Shown here in pieces: positions 1 through 64,000 of a stretch of 64,000 nucleotides of DNA. Positions within the stretch are counted from its first letter, which is position 1, and every line of letters begins with the position of its first letter. The notes under the pieces are model-generated. The model did not search any database, was not told the DNA's origin, and saw only the letters and a list, made by a program, of their open reading frames with translations. The position numbers were made by a program, and so were the translations under genes. The stretch covers positions 1 through 64,000 of the forward strand of contig JANSYR010000003.1 of NCBI GenBank assembly GCA_024742285.1, written 5' to 3'. Source of the stretch: a bacterium. GTDB lineage: Bacteria > Myxococcota_A > UBA9160 > UBA4427.

Positions 1-1
1 C

Positions 2-298
2 AAGCGGGAGACGATCGCGTTCTCGAAGCGGCGGCAGTCGGCGCTGTACCGGATGGCGATCTGGGCGGTGTGGCGAAACTACATGAAGGATCGGTCGGAG
101 AACCGGAGGAAGGGGACACCGGCGCAGGCGTTGGGGATCACGAGGCGGGTGCTGGAGGTGAAGGACGTCCTGAGTGAGCGGCTGTTCGCGGGGCGGATCG
201 CTTCGGTCCGGGGCTGGCTGGCGGAGTGTTACTTCGGCCGGATCCGGACGCGGGCGATCGAGAACTGCCGAGAGCACCGGGCGAGGTTCGCGATCTAG
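2..298 (+). CDS. C-terminal fragment of a probable transposase
   Basis: The reading frame enters at the left edge of the window and closes with TAG at 296-298, so only about 98 C-terminal residues are visible. The fragment opens with a KRETIAFSKRRQ segment, continues with WRNYMK, and then has GTPAQALGITRR. A closing 'TPA..LG(I/L)..R.L...(D/E)(V/L)L' module of this sort is familiar from the C-termini of DDE transposases in high-GC proteobacteria. The catalytic part would lie upstream of the window and cannot be checked. No terminal inverted repeat was recognised in the 145 bases after the stop. It could be a live element or a relic. Family assignment comes from recalled motif resemblance only. 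Confidence 0.4.
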   Translation, partial: KRETIAFSKRRQSALYRMAIWAVWRNYMKDRSENRRKGTPAQALGITRRVLEVKDVLSERLFAGRIASVRGWLAECYFGRIRTRAIENCREHRARFAI

Positions 299-442
299 GG
301 AGTTCGGATGGAAGGCGTCGCCTCGCCGAGGAGTGCGATCAGGGAAGGTGCAGTCCTGAGTCCACGTCTCACGAGATGTGCTCGATTCGACCCGTTCGGG
401 GGGTACCATCGGGCCACGCCCGTTTCGGGCGGGAGGAATCCG

Positions 443-2365
443 ATGTCGTTCGTCCGCGCCCTCTCCGCCGTCGCCCTGCTCTTCGCCGGCGGCGCGTTCG
501 CCGAGGACTACTCGCCCTATTCCGGCGAGGACTTCCCGCGCAACGTCTACTTCGGCGATACCCACGTCCACTCGGCGTGGTCGGCGGACGCGGGCAACAT
601 GGGCAACCGGCGGATCGGGCCCGACGAGGTATACCGCTTCGCGCGCGGCGAGACCGTCACGTCCCACAACGGGCAGGCGGTTCGGCTGAAGCGGCCGCTC
701 GATTTCCTCCTGCTCTCGGACCACGCCGAGTACCTCGGCGTCATGAACATGCTCGACCAGGACGATCCGGTCCTGCTCGCGACGGACACGGGCCGACGCT
801 GGTCGAAGTGGCGCAAGAACGGGGAGCACCTCAAGGTCTTCGGCGAGTTCGGGCTCGCGCTGCTGCGCGGCGTCGACGCGATCCAGAGCGACGAAGTCGA
901 GGAGACGAACTGGAGTCGGGTCGTCGCGAACGCCGACCGCTGGAACGAGCCCGGAAAGTTCACCGCGTTCATCGGGTACGAATGGACCTCGACGCCGAAC
1001 GGCGACAACCTCCACCGGAACGTGATCATCGCCGACGACGCGAGCCGCGCGGGCCAGGTCGTGCCGACGAGCTCGATCAAGGATCCGACGCCGGAATCGC
1101 TCTGGGCCTGGATGGGGGCCTACGAGGCGAAGACCGGAGGACGCGTCCTCGCGATCCCGCACAACTCGAACGTGAGCGGCGGGCTCATGTTCGCGCTCCA
1201 GGACTCGAAGGGGGAGCCGATCGACCGCGCCTACGCCGAGGAGCGCGCGCGCCGGGAGCCCCTCGTCGAAGTCACCCAGTACAAGGGCGACAGCGAGACC
1301 CACCCCTTCGTCTCCCCGAACGACGAGTTCGCGGACTACGAGACCTGGGATCGCGGCGCGCTCGGCCGTGCGGGACACGAGGACGCCTACTACGAGTTCG
1401 AGTATGCCCGCCCCGCGCTCAAGAACGGACTCGCGCTCGAGGAATCGCTCGGCGTGAATCCCTTCAAGTTCGGCCTGATCGGGAGCACCGATGCCCACAC
1501 CGGTCTCGCCGCGGGCGGTGAGGACAACTTCTGGGGCAAGTCGACCCGGACGGAGGCGGCCCCCGAGCGTTGGAAGGTGCCGCTCTTTCCGGAGCCGGAG
1601 GACGGAGCGGTCGATCCCGCTCACATGCCCGACGACGTGCTCGACCAGTTCGCCGACGAGACGGCGGCGGTCCAGTGGTACGAGTGGGAGATGGCCGCGT
1701 CGGGCTATGCCGCCGTCTGGGCGAAGGAGAACACGCGGGCCGCGCTCTTCGACGCGATGCGCCGTCGGGAGACCTACGCGACGACGGGGCCGCGGATGAC
1801 CGTGCGCTTCTTCGGCAGCTTCGGCTTCGAGGACGGGGATCAGCACACGCCGGACCTCGCACGTCTGGGCTACGCGAAGGGCGTGCCGATGGGCGGTGAC
1901 CTCACCCGAGTCGATCGCGACGGGGCGAAGGGCTGGCGCAAGGCGCCCACCTTCCTGGTCGCCGCGCTCCGCGACCCGGAAGGCGCCAACCTCGACCGTG
2001 TGCAGATCGTGAAGGGCTGGCTCGATTCGAAGGGCGAGAAGCACGAGCGGATCTACGACGTCGCCCTCGGCGGCGACCGTGAGATCGACCGGAAGGGGCG
2101 TGCGAAGGCGCCGGTCGGCTCGACCGTCGACGTCGAGAATGCCAGCTGGTCCAACACGATCGGGGCCAGCGCGCTCACCGCCTTCTGGAAGGATCCCGAC
2201 TTCGACAAAGACGAGCGCGCCTTCTATTACGTCCGCGTGATCGAGATCCCGAAGCCGAGATGGACGGCGTACGACGCGAAGAAGTTCGGGGTGGAGATGC
2301 CGGAGGAGGTGCCGATGACGACGCAAGACCGCGCCTACACCTCCCCCATCTGGTACTTGCCTTAG
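443..2365 (+). CDS. Secreted DUF3604 (PHP-like metal hydrolase fold) protein 1
   Basis: This is a 640-residue exported protein. The ATG at 443 is preceded by GGGAGGA at 431-437 and opens a signal peptide with likely cleavage after GAFA (residue 20). GDTHVH at residues 38-43 starts a PHP-like metal site, followed by LLSDHAEY, DNLHRNV, IPHNSNVS, YKGDSETHPF and GSTDAHTGLA. These His/Asp clusters are the hallmark of DUF3604, a family related to PHP phosphoesterases whose substrate is not established. It ends in TSPIWYLP, a tail shared with the paralogues at 16200 and 43605. It stands alone on the plus strand and is followed by the duplicated repeat element at 2367-2560, then a convergent alcohol dehydrogenase. 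An upstream in-frame start at 308 would destroy the signal peptide and is rejected. The periplasmic location and metal dependence are inferred. Confidence 0.9.
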   Translation: MSFVRALSAVALLFAGGAFAEDYSPYSGEDFPRNVYFGDTHVHSAWSADAGNMGNRRIGPDEVYRFARGETVTSHNGQAVRLKRPLDFLLLSDHAEYLGVMNMLDQDDPVLLATDTGRRWSKWRKNGEHLKVFGEFGLALLRGVDAIQSDEVEETNWSRVVANADRWNEPGKFTAFIGYEWTSTPNGDNLHRNVIIADDASRAGQVVPTSSIKDPTPESLWAWMGAYEAKTGGRVLAIPHNSNVSGGLMFALQDSKGEPIDRAYAEERARREPLVEVTQYKGDSETHPFVSPNDEFADYETWDRGALGRAGHEDAYYEFEYARPALKNGLALEESLGVNPFKFGLIGSTDAHTGLAAGGEDNFWGKSTRTEAAPERWKVPLFPEPEDGAVDPAHMPDDVLDQFADETAAVQWYEWEMAASGYAAVWAKENTRAALFDAMRRRETYATTGPRMTVRFFGSFGFEDGDQHTPDLARLGYAKGVPMGGDLTRVDRDGAKGWRKAPTFLVAALRDPEGANLDRVQIVKGWLDSKGEKHERIYDVALGGDREIDRKGRAKAPVGSTVDVENASWSNTIGASALTAFWKDPDFDKDERAFYYVRVIEIPKPRWTAYDAKKFGVEMPEEVPMTTQDRAYTSPIWYLP

Positions 2366-2366
2366 T

Positions 2367-2560
2367 CCCGGCCGCGGATAGCACGTCGCTTTCGGCGCCT
2401 TCTCCCTGCGCGATCCTCGACGTATTGCTTGTTCCCGGCCGCGGATAGCACGTCGCTTTCAGCGCCTTCTCCCTGCGCGGTCCTCGGCGTACGGGAGTAC
2501 GCCTGCGGTCGCTCCGGTCCGAGGTCGCCGAAATCGACGCACTCTTCGCGGCCTTACGGC
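2367..2560. repeat. DUF3604-associated intergenic repeat, copy A (one and a half units)
   Basis: A truncated unit (2367-2424) is followed 67 bp later by a full unit (2434-2560), both beginning CCCGGCCGCGGATAGCACG. The full unit holds a 58-bp block (2488-2545) identical to 45570-45627 downstream of another DUF3604 gene. Its core is a perfect 7-bp stem with a GGGA loop (GGCGTAC-GGGA-GTACGCC, 2487-2504), enclosed by CCTCG...CGAGG pairing. It lies between convergent genes, so a bidirectional terminator or a REP-like element is plausible. No T tract follows the stem. Confidence 0.75.
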
Positions 2561-2604
2561 GTCGCGGGTGGGCGGCCGTGCGGTCTCGGCTGAGTTCGTC
2601 GTGG

Positions 2605-3657
2605 CTACGGGACGATGATGCCTCGGCCGGGGATCTGGCCTTTGGCCAGGCGGTCGAAGGCGGTGGGGGCTTCGGTGAGGTCGAAGAGTTCGACGTCGTT
2701 GCGGAGGAGGCCCTGGTCTCCGAGGGAGACGGCGGCGCGGGTGTCGGCGTCTGTGCCGCCGACGAAGGAGATGATCGAGGCGTTCTTGCCGCCGAGGGCG
2801 CCCATGATGGGTTGGTCGAGCTTGCCCTGGTCGGCGCCGACGACGGCGCAGGTGCCGAGCTTGGCGAGGACGCCGACGCCGTTGCCGATCGTCGCGTCAC
2901 TGCCGACGAAGTCGAGGACGGCGTCGCAGCCCCGTCCTTCGGTCAGCTTCATGATCTCCGCGGCGAGGTCTTCGCGTCTGCCGTCGAGGACTTCGTCCGC
3001 GCCGAGCTCCTTCGCGCGGGCCAGCTTGTCCTCGGCGACGTCGACGACGATCAGCCGGGCTTCCGTCAGGATCTTCACGTACTGGATGGCGAAGCCGCCG
3101 AGCCCCCCGGCCCCGATCACGAGGGCGGTCCGGCCCGGGCCGAGCTTGTCCATGACGCGTCGAACGCCGTGATAGGAGGTGGTGCCCGCGTCGGTCAGCG
3201 GGCCGGCGAGCTTCGGGTCGAGCTTCTCGATCGGAATCAGCGGGCGGGTCGATTCGATCACCACGTAGTCGGCGATCCCGCCGTCCATCCCATAGCCGCG
3301 TCCGCGTTGATTCATCTCGCAGGCGTTGTCGTAGCCCACGTCGCACTCGAGGCAGGATCCGCAGCTCCGGGTCGAGACCAGCGCGACCGCCTGCCCCTCG
3401 TCGTAGCCGTCGACGCCCGGGCCGAGCCGGTCGATCCAGCCGCCGACCTCGTGACCCAGGGTGAAGGGCATCTGCCAGCCCAGGATGTCGCCCAGCTGCG
3501 AGGGCATGTGCGGCATGTGCAGGTCGCTCTGGCACAGTCCGTTGCCCGCGACCTTGATCCGGACCTCGCCGGGCCCCGGTTCGGGGATCGGGATCTCGAC
3601 CAGCTCGGGGGGCGCCTGCCACTCGGTCAGGCGGAAGGCACGCATCGTATCGGACAA
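2605..3657 (-). CDS. Zinc-dependent NAD(P) alcohol dehydrogenase (MDR family)
   Basis: This 350-residue medium-chain dehydrogenase would oxidise an alcohol to the aldehyde or ketone, or the reverse, in the cytoplasm. The catalytic zinc ligands appear as GLCQSD near residue 41 and GHE near residue 69. The structural zinc lobe is a four-cysteine cluster, CGSCLECDVGYDNAC. The Rossmann motif is VIGAGGLGGFA. Its length is normal for the family. It is divergent from the amidohydrolase gene at 3741, with an 83-bp shared upstream region, and convergent with DUF3604 protein 1. The sequence does not show the substrate. The neighbouring deacylase and MBL hydrolase suggest a catabolic role, but that is inference. 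Confidence 0.9.
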   Translation of the reverse strand: MSDTMRAFRLTEWQAPPELVEIPIPEPGPGEVRIKVAGNGLCQSDLHMPHMPSQLGDILGWQMPFTLGHEVGGWIDRLGPGVDGYDEGQAVALVSTRSCGSCLECDVGYDNACEMNQRGRGYGMDGGIADYVVIESTRPLIPIEKLDPKLAGPLTDAGTTSYHGVRRVMDKLGPGRTALVIGAGGLGGFAIQYVKILTEARLIVVDVAEDKLARAKELGADEVLDGRREDLAAEIMKLTEGRGCDAVLDFVGSDATIGNGVGVLAKLGTCAVVGADQGKLDQPIMGALGGKNASIISFVGGTDADTRAAVSLGDQGLLRNDVELFDLTEAPTAFDRLAKGQIPGRGIIVP

Positions 3658-3740
3658 GAGAAGCTCCTCGTGGGGTCGATGGGAGACTGTGGGACGATAT
3701 CGTAGAGGCGGAATCCCGCCCCGCTCGGAGTGACACCGTA
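3658..3740. promoter_or_regulatory. Divergent promoter region with central 10-bp palindrome
   Basis: These 83 bases separate two divergent start codons (3657 minus, 3741 plus). A perfect palindrome, ACGATATCGT (3694-3703), sits at the midpoint. A second inverted repeat, GGCGG-AATC-CCGCC, lies just to its right. A palindrome centred between divergent genes suits an operator serving both, but a 10-bp palindrome can occur by chance in a region this size. Confidence 0.3.
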
Positions 3741-5483
3741 ATGAGTCAGATCCTGATCCGAAACGCCAACCTCGTCGACGGAACCGGCGCGCCGGCGCGC
3801 CCGGCGGACGTCCTCGTCCGCGACGGATGGATCGCGGAGATCGCAGACGCCGGGACGCTCTCGCCCGAGGGCGGCGAGACGATCGAAGCGGCGGGGAGGC
3901 TGGTCACGCCGGGTTTCGTCGACGTGCACACCCACTACGACGGGCAGGTCACGTGGGATCCCGAGCTCACGCCCTCGTCGTGGCACGGGGTGACGACGGT
4001 CGTGATGGGCAACTGCGGGGTCGGGTTCGCGCCGGCGAAGCCCGACGAGCGGGGTTGGCTGATCGAATTGATGGAGGGTGTCGAGGACATTCCGGGAACC
4101 GCGCTCCACGAGGGCATCCGCTGGGACTGGGAGACCTTCCCCGAGTATCTCGACGCACTGGAGAAGCTCCCGCGGACGATCGACATCGCGGCCCAGATCC
4201 CCCACGGCGCCCTCCGCGTCTACGTCATGGGTCAGCGCGGCGCCGATCAGGAGCCCGCCACCGCGGAGGACCTCGAGAAGATGGCCGCGATCGTGAAGGA
4301 GGCCGTCGAGGCCGGCGCGCTCGCCTTCTCGACGAACCGACTCCCGGGCCATACGAGCATTCACGGGGAGCCGGTCCCCGGCACCTTCGCGCCGGCGGAG
4401 GAGCTCCGCGTGCTGACGCAGGCGGTGGTCGAGGGTGGCGGCGAGATCCTTCAGGCGGTCCCCGCCGGCGGCGGGAACGAGGAAGCCGGGGCGATTCCGC
4501 GCGAGGTCGACCTCTATCGTGAGATCAGCCTCGCGACGGGCGCCAAGGTGACCTTCTCGGCGCCCCAGAACCATCCGTACCCCGACGAGTGGAAGGAGGT
4601 CATGGCGAAGTGCCATGCGGCACAGGAGGCCGGGGCCCGGGTGATCCCGCAGGTCCTGTCCCGGGGGTCGGGCCTCATGCTCTCCCTCGACACATTCAAT
4701 CCCTTTGCGTTCACCGAGGCCTACCAGGCCGTAGCCGGACTTCCGTCCGAAGCGCGCGTCGCCGAGCTCCGGAAGCCGGAGGTCCGGAGCGCGATCCTCG
4801 AGGCGAGCCGCGAGAACAACCCGAGCATGTTGATCCTCGGGCCGGCGATCCATTCGACCTTCGCGATGGAGGACGGGGTCGTCTTCGAGCCCGACGTGAA
4901 GGACTCGATCGGTGCCCGCGCGGACGCGCTGGGCGTCGACCCGATGGAGCTCCTCTACGACACGATGGTGGAGCTTGCGGCGCAGTCGACCGACGGCAAG
5001 ACCCGGGTCCTCGCGGTCTTCTTCACCGGCTACGCGGAGGGGAACCTCGACGCGGTGGAGACGATGATGCGGGACGAGATCTCGGTCATCGGCCTCGGCG
5101 ACGGCGGCGCCCACTGCAGCATGATCTGCGACGCGAGCTGGCCCGCCTTCGTCCTCCAGCACTGGGTCCGCGACCGGAGCCGCGGCGCGAAGATCCCCCT
5201 CGAAGAAGCGGTCAAGATGATGTCGAAGGAGGCGGCGGACCTCTACGGTCTCGGCGACCGCGGGACGGTCGAAGTCGGGAAGCGCGGCGATCTCAACGTG
5301 ATCGACCTCGACGCGGTCGAGCTCCAGCTGCCCGAGGTGATCGACGATCTCCCGACCGGCGCCTCGCGAATCGTCCAGCGGGCCCACGGCTTCGATACGA
5401 CGATCTGCGCCGGTGAGGTCACGTTCCGCAACGGCGAGCCGACCGGCGCGCGACCCGGAAGGCTGGTTCGAGGCAAGCGATAG
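3741..5483 (+). CDS. N-acyl-D-amino-acid deacylase family amidohydrolase (paralogue 1)
   Basis: This 580-residue cytoplasmic metal hydrolase belongs to the D-aminoacylase branch of the amidohydrolase superfamily. The N-terminal beta domain carries LVDGTGAPARPADV, typical of the family. The metal site begins with HTHYDGQ (His63 and His65). MGNCGVG supplies the cysteine that bridges metals in D-aminoacylases, and the late aspartate lies in DGGAHC. The C-terminal beta domain ends TICAGEVTFRNGEPTGARPGRLV. It shares long blocks with the protein at 7348-9072, including [11 protein letters not shown] and [16 protein letters not shown], so the two are paralogues. Known members hydrolyse N-acyl-D-amino acids, but many relatives act on other cyclic or acyl amides, so the substrate is open. 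Confidence 0.9.
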   Translation: MSQILIRNANLVDGTGAPARPADVLVRDGWIAEIADAGTLSPEGGETIEAAGRLVTPGFVDVHTHYDGQVTWDPELTPSSWHGVTTVVMGNCGVGFAPAKPDERGWLIELMEGVEDIPGTALHEGIRWDWETFPEYLDALEKLPRTIDIAAQIPHGALRVYVMGQRGADQEPATAEDLEKMAAIVKEAVEAGALAFSTNRLPGHTSIHGEPVPGTFAPAEELRVLTQAVVEGGGEILQAVPAGGGNEEAGAIPREVDLYREISLATGAKVTFSAPQNHPYPDEWKEVMAKCHAAQEAGARVIPQVLSRGSGLMLSLDTFNPFAFTEAYQAVAGLPSEARVAELRKPEVRSAILEASRENNPSMLILGPAIHSTFAMEDGVVFEPDVKDSIGARADALGVDPMELLYDTMVELAAQSTDGKTRVLAVFFTGYAEGNLDAVETMMRDEISVIGLGDGGAHCSMICDASWPAFVLQHWVRDRSRGAKIPLEEAVKMMSKEAADLYGLGDRGTVEVGKRGDLNVIDLDAVELQLPEVIDDLPTGASRIVQRAHGFDTTICAGEVTFRNGEPTGARPGRLVRGKR

Positions 5484-5492
5484 GCGCCGGGC

Positions 5493-6347
5493 TCAGACGA
5501 CGAGCTTGTACGCCTCGCCGTCCCGCTCGATCCGGCCGGCGGTCGGCGTCGCGAAGTGGGTTCCGATCACGAGGCTGCCGGCCTCGAGGTGGCGCGCGTA
5601 GAACGCGCGGCGGGTCTCGATGCCCTGCTCGAAGTCGGCGTCGGGAGCGGAGCCCCACTCGGGGTGCGCGAGCTGACAGGGGTGGTGGGTCATGTCGCCG
5701 GTGATCACGGCCCGTTCGCCCTTCGATTCGACGTGGATCGAGACGTGGCCCGGGGTGTGGCCGGGGGTGGGCTCGAGTCGGATCTCGTCGCAGACCCGGG
5801 CGTCCTGGTCGACGACGTCGATCAGGCCCGCCTCCGCGATGGGATCCACGCTCTCGGCGAACACGATCTTCGTGAAGTCGTCGTCCTCGTTCTGCCAGTG
5901 CGTCCACTCGTCCCGGGCGACCAGGTAGCGCGCGTTCGGGAACGTCGGCTTCCACACGTCGTCTTCGAGGAACGTGTTCCAGCCGACGTGGTCGACGTGG
6001 AGATGGGTACAGAGCACGGTGTCGATCGACTCACGCGTGAAGCCGGCCCGGTGGAAGTCGTCGAGAAAGGAGGTCTGGAGCCTGTTCCAGAACTTCACGG
6101 GCAGATTCTTGTCGTTGCCCACGCAGGTATCGACGACGATTCGGCGCGAGGGGGTCTCGACGACGAGGGCGTGGATGCTCCAGGCGGCTTCCCATTCGTC
6201 GTCGACGAAATGCGGGGCGAGCCACGGGATCGTTCTCAGGTTCTCGGGGACGGCGTCCTTCAGGACCCACTCGATTCCCGATTCCTCGGACTCCTGGATG
6301 CGCGTGATCCTGACGTCGCCCACTTGCCAGGAAAGGAAATCGCCCAT
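5493..6347 (-). CDS. MBL-fold metallo-hydrolase
   Basis: This is a 284-residue metallo-beta-lactamase-fold hydrolase. The dinuclear metal site is THLHVDH (His115, His117, Asp119, His120), followed by a HTPGHVSIH histidine and the aspartate in ITGDMTHHP. The fold and length resemble the lactonase/arylsulfatase-like branch rather than true beta-lactamases. I chose the ATG at 6347 because GGGAGA lies a few bases upstream and the protein then starts MGDFLSWQVGDV. A further 50 upstream codons look like non-coding sequence. It is convergent with the amidohydrolase, nine bases apart. A lactone or ester substrate fits its catabolic neighbours but is inferred. Confidence 0.9.
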   Translation of the reverse strand: MGDFLSWQVGDVRITRIQESEESGIEWVLKDAVPENLRTIPWLAPHFVDDEWEAAWSIHALVVETPSRRIVVDTCVGNDKNLPVKFWNRLQTSFLDDFHRAGFTRESIDTVLCTHLHVDHVGWNTFLEDDVWKPTFPNARYLVARDEWTHWQNEDDDFTKIVFAESVDPIAEAGLIDVVDQDARVCDEIRLEPTPGHTPGHVSIHVESKGERAVITGDMTHHPCQLAHPEWGSAPDADFEQGIETRRAFYARHLEAGSLVIGTHFATPTAGRIERDGEAYKLVV

Positions 6348-6580
6348 GTTCGTCTCCCTCTGCCCGCTGGCCGGGTCGGGCTCAGGGTATCCGGCTGGCT
6401 CGGCACGGCCAGGGTCCTGCCCGGCGCGAGAGGATGCTCGGGTTCCGCGCCGTTCCGTCCGGGCGAGGGGAGGCGCCCGCGAATGCCGGTTCGTCACCGA
6501 AACGTCTTCGCGCGCCTACCCTTCCTCGACGACGATCCCCATCGCCGGGCCGATCCGCTCGGCGCGCTCCGGAGAACGCG

Positions 6581-7339
6581 ATGACCGACCAGCTCACGAG
6601 AATCACGGACCATCAGTGCACGGCGCCGCCGGCGCGCTACGACGACCTCGAGGTCCTCTTCCTCAACTGCACGCTCACCCGCTCTCCGAATCTCTCGCAC
6701 ACCGAGGGGCTGATCAAAGTCGCCGAGCGGATCTTCCACGCGAACGGCGTCCAGACCGAGTACCTCCGCCCGGTCGACTTCGAGATCCCGGCGGGGCTCG
6801 AGATGAACTACGCGGGCCGTGACGGCTACGAGCGCGACGATTGGCCCGAGATCCAGGCCAAGATCGATGCCTGCGACATCCTGATCCTGGGCACGTCGGT
6901 CTGGCTCGGCGAGAAGAGCTCCGTCTGCAACCGGGTGCTCGAGCGCATGTACGGATACACCCACCAGTTCAACGAGAAGGGGCAGTATCGCGACTACGGC
7001 AAGGTCGGCGCGTGCCTCATCACGGGGAACGAGGACGGCGTGAAGCACTGCGCGATGAATCTGCTCTTCTCGCTCTCGCACATCGGATACACCGTCCCGC
7101 CCCAGGCCGACGCGGGGTGGATGGGCGAGGCGGGCCCGGGGCCGTCCTACATGGACGAGGGCTCCGGAGGTCCCGAGAACGACTTCACGAACCGGAACAC
7201 GACGTTCCTGGTCTGGAACTGCCTGCATCTCGCGCGGATGCTCAAGGACGCGGGCGGCATCCCGGCCCACGGCAACCAGCCGGACGCCTGGGACGCCGGA
7301 TGCAAGACCGACTTCCACAGTCCGGAGCACAAGCGCTAG
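6581..7339 (+). CDS. Flavodoxin-fold NAD(P)H-dependent reductase
   Basis: This 252-residue protein has the FMN reductase/flavodoxin fold. The phosphate-binding loop is in NCTLTRSPNLSHTEG, the second flavin loop in GTSVWLGEKSS, and a third contact in ITGNEDGVKH. It is longer than a simple FMN reductase (about 180 residues) because of a C-terminal extension that contains PSYMDEG and ends in HSPEHKR. I chose the ATG at 6581. GGAGAACGCG lies upstream, and upstream codons give low-complexity Arg/Pro sequence. It is convergent with the second deacylase gene, eight bases apart. It probably reduces FMN or a quinone-like acceptor in the cytoplasm. The physiological partner is unknown. Confidence 0.85.
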   Translation: MTDQLTRITDHQCTAPPARYDDLEVLFLNCTLTRSPNLSHTEGLIKVAERIFHANGVQTEYLRPVDFEIPAGLEMNYAGRDGYERDDWPEIQAKIDACDILILGTSVWLGEKSSVCNRVLERMYGYTHQFNEKGQYRDYGKVGACLITGNEDGVKHCAMNLLFSLSHIGYTVPPQADAGWMGEAGPGPSYMDEGSGGPENDFTNRNTTFLVWNCLHLARMLKDAGGIPAHGNQPDAWDAGCKTDFHSPEHKR

Positions 7340-7347
7340 GTCTGGGG

Positions 7348-9072
<1,725 letters not shown>

Positions 9073-9219
9073 GGGTGGGTCTCTCCGGGTGCAGGGTGGG
9101 GCGTCCGGCGGCGTGGCCTGCCGGCGCGGGGGATTCCGGGGTTCGATCTCGCCGCCGCAGAATATCAGAGCCTGCCGGGGGCGACGGACCTCCGGGTCAG
9201 TCGGCGGTCCGGTCGAGGA

Positions 9220-9633
9220 CTACGCCTTCTTCTTCTTTTCGTAGGGCACCACGTCGAAGCCGGCCTGCTTCCAGCCGGCGAAGCCTCCGTCGAGATGGGC
9301 CGCGCGTTCGAGGCCCATCCTGGTCGCGATCTGGCAGGCGAGGGCGGACCGCCAGCCCATCGCGCAGTAGAAGACGAAGCGCTTGTCCTCCTGGAAGACC
9401 TCTCGGGCGTAGGGGCTCTCCGGCGCGATCCAGAACTCGAGCATGCCGCGCGGCATGTGGACGGCGCCAGGCAGGTGGCCCTCGCGCTGGAGCTCGCGGA
9501 TGTCGCGCAGGTCGATCACGACCAGATCGTCGGAGCCGATTTCGGCTTGCAGTCCTTCCGCGTCGACCACGTCGATCTCGGCCTCCGCTTCCTTGATCAA
9601 CGTCTCGAGCTTGACGCCCTCTCCGATCGTCAC
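9220..9633 (-). CDS. Rhodanese-like domain protein
   Basis: A 137-residue single-domain rhodanese. The CH2A-type start LVVIDLRDIRELQREGHLPGA is clear, and the active-site loop is CAMGWR with Cys90. The C-terminus has LDGGFAGWKQAGFDV and a lysine-rich tail. It would carry a persulfide sulfur for sulfur transfer or detoxification in the cytoplasm. The first 20 residues precede the domain and look helical. It sits between the large BTAD regulator and the deacylase on the same strand, with 57 and 147 bases on either side, so co-transcription is possible but not shown. Confidence 0.9.
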   Translation of the reverse strand: MTIGEGVKLETLIKEAEAEIDVVDAEGLQAEIGSDDLVVIDLRDIRELQREGHLPGAVHMPRGMLEFWIAPESPYAREVFQEDKRFVFYCAMGWRSALACQIATRMGLERAAHLDGGFAGWKQAGFDVVPYEKKKKA

Positions 9634-9690
9634 TCCGTTCTCCTTCGCCTCGGTGGATGGGGACTCGTCGCGGGCGGGTCGCGCCGCAGA

Positions 9691-12600
9691 TCAGGAGCGT
9701 CGCGCGAGCTCGAGGATCTCGCCCGTCCAGGCGCCCGGGGCGATCCCGAGCTCACGTTGGAGGGTCTCGGTCGCCTCTTCGACGGCGCGAAGCGCACCCG
9801 CGCGATCGCCCGCGGCGAGCCGCGTGTTCGCGAGACGCCGCCAGGCGCCTTCGTCGTCGCGAGATCGGGCCACGAATTCCTCGGCGATCCGCAAGGCCAG
9901 CGCGGCCCCTCGCGAACCGGCTCCGGTGCCTTCGAGCAGCGCGTCGATCGTCTCGGCCGTTGCGAGCCGATGGAGCGCGTCGAGTGATCGGCGCAGCTCC
10001 ACCACCCACTCGTCGAAGTGCTCGGCGAGCAGGTCGCCGCGCCGGAGCGAGCGCGCGCGCTCGAAGAGCCGCTCGCACTCCGACACGTCTGCGGCGCGTG
10101 CAGCCGACCGCATCCCGTCGACCGCGATCCGCCAGCGCGCCACGTCCCAGTCCTCGAGCGCTGCGTCGGCGAGCCCGATCCGTTCGCCGTCGAGGGTGAG
10201 GAGTCGACTCGGCGCCCCTTTCTTCCGTCGCGGTTCGAGGGCGTCCCTCAGCTTGCTCAGGGTCGCGCGCAGGTTGTTGCGGCCCTGGTCGCGGGTCGCG
10301 TCGGGCCAGAGGTCCGCCTCCACCCGCTCCCGTGGAAGCGCGCGCCCTTCGGCGCAGAGCAGCCGGACGAAGAGCCGCTGCGGATTGCGTCCTCGCCAGT
10401 CCGACGTCCCGAGCGTTCGGGGGCTCCGTTCGACTTCGAGACCGCCGAAGCTTCGGACCTTCAGATCGGACCGGTGGGTCGCGACCGAAGGCAGGCCGAG
10501 GATACGGAGGTCGCGGAGGTCGAGACCCTCGCTTCGGGCGCGCTCGACGGCCCAGCGGAGGAGCGGCGCGTCGATTTCTGGCGCGACGTCGACGAGTCGG
10601 GCGCCACGGTGGGCGCGCCACGCCATCGCGAGCTCCTCGCGCATGCGCTTCTTCTCACCCGCGAGCTCGGCCACCCGCGCGCGACAGGCGCCGACGGCGT
10701 GGGTGATCATCGGGAGCTCGACCCGGATCAGCTTGCGGCGTCTCGCGTCGATGGCCTGGAGCGCCTCCTTCGGGTGACCGAGCTCGGCCAGCACGAGTGC
10801 GGCGAGGGCGGCGCCACCGGACGACAGCGGTGCCGAAGAGAGCCGCGCGGACCAGGCGGCCTCGTCCTGGAGCAGCTCGAGCGCCGAGCGCGCCGCTTCC
10901 AGGGCCTCTTCCGTGCGTCCCGCGCGCTGGAGGGAGCGGGCGAGACGACCCTGGGAGGCGATCCGTGCTTCGAGCAGGTCGATGCGTTCCATCAGGGCGA
11001 GGGCATCGGCGAAGTGCTCCGCCGCCGCTTCGAAGGCATCCGCGCGGTGGGCGATCTGACCAAGAGCGGTCGCGCAGTGGCCGCGGTTGAGGGTCTGCCG
11101 TGCGCTCCGGAACATGCGGTCCGCTTCTTTCAGCGTCGCGCGGCAGTCGTCGAGATCGAGACCGCGCAAGCCGAGCACGCTGCAGCGCCGGGTCTGCATC
11201 GCGTAGTAGCCGGGCCCGTAGAGTCGCTGGGCCTCGTCCGCGCATCGTGCGTCGACCTCGTCGACGAGCTCGTCCCAGTCGCCTCGGGCGAACCGGATCG
11301 TCGAGCCGAGGAAGCCGATCCCGGCGCGTTCGCGGGGATGCTGCTCGCTCGCGTCGGCACGACGCAGCAGGCGCAACGCGAGTCGGTAGCGACCCGTGAT
11401 GAAGGCCGCGTCGGCGAGGCCCATCGAGAGCATTCCCCGCATCCGTGGATGGCGGAGGACTCTCGAGAAGGTGACGGTTCGCCGGACGAGGTCGGCGATC
11501 GCGTCGGTCTGGTTCTCGTTGACGGCGACGATCGCGAGGGCGTGGAGCGTGTCTGCTTCGGCCTCGAACTCGTCGGCGCGCCGGTAGTGGTCGATCGCTT
11601 CGCGCAGTCGTTCGACGGCCTTCTTCGGGTCGCGTCCGCCCGCGATCACGCCCTCGAGTGCGAGCAGCTCGGGACGGTCGTCCTTGAGCGTGACGGGCAG
11701 GGCGGCGAGCGCTTCCTCGGCGAGATCGAAGAAGCCGCGGTCGACCCATCCGCGTCCCTCCCGGACGAAGAGATCGGCGATCCGGACGGTTCGGTCCCCG
11801 TGCTGGTAGACCGAGAGCGCGGCCATACCGCGATCCGCCGACTCGAGCAGCTCGCCGAGCCGGTCGTGGAGCGCTCCCCAATCGTCGTCGGAGAGGCGCG
11901 CTCGGAGGCGGAGCCGCATCCACTCGGCGATCAGCGGATGGAGCGCGAGCCGTGCGTGCTCGCCCTGGAGCAGCCCCGCTTCGACGACCTCTTCGATCGA
12001 GCGATCGTCGGCGACGCGTCCCGCGGCTCGGATCAGGGTCGCCGCGTCGGTGGCGCCGATCAGTGCCGCGATCTCGAGGACGCGAACGGCACCCTCGGAG
12101 AGTCCCGACGTCAGCTCGTCGGCGATGTAGCGGAGGAGGTCCTGGTCCTGGGTGAGCTCGTCGAGGAAGTCGTCGCGGCGCTCCGGAGGCAGGTTCGCGA
12201 GCGCGCGAAGGGCGAAGCGGATCGCGATCGCCCAGCCTGCCGTCCGTTCGAGCAGCAGGCCGATCCGTGAAGCATCGAGTCGGAGGCCGTGTTCGGCGAG
12301 GAGCGCGTCGACCTGCGGGCGCGAGAGCGCGAGGTCCTCGCGAGTGATTACCGTCGCCTCGCCGGCGGCGATCGCCCGCGTGAGCGCACGGGGTTGGCGA
12401 CCGCGGGTCGTCAGGAAGAGACGCAGCCAGCGGGGTGGCGTCCGGACGAAGAGGTTGACGATCTCCGCCGAGACGCCATCGCCCTCCAGCTGCTCGAGCG
12501 CATCGAGGAACACGACGACTGGACGCGCCAGCCGTCGGCCCTCGCAATCGATCAGGGACGCGATGGCTTCCGGCTCAGGTTCGCCGCCGCCGACCAGAGC

Positions 12601-12879
12601 ACGCCGGACGGTCGATCCGAATCGCTCCGCCCCTTCGAGCGTCTCGGGGAGCGCATCGGCGATCGCGTCGACGAGATCGCCGACGAAGAGCGCGGGGTCG
12701 CGGTGGAGTCGGGTGATCGAGAGCCAACCGACCCTTTCGTCCCGGTCCTCGAGGGACGACTGCCAGTGGCGGGCGAGGGTGGTCTTGCCGCTGCCGCCCG
12801 GTGCCGAGAACACCGCAATGGGCCGCTCGTCCAGCGAGCGCGAAGCGTCGATCAGCTCCTGTTTCGGCGCGTACTTCAT
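9691..12879 (-). CDS. AAA/STAND-TPR-winged-helix-BTAD transcriptional regulator
   Basis: This is a 1062-residue regulator. The Walker A motif APGGSGKTT is near residues 26-34, and a Walker B-like VVVFLDALEQ near residue 155. Residues about 250-800 are helical and TPR-like. An OmpR/SARP-type winged helix spans about residues 807-905 (SFGGLEVER..., then LPRERVEADLWPD and NNLRATLSKLRDAL). A BTAD domain runs to the C-terminus and ends ELGIAPG. The order is the reverse of AfsR, where the SARP module is N-terminal, and resembles MalT-like signal-transducing ATPases. The start is ATG at 12879. An 8-bp inverted repeat at 12891-12922 lies just upstream and could be an operator. The target genes are unknown. 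The PEP-CTERM gene is the divergent neighbour. Confidence 0.88.
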   Translation of the reverse strand: MKYAPKQELIDASRSLDERPIAVFSAPGGSGKTTLARHWQSSLEDRDERVGWLSITRLHRDPALFVGDLVDAIADALPETLEGAERFGSTVRRALVGGGEPEPEAIASLIDCEGRRLARPVVVFLDALEQLEGDGVSAEIVNLFVRTPPRWLRLFLTTRGRQPRALTRAIAAGEATVITREDLALSRPQVDALLAEHGLRLDASRIGLLLERTAGWAIAIRFALRALANLPPERRDDFLDELTQDQDLLRYIADELTSGLSEGAVRVLEIAALIGATDAATLIRAAGRVADDRSIEEVVEAGLLQGEHARLALHPLIAEWMRLRLRARLSDDDWGALHDRLGELLESADRGMAALSVYQHGDRTVRIADLFVREGRGWVDRGFFDLAEEALAALPVTLKDDRPELLALEGVIAGGRDPKKAVERLREAIDHYRRADEFEAEADTLHALAIVAVNENQTDAIADLVRRTVTFSRVLRHPRMRGMLSMGLADAAFITGRYRLALRLLRRADASEQHPRERAGIGFLGSTIRFARGDWDELVDEVDARCADEAQRLYGPGYYAMQTRRCSVLGLRGLDLDDCRATLKEADRMFRSARQTLNRGHCATALGQIAHRADAFEAAAEHFADALALMERIDLLEARIASQGRLARSLQRAGRTEEALEAARSALELLQDEAAWSARLSSAPLSSGGAALAALVLAELGHPKEALQAIDARRRKLIRVELPMITHAVGACRARVAELAGEKKRMREELAMAWRAHRGARLVDVAPEIDAPLLRWAVERARSEGLDLRDLRILGLPSVATHRSDLKVRSFGGLEVERSPRTLGTSDWRGRNPQRLFVRLLCAEGRALPRERVEADLWPDATRDQGRNNLRATLSKLRDALEPRRKKGAPSRLLTLDGERIGLADAALEDWDVARWRIAVDGMRSAARAADVSECERLFERARSLRRGDLLAEHFDEWVVELRRSLDALHRLATAETIDALLEGTGAGSRGAALALRIAEEFVARSRDDEGAWRRLANTRLAAGDRAGALRAVEEATETLQRELGIAPGAWTGEILELARRS

Positions 12880-12890
12880 CCCGACTCCTG

Positions 12891-12922
12891 CCGTTCGCCG
12901 ATTCTAGCAATCGCGCGAACGG
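12891..12922. promoter_or_regulatory. Inverted repeat upstream of the BTAD regulator
   Basis: CCGTTCGC (12891-12898) and GCGAACGG (12915-12922) form a perfect 8-bp inverted repeat with a 16-base spacer, 12-43 bases upstream of the regulator's start codon. A second palindrome, TTCGCGAA, lies at 12937-12944. Both are in a locally AT-richer stretch that probably holds the regulator's promoter. Autoregulation is an inference. Confidence 0.4.
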
Positions 12923-13075
12923 TCCAAGTGACTGATTTCGCGAAGTTTTCGTAGTTGCGCACGAGTAACGGACGCGGGGGACGGTTTCGGGGTCGGGGCG
13001 TGCGAGCGCGCCGGCAGGCGATCCGCAGCGCGGGGGCAATGGTGCTCCCGGGCGGTGGGCGCGACGGAGTCGAAG

Positions 13076-16000
13076 ATGTCCGCTCAACGATGCACGTTCG
13101 TTCTCGTGATCACGCTTCTCGTCGTCGGTGGCGCGGCGGTGGCCGGCGCCCAGCCCGTGCCACCGCTGGGATACGTGCTCGAGCCGGTCGCGACCGGTCT
13201 GGGTGACGCGAGTCGGATCGCGATCGCGCCGTCCGGCTTCGGCGCCTTCGGTGGGCAGGTCTTCGCGGCGCGCCCCTCTTCGGACGAGGTTCTTCGGATC
13301 GATCCGACGACCGGGAGTGTTTCCTCCTTCGCGACGACGATCGGGACGACCGGCTTCTTCGTCGAGTTCGGAACCGGTGGCGCCTTCGGTGTCGATCTCT
13401 ATGTCGCGAACTCGGTGGATCCGGCGAGCCCGACCGAGGGTCTCGTCGAGCGGATCGACGCGAGCGGCGTCTCGACGGTCTTCGGCAATCCGACGCCGCC
13501 CCCCGGACCGCCTTCGTATCAGTTCGGCGGCGTCGGCATGGCGTTCTCGGACGGCGGCGCCTTCGGCACGTTCCTCTACTCGGGAACGGGCGGAGGACAG
13601 ATCAGCGACTCGCTCTCGACGCTCCCGTCGACCGGCGGATCGTCGGCGCTCTTCGCTGATTTCGGCTCGGTCCTGAACGGAACGCCGACCGAGCTCCGCT
13701 TCGGCTCCGGCCTGCTCGGATTCGGAACCGATCTCTACGTCGGACTGAACGTGGTGAGCGGTGGGACCGGCGTCGAGACCGGCATCTACCGCTACGACTC
13801 GGCGGGCGGGCGGACCCCGTTCTCCCTCGCTTCCGCCGATCCGGAGTTCACCGGCGTCCCGAGCGGTCTGGCCTTCGCAGAGCTCGGCGCGTTCGAAGGG
13901 GCGCTCTATGCGTGCGTCAACGGCGACGCGATCGTGCGGATCGACGACACCGGCGACGTCGAGCGCTTCGTCGAGTCGATCGGGAGCTGCTCGAGTCTGG
14001 CATTCAGCGAAGACGGGCAGACCCTGTACTTCATCGACTCGACCACGGGCACGCTGTGGGCGCTTCGCCGGATGCCCACGCCGAACGTTTCGGTCGGGGA
14101 CTTCGTCGTCTTCGAGGAGGACTTCCGGGGCGAGTTCACCTACCCGACGAATCCGGAGGCGAACGAGCTCGGCTTCGGGGGCATGACGCCGTCGGGCGCT
14201 CCTTTCGGGGCCGGTCCGGACGTCGACGGTCGGACCGTCACCTATCAGGTCGACGGCGCGAGCGGTGAGATCAGCCAGCTCGTCGAGACCGACGGCGGAC
14301 CGCTGGCGGACGGGAGCTTCATGATCCGCACCCGCGCTTCGGGACTCTCTTCGCCCGTCCTCTCCGGGGTCGCGCTCGTTGCGAGCCAGGGCGGTGTCTT
14401 CGCCGCCGGCGTCGAGGACGTCTCGCTCGCGGCCCAGGTCGAATTCACCTGGGACGGGATGGGCACGCCGCAGGGCGAGCTGCAGGTCGTCGAGCGGCGA
14501 TTCCCGTCCGGACCCGAGTTCGAATCGGTCGAACCCCTGACCGCGCCGGTCGTCGCCGCACTCCTCGACGGCGCAGCGTTCGATCTCGAGCTCGACGTCA
14601 CCCGGGGCGAGGGGATCGGCAGCGCGACGGCGGCGCTTCGACTCGACTCGGGCGCGACGGCGACGACCGCTCCGCTCGCCTTCTCGATCGTCTCGACCGA
14701 GTCCTTCCTGTGGGTGCGGCACGCCTTCGGCCTCGACGGGCCCTCACCCGAGGTCGTCGCGCTCGATCTCACGTCTTTCGAAGTGCTGCAGCCCTTCGTG
14801 AATTCGTTCGCCGTCGATTCGACGATCGACGCTGTCGATACGCTGCCGGGGGACGGCTTCTGCTCGACGACCGCGGCGGAGTGCACGCTCCGGGCGGCTC
14901 TCCAGGAGGCGAACGCGCTGGCGGGGTCGACCGAGATCGTGCTCGGCGCAGGTACTCATACGCTCTCGATTCCAGGAGACGACGAAGATGCATCGGCGAC
15001 CGGCGATCTCGACGTGCTCGACGATGTCGCGATCCGAGGTGCCGGGCCGGGAACCACGATCATCGACGCGGCGTCGATCGACCGTGTCGTCCACAATCCC
15101 TCGAATCCGATCTCGCAGCCGACGCTTCGTCTCGAGGGCGTCACGCTGACCGGCGGGCAGGCGGACGACGGGAACGACCCTTCCGGAGGGGGGGTGCTGT
15201 CGGTGGGGCGGCTCTTCCTCGCGGACTGCGTCGTCGCGGGAAACCGGGCCAACTTCGGCGGAGGGATCGTGTCGGGCTCGAGGCTCTCGATGAAGCGATG
15301 CGTCGTCGAGAACAACGAGGCGATCGACTATTTCGTGGACTCCAGCGGCGGAGGAATCCGTGTGCCGACTGCCATCTCGAGCGCGGCGCGTGCCCACTTC
15401 TTCGATTCGGCGATCGTTTCGAACTTCGCGGACGTGGATGCCGGATTGGAGTGCACCGGCTTTCCATTGGCGGGAAGCAGCAATCGGGTCTGGCTCGAGA
15501 ACACGACCGTGAGCGGAAACGAGGATGCGGTGGCCGGTGAGCAGATCAGTCTGAGCAACTGCACGGGCACGCTCCTCCATTCGACCGTGGTCGGCGGTTC
15601 AGGGTCTGGACTCTCGGCGTCCCGGTCCGTGACCTCGACCGCGGCGCTGCGGCTGGTGAACAGCGTGTTTTCCGGCACACCGGCGTGCGAACCCTTCTCG
15701 ACCCTCACGCCGACGCTCGAAGGCAACAACGCGAGCGAGGACACGAGCTGCGGCTTCACCGGTCTCTCAGACATCGTGGGCGTGTCCCTCGATCTCGCAC
15801 CGCTCGCCGCTCTCGACACGAACGGCGGTCTGCTGGCCTCGACGCGCGGCCACCTGCCGAATCCGGGCAGCCCCCTGATCGAGGCGGCCGACGAGGACGC
15901 GTGCACGCGCTTCGACCAGCGACGCGGTCTGCGCCCGGTCGACGGCGACACGAACGGAACGCCCCTATGCGATCTCGGGGCGATCGAGGTTCCGGAGCCC

Positions 16001-16087
16001 GGCTTCGCGATCGGGCTCTGCGCCGGCGTGATGGCCCTCGGCACACTGCGGCGAAGAAGCCTCGCTCGACTCGACGGGGGAACCTGA
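13076..16087 (+). CDS. PEP-CTERM surface protein with CSLREA/beta-helix region
   Basis: A 1003-residue exported protein. The chosen ATG at 13076 gives a signal peptide ending near GAAVAGAQ, and a GGAG precedes it by seven bases. Residues about 25-340 look like beta-propeller blades, with repeated short Gly/Phe-rich segments around FGAFGG and FVEFGTGG. CSTTAAECTLRAALQEANA near residue 600 is the CSLREA-type motif that precedes right-handed beta-helix domains. The late DQRRGLRPVDGD and CDLGAIE segment is characteristic of the same group. The C-terminus is a PEP-CTERM sorting signal: VPEPG, a hydrophobic stretch, then RRR. It should be processed by an exosortase and displayed at the surface or in an extracellular matrix. 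No exosortase is in the window. Confidence 0.88.
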   Translation: MSAQRCTFVLVITLLVVGGAAVAGAQPVPPLGYVLEPVATGLGDASRIAIAPSGFGAFGGQVFAARPSSDEVLRIDPTTGSVSSFATTIGTTGFFVEFGTGGAFGVDLYVANSVDPASPTEGLVERIDASGVSTVFGNPTPPPGPPSYQFGGVGMAFSDGGAFGTFLYSGTGGGQISDSLSTLPSTGGSSALFADFGSVLNGTPTELRFGSGLLGFGTDLYVGLNVVSGGTGVETGIYRYDSAGGRTPFSLASADPEFTGVPSGLAFAELGAFEGALYACVNGDAIVRIDDTGDVERFVESIGSCSSLAFSEDGQTLYFIDSTTGTLWALRRMPTPNVSVGDFVVFEEDFRGEFTYPTNPEANELGFGGMTPSGAPFGAGPDVDGRTVTYQVDGASGEISQLVETDGGPLADGSFMIRTRASGLSSPVLSGVALVASQGGVFAAGVEDVSLAAQVEFTWDGMGTPQGELQVVERRFPSGPEFESVEPLTAPVVAALLDGAAFDLELDVTRGEGIGSATAALRLDSGATATTAPLAFSIVSTESFLWVRHAFGLDGPSPEVVALDLTSFEVLQPFVNSFAVDSTIDAVDTLPGDGFCSTTAAECTLRAALQEANALAGSTEIVLGAGTHTLSIPGDDEDASATGDLDVLDDVAIRGAGPGTTIIDAASIDRVVHNPSNPISQPTLRLEGVTLTGGQADDGNDPSGGGVLSVGRLFLADCVVAGNRANFGGGIVSGSRLSMKRCVVENNEAIDYFVDSSGGGIRVPTAISSAARAHFFDSAIVSNFADVDAGLECTGFPLAGSSNRVWLENTTVSGNEDAVAGEQISLSNCTGTLLHSTVVGGSGSGLSASRSVTSTAALRLVNSVFSGTPACEPFSTLTPTLEGNNASEDTSCGFTGLSDIVGVSLDLAPLAALDTNGGLLASTRGHLPNPGSPLIEAADEDACTRFDQRRGLRPVDGDTNGTPLCDLGAIEVPEPGFAIGLCAGVMALGTLRRRSLARLDGGT

Positions 16088-16199
16088 TCGGGACGCCGCC
16101 GATCCGCCTCCCCCGGCCGGCTTGCCACCAGTGAGGTCGCCCCCCTAGCCTTGTCGGTCCCCCTTCCCGCTCGCGCGAGATCGGGGCGAGGAGGTGGAG

Positions 16200-17963
16200 A
16201 TGCGAGCGATCGGATTCGTGGTGGCCTGGTTCCTGACGCTCTCGTCGTGTCCGATCGGTGCGCAGGAAGACGTGCCGACCGAGCTCTACTGGGGCGACAC
16301 CCATGTCCACAGCGCGTACTCCCTCGACGCGAACCTCTTCAACAACTTCACCCTCGGGCCCGACGCGGCCTATCGCTTCGCGAAGGGCGAGGCGATCCGG
16401 ACCGGGGCGGGGCAGACCGCCCAGCTCGAACGCCCCCTCGATTTCCTCGTCGTCTCGGATCACGCCGAGTACATGGGCGTGTTCAAGATGATCCGCGAGG
16501 ACCATCCCGCCGTCTCCGAGACCAAGACGGCGCGCGTCATCAAGAAGCTGATCGACGAGAATCCGATCTTCGGTCCGGAGAGCATCACGGCCCTGAATCG
16601 GGCCCTGGACGGTGATCCGCTCGTCTCGGACGAGAAGCTCCAGCGGCTCGTCTGGGACGACGTGATCGACATCGCCGAGCGCAACAACGAGCCCGGTCGA
16701 TTCGTCTCGATCGCCGGCTACGAGTGGGGCTCGACGCCGGGCGGAGACAACCTCCACCGCAACGTGCTCTTCCGCGACGGCCCGGAGAGGACGAAGCAGA
16801 TCCTTCCCTTCTCCGCCGTGCACAGCATGGCCCCGGAAGATCTCTGGGCCTTCCTCGCCCGCTACGAGCGCGACACCGGCGGCCAGGCCTTCGCGATCCC
16901 CCACAACTCGAATCTCTCGAACGGGCGCATGTTCGCCGTCGAGGACTCCCGTGGGCAGCCCTTCTCGAAGGCCTATGCCAAGGCGCGCCAGCGCTACGAG
17001 CCCGTCGTCGAGGTGACGCAGATCAAGGGCGACAGCGAGGCCCATCCCTTCCTCTCGCCGGACGACGAGTTCGCCGACTACGAGACCTGGGACGAGACGA
17101 ACATCTTCGGTCTCGCGAAGACCGAGCCCTCGATGCACGAGGGCAGCTACGCGCGGGCCGCGCTCAAGAACGGGCTCCTGCTCCAGACGGCGCTCGGCGT
17201 GAATCCCTTCCGCTTCGCCCTGATCGGCAGCACCGACGCCCACACGTCCCTCGCGACCGCCGACGAGGACGACTACTGGGGGAAGACCGCGAACATGCCG
17301 CCGGGCAGCGATCGGATGCTCGGCCCGTTCATCCGCGCCGTTCCGGAAGACGCGGCGGACACGATGAACTGGGAGCAGGCGGCCGCGGGCTACGCCGGCG
17401 TCTGGGCGACGGAGCACAGCCGGGAGGCGATCTTCGACGCGATGCGCCGGGGCGAGGTCTTCGCCACGACCGGGCCGCGGATGAACGTCCGCTTCTTCGG
17501 CGGTTGGCGCTTCAGCGAGGTCGACGCGCGCTCGAGCCGCGCGGCGCGGGCGGGCTACGTGAAGGGCGTGCCGATGGGTGGGGACCTTCCCGCACGGTCG
17601 CGGGACGACGCGCCGAGCTTCCTGGTCCTCGCGGCGAAGGACGCCGTCGGCGCGAATCTTCAGCGCGTGCAAGTCGTGAAGGGCTGGGTCGGCGAGAACG
17701 ACCGGGCCGAGGAGCGCGTGTACGACGTGATCGTCGCCGAGGATCCGATCGCCGGTGTCAGCGAGATCGCCACCGTCTGGCGCGACCCCGACTTCGACCC
17801 GGAGCGACTCGCGTTCTACTACCTGCGCGTGCTCGAGGTGCCGACCCCGCGCTGGAACGCGATCGACGCCGCTCGCTACGGAAAGCCCATCGCAGGAATG
17901 CGCAGCGCACACCAGGAGCGCGCGTACACCTCGCCCATCTGGTACACGCCGGACGCACCGTAG
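16200..17963 (+). CDS. Exported DUF3604 protein 2, possible lipoprotein
   Basis: A 587-residue paralogue of the proteins at 443 and 43605. The ATG at 16200 follows a strong GAGGAGG; an in-frame GTG two codons earlier overlaps that site and is less likely. The N-terminus has a hydrophobic core and LSSC, a credible lipobox (Cys17), so lipid anchoring is possible; a signal peptidase I site near PIGAQ is the alternative. GDTHVH at residues 32-37 starts the PHP-like metal site, followed by VVSDHAEY, DNLHRNVLF, IPHNSNLS, IKGDSEAHPF and GSTDAHTSLA. The tail is TSPIWYTP. It is the only one of the three without the downstream repeat. Its stop codon is two bases from the convergent gene. Confidence 0.9.
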   Translation: MRAIGFVVAWFLTLSSCPIGAQEDVPTELYWGDTHVHSAYSLDANLFNNFTLGPDAAYRFAKGEAIRTGAGQTAQLERPLDFLVVSDHAEYMGVFKMIREDHPAVSETKTARVIKKLIDENPIFGPESITALNRALDGDPLVSDEKLQRLVWDDVIDIAERNNEPGRFVSIAGYEWGSTPGGDNLHRNVLFRDGPERTKQILPFSAVHSMAPEDLWAFLARYERDTGGQAFAIPHNSNLSNGRMFAVEDSRGQPFSKAYAKARQRYEPVVEVTQIKGDSEAHPFLSPDDEFADYETWDETNIFGLAKTEPSMHEGSYARAALKNGLLLQTALGVNPFRFALIGSTDAHTSLATADEDDYWGKTANMPPGSDRMLGPFIRAVPEDAADTMNWEQAAAGYAGVWATEHSREAIFDAMRRGEVFATTGPRMNVRFFGGWRFSEVDARSSRAARAGYVKGVPMGGDLPARSRDDAPSFLVLAAKDAVGANLQRVQVVKGWVGENDRAEERVYDVIVAEDPIAGVSEIATVWRDPDFDPERLAFYYLRVLEVPTPRWNAIDAARYGKPIAGMRSAHQERAYTSPIWYTPDAP

Positions 17964-17965
17964 GC

Positions 17966-18736
17966 TCAGGCTTCGTTGGTGGCCTTCGCGCGGATCCGAT
18001 CGAGGTAGGGCCTGGGAGGGAAGAAGGCGAGCATCAGGGCGACGACCGAGGCGGGGACGACGACGAGGAAGAGGGCGCGGACGAAGGCCATGACCTGCGG
18101 CTGGTAGGTCGTCTGGGCTTCGGCGGGATTCTCGAGATCGCCGAGGACGACCATCGCCACGAGGCGGATGACGAGGGCGACGGCCGGCAGCAGCGAGACG
18201 CCCAGGGTCCAGATCGACCACAGCAGGAAGCGGTTGGTGACGACCGGATCGGAGAGGCCGAGGCGTTCCCGCTTCTTCATGGAGCGCCAGTAGCGGAAGG
18301 ACTCGAAGAAGGCCCAGCCGGTCGGGACGATCCGGAAGGAGTTCGTGGCGATCACGGCTGCGGAGTCCTCGGCCATCGCATGGTCGCCGGCGAAGGTCCA
18401 GACGGTCGTCGCCGCGATCGCAATGACGACGCTCCAGGCGAAGGCCCGGGCGAACCCGCTCTCGGGATGGAAGACGCGCTGGGTGAAGAACGCCATCGCG
18501 CAGGTGCCGGTCGCGAGGCTCGCATGGCCGATCGAGTTCGTGAGGACGGCCAGGTCGGGCATCTCGAACTGCATGCCCGCGCCGAACACGCGGAGGGAGA
18601 TCCCGAAGGAGGCACCCAGGAAGTAGAGACCGCCCCAGAGCTCGGGCGCTCGTCGGGTTCGCGAGGCGAGCCGCAGTAAGCGCACGGCGGGCGCGAGGAA
18701 GAAGAGGAAGACGACGATCGGAGCGACGGTTGTCAT
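17966..18736 (-). CDS. Polytopic membrane protein of unknown function
   Basis: A 256-residue protein with about seven hydrophobic helices. The first is APIVVFLFFLAPAVRLL and the last is FLVVVPASVVALMLAFF. The connecting loops carry charged residues such as SRTRRAPE and MKKRERLG. I chose the ATG at 18736 because AGGTGA lies seven bases upstream; an ATG eight codons earlier (18760) has no ribosome-binding site. I do not recognise the family and see no catalytic motif. A 15-bp palindrome at 18798-18812 is upstream and may control it. Seven helices without a binding motif could suit a sensor or a transport accessory, but there is no direct support. Confidence 0.75.
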   Translation of the reverse strand: MTTVAPIVVFLFFLAPAVRLLRLASRTRRAPELWGGLYFLGASFGISLRVFGAGMQFEMPDLAVLTNSIGHASLATGTCAMAFFTQRVFHPESGFARAFAWSVVIAIAATTVWTFAGDHAMAEDSAAVIATNSFRIVPTGWAFFESFRYWRSMKKRERLGLSDPVVTNRFLLWSIWTLGVSLLPAVALVIRLVAMVVLGDLENPAEAQTTYQPQVMAFVRALFLVVVPASVVALMLAFFPPRPYLDRIRAKATNEA

Positions 18737-18797
18737 GGGCAGATCACCTGCACTGCTCATCGGAACGCCGGAAGCAGCCCTTGAGCAGATCGACCCA

Positions 18798-18812
18798 GGA
18801 CGGAATCCGTCC
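18798..18812. promoter_or_regulatory. 15-bp palindrome between ThDP enzyme and membrane protein genes
   Basis: GGACGGA-A-TCCGTCC is a perfect 7-bp inverted repeat around one central base. It lies between two minus-strand genes, 18 bases past the ThDP enzyme's stop and 62 bases before the membrane protein's start. It could be an operator or a short terminator stem. No T tract follows it. Confidence 0.35.
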
Positions 18813-18830
18813 CGTCGCCCACGATTCGGG

Positions 18831-20378
18831 TCAGAGAATCGCCTCGATCAGGTTCGGCCCGGGCGTGGCGTAGGCCCGGGCGAGCGCCTTGCCCATCGCG
18901 CCTGCATCGGTCACGCGCTCGGCCGGAACGCCCATCCCCCGCGCGAGGGAGACGAAGTCGAGCTCCGGGCCGGTGAGATCGAAGAGCTTCTCGGCTTCCT
19001 TGCTCGGCGCGGCTCCGGTTCGTTCGAGCTCGGCGTTGAGGATGCCGTAGCTCCGGTTCGCGAGGATCACCGTCGTGACGTCGAGGCTCTCCCGCGCCTG
19101 CGTCCAGAGCGATTGGACCGTGTACATCGCCGAGCCGTCCGCCTGCAGGTTGAGCACCGGTCGACCGGGGCACGCGATCGCCGCACCGATCGCGCTCGGC
19201 ATGCCGAAGCCGATCGCGCCGCCGGTCAGCGAGAGCCAGTCGTGGGCGGGCGCGCTCGCGGTGATCGGGAGGGCGAAGAACCCGCCGGTCGCCCCTTCGT
19301 CCACGACGATCGTGTTCTCGCGCATCGTCGCCGCCACCGCCTGGGCGAGGGTGAACGGATTCAGGTCGCCCTCGGGCATGCCGGGAAGCGGGTCCGTCGA
19401 GCGGAACGCGCCGGGCTCGATCGGACCGACCCCCAACCGATCGGCGAGGGCCTCGAGCGCGCCCTCCGCGTCCTCCTCGAGCTCGGCGAGGGTCGAGACG
19501 CGAGTGGTCGGCGCGGTCAGGACGCTCGGCTTGTCCGGGTAGGCGAAGAACCCGACCGGCGCCTTCGTGTGGACGAGGACGAGATCCGTCACGTCGGCGA
19601 TCGCCTCCGCCGCCTGCTCCGGAAAGTACGGCAGGCGTTCGATCACCGCGCGATCCCCGCCGCGCTCGAGACGTCCGTAGAAGGTGTCCGAGACGACGCG
19701 GGCGCCGGTCGCCCGGCCGATGGCCGCCGCAAGCTCGAGGGCGCGGCCGCGCAGGGCCTTCCCGCTCATGAGCAGTGCGGGCCGCTCGCTCTCGCGCAGG
19801 CGCGTCGCGACTTCCTCGATCGTCTCGTCCGGCGCGCTCGTCGGCGCCGGAACCGGGAGCGCCTGCGCGGGAACGCCGGGCTCGTTCCAGCTCGCGTCCG
19901 CCGGCAGGATGAGCGACGCGATCCGGCCGGGATGAGTTCGTGCTGCGGCGACCGCCTGGGCCGCGTCCCGGCCGACGGCGCGCGAGGACTTCGAGGTGCG
20001 GACCCAGTGGGAGAAGGGGGCGGCGACCGCCTCGACGTCGGAGGTGAGCGGCGCGTCGAGGTGGGTGTGATCGACGGCGTGGTCGCCGACGACGTTCACG
20101 ATCGGCGTGTGCGCGCGTCTCGCGTTGTGGAGGTTCGCGAGACCGTTGGCGAGGCCGGGGCCGAGATGGAGGAGCGTCGAGGCGGGCTTGTCCGCCATGC
20201 GCCCGTAGCCGTCGGCGGCGCCGGTGACCACGTTCTCCTGGAGTCCGAGTACGGCGCGCATCCCCGGGACGCGGTCGAGCGCGGCGACGAAGTGCATCTC
20301 CGACGTGCCGGGGTTCGTGAAGCAGACCTCGACGCCGCCGGCGACGAGGGACCGGAGCAGGCTTTCGGCACCGTTCAT
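18831..20378 (-). CDS. ThDP-dependent enzyme, acetolactate synthase/benzoylformate decarboxylase-like
   Basis: A 515-residue three-domain thiamine diphosphate enzyme. The N-terminal PYR domain has TNPGTSEMHF and the catalytic glutamate in GLQENVVTGAADGYGRM. The middle domain starts near RPALLMSGKALRG. The C-terminal PP domain has TGGAIGFGMPSAIGAAIA and the cofactor motif QADGSAMYTVQSLWTQARE...ILANRSYG, in which the usual GDG is ADG. Such proteins are often labelled acetolactate synthase large subunit, but no small subunit is nearby, so decarboxylase or carboligase activity on another 2-keto acid is as likely. The ATG at 20378 follows GGATTCTCC in the coding direction, a weak ribosome-binding site. 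The adjacent sigma-54 regulator is divergent. Confidence 0.85.
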   Translation of the reverse strand: MNGAESLLRSLVAGGVEVCFTNPGTSEMHFVAALDRVPGMRAVLGLQENVVTGAADGYGRMADKPASTLLHLGPGLANGLANLHNARRAHTPIVNVVGDHAVDHTHLDAPLTSDVEAVAAPFSHWVRTSKSSRAVGRDAAQAVAAARTHPGRIASLILPADASWNEPGVPAQALPVPAPTSAPDETIEEVATRLRESERPALLMSGKALRGRALELAAAIGRATGARVVSDTFYGRLERGGDRAVIERLPYFPEQAAEAIADVTDLVLVHTKAPVGFFAYPDKPSVLTAPTTRVSTLAELEEDAEGALEALADRLGVGPIEPGAFRSTDPLPGMPEGDLNPFTLAQAVAATMRENTIVVDEGATGGFFALPITASAPAHDWLSLTGGAIGFGMPSAIGAAIACPGRPVLNLQADGSAMYTVQSLWTQARESLDVTTVILANRSYGILNAELERTGAAPSKEAEKLFDLTGPELDFVSLARGMGVPAERVTDAGAMGKALARAYATPGPNLIEAIL

Positions 20379-20501
20379 GGAGAATCCTCTCGGATGGGGA
20401 CGGGAGAGCCTAGCGCCGGGGCCCACTTTCGTGCGTCGGGAGGCGAAGCGCGCTAACGAGACCGGGAGTTCTTCGGGCCGTACGCTTCGGGGAGGGAAGG
20501 C

Positions 20502-22073
20502 TTGGCCGCGCGCAGCTCCGCTTTCGTCAGCGATCGGGAGCGGGAGATCCTCGAAGCCGTCACGCGGATGGCGACGTCGAACCCGTTCGCACCGGATCGG
20601 ATCGACCAGGAGCGCCTCGCCCTCGGTGACGGCTTCACGGCCTACACCGCGGTGTGGCACATGGACGGCGACGTCGAGGGCTTGAACCCGAACGTTCTCC
20701 GCCTGAAGGAGCTCGCCGAAGGCATGGCCGAGGACCTCCGGTCCCGGCTGGTCGAAGGAGCGCGTCCGTCTCGTGAGGAGCTCGCTCTCTACGAGGGCTT
20801 CGTCCGCTACCTCCTCTTCTACCGCTACTCGCCCGACCTCACCCGGATCATCCACGATCGTGAGAAGGGCCGCCCCGCGACCCGGAAGCTCGGCTTCTAC
20901 GGGCGCTACGCGTCGGACTTCTCCCACTTCTTCGAGATCCCCGGCGTCGAGTTCCCGGAGGAGACCAACGCGCCCCACGTTCTCGCCTGGGGCTTTCAGA
21001 TCCGGCGCGCGTTCCACCACGTCTTCACGCAGATCTACGGTGGGTCGATGCCGATCGCGGAGCTGCGCGGCAAGGTCTGGCGCGCGGTCTTCACACACGA
21101 CGTCGAGCGCTACCGCCGCAGTCTCTACGGTCGGATGGGAGACATCCCGGCGCTCGTGCTCGGCGAGTCGGGGACCGGCAAGGAGCTCGTCGCCCGCGCG
21201 ATCGGCCTCTCCCGCTACATCCCGCTCGATCCGGAGCGTGCATGCTTCGTCGCCGACTTCGCGGACGGCTACCAGGCGGTCAACCTCGCCGCGCTGTCGT
21301 CCTCGTTGATCGAGTCCGAGGTCTTCGGCCACCGCAAGGGCGCCTTCACCGGGGCCGTCGAGGACCGCGCGGGTTGGCTCGAAGGGAGTGGTCCCTTCGG
21401 CACGATCTTCCTCGACGAGATCGGGGACCTCGATCCCGGGATCCAGGTCAAGCTCCTACGGGTGCTCCAGAGCCGCACGTTCCAGCGGATCGGCGAGACG
21501 ATCGAGCGTCGCTTCGAGGGCAAGATCGTCGCCGCGACCAACGCCGACCTCGAGCAGGGGATCGAAGACGGGACCTTCCGTGAGGACCTCTACTACCGCC
21601 TGTGTGCGAACGTGATCGAGATGCCGACCCTGCGCGCCCAGATCGAGGCGGACGACGGTGCCTTCGAGCAGCTGACCCAGGTGATCGCCGTCCGGATCGC
21701 GGGAAGTGAGGAAGAAGGCGATGGCCTCGCGAAGGAAGTGCTCGGCTTCGTCCGGAGTGGACTGCCCGCCGACTACGCCTGGCCGGGCAACGTCCGTGAG
21801 CTCGAGCAGTGCGTACGGAGCGTCCTCGTCCAGGGCTCCTACGCGCCACCGCGACGACGCGACGCGGGGGAGCGCCTCGCGGCGTCCGGCGTTGCGCCGA
21901 TGCTCCTGGCCGGCGAGGCCAGCGCGGAAGCGCTTCTACGCGACTACACCACCCGCGTCTACGCGAAGCAGGGCTCCTACGAAGCGGCGGCCCGGGTGCT
22001 CGGGCTCGATCGCCGGACCGTGAAGGCGAAGCTCGACCCGGAGCTCCTGGAGGAACTCCGGGCCGAGGGGTGA
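20502..22073 (+). CDS. Sigma-54-dependent transcriptional activator
   Basis: A 523-residue enhancer-binding protein. Residues 1-205 form a domain I do not recognise, without a receiver, PAS, GAF or V4R signature. The AAA+ domain has Walker A GESGTGKE (221-228), the intact sigma-54 contact loop GAFTGA (280-285), Walker B TIFLDEIG (301-308) and the arginine-finger region FREDLYYRL. The C-terminus is a Fis-type helix-turn-helix, [19 protein letters not shown]. The probable start is TTG at 20502, preceded by GGAGG at six bases; no ATG fits. It ends 19 bases from the convergent acyltransferase, whose upstream region carries a sigma-54 promoter and paired palindromes, making that gene a likely target. 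Confidence 0.9.
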
Positions 22074-22092
22074 ACACCGACCAGCCCCGATG

Positions 22093-23427
22093 CTAGTCGG
22101 CGTTCTTCTCCGTCCCGGAGAGACCCATCGTCGCGAGGATCTTGAGCGGGCCGATCCCCGCCAGCCCCGCGCCGTAGAAGGGCAGCAGATTCGGCAGGAT
22201 CCGGAGGCCGTCTCCGGACGCGACGCCCTGCGCGCTGATCATGGCGAGGCCGGCACAGACCAGGGTCGCTGCCGCGACCAGGCGTCGTCGCGAGTACGTG
22301 ACCAGGTCCGCGACCGGCTTCTCGAAGCGCTGTACCAGGAGCGCGAGCGGGAAGAGAAAGAGGGTGAAGGCCAGCAGGTAGAGCGGGCGAGACGTCCACC
22401 AGTCCGCCGAGTTCGGAAGCAGGTCGAGTCCCGTCCCTGCCAGGTAGAGCCCGGCGTAGACCGCGATCATCGCCGTCATGTGCCAGAGATAGACGGACAT
22501 GATCAGGCCATTCACGAGGACGGTCGTCGTCCAGACCTTCGCGTGATCCAGGACGCGCCGGGCGTAGGGCTCTGCGGCCAGAACGAGCCCGGACTGGGCG
22601 ATCCCGAGCGTCAGGAGGGCGAGGGTCGGCGGCGACGTATTCGAGACCTCCATGCCCGGGAAGCCGACCATGGCCAGGGGGTAGGGGCCGAAGGTGACGA
22701 GGAGCGCGGTCGCGAGCGCACCGCCGGCGAACCAGGCGAGTCTCTTCTCGAAGCGGCCCTCGCGCCACGCGTAGCCGAGCTGGTGGATCGCGAGCCAGAC
22801 GAAGAAGTAGTTGACGAGGCCGAGCGTGCGGTGGCCCGTGGAGAAGGAGACGACGTCGGTCAGCGTGGCGCCGGCGACGAGCGCCCAGAACGAGCGAAAG
22901 CCGTATCGGATCCAGGCGCGGTAGGTGATCGGCACGAGGACGCCGACCATCACGTAGACCGCGAGGAACCACGTCGGCACGAGCGCCGCCTGGGAGAGCA
23001 GGCCCATCAGTGCGGGATCCGCGCCGGCGAAGGGCGCGATCCCGGCGATCGCGACCCAGGCGAGCAGGACGGGAATCACCGGGGCGATCAAGCGCTGGAA
23101 GCGGCCGGCGAGCCAGCGCGGGTAGGGCGTGCCCCGCTCGACGGCGGCGGTCCAGGCGGTGTGGTTCGCGTAGCCGCCGACGAGGAAGAAGATCGGCATG
23201 ACCTGGACGGCGAGGGTGAGCCACCGGGTCCAGGGCGCGATCTCGAGCATGTTGCCGGCGACCAGGGCGCCCGCATCCGGGAGGTAGGGCGCCGCGACGA
23301 GCCAGTGGCCCAGGATCACGACGGTGATCGAGGCGGCGCGCAGGAAGTCGACGTAGCGGTTGCGGGTATCGGGGGTGGCGTGGGCCACGTGGGCGGCCTG
23401 GTGCCAGAGTTCGGTCGCGAAGGACAT
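22093..23427 (-). CDS. Acyltransferase 3 family membrane protein
   Basis: A 444-residue integral membrane protein of the OafA/NodX acyltransferase-3 type. The N-terminal RYVDFLRAASITVVILGHW holds the hallmark arginine and histidine of the first helix. The family's second signature follows in PIFFLVGGYANHTAW. About ten transmembrane helices follow, ending near GLAGIGPLKI. Such enzymes transfer acyl groups from the cytoplasm to a sugar, peptide or lipid outside the membrane. The start at 23427 has GGAGAG seven bases upstream. The region above it has a near-consensus sigma-54 promoter (about 23467-23483) and two matched 11-bp palindromes, so expression is probably controlled by an enhancer-binding protein. 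The substrate is unknown. Confidence 0.88.
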   Translation of the reverse strand: MSFATELWHQAAHVAHATPDTRNRYVDFLRAASITVVILGHWLVAAPYLPDAGALVAGNMLEIAPWTRWLTLAVQVMPIFFLVGGYANHTAWTAAVERGTPYPRWLAGRFQRLIAPVIPVLLAWVAIAGIAPFAGADPALMGLLSQAALVPTWFLAVYVMVGVLVPITYRAWIRYGFRSFWALVAGATLTDVVSFSTGHRTLGLVNYFFVWLAIHQLGYAWREGRFEKRLAWFAGGALATALLVTFGPYPLAMVGFPGMEVSNTSPPTLALLTLGIAQSGLVLAAEPYARRVLDHAKVWTTTVLVNGLIMSVYLWHMTAMIAVYAGLYLAGTGLDLLPNSADWWTSRPLYLLAFTLFLFPLALLVQRFEKPVADLVTYSRRRLVAAATLVCAGLAMISAQGVASGDGLRILPNLLPFYGAGLAGIGPLKILATMGLSGTEKNAD

Positions 23428-23466
23428 GGTCGGGCTCTCCGTTTCTCGTGGGACGAGAACAGGAAG

Positions 23467-23483
23467 AGCACGGTCCGTGCCAA
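23467..23483 (-). promoter_or_regulatory. Candidate sigma-54 promoter of the acyltransferase gene
   Basis: Read on the minus strand this is TTGGCACGGACCGTGCT. Against the -24/-12 consensus YTGGCACG-N4-TTGCW only the first T of the -12 element differs (GTGCT). The invariant GG (23481-23480) and GC (23469-23468) are separated by exactly ten bases. Transcription would start near 23456, giving a leader of about 29 bases that includes GGAGAG before the ATG at 23427. The element overlaps a 13-bp palindrome, GCACGGTCCGTGC (23468-23480). Confidence 0.65.
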
Positions 23484-23550
23484 GGTCAAAAAGTGAGCAA
23501 ATTCAGGGATTTATCGAGACGTCACATCAATGCGAACGCATTCCCAAAAT

Positions 23551-23582
23551 ACATCGGATGTCTGTCTCTAGACATCAGATGT
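23551..23582. promoter_or_regulatory. Paired palindromic upstream activating sequences
   Basis: ACATCGGATGT (23551-23561) and ACATCAGATGT (23572-23582) are two copies of the palindrome ACATCnGATGT, with centres 21 bp apart (two helical turns). They lie about 95-126 bases upstream of the predicted sigma-54 start site, the usual location for enhancer-binding-protein sites. A partial third copy, ACATCAATG, is at 23524-23532. The surrounding 160 bases are clearly less GC-rich than the neighbouring genes. Confidence 0.6.
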
Positions 23583-23587
23583 CCGGT

Positions 23588-24388
23588 CTATCGCCCCTCG
23601 AACGTCGGTGTTCGCTTCTCCCGGAACGCCTTGATCGCTTCCTGGGAGTCGTGGCTGCTGCCGGCGAGGGATTGGAGCTCGACCTCGCGGTCGTACGCCG
23701 GGCCGTAGTCGCTGTTGATCGCCGTGTGGAGGGATGCCTTGGCGTAGCGGAGCGAGAGCGGGGCGCGCTGGGCGAGCTCCTCCGCCCACGCCCGGGTCTC
23801 GGGCAGCAGCGCATCGCTCGGCACGACGCGATTGCAGAGCCCCCACTCCAGGCATTTCCCGGCGGCGACCTTCTCTCCGGTCGCGATGATCTCGTAGGCG
23901 CGCTTGCGGCCGAGGGCGTTCGCGAGGAGCCAGGTGGCGCCGCCGTCGGGGATCAGGCCGATCCCGGCGAAGGCCTGGTAGATGTAGGCGTCCTCGGCCA
24001 TGACGGTCAGGTCGCAGATCATGCCGTAGGCGCTGCCGACGCCGGCACAGGCGCCGTTGATCGCGCTGATCCACGGCTTCGGGGCGCGCAGGATCGCTTC
24101 GAGGACCGGGCGGTGGTCCTGCTGGAGGTGATCACTGACGCCCGTTCCCGTCGCGCCCATCGTGAGGTCGGCCCCCGCCGAGAAGGCGCGGCCCGCTCCG
24201 GTCAGGATCACGACGCGCACGGCAGGGTCGGCGTTCAACCGGTTCACCGCGTCCAGCATCTCGCGCAGAATCTCGACACCGAGCGCGTTGAGCTTCTTCG
24301 GCACGTTCATCGTCAGCTGACCGACGTGCGTGTCGGCGTCGACATCGACTTCGATCAGCTCGTAGGCGGGGTATTCGATCTTCGGCAT
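23588..24388 (-). CDS. Enoyl-CoA hydratase/isomerase
   Basis: A 266-residue crotonase-fold enzyme. The acyl-CoA oxyanion-hole motifs are SAGADLTMG and NGACAGVGSAYGM. GIGLIPDGGATWLL places an aspartate, rather than the usual Glu-Gly pair, at the second catalytic position, so the exact reaction (hydration, isomerisation or another crotonase chemistry) is uncertain. I chose the ATG at 24388, which gives a standard length and has GGAGAG upstream. It is on the same strand as the phosphotransferase, 62 bases downstream of it, and probably co-transcribed. The APH-fold phosphotransferase and CoA-ester enzymes are a common pairing in fatty acid or branched-lipid catabolism. Confidence 0.9.
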   Translation of the reverse strand: MPKIEYPAYELIEVDVDADTHVGQLTMNVPKKLNALGVEILREMLDAVNRLNADPAVRVVILTGAGRAFSAGADLTMGATGTGVSDHLQQDHRPVLEAILRAPKPWISAINGACAGVGSAYGMICDLTVMAEDAYIYQAFAGIGLIPDGGATWLLANALGRKRAYEIIATGEKVAAGKCLEWGLCNRVVPSDALLPETRAWAEELAQRAPLSLRYAKASLHTAINSDYGPAYDREVELQSLAGSSHDSQEAIKAFREKRTPTFEGR

Positions 24389-24450
24389 GAGCTCTCCGAC
24401 GAAGGGGCGATCGCGCGGAATCCGACGGCGGGGTCGAGGCGCGATCGCGA

Positions 24451-25821
24451 TCAGTCGACCCGGAAGTCCGGGATCGGGTTGTGGCGGGCGATGGCCGAGC
24501 CTTCGGGGCCGCACAGCATGAGGTAGCGCCACGTCCGGGCGTGGAAAAGGTGGACCAGTGCTTCGTCGTGAGACCCGTCGTCCCCCTGGACGAAGCGCTC
24601 GAGGGCGGCATCGCCCTCCTGCCAGGTCGCCGGCCGGAAGCCCAGCAGCGGCTCGAGGTCGTCGAGGTTCGCGGCATCGATCGCCGCACCGATCTCGTCC
24701 GTCCGCTGCAGGTGCCGCGCGAGCCGGAAGAAGATGCGGAACTGGTGCTGCGTGTACTCGTCCGGCGCTTCGAAGTGGCGGAGCCAGCGGATGAGGTGCT
24801 CGTGGCCGACGGCGCCGGTCGAGATCCGCGCTTCGGGCATCGGCGGCGGCGTGAGCTCGATCCCGAGGATCTCGCCCAGAGCCTCCATCGCGTAGATGTT
24901 GGTCTCCGCGCACCACTGCATGTTCGTCATGTAGTCCGAGCCGGGCGGCGGCTCGGCGAGGGCGTCGTGGAAGGCGAGCTGGTTGGACAGGGTGAAGCAG
25001 AAGTGGTGGTACTGGATCGCGCGGCGATCCACCGTCTGCCCGCCGTGCTCGGCATAGTGGTCGTAGAGCGCTTCGAAGTCGCCGTAGTTCAGGACGCTCG
25101 TTCGCATGCGGAAGCCCGCGAGATCCATCATCGGATCGCCGAGGTGCGCGAGCTCGAGATCGATCACCGCCTCGACGCGTCCGTTCCGGTGCATCAGCTG
25201 GCCGGAGTCCCAGACGATCGGCGTCTCGCGCACCGCACCGCCGATCGGATTGCGCCGGAGCCAGGCGAAGCAGAACTCGAGGAGCGGGTCCGGTCGCTTC
25301 TTCGCGGCCCGATACGCGTCCCAGTAGGTCTGCATCCCGATCCAGCCGGACTCCGCCGGGGTCTCGGCGCGGAGCAGGCCCGCCTCCACGAAGCGGTCGA
25401 TCGGCAGGGCATGGATCTTCGCGAGCAACTCCATGTAGTGGCGCATCACGCGGTCGCGCTCTTCGTCGCTCGCCTGCTGGAAGTGTTCGACGCCGTGGAC
25501 GCGATCCATCACGTAGGCGCGCGGGTCGTCGCACCAGCCGTGGACCTTCGCGACGGGAATGCCGGCGTCGTGGAGCAACGCCTGGAACTTCATCTCGTTC
25601 TCGAGAGGAAAGCCGTGCATGCAGTCGAGCCGGTCCCCGCGCACGCAGAGCGAGAGCTTCTCGTCGCCGCGTTCGACCTCCGCGAACCAGACCGGGCGCC
25701 ACCGCGCCTGCGGGTCGATGTGGACGACGTGCCCCCCCACGTTCTCTTCGATCCAGCGTACGACCTTCTCCGTTCGCGCTTCCATCGACTCGAGTTCGGC
25801 ACCTTCGATCGTTTCCGTCAT
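24451..25821 (-). CDS. APH-fold phosphotransferase family protein with atypical catalytic loop
   Basis: A 456-residue protein of the aminoglycoside-phosphotransferase/ACAD10-like kinase fold. The C-lobe motif DLELAHLGDPMMDLAGF (about residues 221-237) corresponds to the DFG-equivalent segment. The catalytic loop, normally HGD or WGD followed by R-x-x-N, reads VWDSGQ (203-208). The expected aspartate is shifted and the downstream asparagine is absent, so kinase activity is doubtful. Relatives occur beside acyl-CoA dehydrogenases and may phosphorylate hydroxyacyl-CoAs. The start at 25821 follows GGGAGACCTCC. It is divergent from the sulfotransferase, with a strong hairpin in the 165-bp gap, and upstream of enoyl-CoA hydratase on the same strand. 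Confidence 0.8.
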   Translation of the reverse strand: MTETIEGAELESMEARTEKVVRWIEENVGGHVVHIDPQARWRPVWFAEVERGDEKLSLCVRGDRLDCMHGFPLENEMKFQALLHDAGIPVAKVHGWCDDPRAYVMDRVHGVEHFQQASDEERDRVMRHYMELLAKIHALPIDRFVEAGLLRAETPAESGWIGMQTYWDAYRAAKKRPDPLLEFCFAWLRRNPIGGAVRETPIVWDSGQLMHRNGRVEAVIDLELAHLGDPMMDLAGFRMRTSVLNYGDFEALYDHYAEHGGQTVDRRAIQYHHFCFTLSNQLAFHDALAEPPPGSDYMTNMQWCAETNIYAMEALGEILGIELTPPPMPEARISTGAVGHEHLIRWLRHFEAPDEYTQHQFRIFFRLARHLQRTDEIGAAIDAANLDDLEPLLGFRPATWQEGDAALERFVQGDDGSHDEALVHLFHARTWRYLMLCGPEGSAIARHNPIPDFRVD

Positions 25822-25939
25822 GGAGGTCTCCCGGGTGGATCGATCATTCTCGCATACCTCGACCTGTGGTGTTCTCCGCTTCGATTTCGGGTGTTTGAAC
25901 GTGCCCTTCGAAGCTCCTACCTTCGCCGCCCCCGTCGCC

Positions 25940-25960
25940 GCGGTCCCCGGAAGGGACCGC
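25940..25960. promoter_or_regulatory. Strong hairpin in divergent intergenic region
   Basis: GCGGTCCC-CGGAA-GGGACCGC is a perfect 8-bp stem with a five-base loop, 27-47 bases upstream of the sulfotransferase start (25987). In that gene's leader RNA it could affect translation or stability; as DNA it could be an operator shared with the divergent phosphotransferase. The rest of the gap (25822-25939) is noticeably more AT-rich and probably holds both promoters. Confidence 0.4.
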
Positions 25961-25986
25961 TGAACCCGCCCCAGGAGTCGCGAACG

Positions 25987-27183
25987 ATGAGCAGTGGATC
26001 CGCCGAGAATCAGGCCGCCTTCCAGGACGCCGAGCTGTTGGCGGAGGCCCAGTCGAGCGCGGGGCTCTCGGATTTCGGACCCGACGAGTTCCGCCCGGCG
26101 ATGGAGAAGCTGACGTGGTCCCTCCGCGAGGAGGCCCCGCTCAACGACCTCGGTCGCCAGATCCTTCGCACCCGGATCATCGAGAGCCTCGAGACGCGGC
26201 TCCGGATCCAGCACTGGATCGACCGCCATCCCGAGATCCTCGACGAGGAGATCGGCGCCCCGATCGTCGTGATCGGTCAGGCGCGAACCGGGACGACGAT
26301 GCTCCAGCGGATCATCGCGAGTGATCCCCGCAACCACGCCTGCATGTGGTGGGAGACGCGCTTCCCCGCGCCCCACGCCGACACGGACTGGAGCCAGCCC
26401 GACCCGCGGATCCCGATCGCCGAAGCCGAGGTGGCCGCGATCCTCGAGGCCGACCCGCGCCAGAAGTCGATTCATCCCTGGGATGCCCTCGCGCCCGACG
26501 AAGAGATCATGCTCCTCGAGCACTCCTTCCTCTCCTACGTGCCCGAGGCGTTCTGCAACATCCCCACCTACCGGAGCTGGATCAGCGAGCAGGACTGGAC
26601 GCCGAGCTACCGCTACCTGAAGAAGCTGATCCAGTCGCTCCAGTGGCAGAAGCGCCAGCGAGGCAACGTCCGCGAGCGCTGGGTCCTCAAGGCGCCGAAC
26701 CACCTGGGCTTCATCGACACGCTCTTCGAGACCTTCGAAGGAGCGAACGTGATCCTGACCCACCGCGACCCCGTCGAAACCGTCGCCTCGGCGGCGTCGA
26801 TGAACGGGTCCTACTGGGCGCTCTACGGCGATCCGTCGCCTGCGCAGATGGCCCAGGCCGGGAACCAGTGGAAGGACCGGATGGCCTGGTCGACGAATCG
26901 CTGCATGGAGGCGCGCAAGCGCTACGACGCGAGCCGATTCGCCGACCTCTGGTTCCTCGACGCGCTCAAGACGCCGATCGAGGAGCTCACCCGCGTCTAC
27001 GAACAGTTCGGGATCGAGATGACCGACGAGGCGCGCGCGGGCATGGAGCAGTGGCGCGCGGACAATCCGCGCGAGAAGCGACCGCCCCACGAGTACACCC
27101 TCGAGGAGTACGGACTCTCCGAAGAAGGCATCAAGGCCGACTTCGCCGAGTACCGCAAGACCTTCATCGAGCCGCGGCTCTAG
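25987..27183 (+). CDS. Sulfotransferase family protein 1
   Basis: A 398-residue cytoplasmic sulfotransferase of the Sulfotransfer_3 type. The 5'-phosphosulfate loop is VVIGQARTGTTMLQRI, near residue 100. The 3'-phosphate site is in VLKAPNHLGFIDTLF followed by VILTHRDPVETVAS. It would transfer sulfate from PAPS to an acceptor hydroxyl or amine, probably a lipid or small molecule. The start at ATG 25987 has CAGGAG upstream. A second member of the family is at 47002-48270 but is not closely similar. It is divergent from the phosphotransferase. Downstream lies a hairpin repeat pair (27188-27248) and then a convergent SnoaL gene. Confidence 0.87.
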   Translation: MSSGSAENQAAFQDAELLAEAQSSAGLSDFGPDEFRPAMEKLTWSLREEAPLNDLGRQILRTRIIESLETRLRIQHWIDRHPEILDEEIGAPIVVIGQARTGTTMLQRIIASDPRNHACMWWETRFPAPHADTDWSQPDPRIPIAEAEVAAILEADPRQKSIHPWDALAPDEEIMLLEHSFLSYVPEAFCNIPTYRSWISEQDWTPSYRYLKKLIQSLQWQKRQRGNVRERWVLKAPNHLGFIDTLFETFEGANVILTHRDPVETVASAASMNGSYWALYGDPSPAQMAQAGNQWKDRMAWSTNRCMEARKRYDASRFADLWFLDALKTPIEELTRVYEQFGIEMTDEARAGMEQWRADNPREKRPPHEYTLEEYGLSEEGIKADFAEYRKTFIEPRL

Positions 27184-27187
27184 TCCT

Positions 27188-27248
27188 CCGCCTGCGGGCG
27201 CTCGGCGGGTTGCCTCCGCCTCATCTTCCGCCTGCGGGCACTCGGCGG
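27188..27248. repeat. Covarying hairpin repeat, array 1 (two units)
   Basis: Two units, 27188-27208 and 27228-27248, each read CCGCC-TGCGGGC(G/A)CTC-GGCGG: a 5-bp stem around an 11-base loop, with a 40-bp period. The same unit, read on the other strand, occurs three times at 53430-53506, where two units have the stem CCGGC/GCCGG, so the fourth pair changes from C-G to G-C while the loop is kept. Both arrays lie immediately between convergent genes, consistent with a bidirectional terminator or a REP-like element. Confidence 0.7.
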
Positions 27249-27275
27249 GGGCGGGCGAGACGAAGGCGTCTCGGC

Positions 27276-27734
27276 CTAGCTCGGGATCTCGTAGCCCTCG
27301 GGCAGCGAGCCCTGCATGATCGTCTGCTCGCAGACGCGTGCGACGATCCGCCATCCGTCGCTCGTCCGGACGAGCTCGTCGAGGTAGCGGCCGGAGTTCG
27401 TGATGACGAGCTGCGCGCCTTCCGAAACGTTGCGGCCCATCGGCGAATGGAAATAGCAACGCGACGTCGCGCGGTCGCCGTCGATCTCGATCAGGACGTT
27501 GCTCACGACGTGCAGGTTGAGCGGCCAGGTCTCGAGGGCGCGGGCGAGCCAGGCCAGGGTCTCGCGGAACGGGCCGGACACGCCCCCGCTCGACCGGTAG
27601 TCGATGGTCGCTTCGAGGGCGAAAATGCGATCCATCTGCTTCCAATCCTTCTGGTCGACCATCTCCGCGTAGCGGTAGAGCAGCTCTTCGATTTCGGCGC
27701 GATCCAGGATCGCGCGGAGGGCGGCGTCGGACAT
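27276..27734 (-). CDS. SnoaL-like/NTF2-fold protein 1
   Basis: A 152-residue single-domain alpha+beta barrel protein. The N-terminal helix ILDRAEIEELLYRYAEMVDQKDW is typical of SnoaL-like members, and the beta-sheet part ends GWRIVARVCEQTIMQG. The family includes polyketide cyclases, dehydratases and steroid isomerases, and many members of unknown role. I chose the ATG at 27734 because AAGGAG lies upstream; a start 17 codons earlier has no such site. It is convergent with the sulfotransferase and lies upstream of plsB on the same strand, 75 bases away. The active-site pocket residues cannot be assigned, so the activity is unknown. Confidence 0.85.
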   Translation of the reverse strand: MSDAALRAILDRAEIEELLYRYAEMVDQKDWKQMDRIFALEATIDYRSSGGVSGPFRETLAWLARALETWPLNLHVVSNVLIEIDGDRATSRCYFHSPMGRNVSEGAQLVITNSGRYLDELVRTSDGWRIVARVCEQTIMQGSLPEGYEIPS

Positions 27735-27809
27735 CGGGGGGGCTCCTTCATTCGGGGCGTCGAGTCTATCACGGCGGTCCGCCACGATCGGCCCGCCCGG
27801 GAGCGCGTG

Positions 27810-30266
27810 TCAGGAGACGAATCCGGCGCGTCGCTGGGCCGCGAGGGCGACGATGATGTCGACCCGTCGCACGGCGTCGGCCACCTCGTCCGCGAACTCG
27901 CGTCGCGCCTGCGCGAGGCGTTCTCGTGCGGCGGGCTCGCCGTCCTCGGGGGCGGCCTCGAGGAGGCCGCGGTTCGCCGCCAGGCGGAGCGCCGTCTGGA
28001 AGAGCGCTTTCGAGACCGAGTCCGCGGCGTGGATGCGTTGCTGGAGCTCGTACTGCCGACCGAGACCAAGGCAGTCCTTGAGGAACCGCTTCTCGTCGAA
28101 GGGCGTCTCGGGTGCGAGATTCGCCAGCTGGTCGGCGACCACCCGATAGCTCTCGAGGAAGGGGCGCAGGATGCGATGGGCCAGGTAGGGACGCGCTCGC
28201 CGGATCATGTCCTCGGGGTCGAGCTCGTACTCGGCGATCCGTTTCTCCCAGGCGCGGTGGTTCAGCTCGACGGTCCCGCGGATCTCCTCGCGGAACGCGT
28301 CCTTCTCGGGAAAGAAGAACTCGAACTTGAGCAGGTCGCGCAGTCGCATGACCTCGTCCCAGAAGCGTGTCAGCACGTCGTTGCGATCGCCTTCGATCGC
28401 GTGGAGGAGAGCGAGCTCGGCGATCGCGCCGGAAACGAAGAAGTGCACGATCGTGTTCCGGTAGTAGGCGGCGGAGAGCTGCTGGTCGTCGGCGATTCCG
28501 AAGACCGGATCGAGCCCTTCGTCGAATCGCGTCACGACGTCGTTCTCGACGAGCGCGTCGAGGGTCGCTGCGACGCCCGTGTCCTCCTTCAGGTGCTCGA
28601 GGTCCGCGGTCGAGGGGAGGCCCCGCAGTCGCACGTTCTCGAGCAGGTTCTCGAGGGAGCGGCGCGTACCTTCGACGGTGAGCGCCTGACCGGTCGTGCC
28701 CAGGAGCGCGAGGGTGACGAGGGAAGTCGGGGTGATGGGCGTGACCCGATTGATGCGGACGCAGACTTCGAAGGCGAGCTTCTCGAGGTCGTAGCGCTCG
28801 CCGGGCGCGAGCTCGGCTCCGACGTCTCCGAGCTGCTGGCGGAGCGAGACGGGATCGCCGAAGGCGAGGTGGATCCGTCCGTAGCGCCTTCTCATCTGCC
28901 GGACCATCCCGACGAACCAGCCGAAGCTCTCCGCCTGCTTCTCGCCGCCGCGTTGCTCGTCGACGTAGCTCCCGAGGCCCTGGATCTGGTCGTACGCGAT
29001 CGAGACCGGCACGAGGTAGACGTCGTCGCTCTTGCCTCGGCGATAGGCGTCGACGACGTTCGCGAGGAGGCCGTAGCGCGGGGGAAGGAGCTTGCCGGAT
29101 CTGGAGCGTCCGCCCTCGATGTACCACTCGAGCGGGAAGCGCTTCTCGATCAGGTAGTCGATGTAGTGGGAGAGGACGTGCTTGTACACGTCGTCGTCCT
29201 TGAAGGTTCGCCGGATGAAGAACACGCCGGCCCGACGAACCAGCTGACCGACCGGGAAGAAGTTCATGTTGATGCCGCCCGCAGTGTGGTTCGGCGGCAG
29301 GCCGTGCTCGTGGAGGGCGTACTGGAGGACGAGGTGGTCGAGGTTGTGCTTGTGGGTCGGGAGGAACACCACGGGGTGTCGCTCTTCGAGGGCGGCGATT
29401 CCGCGCATCTGTTCGTCGGAGTAGGCGAGCTCTTCGTCGTAGCCCCGCGTGTAGAGCCAGCGGATGATGGAGATGACGAGGTCGATCACGAAGCGACTGT
29501 GGGTCGCGGCGATCTCGCGCAGGTCGCTCGCGGCCTCGGCGGCGAGCGCCGTCCGGGAGGCGTCGGTCTTGCCTTCGGCGCGTTGGATCGAGACGAGCCG
29601 GTCGAGTCCGCCCCGGAACGCCGGTCGGAAGAGGAGTTCCTCGTGGACCAGTCGGGGGACCTTGTAGCGGGCGCCACGAACACGTCGCTCGGCCCGCTCG
29701 AGGGCGAGGGCCGCCTTCTGGGCGACGAACTCCGCGAAACCCGCCGTCTCCGCCGGTCCGTTTCCGGCGGCGCCCCGCCAACGGCCGTGGAGGTTTGCGC
29801 GGGTTGCGGGCTCGGCGGCGACGATCACGCAGCGGTCCGGCGAGCGCCACCGCACGAAGAGTTGGCGCAGCCAGGACGGATCACGAGGGTCCCCGATCGT
29901 CAGTAGCGAGAGCAGGCTCGGCGTGCGTCGCCCGTCCTCGCGAAGCGCGCCACGCCAGATCACGCGGAGCGGGGCCATCGTCGGATCACCCGGGGAGGCG
30001 AGGGTCGCTTCGAGCGCCGGGGCGAGTCGCGAACGGCGCCCACGGCGCGACGGGGGGATCGCGATCGTCTCGATTCGCTCGGCGGGGAAGTCTCCGGGGC
30101 GATTCGCCTCGATCCAGCGTTCGAGCATGCGGCGCTCGAGGCGGCTCGACGCGTCGACCAGGAAGACCACCCGCTCGCCGGGCCCGACGTCGGGCCACGC
30201 CGGGTCGGGGCCGCTCCATCCGTCCGACGGAGGCGAATCCTGCGGCGGCGGGTCGGGGTTGCCCAT
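27810..30266 (-). CDS. plsB: Glycerol-3-phosphate acyltransferase, PlsB-like
   Basis: An 818-residue membrane-associated enzyme that would acylate sn-glycerol-3-phosphate at position 1, the first step of phospholipid synthesis. Motif 1 is PTHKHNLDHL: the HxxxxD pair His305 and Asp310 is intact, although the usual HRSHMD is altered. Motif 2 is GGINMNFFPVGQLVRRAGVFFIRR, motif 3 is WYIEGGRSRSGKLLPPRYG and motif 4 is LVPVSIAYD. The length matches PlsB (about 800), and the N-terminal 190 residues are poorly conserved. It is divergent from the CoA-transferase and followed by SnoaL-like protein 1. The PlsC-like gene at 32114 could catalyse the next acylation. Confidence 0.9.
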   Translation of the reverse strand: MGNPDPPPQDSPPSDGWSGPDPAWPDVGPGERVVFLVDASSRLERRMLERWIEANRPGDFPAERIETIAIPPSRRGRRSRLAPALEATLASPGDPTMAPLRVIWRGALREDGRRTPSLLSLLTIGDPRDPSWLRQLFVRWRSPDRCVIVAAEPATRANLHGRWRGAAGNGPAETAGFAEFVAQKAALALERAERRVRGARYKVPRLVHEELLFRPAFRGGLDRLVSIQRAEGKTDASRTALAAEAASDLREIAATHSRFVIDLVISIIRWLYTRGYDEELAYSDEQMRGIAALEERHPVVFLPTHKHNLDHLVLQYALHEHGLPPNHTAGGINMNFFPVGQLVRRAGVFFIRRTFKDDDVYKHVLSHYIDYLIEKRFPLEWYIEGGRSRSGKLLPPRYGLLANVVDAYRRGKSDDVYLVPVSIAYDQIQGLGSYVDEQRGGEKQAESFGWFVGMVRQMRRRYGRIHLAFGDPVSLRQQLGDVGAELAPGERYDLEKLAFEVCVRINRVTPITPTSLVTLALLGTTGQALTVEGTRRSLENLLENVRLRGLPSTADLEHLKEDTGVAATLDALVENDVVTRFDEGLDPVFGIADDQQLSAAYYRNTIVHFFVSGAIAELALLHAIEGDRNDVLTRFWDEVMRLRDLLKFEFFFPEKDAFREEIRGTVELNHRAWEKRIAEYELDPEDMIRRARPYLAHRILRPFLESYRVVADQLANLAPETPFDEKRFLKDCLGLGRQYELQQRIHAADSVSKALFQTALRLAANRGLLEAAPEDGEPAARERLAQARREFADEVADAVRRVDIIVALAAQRRAGFVS

Positions 30267-30382
30267 CGCCCCAGTCTACCGGGAACGTCTCGGGAACGCG
30301 CCCTCGTGTGGGCTCGGGCGGAGGCGCCGCGGGGCTCGCGCTCCGGATTGCGATTCCGCGCACGTCGGGGATCATCGAAGCG

Positions 30383-31699
30383 ATGAGCGCACCTCGTTCC
30401 GTGTCTGCCGCCGAAGCCGCAAATCTGCTTCGCCCCGTCGATCGCCTGGGCATCCCGCTCGGTCCCGGTCAGCCGAAGGACTTTCTCCACGCGCTCGGCG
30501 AGCGCCAGGACTGGGAGGACCTCGCGGTCTTCGGCGCCTTGCTGGTGGATCTCTTTCCGGTCTTCGCGCAGCCCGGCGTGCGGATGCGCTCGGGCTTCTT
30601 CGGGCCCGCGGCGCGCGCGCGCCGCGCGGCGGGGCACGCGATCGAGTTCGTGCCCGCCGACTTTCGGCGCTTCGCCGAGATCGCCGAGCGCTTCGCGCCG
30701 CGGGTCGTGGCGACCGCGGCCTCGACACCCGACGCCGACGGACGTGTCTCCCTCTCGCTCCACGCAGGCGCGACCGTCGACGAGATCCATGCCGCGGCCC
30801 GTGATCCCGAACGCCTGCTCGTCGTCGAGACCAGTCCACACTTTCCGCGAACCCTCGGACTCGAACCGGATCATCCGCACGGGATCTCCCTCGAGGAGGT
30901 CGACGTCTGGATCGAGGGGAAAGCCAGTCCGACGGAGCTGCCGGACAAGCCCGTGGGCCCGGTCGAGCAGGCGATCGCCGAGCACGTCGTCGCGTTCATC
31001 CCGCCGGGCGCGACCCTGCAGACCGGGATCGGGGGAATTCCGAACGCCGTCGTCGCGGTCCTCGCCGAAGGATCCGGGGGCGACTACGGCGTGCACAGCG
31101 AGATGTTCACGACGGGGCTGATGCATCTGCACGAGGCGGGGCGCGTCGCGAACGAGAAGGGCGTCTACGACGGCGTCTCGATCACGACCTTCGCGATGGG
31201 CGATCGTTCGCTCTACGACTGGCTCGACGGGAACGACGCGGTCCGCTTCCTCCCCGCCGACATCGTGAACGACCCCGCCGTCATCGCCCGCAATCGCGAC
31301 ATGATCTCGATCAACGGGGCGCTCACGATCGATCTGCTGGGCCAGGTCGTGGCGGATTCGCTCGACGGCGTGCAGCACTCGGGGATCGGCGGGCACGAGG
31401 ACTTTCTCGCCGGCGCCGGACGGATCGCGGAAGGACGATCTCTGCTCTGCCTGCCCTCGACCGCGCGGGTCGATGGCAAGGCGCAGTCGCGGATCGTCGC
31501 CCAGCTGACGCCGGGATCGATCGTGACGAGTCCCCGTCACCAGGTCGATGTCGTGGTCACCGAGCACGGCACGGCGGAGCTGGCGGGTCGGACCGTCTTC
31601 GAGCGCGCGCTGGCGCTCGCCGAGATCTCTGCCCCGGACGAGCGCGACACGCTTCGCGCGGCGGCGCGGGAGCTCGCGAAGCGCGGGGTGCTCGGCTGA
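30383..31699 (+). CDS. Acetyl-CoA hydrolase/4-hydroxybutyrate CoA-transferase family protein
   Basis: A 438-residue family I CoA-transferase. The oxyanion region is TGIGGIPNAVVAVL and the catalytic glutamate is in GVHSEMFTTGLM. GIGGHEDFLAGA and VVVTEHGTAELAG are the C-terminal signatures of this family. It would move CoA between carboxylates such as acetate and a hydroxy- or branched acid, or hydrolyse the thioester. The ATG at 30383 is chosen since upstream codons lie in the region opposite plsB. Its stop overlaps the start of the TfoX-like gene by one base (TGATG), so the two are translationally coupled. It heads the run that leads into the pqi genes. Confidence 0.9.
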   Translation: MSAPRSVSAAEAANLLRPVDRLGIPLGPGQPKDFLHALGERQDWEDLAVFGALLVDLFPVFAQPGVRMRSGFFGPAARARRAAGHAIEFVPADFRRFAEIAERFAPRVVATAASTPDADGRVSLSLHAGATVDEIHAAARDPERLLVVETSPHFPRTLGLEPDHPHGISLEEVDVWIEGKASPTELPDKPVGPVEQAIAEHVVAFIPPGATLQTGIGGIPNAVVAVLAEGSGGDYGVHSEMFTTGLMHLHEAGRVANEKGVYDGVSITTFAMGDRSLYDWLDGNDAVRFLPADIVNDPAVIARNRDMISINGALTIDLLGQVVADSLDGVQHSGIGGHEDFLAGAGRIAEGRSLLCLPSTARVDGKAQSRIVAQLTPGSIVTSPRHQVDVVVTEHGTAELAGRTVFERALALAEISAPDERDTLRAAARELAKRGVLG

Positions 31700-32106
31700 T
31701 GGCCTACGACGAAGGTCTCGCCCACCGCCTGCGGGAGCTCCTCGAAGACGATTCCAGCGTGGCCGAGAAGAAGATGTTCGGCGGGCTCTGCTTCCTGCAC
31801 GGCGGTCACATGGTCTGCGGAATCGTCGGCGACGAGCTGATGCTGCGCGTCGGTCCCGAGGCCTACGACGCCTGCCTGGCGGAACCCCACGCGCGCGAGA
31901 TGGACTTCACCGGACGCGCGCTCCGCGGGATGATCTACGTGGGGACCGACGGCTTCGCGGAGGACGAAGATCTCGAGGCCTGGGTCGAGCGCGCGCTCTC
32001 GTATGCCCGCTCGCTTCCCCCGAAGAGTGCGAAGAAGAAGGCTGCGAAGAAGCGCGCCGCGAAGAAGAAGAAGGCTGCGGCGAAGAAGGGAACGCGGAAG
32101 CGTTAG
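31699..32106 (+). CDS. TfoX N-terminal domain protein with lysine-rich tail
   Basis: A 135-residue protein. Residues 1-105 match the TfoX N-terminal fold, with KKMFGGLCFLHGGHMVCGI and LMLRVGPEAYD. The last 28 residues are almost only Lys, Ala and Arg (KKKAAKKRAAKKKKAAAKK), like histone H1 or bacterial nucleoid proteins, suggesting nucleic-acid binding. In gammaproteobacteria TfoX influences competence, but single TfoX-N proteins are widespread and their role is unclear. Translation is coupled to the CoA-transferase by TGATG. The lysine tail is encoded by repetitive AAGAAGAAG runs that could slip during replication. Confidence 0.85.
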   Translation: MAYDEGLAHRLRELLEDDSSVAEKKMFGGLCFLHGGHMVCGIVGDELMLRVGPEAYDACLAEPHAREMDFTGRALRGMIYVGTDGFAEDEDLEAWVERALSYARSLPPKSAKKKAAKKRAAKKKKAAAKKGTRKR

Positions 32107-32113
32107 GCGTCTC

Positions 32114-32989
32114 ATGAGGATGGGATGGATCGATCATGCGAGGAGCGCCGCGTCGATCACGGTCATCACCGTGAACCTGACGTCCTGGGCGATTCTGCTC
32201 GTCGTGCTGGGAATCGTGAAGGCCGTGGCCGGTCCCTTGCGCGGTGCGATCGATCGGGTCCTCGACGCCTGTTATCGCGGGGCGATCGCGATCCACGACG
32301 GCTGGCTTCGTCGGGTGATGGGAGCGCGCTGGCGGAATCCGGACCTCGATCTCCCGGCCGACGAGCTCTGCATCGTCCTCTCCAATCACTCGTCGTGGGC
32401 CGACATCCTCCTGCTCCAGAGCGCGATCGCACGACGCGGGCCGCTTCTCAAGTTCCTGACGAAGCGGGAGCTCGCCCTCATGCCGATCTTCGGCGTGATC
32501 TTCTGGGCCTTCGACTTTCCTCTACTCCGACGAACCGCGAAGGAAGGACAGAGCGAATCCGAGCGCCGCGCGGCGGACGCGGCGGCCCTCGACGCGGCGT
32601 GCGAGGCGGTCCGGCGGCGGCCGGCGGCGCTCACGAACTTCGCCGAGGGGACCCGGGCGACCCCCGAGAAGATCGCGGCGCGCGGGGGATCCTATCGCCA
32701 CCTGCTGCCGCCGCGGGTCGGCGGATTTGCCTCGCTGGTGGGCGCGCTCGAGGGCGATCTCGTCTCGGTCATCGACGTCACGATCGTCTCGCCGGAGCCG
32801 CCGGCGTTCTGGCCCTTCCTGACCGGCCGGCTCTCGGAGATCGAGATCCGGGCGGAGCGCATCTCCGCGGCGGAGTTGCCGCAGGGGCGCGATGCCCTGC
32901 GCGCGTGGCTGGACCAGCGATGGCAGGCCAAGGACGAAGCGATCGAGAAGGCGCGCGCCGCGTACGAAAGCCGATCGGCGAACGACTGA
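32114..32989 (+). CDS. PlsC-family 1-acyl-glycerol-3-phosphate acyltransferase
   Basis: A 291-residue membrane-associated acyltransferase. One hydrophobic helix (NLTSWAILLVVLGIVKAVAG) precedes motif 1, LSNHSSWADIL, the HxxxxD site. Motif 2 is around FPLLRR and motif 3 is NFAEGTRATPEK. The chosen start is ATG 32114, but ATG 32120 two codons later is equally possible as both lack a clear ribosome-binding site. The length and the N-terminal helix suit the YihG/PlsC branch that makes phosphatidic acid or a variant. It lies eight bases after the TfoX gene and upstream of the split pqiA pair, a coherent membrane-lipid context. Confidence 0.88.
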   Translation: MRMGWIDHARSAASITVITVNLTSWAILLVVLGIVKAVAGPLRGAIDRVLDACYRGAIAIHDGWLRRVMGARWRNPDLDLPADELCIVLSNHSSWADILLLQSAIARRGPLLKFLTKRELALMPIFGVIFWAFDFPLLRRTAKEGQSESERRAADAAALDAACEAVRRRPAALTNFAEGTRATPEKIAARGGSYRHLLPPRVGGFASLVGALEGDLVSVIDVTIVSPEPPAFWPFLTGRLSEIEIRAERISAAELPQGRDALRAWLDQRWQAKDEAIEKARAAYESRSAND

Positions 32990-33114
32990 CGGACCCCCGG
33001 TGGCGTGACGCCCGTTCCGCCTACCGCCTGGGTGTGGCACTTTCACGGCGTCGTGGCCGCGGGGACGGCACCGCGGTCGAGTGGAGTATCGTCTCCCGAG
33101 GAGCCCTGGACGTC

Positions 33115-33714
33115 TTGCCCCTGGTCGGATGCCATCACTGCGACGCGGTGCTCGAAGAGCCCGAAGTGCCGGACGGCGGCTCGGCGATCTGCCGGCGCTG
33201 CGGCGGAACGCTCTTTCGTCGCCAGCGCGCGACCGTCGAGATCACCCTCGCCCTCACGACGGCCGCCGCGATCCTCTTCGTCGTCGCGAACGCCTACCCC
33301 TTCCTCTCCTTCGAGATGCAGGGACAGACGACGCGGACGACCCTCGCCTCCGGCGCGGCGGCGCTGTGGGAGAGCGGGCGCTACGCGATCGCTCTGCTGG
33401 TCCTCGTGACGACGATCCTCGCGCCGGCGATGCAGATCGGTTTCATGCTCTACGTGCTGGCTCCGCTTCATTTCCACCATCCGGCGCCCTTCGCGGTCGA
33501 GGCGTTCCGGGTGGTCGAACGATGCCGGCCCTGGAGCATGATGGAGGTATTCCTGATCGGGATCTTCGTCGCCGTCGTGAAGCTCTCGGACATGGCGGAG
33601 ATCGTGCCGGGAATCGCGCTCTGGGCGTTCGGGCTGCTGATTCCGATCCTGGCGGGCGGCACGGCCTTCCTCGACGCGGAGCTCGTCTGGCGCGAGATCG
33701 GGGATCTCGAGTGA
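33115..33714 (+). CDS. PqiA-like membrane protein, first half
   Basis: A 199-residue inner-membrane protein corresponding to one PqiA module. An N-terminal zinc-ribbon-like pair, CHHC and CRRC, is followed by four hydrophobic helices: ITLALTTAAAILFVVANAYP, IALLVLVTTILAPAMQIGFM, MEVFLIGIFVAVVKLSDM and LWAFGLLIPILAGG. I chose TTG 33115 because GAGGAG at 33098-33103 precedes it and no ATG fits. E. coli PqiA holds two such modules in one chain; here the second is a separate gene that overlaps this one by four bases (GTGA). With PqiB and PqiC it would form a lipid-transport bridge across the envelope. Confidence 0.85.
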   Translation: MPLVGCHHCDAVLEEPEVPDGGSAICRRCGGTLFRRQRATVEITLALTTAAAILFVVANAYPFLSFEMQGQTTRTTLASGAAALWESGRYAIALLVLVTTILAPAMQIGFMLYVLAPLHFHHPAPFAVEAFRVVERCRPWSMMEVFLIGIFVAVVKLSDMAEIVPGIALWAFGLLIPILAGGTAFLDAELVWREIGDLE

Positions 33715-34403
33715 GCGGAGCCGCACCGCCGGTGACCGCCGCCTTCGGGCCGCACGCGCAGTGCCACGTGTGCAATCTGGTCGTCTCCGTGCCCGAGGGA
33801 CCGACCGAGGGGCTGGCCTGCCCGCGCTGCCGAACGGGGCTCCATCGCCGCAAGCCGAACAGCCTGTCGCGGACCTGGGCGCTCCTGATCGCCGCTTCGA
33901 TCTGTTATGTGCCGGCGAATCTCTTCCCGGTCATGGAGGTCACGACCCTGGGACAGACCCAGGCGGACACGATCCTCTCGGGCGTGATCTATCTCGCGGT
34001 CAACGGGACCTGGCCCCTCGCGGTGATCGTCTTCGTCGCCAGCGTGGTCGTCCCCGTGCTCAAGATCGTGTCGCTCGGGTACCTCGCGCTCTCGGTCCAG
34101 CGAGCGAGCCAGTGGCGGCCGCGGGATCGTGCGCGACTCTATCGGGTGGTCGAGCAGGTCGGCCGGTGGTCGATGGTGGACGTGTACGTGGTGACGATTC
34201 TCGTCGCGCTCGTCCACCTGGGCTCTCTCGCCAACGTCGAGGCTCGGGTCGGGGGGTTCTATTTCGGCGCGGTCGTGGTCCTCACGATGCTCGCGGCGGA
34301 GAGCTTCGACCCGCGGCTCATCTGGGACCAGATGACGACGGACGAGGTTGCGGACGGGGGTCCCGTGGATCGAATCGAGGAGGGGAGCGGCGATGGCAGA
34401 TGA
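33711..34403 (+). CDS. PqiA-like membrane protein, second half
   Basis: A 230-residue protein that forms the second PqiA module. It has a zinc-ribbon-like CHVC...CPRC pair and four hydrophobic segments, including WALLIASICYVPANLFPV and VIVFVASVVVPVLKIVSLGYL. The GTG start at 33711 overlaps the upstream stop as GTGA, a strong sign of coupling, and the C-terminus overlaps the start of the MCE-domain gene by 11 bases. The order PqiA-PqiA-PqiB-PqiC matches the intermembrane transport system of E. coli except for the split. Loss of such systems alters outer-membrane lipid balance in other bacteria. The lipid cargo here is unknown. Confidence 0.88.
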   Translation: MSGAAPPVTAAFGPHAQCHVCNLVVSVPEGPTEGLACPRCRTGLHRRKPNSLSRTWALLIAASICYVPANLFPVMEVTTLGQTQADTILSGVIYLAVNGTWPLAVIVFVASVVVPVLKIVSLGYLALSVQRASQWRPRDRARLYRVVEQVGRWSMVDVYVVTILVALVHLGSLANVEARVGGFYFGAVVVLTMLAAESFDPRLIWDQMTTDEVADGGPVDRIEEGSGDGR

Positions 34404-36003
34404 ACCGGCGGGGGAGAGCGTGGGGCCCGAGGCGCCTCGCGCGATCGTCCGCACTCGGTCGATGCCGTCGATCGTCTGGCTGATCCCGGCGGTGGCCGCC
34501 TTCGTCGGGCTCTACCTCGCGTTCTGGGCCTGGTCCGAGCAGGGACCCTCGATCACGATCGTCTTCGACAGCGCCGACGGGATCGTCGCCGGGACGACGG
34601 TCATCAAGTACAAGGACGTCGACGTCGGGATCGTCGAGACCGTCGAGCTCATGGAGGACCTCTCCCAGGTGAACGTCACCGCGAGCATGGTCAACGAGCT
34701 TGCCGGTTACCTCACCGACGAGACCAGCTTCTGGGTCGTGAAGGCCGAAGTCTCCGCGAGCGAGATCTCCGCGGTCGACACCATCCTCTCCGGCGCGTAC
34801 ATCGGGATGGCGCCGTCCCAGGACGGCAAGCGCACCCGCGTCTTCGAGGGCCTCGAGAAGGCGCCGATCATCCGTCCGGACAAGGCGGGAAAGCTCTTCC
34901 AGCTCCGGGCGACCGAGCTGGGCTCCGTCGACGTGGGCTCGCCGGTCTACTACCGCTGGATCCGGGTCGGCCAGATCGCCGGCTACCAGCTCGACGACCA
35001 GGGCGAGACCGTCAGCGTCCAGGTCTTCATCGAGGCGCCTCACGACGAGCGGGTGCGATCGACGACGCGCTTCTGGAACGCCTCCGGGCTCGACGCCGTC
35101 GTGACGGCCGAGGGCATCCAGATCGACACGCCTTCGATGATGGCCATGCTGGTCGGGGGCATCGCCTTCGAGACACCGGCGACGGTAACGGTCGCGCAGG
35201 ACGTGCCCGAGAACATGGTCTTCGAGCTCTATCCCAACAAGCAGGCGACGCGAATGCCCCGCTACTCGCTCAAGACGCGATACCTGCTCTACTTCGAGGA
35301 CTCGGTCTCGGGACTCGTGCCGGGCTCACCCGTCGAGTTCAGGGGGATCAAGCTCGGCGAAGTCCTCGACGTCGACGTCGAGCTGGATCGCGTGACGAAC
35401 GAGATGCGCATTCCCGTCGTGATCGAGATCGAGCCTGAGCGACTCGGTCTCACCGTCGAAGAGCTCGAAGCGGATCCGACCCAGCGGCTCGAGAGCATGG
35501 TCTCCCAGGGCTTCCGCGCCCGACTGCTCACGAACAACATCCTGACGGGCCAGAAGGCCGTCGACTTCGACTTCCTCGAGGGGGCGCGCGAGCAAGCGGT
35601 CGTCTACGGCCGTGCCTATCCGATCCTGCCGACCGCGACCGGCGGTCTCGACGCGATCACGACGCGGGTGGCGCGGATCGTCGATCGCGTCGACCAGCTG
35701 CCGATCGAGTCGATCGGCGCGAATCTCGACCAGGTCTTCGCGAGCCTGGCGGCCACGATGGGCTCGATCGAAGAGGCCACGGCGGCGGCGAACAGCGATC
35801 TCCTGCCCGGGATGACCGCCACCCTCGAGCGGCTCGAGCAGACGTTGTCGTCGGCGGACGCGTTGATCTCGCCGGAATCGGCGACGGCCCTCGAGATCGA
35901 GTCGCTGGTCGGGGACCTCTCCGAGGCGGCGGATTCGCTCCGGATCATGGCCGAGCGACTGGAAGAGCACCCCGAAGAGCTGCTGAGAGGAAAGAGCGAA
36001 TGA
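34393..36003 (+). CDS. pqiB: PqiB-like MCE-domain lipid-transport protein
   Basis: A 536-residue periplasmic MCE protein with one N-terminal membrane anchor (IVWLIPAVAAFVGLYLAFWAW, about 27-47). Three MCE modules follow: SITIVFDSADGIVAGTTVIKYK, a second near LGSVDVGSPVYYRWIRVG, and a third near YLLYFEDSVSGLVPGSPVEFRGI. The C-terminal helical region about residues 430-520 would form the coiled-coil needle. The architecture and length match PqiB. The start at ATG 34393 has GGGGAGCGGCG upstream. It overlaps PqiA-2 by 11 bases and PqiC by four (ATGA), so the four genes are a tight operon. Confidence 0.92.
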   Translation: MADEPAGESVGPEAPRAIVRTRSMPSIVWLIPAVAAFVGLYLAFWAWSEQGPSITIVFDSADGIVAGTTVIKYKDVDVGIVETVELMEDLSQVNVTASMVNELAGYLTDETSFWVVKAEVSASEISAVDTILSGAYIGMAPSQDGKRTRVFEGLEKAPIIRPDKAGKLFQLRATELGSVDVGSPVYYRWIRVGQIAGYQLDDQGETVSVQVFIEAPHDERVRSTTRFWNASGLDAVVTAEGIQIDTPSMMAMLVGGIAFETPATVTVAQDVPENMVFELYPNKQATRMPRYSLKTRYLLYFEDSVSGLVPGSPVEFRGIKLGEVLDVDVELDRVTNEMRIPVVIEIEPERLGLTVEELEADPTQRLESMVSQGFRARLLTNNILTGQKAVDFDFLEGAREQAVVYGRAYPILPTATGGLDAITTRVARIVDRVDQLPIESIGANLDQVFASLAATMGSIEEATAAANSDLLPGMTATLERLEQTLSSADALISPESATALEIESLVGDLSEAADSLRIMAERLEEHPEELLRGKSE

Positions 36004-36593
36004 TCACGCAAGTTTCGCGAATGGCGCGAACGACGGGACTCGCGATCCTCGCCCTCGCGATGACAGCCTGTCTCGGACGGAGCCCGAGCCCGGAGCACTA
36101 CATGCTCGGCACCCAGGCGAGCGGGCCGGCGGGGGACGCCGCACCGGAGATCGCGCTGCTCGTCGGACCGGTGCGACTCCCGGCCTATCTCGACCGACCC
36201 CAGTTCGCCCGCCTCGAAGGGCAGGGGGAGATCGAGCTCGACGAGTTCGCGCGGTGGCTCGGGGGCTTCGAAGACAATTTCCTGCGCGCGCTCTCCCTCG
36301 ATCTCGCCCGCCGCACGGGCTCGATCCGGATCGCGGCGAGTCCCTCGAAGGCGCCCTTTCCCTTCGACGCCCGGATCCGGCTCCACGTCGATGACTTCGT
36401 CGTCGAGGGAAACGTGCTCCGCGCTCGCATCCGCTGGGCGGTGATCCCGACCGCGAAGGGCGCGGCCCCTGTCGTCGACGTGATGGAAGCGGAGTTCCCC
36501 GTCGCAGGCGGGGGCAATCGCGCGATCGTGGCGGCCCACGATGCCGCGGTCGCGGCGCTCGCCGAACGGATCGTCGCCGCGCTCCCGAACTGA
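36000..36593 (+). CDS. pqiC: PqiC-like outer-membrane lipoprotein (ABC-type transport auxiliary lipoprotein)
   Basis: A 197-residue predicted lipoprotein. The signal peptide has the core TTGLAILALAMTAC with lipobox cysteine at residue 24. The remainder (EHYMLGTQASGPAG, then ALLVGPVRLPAYLDRPQ) is characteristic of the PqiC/YmbA auxiliary lipoproteins that cap the PqiB needle at the outer membrane. The ATG overlaps the pqiB stop as ATGA; an alternative ATG at codon 8 would still give a signal peptide. It is the last gene of the operon. A short hairpin at 36604-36618 follows directly. Confidence 0.9.
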   Translation: MITQVSRMARTTGLAILALAMTACLGRSPSPEHYMLGTQASGPAGDAAPEIALLVGPVRLPAYLDRPQFARLEGQGEIELDEFARWLGGFEDNFLRALSLDLARRTGSIRIAASPSKAPFPFDARIRLHVDDFVVEGNVLRARIRWAVIPTAKGAAPVVDVMEAEFPVAGGGNRAIVAAHDAAVAALAERIVAALPN

Positions 36594-36603
36594 CCTCGGG
36601 CGG

Positions 36604-36618
36604 GCAACCGCGGGTTGC
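36604..36618. terminator. Short hairpin after the pqi operon
   Basis: GCAACC-GCG-GGTTGC is a 6-bp stem with a three-base loop, 11 bases past the pqiC stop codon. There is no T tract, so it is at best a weak or Rho-assisted terminator. TACACT at 36643-36648 could be the -10 of the next gene. Confidence 0.3.
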
Positions 36619-36693
36619 ATGCGGGGGAGCGCCGACGCCCGGTACACTGGGCCAGGTAGCGCACGGCATCCGGGCGCGCCGCGGGAGGCCACG

Positions 36694-36948
36694 ATGACGG
36701 AAGACGGGACGACCCAGCAGATCGAAGAGGAGGGTGGCGCCGACGCACGCCCGTCCCTCGGTGCGCGTCTCGTCTCGGAGATCAAGTCGCGCCCCGTCGC
36801 CTGGATCACGTTCGCGGCGCTCCTCGTGGTGGCGCCGATCATTCTCAAGATGATCTTTCCCGAGGCCACGCCGGGCGTCCTGATCGCCGGCAGCATCGCG
36901 TTCACGGCCTACGCCGCCGCCTGCACGGTCCCCGGCCGATTCCTCTGA
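36694..36948 (+). CDS. Small membrane protein of unknown function
   Basis: An 84-residue protein with an acidic N-terminus (MTEDGTTQQIEEEGG) and two hydrophobic stretches, WITFAALLVVAPIIL and VLIAGSIAFTAYAAA. GGGAGG precedes the ATG at 36694 by six bases. Two short helices could form a hairpin in the inner membrane. I recognise no family. It lies 100 bases after the pqi operon and 42 bases before a SnoaL-like gene, and it may be an accessory to either. Confidence 0.6.
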   Translation: MTEDGTTQQIEEEGGADARPSLGARLVSEIKSRPVAWITFAALLVVAPIILKMIFPEATPGVLIAGSIAFTAYAAACTVPGRFL

Positions 36949-36990
36949 GCCCGCCCGCGCGGCGGACCCGACTCCGGAGTGCCCCATCAC

Positions 36991-37437
36991 ATGGAAGGTC
37001 CCGCAAAGTCCGGCGTCGAAGCCTGGCATGCCCACGTCCGAGACGTGAAGGAAGAGACCCTCGACGCGCTTCTCGCCGACGACGTGGTCTTCCTCTCGCC
37101 GGTCGTGCATACGCCTCAGAAGGGCAAGGCGGTCACGAAGCTGTACCTGATGGCGGCCTTCAACGTCTTCCCCGGTGAAGACGCGAAGGAGGGTCGGGCC
37201 GGTGAGGGCGGCGAGAAGACGTCCGGCAAGTTCAGGTACGTGCGCGAGGTCGTCGGGACCCACGATGCCGTCCTCGAGTTCGAGACCGAGGTCGACGGCA
37301 TCTTCGTGAACGGCGTCGACATGATCACCTGGAACGACGAGGGCCGGATCATCGAGTTCAAGGTCATGATCCGGCCGCTCAAGGCGATCCAGAAGATCCA
37401 CGCCAACATGGCGGCGATGCTCGAGAAGCTGAAGTAG
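36991..37437 (+). CDS. SnoaL-like/NTF2-fold protein 2
   Basis: A 148-residue alpha+beta barrel protein. It opens with a helix (WHAHVRDVKEETLDALLADDVVFLSP), followed by HTPQKGKAVTKLYLMAAFNVF and a beta-sheet part containing HDAVLEFETEVDGIFVNGVDMITWN. The DGIFVNGVDMI pattern is common in small NTF2-like proteins of actinobacteria and high-GC proteobacteria. ATG 36991 is chosen; a GTG at 36979 is in frame but overlaps the GGAG ribosome-binding site. It has no close sequence match to the two other NTF2-like proteins in the window. The function is unknown. Confidence 0.82.
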   Translation: MEGPAKSGVEAWHAHVRDVKEETLDALLADDVVFLSPVVHTPQKGKAVTKLYLMAAFNVFPGEDAKEGRAGEGGEKTSGKFRYVREVVGTHDAVLEFETEVDGIFVNGVDMITWNDEGRIIEFKVMIRPLKAIQKIHANMAAMLEKLK

Positions 37438-37484
37438 GACGCCACCCCGCGTCTCGAGCGGGAGCGACGCTATGCTCCCGCGCC

Positions 37485-38627
37485 ATGTCCCCGCGACGCC
37501 GTTATCAGCTCCGCCGTTCCGACCTGAACGAGCGGATCGACGACCTGATCGAAGCCGCCTCTCGCGAGGAGACGGATCCCGGCGACGCCGAGCTGATCCG
37601 ACAGCTGGTCACGACCGGCGTCCATCTGCTCCGCGACGGCACGTCCCGCGCCGAGCTGAAGCTCGTGAACAGCGCGCTCAAGGAGCTTCGCCACGCCTTC
37701 CGCGTGTTCAGCCCCTACGCCGAGACCCGCAAGGTCGCGGTCTTCGGGAGCGCGCGGACACCGGCGGATCATCCCGACTATCTGCAGGCCTACGCCTTCG
37801 CGGAGGCGATGACCCACCACGGCTGGATGGCCATCACCGGCGCCGGAGACGGGATCATGGGCGCGGCCCAGGGCGGCGCCGGTCGCGAGTCCTCCTTCGG
37901 CGTCAACATCCGGCTGCCCTTCGAGCAGACCGCGAACGAGACGATCGCCGGCGACGAGAAGCTGATCAACTTCCGGTACTTCTTCACGCGGAAAGTCGTC
38001 TTCGTGAAGGAGGCGCACGCGATCGCCCTCTTTCCGGGCGGTTTCGGGACCCACGACGAGGGCTTCGAGGCGCTGACGCTGATGCAGACCGGGAAGAGCG
38101 AGATCGTCCCGATCGTCTTCGTCGATACGCCCGGCGGTCGCTACTGGCACGACTGGAAGGACTACGTCGAGACCCACCTCCGCGATCGCGGCCTGATCGA
38201 CGCCGACGACATGAACCTCTTTCGCGTCACCGATTCGGTCGACGCGGCCGTGTCCGAGATCGAGGGCTTCTACCGCAACTACCACTCCAGCCGATACCTC
38301 GAGGGCAAGCTGGTCCTGCGTCTCCACGAAGCGCCGAACGACGCGCATCTCGAGGTGTTGAACGACGAGTTCGGATCGCTCCTGGCCTCGGGCCGGATCG
38401 AGCGAGCCGAGGCCCACGCCGACGAGCATCGCCTGCTCACCCACCTTCCCCGATTGCGCCTCCACTTCGATCGGAAGAAGGTCGGGCTGCTGCGCGCGCT
38501 GATCGACCGGGTGAACGGCTTCGCCGAAGAGATCGCGCCGCCGGACGACGCGCGCCGCGTCGCGATCTTCGAGACCCCGCTCCCCGAGGCACAGGAGGCG
38601 GCAGAGGCGTACGAGGACGAGGGATAG
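37485..38627 (+). CDS. LOG-family nucleotide 5'-monophosphate nucleosidase-like protein
   Basis: A 380-residue protein of the LOG/PpnN type. The Rossmann-like core has VAVFGSARTPADHPDY, ITGAGDGIMGAAQGGAG and the signature PGGFGTHDEGFE. LOG-type proteins release bases from nucleoside monophosphates; PpnN-type members buffer nucleotide pools. The N- and C-terminal extensions make it longer than a plant-type LOG (about 200). The ATG at 37485 has no ribosome-binding site; a TATGCT at 37471-37476 sits only 9 bases before it, so the transcript may be leaderless. The P450 gene follows after a 125-base gap with a hairpin. Confidence 0.88.
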   Translation: MSPRRRYQLRRSDLNERIDDLIEAASREETDPGDAELIRQLVTTGVHLLRDGTSRAELKLVNSALKELRHAFRVFSPYAETRKVAVFGSARTPADHPDYLQAYAFAEAMTHHGWMAITGAGDGIMGAAQGGAGRESSFGVNIRLPFEQTANETIAGDEKLINFRYFFTRKVVFVKEAHAIALFPGGFGTHDEGFEALTLMQTGKSEIVPIVFVDTPGGRYWHDWKDYVETHLRDRGLIDADDMNLFRVTDSVDAAVSEIEGFYRNYHSSRYLEGKLVLRLHEAPNDAHLEVLNDEFGSLLASGRIERAEAHADEHRLLTHLPRLRLHFDRKKVGLLRALIDRVNGFAEEIAPPDDARRVAIFETPLPEAQEAAEAYEDEG

Positions 38628-38655
38628 ACGCCTCTCGAAACACCTCCGGCCGGCC

Positions 38656-38674
38656 CCTCCGGCCGCAGCGGAGG
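38656..38674. terminator. Hairpin between LOG gene and P450 operon
   Basis: CCTCCG-GCCGCAG-CGGAGG gives a 6-bp stem with a seven-base loop, 29 bases past the LOG stop. It is followed by GC-rich sequence without a T tract. It may end the LOG transcript before the P450 operon. The rest of the gap shows no other recognisable signal. Confidence 0.3.
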
Positions 38675-38752
38675 GCGGCTCGGCGCCCTAGGATTGGGGG
38701 CCCCGCGCGGCTCGCTCCACGCCGCACGTTCAACCCAACGAGGCCCCGTCCG

Positions 38753-39937
38753 ATGTCCGCCGCCGAATCCCGAACGATCGATCTGCTCGATCGCGCCCTC
38801 TACGAAGGGGACCCCCAGCCGACCTACACCTGGCTGCGCGAGCACGCGCCGGTCTACTGGGACGAGACCAACGGGATCTGGGGGATCTCCCACCACGCGG
38901 ACATCGTGGCGATCTCCCGCGATCCGAAGCGCTTCTCGAGCGGCTCGGGCTCGCGCCCGAACATCAGCGGCTCGGGCTCCATGATCGACAACGACGACCC
39001 GAAGCACCTCGCCTATCGGCGGATCTTCCAGAAGGAGATCACGCCGCGAGGCGCCAAGCAGTTCATCGATCGGATCCAGCGGATCGTCGACGATCTCGCT
39101 GACCGCCTCGAAGGGCAGGCGGAGTTCGACCTGGTCAAGGAGTTCGCGATCCCGCTCCCGGTTCGCGTGATCGTCGAGGCCCTCGGGCTCCGGGACGAAG
39201 ACTGGCCCCGCTATGCGGAGATCGCCGAGGTCACGATGGCGGCGGGAGGCGGCCCCAAGTACGCCGACGAGCACATGATGAACACGGCGACCGGCTACTT
39301 CCAGGAAGCGCTGGGCGTCGTCGCCCAGCGACGCGAACAGGGCTTGGGCGAGGACTGGTTCTCGAAGATGATTTCGAAGGCCGAGGACGGGGACGCGGCC
39401 CGCGACGATGCGTTGATCGCTTCGGAGTCGCTGCTCCTTCTGAACGGTGGCTCGGACACGACCCGGCACGTGATCGCCGGCGGGACCCTCGCGCTCCTCG
39501 AGCATCCCGAACAGTTCGAGCTCCTCAAGCGGGAGCCGGAGCGCCTGCCGCTCGCGATCGAGGAGATGATCCGCTGGGTCACGCCGCTCCTCAACATGCG
39601 CCGGACCGTGACCGAGGACCTCGAGATCCAGGGCGTGCCGCTCGAGGCGGGGGATCAGGTCCTGCTGATGTACGCGGCGGCGAACCGCGACGAGCGCGTG
39701 TTCGATGATCCGCAGACCTTCGACATCACGCGCGACCCGAATCCGCACCTTTCGTTCGGAATCGGGACCCACTTCTGCATGGGCGCGAACATCGCCCGCC
39801 TCGAGCTCAAGCTGGCCTTCCAGAAGATCCTCGAGACCTGGCCGAACATGGAGCGCGCGACCGAGGGTCCGCTCCCGATCAACGGCCCGGCCTTCGCGCG
39901 CGGGCTCCGGACCCTTCCGGTCCGACTGCGCGCCTAG
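38753..39937 (+). CDS. Cytochrome P450
   Basis: A 394-residue soluble bacterial P450 monooxygenase. The I-helix oxygen motif is GGSDTT (232-237), the K-helix EMIR (271-274) supplies the ExxR pair, and the haem-binding loop is FGIGTHFCMG with the axial ligand Cys342. All key residues are present and the length is normal. Features such as TTRHVIAGG and FSSGSGSRPNISGSG resemble the CYP125/CYP124-like clans that oxidise branched lipids or steroid side chains, but this is a family impression only. It heads a five-gene operon: thiolase-like 29 bases on, then DUF35 overlapping, LLM oxidoreductase, and esterase. Ferredoxin and reductase partners are not in the window. Confidence 0.93.
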   Translation: MSAAESRTIDLLDRALYEGDPQPTYTWLREHAPVYWDETNGIWGISHHADIVAISRDPKRFSSGSGSRPNISGSGSMIDNDDPKHLAYRRIFQKEITPRGAKQFIDRIQRIVDDLADRLEGQAEFDLVKEFAIPLPVRVIVEALGLRDEDWPRYAEIAEVTMAAGGGPKYADEHMMNTATGYFQEALGVVAQRREQGLGEDWFSKMISKAEDGDAARDDALIASESLLLLNGGSDTTRHVIAGGTLALLEHPEQFELLKREPERLPLAIEEMIRWVTPLLNMRRTVTEDLEIQGVPLEAGDQVLLMYAAANRDERVFDDPQTFDITRDPNPHLSFGIGTHFCMGANIARLELKLAFQKILETWPNMERATEGPLPINGPAFARGLRTLPVRLRA

Positions 39938-39966
39938 CACGACCCGAGACGCAAGGGGAAAGAGAG

Positions 39967-41160
39967 ATGGGTAAACGCGCCGCCGCCCTCGTCGGCTTCA
40001 CCGAGTGGGCCCCCGAACGGAAATGGGAGCGCCCGATGTTCGGGATGGAAGCCTGCGCGGCCCTCGCCGCGGAGGCGCTCGCCGACGCGGGGATCGAGAA
40101 GGGCGCCGTCGACGGTCTCGTGACCGGCGGCCTGCAGGACTCGCCGATGTTCTCGCCCCTGGCCCTCGCCGAGTACCTCGACATCCAGACCCACTTCAGC
40201 GAGCAGGTCGACATCGGCGGCGCGAGCTCGGCCGGCATGATCTGGCGCGCGGCCGCGGCGATCGAGGTCGGCCTCTGCGACACCGTCCTCGTGCTCGTTC
40301 CTTCGACGCCGGCGCCTCCACAGGACGGCGCCGAGGCGCGGAAGATGGTGATGCCGCCCTATCTGGCGGGGGACGCCTGGGGCTCGCCGCAGGGGATCTA
40401 CGACATCCCCTACGGCCTCGTGGCGGCGGCGCCGTCCTTCGCGTTGGTGGCGACGGCCTACATGGACGCGTACGGCGTGACCCCGGAGCAGCTCGCGAAG
40501 ATCGCCGTCGACGAGCGCAACAGCGCGCTGAAGAATCCGAAGGCCGTCTTCAAGGACAAGCCGATCACCGTCGACGACGTCCTGGCCTCTCCGATGGTCT
40601 GCGATCCGGTCCATCTCCTCGAGATGGTCATGCCGTGCTTCGGCGGCGGCGCCGTCGTCGTGACGAACGCCGAACGGGCGAAGAAGGCGAAGCACCGCCC
40701 CGTCTTCCTCTCCGGCTACGGCGAGTACGTGAGCCACAAGACCGTCACGTACATGAAGGACATCACCGTCACGCCGGCGAAGCCCGCCGCGGACCAGGCT
40801 TTCCGGATGGCGGGCCTCGATCGCTCGAACGTCGACCTCTGCTCCTTCTACGACTGCTTCACGATCACGGTCCTCGCGACCCTCGAGGACACGGGATTCG
40901 CGCCGAAGGGACAGGGCGGGCCCTGGGTCGCCGAGCGCGACCTGTCCTTCGCCGGGGACTTCCCGCTGAACACCCACGGCGGACAGCTCGGGATGGGGCA
41001 GGGCGGGGCGGCCGGTGGGCTCTCCCACGTGGTCGATGCCTTGACCCAGATCCAGGGGCGCGCCGAAGACCGCCAGCTCGCGAAGGCGGACAAGGCGTAC
41101 GTGACGGGGGTCGGCGGGCTCATGGCTTCGAACGTCGGACTCGTCCTGGAGGGTGCGTGA
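39967..41160 (+). CDS. Thiolase-like (SCP2/Ltp2 type) protein lacking the acylated cysteine
   Basis: A 397-residue thiolase-fold protein. The position of the nucleophilic cysteine reads DIGGASSAG, with Ser87 instead. The C-terminal NTHGGQLGMGQGGAAGG keeps the active-site histidine, and YDCFTITVLATLED is typical of the SCP2/Ltp2 branch. Ltp2-type proteins act as retro-aldolases on steroid side chains with a DUF35 partner, and such a partner directly follows, overlapping by one base (TGATG). An alternative is a non-cleaving acyl-CoA condensation or lyase step. The operon with P450, LLM oxidoreductase and esterase supports a side-chain or ring-cleavage pathway. Confidence 0.85.
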   Translation: MGKRAAALVGFTEWAPERKWERPMFGMEACAALAAEALADAGIEKGAVDGLVTGGLQDSPMFSPLALAEYLDIQTHFSEQVDIGGASSAGMIWRAAAAIEVGLCDTVLVLVPSTPAPPQDGAEARKMVMPPYLAGDAWGSPQGIYDIPYGLVAAAPSFALVATAYMDAYGVTPEQLAKIAVDERNSALKNPKAVFKDKPITVDDVLASPMVCDPVHLLEMVMPCFGGGAVVVTNAERAKKAKHRPVFLSGYGEYVSHKTVTYMKDITVTPAKPAADQAFRMAGLDRSNVDLCSFYDCFTITVLATLEDTGFAPKGQGGPWVAERDLSFAGDFPLNTHGGQLGMGQGGAAGGLSHVVDALTQIQGRAEDRQLAKADKAYVTGVGGLMASNVGLVLEGA

Positions 41161-41582
41161 TGCAGATCGAGCAGCCTTTCTCGGAGTCGGGCCGGCCGCT
41201 CCCGCGGCGCACGCCGACGAGCGCGCCCTTCCTCGACGGCGCGCGCAATGGCAAGCTTCGCCTCCAGCGCTGTCCGCGGGACGGCTTCTTCTTCTACCCG
41301 CGACCGCGATGTCCCGAGTGTCTCGGAGACGACTGGACGTGGGAGGACGCGAGCGGCCGTGGGCGCGTCTACTCCTATACGGTCGATCGCGTCGGCCTCG
41401 ACCCGACCCAGCGCGATCGCCTGCCGCTGGTCGTCGCGATCATCGAGCTCGAAGAAGGACCGCGCATGACGTCGAACGTCGTCGGCTGCGCGGTCGAGGA
41501 CGTGCGCGTCGGCATGTCCGTCGAGGCGACCTTCGAAGACCTCGGGTCGGAGACCCTCGTTCTCTTCTCGCCGACTGCTTGA
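41160..41582 (+). CDS. DUF35 OB-fold/zinc-ribbon acyl-CoA-binding partner
   Basis: A 140-residue protein with an N-terminal zinc ribbon and a C-terminal OB fold (RGRVYSYTVDRV, MSVEATFEDL). Typical DUF35 proteins have CxxC...CxxC. Here the ribbon is CPRD...CPEC (Cys38, Asp41, Cys51, Cys54), so an aspartate replaces one cysteine ligand. In known pairs, a DUF35 protein binds the thiolase-like subunit and stabilises its acyl-CoA site. The ATG at 41160 overlaps the thiolase stop (TGATG), indicating co-translation at equal stoichiometry. The pair probably forms a retro-aldolase or condensing complex. Confidence 0.87.
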   Translation: MQIEQPFSESGRPLPRRTPTSAPFLDGARNGKLRLQRCPRDGFFFYPRPRCPECLGDDWTWEDASGRGRVYSYTVDRVGLDPTQRDRLPLVVAIIELEEGPRMTSNVVGCAVEDVRVGMSVEATFEDLGSETLVLFSPTA

Positions 41583-41645
41583 CCCACGGCGGCCGCGCGC
41601 TCGCGTCCGTCACGAAACCCCTCTCGCTCAGGAGCTCTCCTTCCC

Positions 41646-42512
41646 ATGAAGTTCGTCATCTCCGCCGCCTTCCAGCCGCCGGAGCACATCGTCCCCATCG
41701 CGCAGGCCGCCGACGAGTCCGGCTACGAGGCGATCGCCTCCTCCGACCACGCCGTCTATCCCGAGACCCTCGACACGCCCTACCCCTACACGGACGACGG
41801 AACCCGGCGCTACGACGAGACTTCGCAATTCCCGTCGCCCTGGGTCCTCGCCGGCGCCCTGGCCACGGTCACGAAGCGGATCCGCTTCACGACCAACGTC
41901 TACGTCCTGCCCATGCGCAATCCCTTCATGGCGGCCAAGGAAATCGCGACGGCGGCGGCGCTGTCGAACGATCGGGTGACCGTCACGATCGGCGTCGGCT
42001 GGTCGAACCTCGAGTTCGAACTCGTCGAGCAGCAGTTCAAGCGCCGGGGAGCGCGCTGCGACGAGATGCTCGAGGTGATGAAGAAGGCCTGGAGCGGCGA
42101 GTGGGTCGACCACGACGGCGAGTTCTACCAGTTCGACCGGTTGAAGCTGACGCCGCCGATCCCGAAGGCGCCGATTCCGATCTGGGTCGGCGGGATCTCC
42201 GACTTCGCGCTCAAGCGCGCGGCCCGGAACGACGGCTGGCTCTCGGATCTGCAGACGACGGACGAGATCATCGAGTGTATCCGGAAGGTGCGCGCCTACC
42301 GCAAGGAGCTCGGGAAGAGCGAGGACTGCGACGTCATGGCGAGCGCCTCCGACGCCGCGGGGATCGACGGCTACGCGCGGCTGGGGGACGGCGGGGTGAA
42401 CCACATCCTGACGATGCCCTGGGTCTTCTACCATGGGATGACCGATGACCTCGACCAGAAGGTCGACGGGATCAAGCGGTTCGCGGACGACGTGATCGCG
42501 AAGATGAGCTGA
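41646..42512 (+). CDS. LLM-class F420-dependent oxidoreductase
   Basis: A 288-residue luciferase-like monooxygenase-fold protein. It starts with the TIM-barrel strand MKFVISAAFQPPEHIVPIAQAADESGYEAI, has VTVTIGVGWSNLEFELV at mid-protein, and later RVRAYRKEL-type helices. The IGVGW motif with a cofactor-binding Gly run is characteristic of F420-dependent members. It could reduce or oxidise a ring, aldehyde or alcohol using F420H2, or act as a flavin-dependent monooxygenase. It is 63 bases after the DUF35 gene and 14 before the esterase. F420 biosynthesis genes are not in the window. Confidence 0.88.
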   Translation: MKFVISAAFQPPEHIVPIAQAADESGYEAIASSDHAVYPETLDTPYPYTDDGTRRYDETSQFPSPWVLAGALATVTKRIRFTTNVYVLPMRNPFMAAKEIATAAALSNDRVTVTIGVGWSNLEFELVEQQFKRRGARCDEMLEVMKKAWSGEWVDHDGEFYQFDRLKLTPPIPKAPIPIWVGGISDFALKRAARNDGWLSDLQTTDEIIECIRKVRAYRKELGKSEDCDVMASASDAAGIDGYARLGDGGVNHILTMPWVFYHGMTDDLDQKVDGIKRFADDVIAKMS

Positions 42513-42526
42513 GGCAACGTAGGCGC

Positions 42527-43546
42527 ATGCGTCCCGCGACACGACTCGGCATCGCTCTCGGCGTCCTCGTGGGCGCTCTCGGGGCCGTCGTCTGGAGCTG
42601 GACGTTCACGCCGCTCGGCCGGCTCGATCTCCAGGCGGCGATCATCGCGAAGATGTCGAGTCTCTTCGGCGATACGGACATGGACATGTCGCCGGAGGCG
42701 CGGGCCGCGGCGAACGACATGACGCGATCGATGCTCGCCGACGGCGGGCCGGACGCTCGGGTCGCGTCGGAAGACCGGACGGTCGCCGGACCCGGCGGCG
42801 AGATCCCGGTGAGGATCTACACCCCGCCTTCGGACGAACCGCTCCCGTTCTACCTCAACATCCACGGGGGCGGATGGTGGATGGGGAACGGGTACCTGAT
42901 GGACGGACCCGTGCGCGCCCTCGCGGGCGCCGTGCCCGCGATCGTCGTCTCGGTCGACTATCGGTTGGCCCCCGAGCATCCCTATCCCGCCGGACTCGAG
43001 GACTGCGAGGCCGTGCTGCGTTGGATCGCGGACGAAGGCGCGAGCCTCGGTGGGGATCCGACGCGGATCGCCATCGGCGGTGCGAGCGCGGGCGGGAACC
43101 TCTCGGCGGCGCTCGCCCTCAAGGCGCGGGACGCCGGGGGGCCCGCGATCGCCGCGCAGTACCTGAACGTGCCGGCGACCGACCTCTCCGGAACCCGGGA
43201 GTGGCACTCCTTCGACGAGGCGTACGAAGGCTACGTCCTGACCGTCCCCGGGATCGAGCGGATGATCGAGGCCTACGTCCCCGACCCGCGCCAGCGGATG
43301 GAGCCCTACGTGAGCCCGCTCCTCGAGGGTCGCCTGCAAGGGCTCCCGCCCGCCCTCGTGGTGACGGCGCTCTTCGATCCGCTGCGCGACCAGGGCGAAG
43401 CCTATGCGCGCCGCCTGGAAGCGGCGGGGGTTCCGGTCACGCTGCATCGCGAGGACGCACTCCATGGGTTCCTCGGTTCTCCGGAACGCGCGGATCGCGT
43501 TGACGCCATGGCGGTGGACTTCGTTCGGCGCGCGCTCCACCCCTGA
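42527..43546 (+). CDS. HSL-family alpha/beta hydrolase (membrane-anchored esterase)
   Basis: A 339-residue esterase of the hormone-sensitive-lipase family. The oxyanion motif is HGGG (113-116), the nucleophile elbow GASAG (Ser187), with Asp284 in LFDPLRDQG and His313 in ALHGFLG. Residues 6-25 (LGIALGVLVGALGAVVWSW) form an N-terminal hydrophobic anchor, unusual for soluble HSL enzymes, so it probably faces the periplasm or sits on the membrane. It would hydrolyse short or medium esters or lactones. It is the last gene of the P450 operon, 14 bases after the LLM gene, and is followed by an 18-bp palindrome. Confidence 0.9.
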   Translation: MRPATRLGIALGVLVGALGAVVWSWTFTPLGRLDLQAAIIAKMSSLFGDTDMDMSPEARAAANDMTRSMLADGGPDARVASEDRTVAGPGGEIPVRIYTPPSDEPLPFYLNIHGGGWWMGNGYLMDGPVRALAGAVPAIVVSVDYRLAPEHPYPAGLEDCEAVLRWIADEGASLGGDPTRIAIGGASAGGNLSAALALKARDAGGPAIAAQYLNVPATDLSGTREWHSFDEAYEGYVLTVPGIERMIEAYVPDPRQRMEPYVSPLLEGRLQGLPPALVVTALFDPLRDQGEAYARRLEAAGVPVTLHREDALHGFLGSPERADRVDAMAVDFVRRALHP

Positions 43547-43564
43547 GCCGACCCGCGGGTCGGC
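43547..43564. terminator. 18-bp perfect palindrome ending the P450 operon
   Basis: GCCGACCCGCGGGTCGGC is an exact palindrome that begins right after the esterase stop codon and 41 bases before DUF3604 protein 3. As RNA it would form a 7-8-bp GC stem with a tiny loop. There is no T tract, so it is either a Rho-assisted terminator or an operator for the downstream gene. Confidence 0.45.
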
Positions 43565-43604
43565 CGCCTGGTTCACTTCGGATCCCGATTGCGAGGAGGC
43601 TCCC

Positions 43605-45515
43605 ATGAACACATCGAAGCTGTTCGTCCTGACGGTCGTCGTGCTGACCTTCACCGGCCAGGCCCAGGCCGCCGATCGCCCCTATCCCGTCACCGAGGAG
43701 CGCGAGCCCTGTCGTGCCTACGACCCGCTTCGCCGACCGCTCTTCGGCGACACCCACGTCCACACCGCGTACTCCCACGACGCGAGCACCCAGGACACGC
43801 GGGCGACGCCGCGCGACGCCTACCGCTTCGCGAAGGGCCAGGCGCTCGGGATCCAGCCCTTCGACGAGAATGGCAAGGGCGGTCGAACGGTCCAGCTCCA
43901 CCGACCCCTCGACTGGACGGCGCTCTCCGACCACTCCGAGATGCTCGGGGAGGTCCGGATCTGCCACGACCCCGAGCATCCCGAGTACGACAGCGACGTC
44001 TGCTGGAACAAGCGCAACGCACCGCTTCCCCTGCTCGGCTTCCTGGCGCGTCTGCAGGCCGGCGAACGCCACAAGATGTGCGGCGAGGGCGCCGAAATCT
44101 GTTATGCGGCGGCCCGAAGCGCCTGGGCGGACATCCAGGCCGCCGCCGAGGAGGCCTACGACCGGAGCGCGGCCTGCTCGTTCACGAGCCTGATCGGCTA
44201 CGAGTGGACCAGCTCCCTCGGCGGCAATCTCCACCGGAACGTGCTCTTCCGGAACCACCTCGTGCCGGCCTACGCCCAGTCCTCCTACGACACGAAGAGT
44301 GCCTTCCGCCTTTTCGAGCTGCTCGAGGAGGAGTGCGTCGAGGGCCTGCCGGGATGTGACGCCGTCGTGATCCCGCACAACTCGAACCTCTCGTCCGACG
44401 GGTACATGTTCCAGTCGAGCCGGATCGTGACGGAGTCCGAACACGGCCGCGCCTTCGACGCCGAGGCGGCGCGGCTGCGGAACCGCTTCGAACGCGTGAT
44501 CGAGATCATGCAGCACAAGGGCGACTCCGAGTGTCTGCTCGGGGGCGACACGACCGACGAGGCCTGTGGCTTCGAGAAGCTCCCCTACGACAACATGTCC
44601 GGCGCGATCGGCATGCCGAAGATCCCGCCGAAGCGCGCGGCGATGGTGCGAGAGGGGCTCAAGAAGGGGTTGCTCCTCGACGCAGATCTCGGCGTCAACC
44701 CGATGAAGTACGGCATCATCGCGAGTACCGACACCCATCTCGGAACCCCGGGGCTCGTCGCCGAGGACGGACACGTCGGCCACGGCGGCGCCTCGCGCGT
44801 GGCGTCCCCGGGCATTCCTCCCGGCATCCCCGACCACGTCGAGATGAGCCCCGGCGGGCTCGCCGTCGTCTGGGCCGAAGAGAACACCCGCGACGCGATC
44901 TTCGAGGCGCTCTCCCGCCGCGAGACCTACGGCACGAGCGGGACCCGACCCGAGGTGCGGTTCTTCGGCGGTTGGGACTATCCCGACGATGCGTGCTCGA
45001 CAGGGAACCTCGCGAGCGTCGGCTACACCCAGGGCGTGCCGATGGGCGGTGACCTCGAAGCGCGTCCGGACGGGGCCGGCGCCCCGAACTTTCTCGTCTC
45101 GGCGCTCCAGGACCCCGGGACCGCGAGCCGTCCGGGCACGCCGCTCCAGCGCATCCAGATCATCAAGGCCTGGACCGAGGACGGCAAAGCCCGCGAGCAG
45201 GTCTACGACGTGGCCGGCGGGCCCAACGACGCAACCGTCGATCTCGACTCGTGCACCCCGCTCGGCGCGGGCGCGCGGAGCCTCTGCTCGCGGTGGGAGG
45301 ATCCGGACTTCGACCCCGACGAGCGCGCCCTCTACTACGCGCGCGTGCTCGAGAACCCGACCTGCCGCTGGCAGCAGCACCTCTGCGTGGACGCGGGCGT
45401 GGATTGTTCCGAGCCGTCGACGATCGGCCCGGGATACGAGGCCTGTTGCCGGAACGACTTTCCGAAGACCCAGCAGGAGCGCGCCTGGACCAGCCCCGTC
45501 TGGTACACGCCCTGA
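43605..45515 (+). CDS. Secreted cysteine-rich DUF3604 protein 3
   Basis: A 636-residue paralogue of the proteins at 443 and 16200. The ATG at 43605 has GCGAGGAGG upstream and opens a signal peptide cut after GQAQA (residue 22). GDTHVH at 48-53 begins the PHP-like metal site, followed by LSDHSEML (an Ala-to-Ser change against the paralogues' SDHAEY), LHRNVLF, IPHNSNLSSDGY, HKGDSECLL and ASTDTHLGTP. It differs by many added cysteines, including VRICHDP, HKMCGEGAEICYA, ECVEGLPGC and a C-terminal cluster of Cys residues before TSPVWYTP. These would form disulfides in the periplasm. It is followed by repeat element B, then a convergent SnoaL gene. Confidence 0.9.
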   Translation: MNTSKLFVLTVVVLTFTGQAQAADRPYPVTEEREPCRAYDPLRRPLFGDTHVHTAYSHDASTQDTRATPRDAYRFAKGQALGIQPFDENGKGGRTVQLHRPLDWTALSDHSEMLGEVRICHDPEHPEYDSDVCWNKRNAPLPLLGFLARLQAGERHKMCGEGAEICYAAARSAWADIQAAAEEAYDRSAACSFTSLIGYEWTSSLGGNLHRNVLFRNHLVPAYAQSSYDTKSAFRLFELLEEECVEGLPGCDAVVIPHNSNLSSDGYMFQSSRIVTESEHGRAFDAEAARLRNRFERVIEIMQHKGDSECLLGGDTTDEACGFEKLPYDNMSGAIGMPKIPPKRAAMVREGLKKGLLLDADLGVNPMKYGIIASTDTHLGTPGLVAEDGHVGHGGASRVASPGIPPGIPDHVEMSPGGLAVVWAEENTRDAIFEALSRRETYGTSGTRPEVRFFGGWDYPDDACSTGNLASVGYTQGVPMGGDLEARPDGAGAPNFLVSALQDPGTASRPGTPLQRIQIIKAWTEDGKAREQVYDVAGGPNDATVDLDSCTPLGAGARSLCSRWEDPDFDPDERALYYARVLENPTCRWQQHLCVDAGVDCSEPSTIGPGYEACCRNDFPKTQQERAWTSPVWYTP

Positions 45516-45636
45516 GGCGGCCGCGCATAGCACGCCCCTTTCGACGCCTTCTCCCTTCGCGGTCCTCGACGTACGGGAGTACGCCTGCGGTCGCTCCGGT
45601 CCGAGGTCGCCGAAATCGACGCACTCTGCACGCCCT
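45516..45636. repeat. DUF3604-associated intergenic repeat, copy B
   Basis: The element starts directly after the DUF3604 stop. It resembles 2434-2560 along its whole length and is identical over 58 bases (45570-45627 versus 2488-2545). The stem here is CGTAC-GGGA-GTACG, one pair shorter on each side than in copy A because GG is replaced by GA in the flank. It lies between convergent genes, as copy A does. Confidence 0.75.
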
Positions 45637-45666
45637 TAAGCTCGGGAAGAATGGAATTCGCGCTGG

Positions 45667-46047
45667 CTAGCTCGGAATCTCGTCGAGGGCCCACTTGCCT
45701 TCGGTGGCCATGGCGGGGAGCCAGGTCTCGACGAGCTTTCCTTCCGCGACCCGGAACGTCTGGACCCAGTCCCACTGCATCTGGTCGTTGATCTTCCAGG
45801 TGCCGATGGCCGTGACGTAGTCGCCTTCGGCCATCAGGAAGTACTTGAAGTCCGAGATCGTCCAGGCGTCCTGCATGGGGAGGAGCTCGTCGCGGTATTC
45901 CTCGGCGGTGACGGCGCGGGTGCCGCGGACGTCGTGGCGGGTGTAGGTCGGGCCGGCGAGCTCGGGGATCTTCTCGAAGTCGAGGTTCGCCCACATCTCG
46001 TCGTACCAGCGGCGCATCAGCGCCTTGTTGTCCTCTTCGCGGGTCAT
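45667..46047 (-). CDS. SnoaL-like/NTF2-fold protein 3
   Basis: A 126-residue SnoaL-type protein. MTREEDNKALMRRWYDEMWANLDFEKIPEL is the usual opening helix, followed by GPTYTRHDVRG, FLMAEGDYVTAIGTWKI and WVQTFRVAEGKLVETW, which are the beta strands lining the pocket. This is the classical SnoaL cyclase/hydrolase-like pattern, but the substrate is unknown. The ATG at 46047 has AAGGA upstream. Its last codons (GAIPS-like, ending EIPS) match the end of protein 1. It is convergent with DUF3604 protein 3 and divergent from the TerC gene. Confidence 0.85.
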   Translation of the reverse strand: MTREEDNKALMRRWYDEMWANLDFEKIPELAGPTYTRHDVRGTRAVTAEEYRDELLPMQDAWTISDFKYFLMAEGDYVTAIGTWKINDQMQWDWVQTFRVAEGKLVETWLPAMATEGKWALDEIPS

Positions 46048-46164
46048 CGGGATTTCCTTCGGTGGATCGGCGTCGCTCGAAGATCGCACACGATCGTCGG
46101 CTTGCCTCCGCGATCGCGTAGACTCCCCGCCGTCCCTCGACGAGGAGGGGCGAGGAGGGGAATC

Positions 46165-46989
46165 GTGGAGCTCATCAGTCTCGAGAACGTGCTCAACCTG
46201 GGCGTTCTGATCTTCCTGCAGGCGGTGCTCGGCTTCGACAACCTGCTCTACATCTCGATCGAGTCCCAGCGCGCGCCGGCCGCGGACCAGGCGAGGGTTC
46301 GGAAGCTCGGGATCACGATCGCGCTCGTGCTCCGGGTCGTGCTCCTCTTCCTGATCATGTCCCTGCTCCAGACCTTCGCGGCGCCGCTCTTCTCGGTCCA
46401 CTGGACCGGCGTCCTCGAGGGGGAATTCACCTTCGCGACGATCGTCTTCCTCGCCGGCGGCGCCTTCCTCATGTACACGGCGGTCAAGGAGATCTCGCAC
46501 CTGCTGGCGATCGAGCACCTGGAGGAGGGTGAGGCCTCGGAGCGGGAGTCGAAGAGCGCGGGTCAGGTGATCGCGATGATCGTGACCATGAACCTGATCT
46601 TCTCCTTCGACTCGATCCTGTCGGCGCTCGCGATCACCGACGTCTTCTTCGTCCTGGCGACGGCGATCGTCATCTCGGGCGTGATGATGCTCGTGCTCGC
46701 GGACTCCGTCGCGGACTTCATCAAGCGCAACCGGAAGTACGAGGTCCTCGGCCTCTTCATCCTGCTGATCGTGGCGGTCGTGTTGCTCGGCGAGGGCGGG
46801 CACGAGTCCCACCTCACGATCGCGGGCTTCCCGATCGAGCCGATCTCGAAGGCGACCTTCTACTTCGCGATCGTGGTGCTGGTCGCGGTCGACCTCCTCC
46901 AGTCGCGGTACCAGACCAAGCTCGCGGCTCAGCGGGCCGCGGCGCAATACGGGTCGGTCGGTCGCGCGGACTGGGGCGCATCCGGCTGA
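46165..46989 (+). CDS. TerC family integral membrane protein
   Basis: A 274-residue protein with about seven transmembrane helices. The first contains LIFLQAVLGFDNLLYISIESQRA, with the conserved aspartate and asparagine of TerC/Alx proteins. FSFDSILSALAITDVFFVLAT carries the family's second acidic motif. Members are linked to tellurite resistance and manganese export. The GTG at 46165 follows GAGGAGGGG (46152-46160). It is divergent from SnoaL-like protein 3, with a possible -10 element TAGACT about 52 bases upstream. The family function in this organism is unproven. Confidence 0.88.
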   Translation: MELISLENVLNLGVLIFLQAVLGFDNLLYISIESQRAPAADQARVRKLGITIALVLRVVLLFLIMSLLQTFAAPLFSVHWTGVLEGEFTFATIVFLAGGAFLMYTAVKEISHLLAIEHLEEGEASERESKSAGQVIAMIVTMNLIFSFDSILSALAITDVFFVLATAIVISGVMMLVLADSVADFIKRNRKYEVLGLFILLIVAVVLLGEGGHESHLTIAGFPIEPISKATFYFAIVVLVAVDLLQSRYQTKLAAQRAAAQYGSVGRADWGASG

Positions 46990-47001
46990 TCTCCCGCCGC
47001 G

Positions 47002-48270
47002 TCACGCGTTCGGCGTCTCCCGCTCGACCGGGAACGCCTCCATGTAGTTCGCGAAGACCTCGTACATCGCGTCCCGCGTGATCCCGAAGTCGCCCTCGAG
47101 GTCGTAGACGACCTTGCCGTGGCGGCCGCGGGGGTGGGTCTCGATGTAGTGGTCGATGGACGCCCGGGCCTCGTCGCTCATGCCGAGTCCCGCGCGGTCG
47201 TAGATCCGCTCGAGGGTACCGAGATCGTCGGCCATGAACTCGTGGAAGTAGACGTGCTCGGTCTGCGCGGCCGGCAGGACGGCGCGGTCCCGGACGACGC
47301 CGTCGAGGAGGTATCTCTGGAGCTTCTCGGCGTGGGGAATGATCTCGTCGAAGACGATCGGCTTGCGGGACATGCGCGCCGCGTAGACCGTCATCGTGAT
47401 CCACGAGGTGAAGACCGAGACCGGGTCGCGGTGGGTACAGACGAAGGTCGCGTCGGGGAAGGTCTCGACGAGGGCCGGGAGCCATCCCAGATGCTGGGGA
47501 CTCTTCAGGACCCAGCGCTCCTTGGCTTCCAGGAACTGCAGCGCTTTGAGCGCTCGCTTGAGGAAGGCGTAGTGGGGGCGCTGGTCCTCTTCGAAGTAGG
47601 CGTCCATCCAGCGGGTCACGGGCTGTCCGGCCGCCATCAGCAGCGACGACAGACACATGTGCTGGAGATCGACCTCCTCGTGGATCCCGTCGTTCGGGAC
47701 GTCATACATGTTGGTCATGAGCGGCATCACGAGGTCGATCTGGTCGAGACCGGCCTGGCCGTTCGCGATCCGGTCGTCGGCGATCGTGCCTGCTCGCGCT
47801 GCCGCCGAGGGGATCGGCTCCTGGGATTCCCAGCGACGCAGCGCGCGGAGCCGGGGATCGGCGCCGATCAGATTCAGCAGATGCGTCGTTCCGGAGCGTG
47901 GGAGGCCGGCGATGATCAGCGGGCGCTCGATCTCGAGCTCGTCGATCTCGGGATGCTCGGCGTAGAGCGCCTCGAGACGGCTGCGCTGGACGAGATAGCG
48001 GACCAGCGAGTTGAACGTGTTGAAGCGCCCCATCGTGGTGTAGTGCGCGTCCTCTTCGACGCACTCGATGTAGAAGCGCAGCCGTCGCCTCCAGTCCTCG
48101 TCCTCGAAGAGCGGCGTCCCGCCTTCCTGCTCGAGCTGCGCGCGCGCTGCAGCGATCACGCCGTCCTCGGAGAGGTCGAAGGGGATCTGCTCGATCATCT
48201 GGAAGCCGGCGCGGGCGGCCTCCGTGTACTCGGGCTCGGTGAAGTCGGTGATCCGGATCGTCTCGGGCAC
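47002..48270 (-). CDS. Sulfotransferase family protein 2
   Basis: A 422-residue sulfotransferase of the Sulfotransfer_3 type. The 5'-phosphosulfate loop is LIIAGLPRSGTTHLLNL and the 3'-phosphate motif is WVLKSPQHLGWLPAL followed by FVCTHRDPVSVFTSW. The N-terminal 130 residues are helical and specific to this branch. The GTG at 48270 has GAGGA six bases upstream; no ATG is suitable. It lies downstream of the aldehyde:ferredoxin oxidoreductase on the same strand, separated by a strong hairpin at 48310-48352. Acceptors are unknown; relatives in this group are often beside lipid or steroid catabolism genes. Confidence 0.87.
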   Translation of the reverse strand: MPETIRITDFTEPEYTEAARAGFQMIEQIPFDLSEDGVIAAARAQLEQEGGTPLFEDEDWRRRLRFYIECVEEDAHYTTMGRFNTFNSLVRYLVQRSRLEALYAEHPEIDELEIERPLIIAGLPRSGTTHLLNLIGADPRLRALRRWESQEPIPSAAARAGTIADDRIANGQAGLDQIDLVMPLMTNMYDVPNDGIHEEVDLQHMCLSSLLMAAGQPVTRWMDAYFEEDQRPHYAFLKRALKALQFLEAKERWVLKSPQHLGWLPALVETFPDATFVCTHRDPVSVFTSWITMTVYAARMSRKPIVFDEIIPHAEKLQRYLLDGVVRDRAVLPAAQTEHVYFHEFMADDLGTLERIYDRAGLGMSDEARASIDHYIETHPRGRHGKVVYDLEGDFGITRDAMYEVFANYMEAFPVERETPNA

Positions 48271-48309
48271 GGGTCGTCCTCGGGCGGGGAGGCGGGATCC
48301 CCATGGCAA

Positions 48310-48352
48310 GCGACCCCGACTGCCTGATCCTCGAGAGGGCAGCCGGGGTCGC
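48310..48352 (-). terminator. 15-bp hairpin between oxidoreductase and sulfotransferase genes
   Basis: Arms at 48310-48324 and 48338-48352 pair over 15 positions with a 13-base loop. The only DNA mismatch (A19/C43 within the 483xx interval) becomes a G-U wobble in the minus-strand transcript, so the RNA stem is complete in the direction of both flanking genes. It is 50 bases past the oxidoreductase stop. No T tract follows. It may terminate, stabilise or process the transcript. Confidence 0.6.
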
Positions 48353-48401
48353 GCGGGTTGCAGCGGAGCGGGGTACCGGGCGTCGCCGCTCCGAGGGGCG
48401 G

Positions 48402-50129
48402 CTAGGCCGCGCCCATCTTCGCGAAGACCTCTTCGGTCGGTTCGATCATGCGCTGGTACGTCGCCTGGATGACGTCGTCTTCGATGTCGAACACGACCTT
48501 GGCGCCCTCGGGACCGACGGCGTCGGTCTTCATGCACTCGGGCATCTTGTCGTCCGCGGCGGTCCAGCCGGCTTTCTTGTTGAAGTCCCACTCGTCCTGC
48601 AGGCACTGCCACGTCAGGTCGAGGAAGCGTTCCCGGCTGATGTCCTCCCCGAAGTAGGCGGAGTAGAACTCCCGGATCTGCTCCATGTTCGGCATGAGGA
48701 ACATGCAGAACCCCGACGCATCGATGGCGGCGTTGATGTGCTGCTGCTCCTGGGAGAGTCGCGCGAGCTGGTCCGGCGTGGCGCCCGGGTTCACGACGAG
48801 GCCGGCCGTGTGGTCGGCGCCCATCGCGCTCGTCACGTAGGTCACGCCCGTCGCCTTGAGCGGCCGCGGATCCCAGGCGGGGATCGCCTGGCCGTGGACC
48901 GTCGGGATCCGGTGATGGCCGGTCTTCTCGCCGGTGGCATCGGCGCCGTGGCCGATCGCGTCGGCGATCTCGCCGCCGGTCGCGATCTCCGCGATCAGCT
49001 TCTCCATCGCGACGTTGTCGCCCCACTCCATGCCGCCGGAGTCCATCAGGATCCCGATCGCCGCGCCGGTCTCGATCGTGTCGAGGCCGACCTCGTCACA
49101 GAGCCGGTCGAGGCTGGCCACCTTGTCCCAGGTGTCGACGGCGCAGTTGGCGCCGAGCAGCGTGAGCGTCTCGAACTCGAGGGCGCTCGTCTTGTAGTTG
49201 CCGTCGGCGTCGTGAACGACGTTCGAGCAGGACACGATGCAGCCGGTCATGCAGTTGTGCATGCCGCCGCCCCGTTCTTCGAAGCTGGCGATGATGCCGG
49301 TTCCCGTGAGCGTCGCGGCATCGGGGCTCTGGCCCTCGACGCGGTTCTTGTAGGGGAACGTGTTGAGCATCTGCGCCATGTCGACGGAGGGACTCGTTCC
49401 GTACTGCATCGGCTGCGGGCCATCGAGATAGGTCTTCGACATGCCCTTGCAGAGCTGCATGAACGCCTTCTTGTCCGCGCCGTGTCGGACACCGGTCTTG
49501 CCCGCGTCGACGGCGACGTACTTGAGGCCCTTGCTGCCCATGACCGCGCCGAGTCCGCCGCGGGCCGCGTGTCGGGCGGGACGTCGGACCTCGTCCTGGT
49601 CGGTGCAGCAGACCGAAGCGCCGCGCATCTGCCGCTCGCCGGCCGGCCCGATCGAAACGAAGGAGGCGTTGGCCGAGTAGCTCTTCGCGAGGTGGTCGAT
49701 CAGCGCGTAGTTCCAGAGGCCCTTGCAGTCCGGGACCTCCTTCAGGCTCACGCCGTCCGCGGTCACGTCGAGGGCGTAGCGCGCCTCGGGATCCGCCGGC
49801 TTGCCCGTCACGACGATCACCCGGTAGCCGAGCTTCATCATGTCCTGGGCGGGGTTGCCGCCGGCGTTCGCTTCCTTGATGCCGCCGGTGAGCGGGCTCT
49901 TGCCGCCGACGCTCATCCGGCCCGAGGTCGGCGCCGCGGTTCCGGAGAGCACGCCCGGCGCGAGGACGAGGACGTTGTCCGGCCCGAGCGGGTCACACGT
50001 GGCATCGCACTCCTCGACGAGGATGCGCGCCGAGAGCGAACGCCCTCCCAGGTACTTCCACTTCTCGGGAAATTCCTCGACGGTCGCGGTCTGCGTGGTC
50101 ATATCGACGCGGATCATCTGGTCGGTCAT
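48402..50129 (-). CDS. Tungsten-type aldehyde:ferredoxin oxidoreductase
   Basis: A 575-residue protein of the AOR family, which oxidises aldehydes to acids with a tungsto- or molybdopterin and a [4Fe-4S] cluster. The N-terminal domain has GGRSLSARILVEE and LVLAPGVLSGTAAPTSGR. GLGAVMGSKGLKYVAV is the conserved pterin-binding segment. The cluster ligands appear as HNCMTGCIVSC (a C-x3-C-x3-C spacing) with the fourth cysteine in ASGFCMFL. The start at 50129 has GGAAGCACCC upstream. It is divergent from a nickel/cobalt-type transporter. The enzyme is normally anaerobic, in contrast to the oxygen-requiring P450 of the same window. Confidence 0.92.
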   Translation of the reverse strand: MTDQMIRVDMTTQTATVEEFPEKWKYLGGRSLSARILVEECDATCDPLGPDNVLVLAPGVLSGTAAPTSGRMSVGGKSPLTGGIKEANAGGNPAQDMMKLGYRVIVVTGKPADPEARYALDVTADGVSLKEVPDCKGLWNYALIDHLAKSYSANASFVSIGPAGERQMRGASVCCTDQDEVRRPARHAARGGLGAVMGSKGLKYVAVDAGKTGVRHGADKKAFMQLCKGMSKTYLDGPQPMQYGTSPSVDMAQMLNTFPYKNRVEGQSPDAATLTGTGIIASFEERGGGMHNCMTGCIVSCSNVVHDADGNYKTSALEFETLTLLGANCAVDTWDKVASLDRLCDEVGLDTIETGAAIGILMDSGGMEWGDNVAMEKLIAEIATGGEIADAIGHGADATGEKTGHHRIPTVHGQAIPAWDPRPLKATGVTYVTSAMGADHTAGLVVNPGATPDQLARLSQEQQHINAAIDASGFCMFLMPNMEQIREFYSAYFGEDISRERFLDLTWQCLQDEWDFNKKAGWTAADDKMPECMKTDAVGPEGAKVVFDIEDDVIQATYQRMIEPTEEVFAKMGAA

Positions 50130-50244
50130 GGGTGCTTCCTTGTCTTTCGGGTCAGTTCCTGGGGCGCGGGCTGGCGGCGAGACACCGCTCCGGTCCCGGG
50201 CGAGGCGCTGCCCGGTGCGCCCCGCAATCATGGATAGAACGAAG

Positions 50245-50292
50245 AGCGACGTCAATCGCCGCGATCGCGCGCCTCCGGCCGACGACGTCGCT
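50245..50292. promoter_or_regulatory. 9-bp inverted repeat in divergent intergenic region
   Basis: AGCGACGTC (50245-50253) and GACGTCGCT (50284-50292) are a perfect inverted repeat with a 30-base spacer, between the oxidoreductase and transporter genes. The right arm ends about 34 bases before the transporter's likely start. It may be an operator or a leader stem. It does not match a NikR site or cobalamin riboswitch boxes. Confidence 0.35.
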
Positions 50293-50326
50293 ATCGTGGG
50301 CCTGCGCTGCCGATCGGAGATCGCCC

Positions 50327-51043
50327 CTGGACGTCCTCAACGAACTCGCCCCCGTGCTCCTCGCGGACGGTGCCTGGCTCGGCCTCGCCTTCGCGCTCGG
50401 GCTGGTCCACGCCTTCGACGCGGACCACGTGATGGCGCTCTCGGTCCTCGCGAGCGAGCCGGACGAGCGGCGCGGCGGCCTCCGCGCGGGACTCCGCTGG
50501 GCGCTGGGACACGGCGCGGTCCTGCTCGCGATCGGGGCGCTGCTCTTCGTCTTCGGATGGGCGCTGCCGGAGGCCGGGCGGGTCGCTGCGGAGCGCCTCG
50601 TCGGCGTCGTGATGATCGGGCTCGGGCTGGCCGTCTTCTGGCGGCTGGCGCGTCGCGACACCCATCTTCATTTCCACCGCCACGACGGAATCCCGCCCCA
50701 CGCGCACTGGCACGTGCACGCCGCGCGCTCGCCCCACCCGGGGCCGGAAGCGCATCAGCACGAGCACACGGCCTCGCTGGTCGGGGCGCTGCACGGACTC
50801 GCCGGGTCGGCCCCGGTGCTCGCGCTGCTGCCTGCGTCCGCCCGGTCCCCGCTGGCCGGTCTCGCCTATCTCCTGCTCTTCTCGCTGGGGGTGGGGCTCG
50901 CGATGGCGCTCGCGAGCGGACTGCTGGGGACGCTCGTCTCGAACCTCGCCCGGCGCCAGCAGCGCCGTGCCCTGCAGGGCCTGCGGGCCGCGAGCGGTGC
51001 GGGATCGATCGCGATCGGCGGCTGGCTGGCGTTGGTGGGCTGA
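50327..51043 (+). CDS. Nickel/cobalt (NicO/HupE/UreH-type) transporter
   Basis: A membrane protein of about 238 residues with six hydrophobic helices. The signature of the first helix is GLVHAFDADHVMALS. A cytoplasmic histidine-rich loop (TDTHLHFHRHDGIPPHAHWHVH-like) carries many His residues, as in metal transporters. The second signature is GALHGLAGSAPVLALLPAS. The start is uncertain: CTG at 50327 has CGGAGA seven bases upstream, GTG 50354 is the alternative, and no ATG is in frame. It is divergent from the tungsten-type oxidoreductase, which needs a different metal, so the cargo is a guess. Confidence 0.75.
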   Translation: MDVLNELAPVLLADGAWLGLAFALGLVHAFDADHVMALSVLASEPDERRGGLRAGLRWALGHGAVLLAIGALLFVFGWALPEAGRVAAERLVGVVMIGLGLAVFWRLARRDTHLHFHRHDGIPPHAHWHVHAARSPHPGPEAHQHEHTASLVGALHGLAGSAPVLALLPASARSPLAGLAYLLLFSLGVGLAMALASGLLGTLVSNLARRQQRRALQGLRAASGAGSIAIGGWLALVG

Positions 51044-51226
51044 GCACGTCGACCCTTCGCAGCCGCGCCGAGCGCGACGCCTCTGCTGCGAACGGGCCGC
51101 TCCCAGTGACTGCGCGTGCGACACGCACGGGTGATCAGCGCCCCCTGCCTTCGGTTAAGCTCCGCGGCCGCGTAGCGGCTGCCGAGGCCGGCTGCGCGCA
51201 TCCGCGCACAACGAGGTCCCCGCTCC
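51044..51226. promoter_or_regulatory. Upstream region of the acyl-CoA synthetase gene
   Basis: This 183-bp gap holds one clear inverted repeat, CGTGCG-ACA-CGCACG (51115-51129), and a possible -10-like TTAAGCT near 51156. The repeat sits about 95 bases upstream of the synthetase start, as an operator might. Nothing else is recognisable. Confidence 0.3.
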
Positions 51227-52912
51227 ATGTCCGACCTTCCGAACTTCGACCAGGCGATCGCCGCCCTCACCACCGCGGAGGGCTCGCCCTTCGAGATCAT
51301 CGAGGGCGAGGTCGACGGCCAGACGATGAAAGTCTGGAAGAACCTTCCGTCGTCGCTCCGGGAGGTCTTCGCGACGACGCGCCTCCACGGCGACAAGACC
51401 TTCCTCGTCTACGAAGACGAGACCTGGAGCTTCGCGCAGACGATGGCGCGGGTGGACGAGATCGCCGACCTCCTCGTGAACCGCTACGGCGTGGGGAAGG
51501 GCGACCGCGTCGCGATCGCGATGCGAAACTATCCGGAGTGGATCTTCTCGTTCGCCGCGATCACGAGCATCGGCGGCATCGCCGTCTGCATGAACGCCTG
51601 GTGGAAGGAAGACGAGATGGCCTACGGCCTCGAGGACTCCGGCTGCAAGGTGCTCCTCGCGGACATCGAGCGCGTGACGACCGCGGCACCGAACCTCGAT
51701 CGCTTCGGCGTGCGGGCCGTGTGCGTGCGGCACGACGGCGACCTGCCGGAGGGGGTCGATCGACTGGACGAGGTCCTGAAGACGGGCGCCGCGATGCCCG
51801 AGGTCGAGGTCGGGCCCGAGGACGACGCGACGATCCTCTATACGTCGGGGACGACGGGCTTTCCGAAGGGCGCCGTGTCCGCGAACCGCGCGGTGCTCTC
51901 GGGGATGCGCGCCTTTGCGTGTCGCGCGCTCGCGGGGGGCATGACGCAGCCGCCGAAGGAGCCGAGCCCCTGGGATCCGTGCTTCATCCTGGCGGTGCCG
52001 CTCTTCCACGTGACCGGCCTCGTGCCGGTCATGCTCTCCTGCTTCTCGAACGGGTTCAAGCTCGTGATCATGTACAAGTGGACGCCGGAGCGCGCTCTCG
52101 AACTCGTCGAGCGGGAGCGGGTCACGCAGTTCGTCGGCGTTCCGACCATGACGATCGACCTGCTCGAGTGCCCGGACTTTCCGAATCGCGACACCTCGAG
52201 CCTCGCGTCGGTCGGCGGCGGCGGGGCGCCGGCACCGCCCGAGATGGTCGGCCGCGTCGACAAGAGCTTCAAGAACGCGCGCCCCGGACTCGGCTACGGC
52301 ATGACCGAGACGAACGCCTATGGTCCGCAGAACTCCGGCGACGACTACGTCCGCAAGCCGCGCAGCTCGGGGCGTGCCGTTCCGGTCCTCCAGGTGGAGT
52401 GCTTCGACGAGAACATGAACCCCGTTCCGCGCGGCGAGGTCGGAGAGATCTGCTTCCGCGGGCCGAATCTGATCCGCGGCTACTGGAACAAGCCCGAGGC
52501 GACCGCCGAGACGATCGTCGACGGCTGGCTCAGGAGTGGGGATCTGGGTCGGATCGACGACGAGGGCTTCGTCTTCGTCGAGGATCGCGCCAAGGACATG
52601 GTCCTGCGCGGCGGCGAGAACATCTACTGCGCCGAGGTCGAGGCGGTCATCTACGAGTTCGAGACCGTCCACGAGGCGGCGGTCTTCGGCATGCCCCATG
52701 ACCGCCTGGGCGAGGAGGTCGCGGTCGCGGTCATGCCCAAGAAAGGGCAGACGATCGACGTCGACGCGCTCACGGACTTCGTCGCATCGAAGGTCGCCAA
52801 GTTCAAGGTGCCCACGATCGTCGAGGTCTACGACGAGCCGCTTCCGCGCAACGCCTCGGGGAAGATCCTGAAGCGCGACATCCGGGATTCGCTGGTCGAG
52901 CGTCGGGGATAG
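51227..52912 (+). CDS. Acyl-CoA synthetase (AMP-binding, FadD-like)
   Basis: A 561-residue class I adenylate-forming ligase that would activate a carboxylic acid to its CoA thioester. The P-loop is YTSGTTGFPKGAV, the acyl-adenylate motif GYGMTETNAYG, the hinge DGWLRSGDLGRID, and the catalytic lysine is in PRNASGKILKRD near the C-terminus. All core motifs are intact. It is a long-chain or ring-carboxylate ligase by family impression. The start at ATG 51227 has weak GAGG upstream. It is a single gene, with a small conserved-looking protein 192 bases downstream. Confidence 0.92.
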   Translation: MSDLPNFDQAIAALTTAEGSPFEIIEGEVDGQTMKVWKNLPSSLREVFATTRLHGDKTFLVYEDETWSFAQTMARVDEIADLLVNRYGVGKGDRVAIAMRNYPEWIFSFAAITSIGGIAVCMNAWWKEDEMAYGLEDSGCKVLLADIERVTTAAPNLDRFGVRAVCVRHDGDLPEGVDRLDEVLKTGAAMPEVEVGPEDDATILYTSGTTGFPKGAVSANRAVLSGMRAFACRALAGGMTQPPKEPSPWDPCFILAVPLFHVTGLVPVMLSCFSNGFKLVIMYKWTPERALELVERERVTQFVGVPTMTIDLLECPDFPNRDTSSLASVGGGGAPAPPEMVGRVDKSFKNARPGLGYGMTETNAYGPQNSGDDYVRKPRSSGRAVPVLQVECFDENMNPVPRGEVGEICFRGPNLIRGYWNKPEATAETIVDGWLRSGDLGRIDDEGFVFVEDRAKDMVLRGGENIYCAEVEAVIYEFETVHEAAVFGMPHDRLGEEVAVAVMPKKGQTIDVDALTDFVASKVAKFKVPTIVEVYDEPLPRNASGKILKRDIRDSLVERRG

Positions 52913-53018
52913 TCCGGATCCGTTGGACCCCGGGCGTCGCGTGACGGTGGAACGCCTCCGCGGGGAGCGGAAAACGCGCCTCTCCTCGGCGCGATCACCG
53001 ACCTCCACCGCTGCCCAC

Positions 53019-53047
53019 CTAAGTTTCTGCCGGTCGGGTGCCGATAG
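53019..53047 (+). promoter_or_regulatory. Sigma-28-like promoter sequence
   Basis: CTAAGTTT (53019-53026) and GCCGATAG (53040-53047) match the sigma-28 elements TAAAGTTT and GCCGATAA at 6 and 7 of 8 positions. The spacer is 13 bases instead of 11. It lies 58 bases upstream of the small gene at 53105. No flagellar gene is in the window, so the match may be fortuitous. Confidence 0.3.
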
Positions 53048-53104
53048 GACACCAGGCTTTCCGGCTCGGGAATCTGCCCGGATTCCATCGAGGGGTGTTC
53101 GCAG

Positions 53105-53410
53105 GTGCCGAATTCGGCCGCATTCGATTGGACGTGTGAGGAGCTCGAGCGCGCGACGGATCTCGACCGTCTCGAGGCCCGCGGCACCGTTCGGATCGCC
53201 CTCAAGAGCTCCGGTCTCGAGGCGGGCAGCGTCCAGCCGGACCAGATGCGCGTCGTGATCGAGAAGGTGCTCCCCGCAGAGCTGTCCGCCCGCGGCGTCG
53301 AGGGCGCCGACGCGATCTGTGGTCAGCTCGCGACGGGCATTGCCCGCGTGAGCGGGGGCGACGACGCGGAATCCCCGGACGAAGTCTTCAAGCGCCTCGG
53401 CAGCGCCTGA
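53105..53410 (+). CDS. Small hypothetical protein
   Basis: A 101-residue protein with a GTG start (53105) and a weak upstream AGGGG. The composition is balanced. It has a helical core (LEARGTVRIALKSSGLEAG, then QMRVVIEKVLPAELSARGVEG) and a C-terminal acidic stretch with SPDEVFKRLGSA. Single cysteines occur at residues 11 and about 72. I recognise no domain. It follows the acyl-CoA synthetase by 192 bases and is followed by the triple hairpin repeat. A regulatory or adaptor role is a guess. Confidence 0.6.
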   Translation: MPNSAAFDWTCEELERATDLDRLEARGTVRIALKSSGLEAGSVQPDQMRVVIEKVLPAELSARGVEGADAICGQLATGIARVSGGDDAESPDEVFKRLGSA

Positions 53411-53412
53411 CC

Positions 53413-53510
53413 GATCCCCGGAGAACGCCCCGGCGAGCGCCCGCAGTCGGAGGATCCCCGGCGAGCGCCCGCAGCCGGAGGATCCCCGGCGAGCGCCCGC
53501 AGCCGGAGGA
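53413..53510. repeat. Covarying hairpin repeat, array 2 (three units)
   Basis: Three units of 21 bases (53430-53450, 53458-53478, 53486-53506) lie at a strict 28-bp period. Read as CCGGC-GAGCGCCCGCA-GCCGG, each is a 5-bp stem with an 11-base loop that is the reverse complement of the loop at 27193-27203. The first unit has one broken pair (GTCGG). A partial unit GATCCCCGG precedes the array. It ends exactly at the stop codon of the convergent exonuclease gene and follows a plus-strand stop. Confidence 0.75.
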
Positions 53511-54296
53511 TCAGTCCAGGGTGGCGATCACCGGCGCATGGTCCGACGCGGTCAGGCCGTCCTTCTTCTTGCGGAAGTCCCGATCGATCTCGACGTCGCG
53601 CAGGCGGGAGACGATCGCGTCGGTCCCCAGCAGGAAGTCGATCCGGAGTCCGTGCTTGCGGTGGAACGCGCCGCCCCGGTAGTCCCACCAGCTGAAGGCC
53701 TGGGTGTCCGGCTCGCGTTCGCGATAGAGATCGCGCAGGCCGGTGTCGGCGACGGCAGCGAGGCGCGCTCGCTCCTCGTCCGTATGGAAGATCGAGCCGA
53801 CGAAGCTCTCCTCGTCCCAGGTGTCGAGTCCGGTCGGGACGATGTTGAAGTCGCCGCACAGGATCGCGGGCGCGTCCGGCGCGACGAAGCGCTTCGCCCA
53901 GTCGCGCAGCGCGTCGAACCACGCGAGCTTCCGGGGGAAGTCGTCGTGGTCGATGTTCTTCCCGTTCGGGCAGTAGAGGGTCGTGAAGTCGACGCTCGCG
54001 TCCCCTTCGCCCACCCGGGCGCGGATCAACCGCGCGCCGAAGTCCTCCTGGCCGGGAAGACCCGATTCGATGTGTTCGATCGGGAGCCGTGAGAGGATCG
54101 CGACGCCGTTCCAGCTCTTCTGGCCGTGGGTCACGCAGGTGTAGCCGAGCGCTTCGAACTCTTCGTGGGGAAACTTGTCGTCCTCCATCTTGAGCTCCTG
54201 GAAGCCCACGACGTCGGGCCCGCGCTCGTCGAGCCAGAGCTTGATGTAGTCGAGGCGGGCCCGGAGGCCGTTGATGTTCCAGGTCGCGAGCTGCAC
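53511..54296 (-). CDS. xth: Exodeoxyribonuclease III (Xth type)
   Basis: A 261-residue AP endonuclease/3'-5' exonuclease of DNA repair. The fold begins VQLATWNINGLRARLDYI (catalytic Asn), continues VVGFQELKMEDDKFP with the metal-binding glutamate, has LYCPNGKNIDHDDF and CGDFNIVPTGLD, and ends ASDHAPVIATLD with the catalytic His. The GTG at 54296 has AGAGGA at six bases; an earlier ATG would add Arg-rich residues. It is convergent with the small gene, with the hairpin array between. The msrA gene diverges upstream. Confidence 0.93.
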   Translation of the reverse strand: MQLATWNINGLRARLDYIKLWLDERGPDVVGFQELKMEDDKFPHEEFEALGYTCVTHGQKSWNGVAILSRLPIEHIESGLPGQEDFGARLIRARVGEGDASVDFTTLYCPNGKNIDHDDFPRKLAWFDALRDWAKRFVAPDAPAILCGDFNIVPTGLDTWDEESFVGSIFHTDEERARLAAVADTGLRDLYREREPDTQAFSWWDYRGGAFHRKHGLRIDFLLGTDAIVSRLRDVEIDRDFRKKKDGLTASDHAPVIATLD

Positions 54297-54496
54297 GGCG
54301 TTCCTCTTGACGGGACGGGTCGGGGCGTGAAGGGTTCGGGCGGGTCGAGCGCGGCGCCAGCGTATCACGGGCGGCGCGCCCCGCGCCGTTCGTGCCCGGA
54401 CTCGCCCGCCCGACCCGGCGTCCGGCTTCCTCCCATCCCGGTTCCGGAGGGCTATTCTCGCGACCCCGCCCGGCCCACGACACGGAGGTGAGCCCC

Positions 54497-55150
54497 ATGG
54501 CGCTCTTCGGAAGTCTCGGAAAGAAGCTCGAAATCCCCACTGCCGCGGAGGCCCTTCCCGGCCGCGACGCGCGCATGCCCGTCCCCCCGGCCCACTACGT
54601 GACCGGGGAGCCCCTGGATGCCCCCTTCGAGGGCATGGGCCGCATCCTTTGCGCCATGGGCTGCTTCTGGGGCGCGGAGCGCAAGTTCTGGGAGGCGCCG
54701 GGCGTGATCAGCACGAGCGTCGGCTACGTGAACGGCCACACCCCGAATCCGACCTACGAAGAGGTCTGCAGCGGCCGGACCGGTCACACCGAGGCCCTGG
54801 TCGCGATCTTCGACCCCGAGGTCACGAGCTACGAAGCGATGCTGCGCGTGTTCTGGGAGAACCACGATCCGACCCAGGGGATGCGGCAGGGCAACGACGT
54901 CGGGACCCAGTACCGCTCCGGCCTCTACTACTACGACGACGAGCAGAAGGACCTGGCGCTCCGCTCCCGCGACGCGTTCCAGGCGAAGCTCTCCGCCGCT
55001 GGGTACGGCGAGATCACGACCGAGATCGAGGCCGCCCCGGAATACTATTTCGCCGAGGACTATCACCAGCAGTACCTCGCGAAGAACCCGAACGGCTACT
55101 GCGGCCTCGGCGGAACGGGCGTCCGCTGCCCGATCGGCGTCGAAGTCTGA
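54497..55150 (+). CDS. msrA: Peptide-methionine (S)-S-oxide reductase MsrA
   Basis: A 217-residue enzyme that repairs oxidised methionine with thioredoxin. The catalytic motif is [12 protein letters not shown] (nucleophilic Cys in GCFWG). [22 protein letters not shown] and [23 protein letters not shown] are family blocks. The C-terminus has [18 protein letters not shown] with two resolving cysteines, as in E. coli MsrA, including the N-terminal [21 protein letters not shown]. The ATG at 54497 follows GGAGGTG. The SDR gene follows 59 bases later on the same strand. Confidence 0.95.
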
Positions 55151-55209
55151 GCGGCCCGAACGCGCGGCCGCCTACGTCGCGCACGACAGAAAGACACATA
55201 GGAAGACCC

Positions 55210-56016
55210 ATGGACCTGATCCTTCGCGAGAACGCGTTCCTCGGAGAGACCCACATCGTCACCGGCGCCGCCCAGGGGATCGGCTTCGCCGTCGCCCAGG
55301 CCCTCGCTCTCCACGGAGCGCAGGTCGCCATGGTGGACCTCGACCAGGGCCGCGTCGACGAGGCCGCCACTCAGATCCAGCAGGCCGCCGTCAAGCCGAT
55401 CGCCGTCTCGGCGAACGTCTCCAAGGAAGAAGACGTGGTTTCCGCGGTGGGCCGGGTGCTCGAAGAGACCGGACAGATCAACGGCGTCGTGAACGTCGCG
55501 GGGATCACCCGCGACACGCGCATCACGAAGAAGACCTACGACGATTTCAACCTCGTCCTGTCCGTCCATCTCGGCGGAACCTTCCTCTTCACGCGCGAGG
55601 TCGCGAATCAGCACTGGCATCCGCTCTTCAAGGCGAACGGCAACGAGCCCCTCGACGACGGCGTGAATCGCTTCATCGTGAACTTCTCCTCGGTCTCGGC
55701 CCGCAACGGCAACATCGGCCAGGTCGACTACACGGCGGCCAAGGGCGCGATCGAGTCGGTGACGCGCACGACCGCACGGGAGTTCGCGGGCTATCGCGTG
55801 CGCGTGAACGCGATCGCACCGGGGCCGGTGAACACGCCGATGCTGGCCGGCGTCGGCGAGCAGGGCATCGAGGCGATGAAGCGGACGACGCTGCTCGGCA
55901 AGGTCGCGGAGCCGTCCGAGCTCGCCGCTACGGTCGTCGGCATGGCTTGTCCGATGGTCTCCGGATACACGACGGGGCAGGTCTTCGCCGCGAACGGCGG
56001 CATGTATATGGCATAG
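55210..56016 (+). CDS. Short-chain dehydrogenase/reductase (FabG-like)
   Basis: A 268-residue SDR. The NAD(P) motif is TGAAQGIG (18-25), NVAGITRDTRI supplies the Asn, and the catalytic Ser, Tyr and Lys lie in NFSSVSA and DYTAAKG. VRVNAIAPGPVNTPM is the C-terminal substrate-loop signature. It would reduce a 3-ketoacyl or similar substrate, or oxidise the hydroxyl. The loop HPLFKANGNEPLDDGVNR is an insertion not found in FabG of fatty acid synthesis, so it is more likely catabolic. The ATG at 55210 has an AGGAAGA upstream. It is followed by a convergent sensor gene. Confidence 0.9.
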   Translation: MDLILRENAFLGETHIVTGAAQGIGFAVAQALALHGAQVAMVDLDQGRVDEAATQIQQAAVKPIAVSANVSKEEDVVSAVGRVLEETGQINGVVNVAGITRDTRITKKTYDDFNLVLSVHLGGTFLFTREVANQHWHPLFKANGNEPLDDGVNRFIVNFSSVSARNGNIGQVDYTAAKGAIESVTRTTAREFAGYRVRVNAIAPGPVNTPMLAGVGEQGIEAMKRTTLLGKVAEPSELAATVVGMACPMVSGYTTGQVFAANGGMYMA

Positions 56017-56032
56017 GGCTCGACCCGCGGCC

Positions 56033-57061
56033 TCAGCCGCGTTCGAGCACGAGCAGCGCCTGCGTGCCGCAGCCCGGCGTGCTCTCGAGATGGAGGTCGA
56101 GGCCCGCGTCGGCGGCCAGAAGGGCGGCGCGCGCCAATGCTCTCTCTCGTGGAGCGTCTCCCGGCTCGCCTCGACGGATGCGTTCGAGCGCGTCCGAGTC
56201 GAGCGGATGACCCGTGTCGTGCACCTCGACGTAGGCGCCGGCCTCGGCCCGCGCGGCGACCCTTCGGTTCGGAATCGGGTGAACGAGGGAGTGGTGACTT
56301 CGCCCGGCCTCCAGCGGACCGGCGACGACCGAGACCCAGGCCGGACCGGCGGCGAGGGCGTGGCGGGTCGCGTCGAGGAGGGCGTCGAGGATCGGGCGGA
56401 TCGGCTCGGCGGGCGTGACGGAGAGATGCCTGGCCGGCGAGAGGTGGACGTCGAAGGCGCGGGCCGTTCCGCGACTCGGGCGGCCGGCGTCCGCCGCCCT
56501 CGCGACGATCGGTCCAAGGGGCGCGGACGTGCCGGCAGGCCGGGGCGGGACTCCGCGGTCCGCGACCGGCGCCCGGGCCGCCGTCGATTTCGTGGGTGCG
56601 CCGACGTCCGCGACGACTTCTCGTGCGACGGCGATGAAGCGACTCGAATCGGTCCCTTCGTCGCACCAGCGTTCGACCTCCAGGGTCACGTCGATCCGGC
56701 GTCCGTCGAAGGTGTCGAAGGGCAGGGCGACCGTACAGGGTCGGCCCTCGAGGAAATGGTGGGCGACGAACTCGACGAGCTCCCGCTCGAGGCCGGCGTG
56801 GTCGAGGAAGTGGGTGATCGGCTTGTCGACGGTCTCGTCGAGGGGGAAGCCGGTCAGCCGGGTCCAGGCCTCGTCCGTCCACTCGACGACACCCGCGAGG
56901 GTGCCGACCAGGACCGCGTCGCCGCGGGCGATCTCGTCGCGGCGCTCCCGGCGGGCCAGACGCTCGGCGAAGGCAGGGCGCCGCGGGGCGGCATCGCGGG
57001 GGTCGGAGGCGTCGGACGCGTTGGAGGTGTTGGAGGTGTTGGAGGCGGTTCGCTCGCGCAT
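56033..57061 (-). CDS. PAS-domain protein with degenerate histidine-kinase ATPase domain
   Basis: A 342-residue protein. Residues 1-20 hold a short Asn/Thr/Ser/Asp repeat encoded by 9-base repeats (GTTGGAGGT on the plus strand). Residues about 45-150 are a PAS domain (LVGTLAGVVEWTDEAWTRLTGFPLDE). The C-terminus resembles a HATPase_c domain: PILDALLDATRHALA in place of the N-box, with the Asn changed to Asp; YVEVHDTGHPLD as a G1-like motif; and STPGCGTQALLVL as a G2-like one. There is no HisKA helix with a phosphorylatable His. It probably does not act as a kinase. It is divergent from a TetR gene, with a 14-bp palindrome between. Confidence 0.7.
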   Translation of the reverse strand: MRERTASNTSNTSNASDASDPRDAAPRRPAFAERLARRERRDEIARGDAVLVGTLAGVVEWTDEAWTRLTGFPLDETVDKPITHFLDHAGLERELVEFVAHHFLEGRPCTVALPFDTFDGRRIDVTLEVERWCDEGTDSSRFIAVAREVVADVGAPTKSTAARAPVADRGVPPRPAGTSAPLGPIVARAADAGRPSRGTARAFDVHLSPARHLSVTPAEPIRPILDALLDATRHALAAGPAWVSVVAGPLEAGRSHHSLVHPIPNRRVAARAEAGAYVEVHDTGHPLDSDALERIRRGEPGDAPRERALARAALLAADAGLDLHLESTPGCGTQALLVLERG

Positions 57062-57113
57062 GAATCGTGCTCCAGGGGCGGCGGCAGGCTAGCGCGGGCC
57101 TTCCGGAATCCCG

Positions 57114-57127
57114 CGAACGATCGTTCG
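57114..57127. promoter_or_regulatory. 14-bp palindromic operator candidate for TetR
   Basis: CGAACGATCGTTCG is an exact palindrome in the 205-bp gap between divergent genes, 53 bases upstream of the PAS gene start and 140 upstream of the TetR start. Size and position fit a TetR-family dimer site. A -10-like TAGACT lies near 57192 in the TetR orientation. Confidence 0.5.
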
Positions 57128-57266
57128 GGCCGGCTGCAGGCGCCCGGACGTCCCGGAACCCGCGGGAAGCGCGTGGCACTCCCGCAATGGGTAGACTTGA
57201 GGCATCGGCCAGACCTGCATTCGCCTGGCCGGTCGTCCGCGGGATGCCCGCTGCAGGAGACGAGAA

Positions 57267-57923
57267 TTGGCCCCCGAAGATCCGAACGCCCCCGTCGATG
57301 ACGTGCTCGCCCAGGACGTCGAACCTCGTGAGACGCTGACCGGCAAGGCGGCGACCCAGGAGCGGATCCTGGCGTCGGCGTCGGAGCTCTTCCTGACCCG
57401 CGGCTACGACAACACGACGATCGCGCAGGTCGCGGAGCACGCCGAGGTCTCCCGCGCGACCGTCTTCTGGCATTTCAGCGACAAGGAGTCGCTCTTCCGG
57501 GAGTGCTTCAACCGCCTTTGTGAGCCCTTCCGGATCTCCCTCGCGCGGGACCAGTCGAACCTCCCGCCCGAGAAGCGGCTGCAGGAACAGGTCGAGCTCT
57601 ACCAGGCCTTCATCGCCGCACGCCGTACCGACGTCGATGGCTTCATCCGTTGGGCGATGGAGCACCCGAACTTCCGGGAATGGCTGACCCGCACGCTCCT
57701 CGATCTCCACAACCGCTTCGGGGGGGCCCTCGCCGAGACGATCTCCGAGATCGTCCCGCCCGGGCACGATCCTCATGCGATCGCGACGGGCATCCTGCTG
57801 ATGCTCGACGGCGGCGTCTTCCTCTCCTACTTCGACGCCTCGGCGCGCTCGGTCGAGCAGCGTCGCGCGAGCTTCCAGGCGATCCTCGAGCTGATCCCGC
57901 GGCGCAATCCGGGTCGCTACTGA
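57267..57923 (+). CDS. TetR-family transcriptional regulator
   Basis: A 218-residue repressor-type regulator. The helix-turn-helix is at residues about 29-75 (ATQERILASASELFLTRGYDNTTIAQVAEHAEVSRATVFWHFSDKE), with a downstream ligand domain containing EKRLQEQVELYQAFIA. The start is TTG at 57267, with GGAGA seven bases upstream. The ligand domain has no recognised family. The gene ends in TGA that overlaps the CTG start of the methyltransferase by four bases (CTGA). Autoregulation through the 14-bp palindrome upstream is likely but inferred. Confidence 0.9.
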   Translation: MAPEDPNAPVDDVLAQDVEPRETLTGKAATQERILASASELFLTRGYDNTTIAQVAEHAEVSRATVFWHFSDKESLFRECFNRLCEPFRISLARDQSNLPPEKRLQEQVELYQAFIAARRTDVDGFIRWAMEHPNFREWLTRTLLDLHNRFGGALAETISEIVPPGHDPHAIATGILLMLDGGVFLSYFDASARSVEQRRASFQAILELIPRRNPGRY

Positions 57924-58660
57924 GCGCTGCGCCGACACGCGGTCGCCTGACGGGCGTCTCGGCGATCGCGGAGGCCCTGGCCGAGGGAGAACCGATCGCG
58001 CGGGTCCTCGTCCGCGCGGACGCCGAGGACGCGCCCTCGTCGGCGCTCGTCACGGCAGCGACGCAGGCCGGGGTTCCGGTCACGCGCGAGCCCGCGCGCG
58101 AGATGCAGCGGATGACAGAGGGCGAGGGGATCGAGTCGGCGATCGCGCTCGTCGGCCCGCCGCCCGCGACGACCCTCGAGGAGCTGATGGCGGCGCCCGG
58201 GCTCGCGGTCGTCCTGTCCGGCCTCCGTTATCCCGGCAACGTCGGCTTCATCCTGCGCGCGGCGGAGGTCGCCGGCGCCGCCGGCGTGGTCCTCGACGCG
58301 GACTGGACGGATCGGGAGCACGCGACGGCGAGACGCGCGTCGATCCACGCGGATCGCTTCCTTCCGGTGATCGAAGCCGAGACGCACGAAGCCTTCGACG
58401 CATCGTGCCGGGCGGGGCGGCGGATCGTCGCCGTCGAGACGAGCGGAGAGAAGACGCCCTGGTCCGTCGACCTCGCCGGACCGGCGACGATCGTCGTCGG
58501 CGGCGAAGCCGAGGGCATTCCGGACGATCTGCTCGCGCGTGCGGACGACGTCGTCCGGATCCCGACGCGCGGATTCATCCCGTCCTACAACGTGCAGGCG
58601 GCGGTCGGCATGTTGCTGGGCGAGTGGCTCCGTCAGACGGAGCCACCGGCCGGGCGCTAG
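57920..58660 (+). CDS. SpoU/TrmH-family RNA 2'-O-methyltransferase
   Basis: A protein of about 246 residues. The SPOUT fold is clear: motif 1 LSGLRYPGNVGFILRAAE with the catalytic Asn and Arg, motif 2 VVGGEAEGIPDDLL, and motif 3 IPTRGFIPSYNVQAAVGMLL. It would methylate the ribose 2'-OH of tRNA or 23S rRNA using SAM. No ATG, GTG or TTG start lies near the expected N-terminus; CTG at 57920 overlaps the TetR stop as CTGA and gives the family's N-terminal length. The stop TAG (58658-58660) and the stop of the convergent dehydrogenase share the palindrome CTAG. Confidence 0.85.
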   Translation: MSAAPTRGRLTGVSAIAEALAEGEPIARVLVRADAEDAPSSALVTAATQAGVPVTREPAREMQRMTEGEGIESAIALVGPPPATTLEELMAAPGLAVVLSGLRYPGNVGFILRAAEVAGAAGVVLDADWTDREHATARRASIHADRFLPVIEAETHEAFDASCRAGRRIVAVETSGEKTPWSVDLAGPATIVVGGEAEGIPDDLLARADDVVRIPTRGFIPSYNVQAAVGMLLGEWLRQTEPPAGR

Positions 58661-60396
58661 CTCTTCAGCTCGATGATCGCGTCCGCGCGATCGAGCCGGT
58701 CGACCGAGCCTTCCTTGATCCGCTTGCAGCGGCTCTCGAGGTCGTTCATCCGGCGGCTGATCCAGCTCGCGGCCAGGTCGAAGCGGCGCGGGTCCGCCTG
58801 CGCCTGCTTGAGCAGCTCGGCGCCAGCGATCACGCTCGCGACCACCTCGGCGAGGGACTGCGCAGACATCAGCGCGTAGTTGAAGTCGGCGAGGAGCGCT
58901 CCGGCGGCGCCCAGGATCTGGTTCATTCCGTCGAGGACCTTGTCGGCCTGCTCCTTCATCTTCGGCTCGTCGAAGGTCTTGAGCTCCTGCTCGAGGGACT
59001 CGAACACGACCGTGAGCGCACCCTTGGCGAGCTCCTTGAGCGCGAAGGAGACCTGGATCTCCGACGTACCTTCGTAGATCGTCGTGATGATCGCGTCGGC
59101 GTGGAGCTTGCCGACGACGGACTCGGACATGAATCCCAGGCCACCGTGGATCTGGATCGCGTCGCGGCTGATCGAGTCTGCTGCCTCGGTGCCCATGTAC
59201 TTGGCGAGCGGCGTGAGGAGACGGATGCGCGTCGCGTTGCGCTCGTAGAGCGCCTGCAGCTCGACCTGCTCGGCGTTCGAGAGCTCCGTAGAACCGTCGG
59301 CAATCCGCGCCATGACCCGCTCGATCGCGGCGTTCTGGTCGACCAGCGAGCACGCCCGATAGAGGAGCGCGCGGCTGCCCTCGAGCTCGAGGGTCATCTT
59401 CGCCAGGCGGTCCTTCATGAGCGGCTGGGTCGCGATCGGCTGGCCGAACTGGACGCGGTCCTTGGCGTACTGGATCGCTTCCTGGAGGGCCGCTTCCGCG
59501 ATCCCGACACCCTGCGCCGCGACGCCGAGGCGAGCGTTGTTCATCAGCGAGAGCATCGCCTTGAAGCCTTCGCCGGCCTCGCCGACGAGGAAGCCCTCGG
59601 AGCGGTCGAAGGTGATCGCCGCCGTCGGCGATCCGTGGATGCCGAGCTTGTCTTCGAGGCGCGTCACGTGGACCTCGTTGCTCTCACCGGAGTCCAGCGT
59701 ACGCGGCACGAGGTAGAGGGAGAGGCCCTTGGTCGTGCCCTTGCTGTCGTCGAACGTCGCGTGGTCGCGGGCGAGCACGAGGTGGATCTCGCAGCCGCCG
59801 TTCGTGATGAAGATCTTGTTGCCGTCGATGAAGTAGCGGCCGTTCTCCTCGGTCGCGCGAGTCTGGATCGCGCCGAGGTCCGAGCCGGCCTGCGGTTCGG
59901 TCAGGTCCATCGCACCCATCACCTCGCCCGAGGCGAAGCGCGGGAGGTACTGCTGCTTCAGCTCGTCCGAGGCGAACTTCTGGATGTCCTCGGCGACGCC
60001 GGCCTGGAGGCCGAGGATCGTCATGAGGCCCGCGTCCGCGCGGGACACCATCTGGAGGATCACGTTCGCGACGAAGGACGGCAGACCGAAGCCGCCGTAC
60101 TCCTCGTCGACACCGAAGCTGATCAGGCCCGCCTCGGTCAGCGCGTCGAGGGCGTCCTTGATGTGCTTGGGGTAGATGACCTGATCGTTCTCGAGCTGGA
60201 CCTCTTCGTCCCAACCCTCGCGGAGCGCCGGCGCGTGCTCTTCGCAGATCGCCGCGGCGGTCTCGAGGATCTCCTGGAGGGCGGCGCGGTCGACATCGAC
60301 GTCACCATCCTCGCCCTTGCGCCAGTTGAAGTAGGACTCCCAATCGATCAGCTCCTGAAGATAGAGAGTGACGGCGTCGTCCATGAATGCGCTCAT
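58657..60396 (-). CDS. Large acyl-CoA dehydrogenase (AidB/DmdC-like)
   Basis: A 579-residue flavin enzyme longer than the usual 380-residue acyl-CoA dehydrogenases. The core has AMDLTEPQAGSDLGAIQT (FAD-binding), LGIHGSPTAAITFD and RVQFGQPIATQPLMKDRLA. IQIHGGLGFMSESVVGKLHADAIITTIYEGTSEIQ includes the catalytic Glu of IYEGTSE. The N-terminal 60 residues and the last 100 (EPKMKEQADKVLDGM... SWISRRMNDLESRCKRIKEG) are the extensions seen in long-chain or 3-methylmercaptopropionyl-CoA types. It would make a trans-2-enoyl-CoA for an enoyl-CoA hydratase. The start at 60396 lies 126 bases before a hairpin. Confidence 0.92.
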   Translation of the reverse strand: MSAFMDDAVTLYLQELIDWESYFNWRKGEDGDVDVDRAALQEILETAAAICEEHAPALREGWDEEVQLENDQVIYPKHIKDALDALTEAGLISFGVDEEYGGFGLPSFVANVILQMVSRADAGLMTILGLQAGVAEDIQKFASDELKQQYLPRFASGEVMGAMDLTEPQAGSDLGAIQTRATEENGRYFIDGNKIFITNGGCEIHLVLARDHATFDDSKGTTKGLSLYLVPRTLDSGESNEVHVTRLEDKLGIHGSPTAAITFDRSEGFLVGEAGEGFKAMLSLMNNARLGVAAQGVGIAEAALQEAIQYAKDRVQFGQPIATQPLMKDRLAKMTLELEGSRALLYRACSLVDQNAAIERVMARIADGSTELSNAEQVELQALYERNATRIRLLTPLAKYMGTEAADSISRDAIQIHGGLGFMSESVVGKLHADAIITTIYEGTSEIQVSFALKELAKGALTVVFESLEQELKTFDEPKMKEQADKVLDGMNQILGAAGALLADFNYALMSAQSLAEVVASVIAGAELLKQAQADPRRFDLAASWISRRMNDLESRCKRIKEGSVDRLDRADAIIELKS

Positions 60397-60522
60397 GATC
60401 TTCTCCTGAGGGGTGGCCGGCTTCGATGCCGAGGCGGGGAGCCTAGAGGCCTTTCGCCCGACTACGAGTCAGACCGGGGGGTGGTTCGTTCGTCCTGGAG
60501 ACGAATGGGGTTGCCGTTCGAA

Positions 60523-60564
60523 CGATGCGTCGCCCGAGCGACTTCACTCGTGGGGGACGCATCG
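60523..60564 (-). terminator. 9-bp hairpin after the ExeA-like gene
   Basis: CGATGCGTC (60523-60531) and GACGCATCG (60556-60564) pair perfectly, with an inner CCCGAG/CTCGGGG-like extension carrying a bulged base. The stem starts seven bases past the ExeA-like stop, read on the minus strand. A 10-bp palindrome CGTTCGAACG (60515-60524) abuts it. No T tract follows, so it may be a Rho-type terminator or a processing stem. Confidence 0.5.
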
Positions 60565-60570
60565 ATGTGT

Positions 60571-62652
60571 CTACCAGAATCGTTCTTTGCGTTCCGTGTT
60601 CGGGGCCGGTCCCGGAGCAGCCGGAACCGACTCCTGCGGATTCCGGGCGTCCGGCCGGGCCGGATTCCTGTCGACAGAATCTTTCTTCGCAAGGGGCACG
60701 CGTGCAAGCCGCCCGTCTCGATTCGTCTGCTCTGTGTACGTGACCCCAGCTTCGTCCTTCGTGGACGACTCGGCCGTGACTGCGGGTGCAGCAAACGCGG
60801 TCCGTGCCGCTTCCGGCGCGGCCTGTGCCGCGTCGCGCGCATCGGCGGGCCCGACGTCGATGCGTGCGCCGCGTTCGGCGGCCTGCTTCGCGTCGAGGGC
60901 TTCGGCGCGGGCGCTGGCCTTCGCGAGCATCTCCTTCGGAAGGCGATCGAGCGCCTTCTTGTCGACGAAGCCCTGCGCCGGCGTCGCGAGGACGGGGGCC
61001 GTGCCTGCGGAGGCCGTCGTTCCGCCGGCGACCCTCGAGCTCGATTCGGGTGCCGACTCGTCGCCGCCGCCGAACACGAGAAATGCGAGTCCGGCAACCG
61101 TCGCGGCGATCGCCACCATTACCAGCGGCTTGCGCCCGGCCGGGCGCGCGAGGCCCTCGAAGGCGGCGAGCTCCTCGTCGGTGAGCGGGGCGTCGAAGGC
61201 GTCGGCCTCCGGTGCGTCCGGCTCGGGGGCGAAAGCTGCATCCGTCTCGCCTTCTGCACGGGTGGGCGTCGGATGGCCGTCCACCGCCTGTGCCTCGTCC
61301 TCGGTCGCGAAGGTCCAGCTTCCCTCTTCTTCGTCGTGGATCGGATCCGGATCCGGATCCGCGTTCGTCTCGACGACGTCGGCCAGTTCGATCGGCGCCT
61401 CGCCTGCATCCTCGCCGTCGTTGCCCGACGTGCGATTGGCGGCGGACTCGAAGAACTCGAGGGCGGCTGCGAGATTTCGCGGCGCCTGGGCTTCGTCGGC
61501 CGACGCCTCGTCCGAGTGCTGGCTCGGCGTCGCGGCGTCCGTGTCGCCGACGGGCGGAGACGGTTCGTGCAGCGCGTCGTCCGGGCTCGAGAACACGAGC
61601 GGGTTCGATGGGTCGTGCTCGTCGTCGGATTCGGACCCCATCGAATCGTCGCCGTCGCAAGCGAGGACGGCGGTCTCGTCGATGCCCGCATCGGAGGGCG
61701 GGGGCGGCGCCGGGTCCTCGGCGCCGCTGAACTCGCCTTCGGCCATCAACGCCTCGAATTCGTCGGGGACGGTCCAGGGCGCCTCGTCGTTGCTCGTGTC
61801 GGTCTCGGCCGCCGAGGCCACGAGGGAACCGTCTCCTTCTTCCTCGTCGGGCTCGATCTCCTGTTCTTCGGGCTGCGGATCGCAGACGGCGTGCACGAAG
61901 TCGGCGTCGATCTCGGTGCATCCCTGGGACGCCGCCTCGACCAGCAGCTTCTCGCAGAGCGCCGAGATCTCACCCGGCACGCCGCCGGCGTAGCCGTGAA
62001 TCGCGAAGCCGGCTTCCTCGCTGAAGAGCGCATCGCCGCGCCAACCTGCGCGCCGGAGGTGCTTGACGATGTAGGAGGCCACGCCGTTTCTGGGCAGGGG
62101 GGCGAACTCGAGCTGCAGCGTCTGGATCCGGTCCAGCCACCAGAGGAGCGGCGCCGGCGTTTCGCCTTCCCGGGCGGCGAGGTTCGCGAGCAGGATGCTC
62201 TGGACGACCGGGAAGTCCTGGTCGGTCCGATAGCTGAGGAGCACGTCGAGATGGTCGAGGAAGTCCTCGGTCGCGTGCTCGGCCTGATCGATCACCAGAA
62301 CGAGCCGGCGGTCGGCGCGCGCTTCCACGAGGGCGGATCGCGAGAGTCGTCCGTCGTCGAGTCCCCACTGGCGCGCGATCCCGTCCCGGCACGTCTCCCA
62401 GGCGACCCCGGCATCGAGCACGTTCGCGACGCGCGCCTCGTCGCCGAGCAGCTTCGGGAGCGCCCGCGCGAGGCTGGTCTTGCCGAGACCGGCGGCGCCG
62501 CTCACGCAGATCCGGGACGCGCCCTCGTCGAGTCCGCCGCGAATCGTGCCGAACGCATCGCGCAGCGCCCGCGTCCCGAGGACGACCTGGCTCTGGGCCC
62601 TCCCCTCGAAGGGGGACTGCTCGAGCTCGAAGAACTTCAGGTAGGCGGACAC
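60571..62652 (-). CDS. ExeA-like AAA+ ATPase with acidic linker and membrane anchor
   Basis: A 693-residue protein. MSAYLKFFELEQSPFEGRA is the ExeA/GspA-type opening, with Walker A GAAGLGKTS (52-60), Walker B-like VLVIDQAEHA, and a helical lid to about residue 260. Residues about 270-500 are low-complexity, rich in Asp, Glu, Pro and Ser. One membrane helix follows (509-529, KPLVMVAIAATVAGLAFLVF), then a 160-residue Ala/Lys-rich periplasmic tail. ExeA-type ATPases assist secretin assembly or exosortase/capsule systems; here the partner is not in the window. It is divergent from the FHA-flavoprotein gene. Confidence 0.78.
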   Translation of the reverse strand: MSAYLKFFELEQSPFEGRAQSQVVLGTRALRDAFGTIRGGLDEGASRICVSGAAGLGKTSLARALPKLLGDEARVANVLDAGVAWETCRDGIARQWGLDDGRLSRSALVEARADRRLVLVIDQAEHATEDFLDHLDVLLSYRTDQDFPVVQSILLANLAAREGETPAPLLWWLDRIQTLQLEFAPLPRNGVASYIVKHLRRAGWRGDALFSEEAGFAIHGYAGGVPGEISALCEKLLVEAASQGCTEIDADFVHAVCDPQPEEQEIEPDEEEGDGSLVASAAETDTSNDEAPWTVPDEFEALMAEGEFSGAEDPAPPPPSDAGIDETAVLACDGDDSMGSESDDEHDPSNPLVFSSPDDALHEPSPPVGDTDAATPSQHSDEASADEAQAPRNLAAALEFFESAANRTSGNDGEDAGEAPIELADVVETNADPDPDPIHDEEEGSWTFATEDEAQAVDGHPTPTRAEGETDAAFAPEPDAPEADAFDAPLTDEELAAFEGLARPAGRKPLVMVAIAATVAGLAFLVFGGGDESAPESSSRVAGGTTASAGTAPVLATPAQGFVDKKALDRLPKEMLAKASARAEALDAKQAAERGARIDVGPADARDAAQAAPEAARTAFAAPAVTAESSTKDEAGVTYTEQTNRDGRLARVPLAKKDSVDRNPARPDARNPQESVPAAPGPAPNTERKERFW

Positions 62653-63173
62653 GCTTCCTCCCGACTCGCGGACCAGGCCAAACGTTCGGATTCGCAGGGA
62701 AAATCGTCCGCTCAGGGGTCTGTCTTGAGCGGGGATAGTGGGTTTTTTGCCTCATTTGGGCAGATGAGCCGCCGAGGCGGGTCCCCGTGCGTTCGAGGCG
62801 CGTCGGAAAATTCTCAGCTCGCTTCGATTCCGGCTGCGGCTCGCGCGAATCGGGGCGGTTCGGACGCCGGGTCTGCGCCTCGAGACCGCCCGGTGCCCGC
62901 CCGCGGAACGTCGCGCCCGCCCGCGGCACCCCCGATCGGCCCCGGCTGTCGGGCGAGGGGGACCGTGCCTGATGGCGCGCACGGACGCGCTCGGAGGTGA
63001 TCCGGCGACCCGGTCCCGGCGGTGTTGCCGGGAGGAGGTCGCGCGTGTGTGCTTGGCGCCGAGCGGATCGAGCTGCAGACGCGGGTGAATTCCTCGGGCG
63101 ACGTGGCATAGAATCGTCCATGCATCGCCGGTCGCTTCCATAGAGCGTCGCGCGTACTAGGGAGTGAGCCAGC
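62653..63173. other. Divergent intergenic region
   Basis: This 521-bp gap between the ATPase and the FHA gene is the longest non-coding stretch. It has a T-rich run, GGGTTTTTTG, near 62738-62747 and a 12-base direct repeat, GCCCGCCCGCGG, at 62895-62906 and 62915-62926 (20-bp period, two helical turns). TAGAAT near 63110 is a possible -10 for the FHA gene. No convincing open frame lies in it; short predicted peptides there are arginine-rich and look spurious. I see no tRNA or riboswitch fold. Confidence 0.6.
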
Positions 63174-64000
63174 TTGTCGATGCGCGCCACGTTGACCGTC
63201 ATGGGCGGTCTGCCCGACCAGGCCGGGCAGTCGTTCGACGTCGGTCCGGAGACCACGACGCTCGGGCGGGGTCTCGCGTGCGACGTGCAGCTGGCGGACC
63301 AGAGCATCTCCCGGCTCCACGCCGAGCTCGTCTGGGAGGGCGAGACCCTCGTCCTGGTGCACAAGAGCCAGGTGAACCGCACCCTGGTGAACGGCGTGCA
63401 GATCACCGATCGCCTCACGCTCGCCGGCGGCGAAGAGATCCAGCTCGCCGACCGCGTCGTCCTTCGGCTGCGGATCGAGCGGGTCGAGGAGGCGCCGAGC
63501 GAGCCGGCATCCCCGACCGCGGAGGTCGACGAGACCCGGGACGGTTCGGTCGAGCCGCCCGCCGCGCCCGTCGAAGCGCCGCCGGAGCCGGTCGCCCCGT
63601 CGCCGCGCGAAGAGCCGCCGGCACCCGCTGCCGCAGAGCCTGCGGCGCCATCGGAGTCGGAACCGGAGCCGGTCGCTCCGCCGCCCCTGCCCGAACCCGT
63701 CGCCCCTGAACCGCCGCGAGCACCGGAGCCCGAGCCGGTTGCGCCTCCCCCTCCGGAGCCGCCGCAGCCGCCGTCTGCGGCACCGATGGTGCAGGCCGAG
63801 CCTACGGAAGGGCCCGAGGTCACCAGCGCCCTTCTCCTCCGTCCGGTCTCTGCCGACGAACCGCCGCCGGATCCGTCGAGCGTGAAGCTCGCGATCATCG
63901 GGGCGGGCCCCGCCGGCATCGCGGCGGGCGTACGCGCTGCCGAGCGCGGCGTCGAGCATGCCCTCTACGAGCGGTCGGTCCTCGCCGACACGATCGTGAA
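63174..64000 (+). CDS. FHA-domain/flavoprotein fusion, cut by the window edge
   Basis: At least 275 residues, running off the right edge. Residues about 5-100 form an FHA phosphothreonine-binding domain (TTLGRGLACDVQLADQSISR, then LHAEL, with the Arg, Ser and His of the site). Residues about 105-235 are a Pro/Glu/Ala linker with repeated EPEPVAPPP units. Residues 237-275 start a Rossmann fold (VKLAIIGAGPAGIAAGVRAAE), the N-terminus of an FAD/NAD(P) pyridine-nucleotide oxidoreductase. Start: TTG 63174 has AGGGAG at nine bases; ATG 63180 is the alternative. The remainder and its catalytic motifs are outside the window. The FHA part suggests control by Ser/Thr kinases. Confidence 0.82.
   Translation, partial: MSMRATLTVMGGLPDQAGQSFDVGPETTTLGRGLACDVQLADQSISRLHAELVWEGETLVLVHKSQVNRTLVNGVQITDRLTLAGGEEIQLADRVVLRLRIERVEEAPSEPASPTAEVDETRDGSVEPPAAPVEAPPEPVAPSPREEPPAPAAAEPAAPSESEPEPVAPPPLPEPVAPEPPRAPEPEPVAPPPPEPPQPPSAAPMVQAEPTEGPEVTSALLLRPVSADEPPPDPSSVKLAIIGAGPAGIAAGVRAAERGVEHALYERSVLADTIV

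Follow-up and report, generated by a model that had tools for sequence, protein, structure and literature searches.

A tandem palindromic operator and a predicted sigma-54 promoter, probably under a neighbouring AAA+ activator, upstream of a bacterial membrane acyltransferase gene

Introduction

Which regulator acts on a membrane acyltransferase gene that lies tail to tail with a gene for a sigma-54 activator? The question is raised by the first 64,000 nucleotides of contig JANSYR010000003.1, from a bacterium of the Myxococcota_A. This whole stretch is referred to here as the window. Promoters that depend on sigma-54 need RpoN and carry GG-N10-GC in a YTGGCAC / TTGCW context, and transcription begins roughly 12 nt past the -12 GC. 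Their activators work as oligomers on phased sites, through DNA looping and ATP-driven remodelling by way of the GAFTGA motif.

Comparisons of the locus across genomes indicate that the gene very probably belongs to a promoter-operator-activator circuit, in which a tandem operator and a sigma-54 promoter are under the neighbouring activator. Binding of this activator to the boxes, looping, activation, the signal, and a role in membrane stress are what we infer beyond that. Circuits of this type are well known, whereas the family of this activator seems undescribed, as do its sensor domain and operator. No description of the operator or of the activator family was found in the open-licence PMC literature, and an earlier account elsewhere is possible.

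Results

The acyltransferase gene and its predicted promoter

The target gene and the element upstream of it are:
22093-23427, minus strand: integral-membrane acyltransferase, 444 amino acids (PF01757, E 1.1e-23), with its start ATG at 23427-23425
23467-23483, minus strand: predicted -24/-12 (sigma-54) element TTGGCACGGACCGTGCT, one mismatch to the consensus, kept in the orthologous loci of genomes G028, G054 and G074

The first-pass annotation had described an element one base off the -24/-12 consensus, with exact GG-N10-GC spacing, and this was borne out at 23483-23467 on the minus strand. The GG of TTGGCACGGACCGTGCT lies at 23481-23480 and the GC at 23469-23468, and the element is the sole match to the consensus YTGGCACRNNNNTTGCW with one mismatch within the 64-kb window. 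Matches with at most two mismatches are as frequent as chance predicts (4 found versus 5.4 expected), so the motif by itself is not significant. Furthermore, its -12 part reads GTGC and not TTGC, which counts against a promoter. The predicted start of transcription is position 23456, 29 nt upstream of the ATG, with a likely ribosome-binding site, GGAGAG, at about 23440-23435. A gene for RpoN is present in the genome (PF04552, E 6.6e-65).

The acyltransferase is rare: any match at all was found in four of the 30 genomes from the family and in 11 of the 80 from the order. Its orthologs are found in the same genus (G028, 83% identity), in another family (G054, 56%) and in a third family (G074, 57% over a fragment). 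The entire locus is kept in G028. In G054 and G074, a different gene, not the enoyl-CoA hydratase of the window, lies upstream of the acyltransferase. All four orthologous promoters, including that of the window's genome (G000), have TGGCAC-N6-TGCT in common. More distant homologs (43-50% identity), in G030, G071, G031, G038 and G029, have no sigma-54 promoter directly upstream. In G029, an upstream membrane-protein reading frame extends into the acyltransferase homolog, which has no sigma-54 element (L009 4230-4260).

Within the promoter lies a 13-bp inverted repeat, GCACGG-A-CCGTGC, which the first-pass annotation did not contain. This repeat is perfect in both the window and G028, as would suit a repressor site that resembles a -24/-12 element by accident. 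Comparison with the other orthologs makes such a reading extremely improbable. G054 loses the symmetry (GCACCCATCCTGC) yet keeps TGGCAC-N6-TGCT and its position, and in G074 just the outer parts of the repeat persist. Moreover, many non-symmetric -24/-12 elements are found downstream of box pairs beside activators of the same family.

A pair of boxes on one face of the helix

Upstream of the predicted promoter lie two palindromic boxes, followed by the next gene:
23551-23561, no strand assigned: box 2 (proximal), ACATCGGATGT, centre 23556, at -100; supported by the foreign-site matrix (see below) and by conservation
23572-23582, no strand assigned: box 1 (distal), ACATCAGATGT, centre 23577, at -121; supported by the same matrix and by conservation
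23551-23582, minus strand: possible hairpin over the box pair, 5 nt past the hydratase stop (z -2.0)
23588-24391, minus strand: enoyl-CoA hydratase (PF00378, from Pfam), an upstream neighbour outside the circuit

The box centres, 23556 and 23577, are 21 bp apart upstream of the predicted start at 23456, which places both boxes on the same helical face, two turns from each other. Two copies of ACATCnGATGT with this centre spacing had been claimed upstream of the predicted start, and they are indeed there, at -100 and -121. A random scatter of the palindrome through the genome had been named as grounds for refutation. Instead, the whole genome of 6,547,748 bp holds two copies of ACATCNGATGT, both at the acyltransferase promoter. 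The relaxed pair CATNNNATG-N12-CATNNNATG has a single occurrence in each of G000, G028 and G054, in every case upstream of the acyltransferase, and its reversed control pattern gave 0 matches in searches of these three genomes. Single near-matches to a box elsewhere in G000, on contigs C11 and C17, have no -24/-12 element nearby.

Pairs of the CAT-N3-ATG type, exactly 21 bp apart, are found at all four orthologous loci, at -99 to -130 (centres at -100/-121 in G028, -109/-130 in G054 and -99/-120 in G074). The distal box of G074, CACGAGATG, is one letter off (CAC-N3-ATG). A sigma-54 promoter with a phased pair, read earlier as the layout of an enhancer-binding-protein target, is thus kept in orthologs with a different upstream gene.

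The position of the pair also allows for another explanation, in which the boxes are no operator and form the arms of a terminator hairpin that ends the hydratase gene. Just 5 nt separate the hydratase stop codon from the pair, which can fold on the minus strand into a 12-bp stem with ATTTT behind it. Like the inverted repeat, this fold was absent from the first-pass annotation. G028 has a long, perfect stem (-30.8 kcal/mol, z -6.8), and changes in its two arms preserve the pairing. This T-run, however, is absent in G028, and a hydratase ortholog in G023 (91% identity) is followed by neither boxes nor a hairpin after its stop. The pair also stands in G054 and G074, where this hydratase does not lie upstream, and the G054 hairpin is unremarkable (z -1.1). 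Of an intrinsic terminator one expects a GC-rich hairpin with a T-run, conserved together with the upstream gene; the hairpin was found in G000 and G028 only. Finally, a matrix derived from unrelated loci selects precisely the boxes of the window. A terminator in place of an operator is therefore very unlikely, while the pair may double as a hydratase terminator within the genus of the window (window 23551-23590; G028 at L008 5853-5890).

The activator and its family

The proposed regulator has the following parts:
20502-22073, plus strand: proposed cognate activator, 523 amino acids, with an AAA+ sigma-54 interaction domain (PF00158, E 6.6e-46)
about residues 1-212 of the activator: N-terminal domain, predicted to be all-helical, with no match in Pfam or the PDB
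21339-21356, plus strand: GAFTGA motif within the AAA+ domain
about 21972-22037, plus strand: C-terminal Fis-like helix-turn-helix (HTH) of 22 residues, judged by eye, in a segment conserved in the family

The first pass had noted a convergent activator with GAFTGA, 19 bases from the acyltransferase, and the distance is correct: 19 bp separate the end of the activator gene (20502-22073) from the acyltransferase stop at 22093. The arrangement is convergent in G054 too, and in G074 the activator is on the same contig as the acyltransferase. In the family alignment, Walker A (GESGTGKE) and GAFTGA mark the AAA+ domain of an enhancer-binding protein. A Pfam search of the activator gave no significant match for an HTH.

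The N-terminal domain had no significant match in a Pfam search with 61 aligned members. Its AlphaFold model is all-helical with a mean pLDDT of 87.5, and a fold search against the PDB returned nothing significant (best E 0.56, TM 0.24). The top-ranked fold matches, FadR and COQ9 (TM about 0.24), were discarded as noise.

The family was searched for with the alignment of the N-terminal domain, which kept out other AAA+ activators. This search of contigs confirmed 95 relatives, and the best 80 of the 95 loci were analysed. These 80 come from records named Deltaproteobacteria/Myxococcota, Planctomycetota, Methylomirabilota/NC10, Acidobacteria, Lentisphaerae/Kiritimatiellota, and others. Within the phylum of the window, 48 of 379 genomes carry the family.

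The operator recurs beside the activator family

The four acyltransferase promoters served to define motif and spacing, and only then were other loci tested. At 14 other strict -24/-12 promoters adjoining family activators, the two-box score peaks at spacing 21, with 8.79 out of 12, compared with a mean of 6.82 (sd 0.20, maximum 7.43) in shuffles. In a test that excluded the discovery loci, at least ten of 12 positions matched at spacing 21 in 28 of 72 activator-upstream regions and in none of 72 coding controls taken inside the activator gene, the loci being related and not independent. Over half of the 72 family loci fall below this threshold.

The resulting family consensus is TGTACATnnnATGTACA, with the core CAT-N3-ATG, and the flanking GT/TAC columns, outside the scored core, are also conserved. 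The pair usually lies within 200 bp of the start of the family activator itself, at many loci approximately 130-147 bp ahead of the transcription start that a -24/-12 element predicts. No such pair stands upstream of the activator in the window (20460-20501), in which it differs from many relatives. Upstream of activators, spacing 11 comes a close second (8.72 versus 8.79 for spacing 21; 22 loci), which we attribute to arrays with a box at every helical turn. A Phycisphaeraceae genome (L126 7874-8000) has three TGTACAT-type boxes spaced by about 11 bp upstream of a -24/-12 element.

A matrix was built solely from the activator-upstream sites of other genomes. With this foreign-site matrix, the pair in the window scores 30.9 bits, and the next best site in the 64 kb scores 1.6. 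The acyltransferase sites of G054, G074 and G028 reach 32.5, 27.5 and 21.5 bits, respectively. Among 80 genomes from the order, six of the 24 that have the activator contain the exact pair, versus two of the 56 that lack it (Fisher p 0.008), a count that takes in G010 and G038, activator-bearing genomes with the pair located elsewhere. In these two, the pair is away from the activator and has no promoter. Four of the nine places with an exact pair in these 80 genomes adjoin the activator or its partner gene.

The window's genome has about 20 further matches to AAA+ activators. With operator and promoter both genuine, one of these could bind the boxes and leave the neighbour a bystander. We give this little credence, since the operator co-occurs with the subfamily of the window's activator across phyla, usually less than 200 bp from its start, and within that subfamily the HTH segment shows strong conservation. 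The adjacent activator had been proposed with due caution as the cognate regulator, and the proposal gains support from the same operator accompanying the family in distant phyla. It is also consistent with G029, where the acyltransferase homolog (50% identity) is found in a genome without an activator of the window's type, and the promoter layout is absent as well.

Discussion

Proposed mechanism and known relatives

The neighbouring activator as regulator of the acyltransferase gene would imply the following sequence of events, of which oligomer binding, looping and remodelling are taken from established knowledge of sigma-54 activators. RNA polymerase with RpoN would be held at the -24/-12 element of the acyltransferase gene. 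The activator, as an oligomer, would bind both palindromic boxes approximately 100-121 bp upstream and loop to the promoter, where its AAA+ motor with GAFTGA would drive the formation of the open complex. The sensor would likely be the unannotated helical domain at the N-terminus.

The enterobacterial PspF uses paired upstream sites and, to our knowledge, has no N-terminal regulatory domain. The window's activator has a new N-terminal domain of about 210 residues and a different operator. Similarities to PspF and the psp operon are the AAA+ superfamily, a putative Fis-type HTH and the predicted sigma-54 promoter, and PspA/IM30 adjoins several family members. In contrast to psp, most targets of the family are lipid acyltransferases or VIT/vWA proteins. 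Against the PspF equivalog TIGR02974, the activator scores 152 bits, far from the cut-off of 443.55. PspF itself has been described as an AAA+ activator carrying a Fis-type HTH, next to a sigma-54 promoter (PMC11237479).

With NtrC, NifA, ZraR, NorR and RtcR, the activator has in common the AAA+ core (PF00158, GAFTGA), a putative C-terminal HTH, the predicted remote tandem sites and the -24/-12 promoter. It differs from them in that all NCBIfam equivalogs score far under their cut-offs (for RtcR, 182 bits against 650) and in that its N-terminal domain is unmatched. Having no N-terminal Pfam domain and an all-helical model, it does not show the receiver domain of the NtrC type.

These results assign an operator, a promoter and a candidate regulon to a sigma-54 activator family with an unannotated sensor, in lineages known mainly from metagenomes. 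The operator matrix would allow anyone to map the regulon.

A possible membrane theme among the targets

Sigma-54 has been linked to the "control of the bacterial exterior" by Francke et al. 2011 (PMC3162934), and the candidate targets of the family agree with this general picture of sigma-54 acting on envelope and lipid genes. Acyltransferases or palindromic operators were sought in that article, and no mention of them was found. Because of the gene content at family loci (PspA, VIT/vWA proteins, acyltransferases), membrane maintenance or repair is the likeliest theme of the regulon, and we consider it somewhat more probable than an even chance. If this is true, the family would represent a Psp-like envelope response with a different sensor.

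A more far-reaching proposal, which we put forward tentatively and with more doubt than conviction, is that of an undescribed family of membrane-damage regulators. Their N-terminal domain would sense the state of lipids or membranes, and through pairs of TGTACATnnnATGTACA 21 bp apart they would govern genes for lysophospholipid re-acylation together with PspA-like and VIT/vWA genes. This would amount to an alternative phage-shock-type response across several phyla rich in uncultured members.

In the window's genome, neither the PspA gene nor the VIT/vWA genes showed an operator pair, so that this genome gives no support for a wider regulon. Its PspA gene (G000:C9:189428-191155) comes after the gene of another AAA+ sigma-54 activator and lacks such a pair.

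At family loci elsewhere, PspA/IM30 lies beside activators or promoters of the family at L071, L091, L100 and L123 (checked with Pfam for L071 and L100), and VIT/vWA genes are divergent from the activator at about 16 loci (checked for L075 and L094). PlsC acyltransferases are neighbours or targets at L068, L073 and L074. Other neighbouring targets include a fatty-acid hydroxylase (L076), PF01757 acyltransferases, and LplT-Aas-type fusions of MFS, PlsC and AMP-binding domains (checked with Pfam for L096 and L135). Genes for such fusions are divergent from the activator at L096, L102, L106, L118, L124, L125 and L135, which suggests that lysophospholipid salvage is a recurrent target.

In G054 (L067), the activator lies between a divergent VIT/vWA gene and the convergent acyltransferase gene. 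Each of these has its own promoter and operator pair, scoring 21.0 bits for VIT/vWA and 32.5 for the acyltransferase:
L067 3120-3240: target region in G054, with promoter and pair
L067 6242-6350: target region in G054, with promoter and pair

At L080, a VIT/vWA gene, an acyltransferase gene and a PspA-like gene lie close together on one strand.
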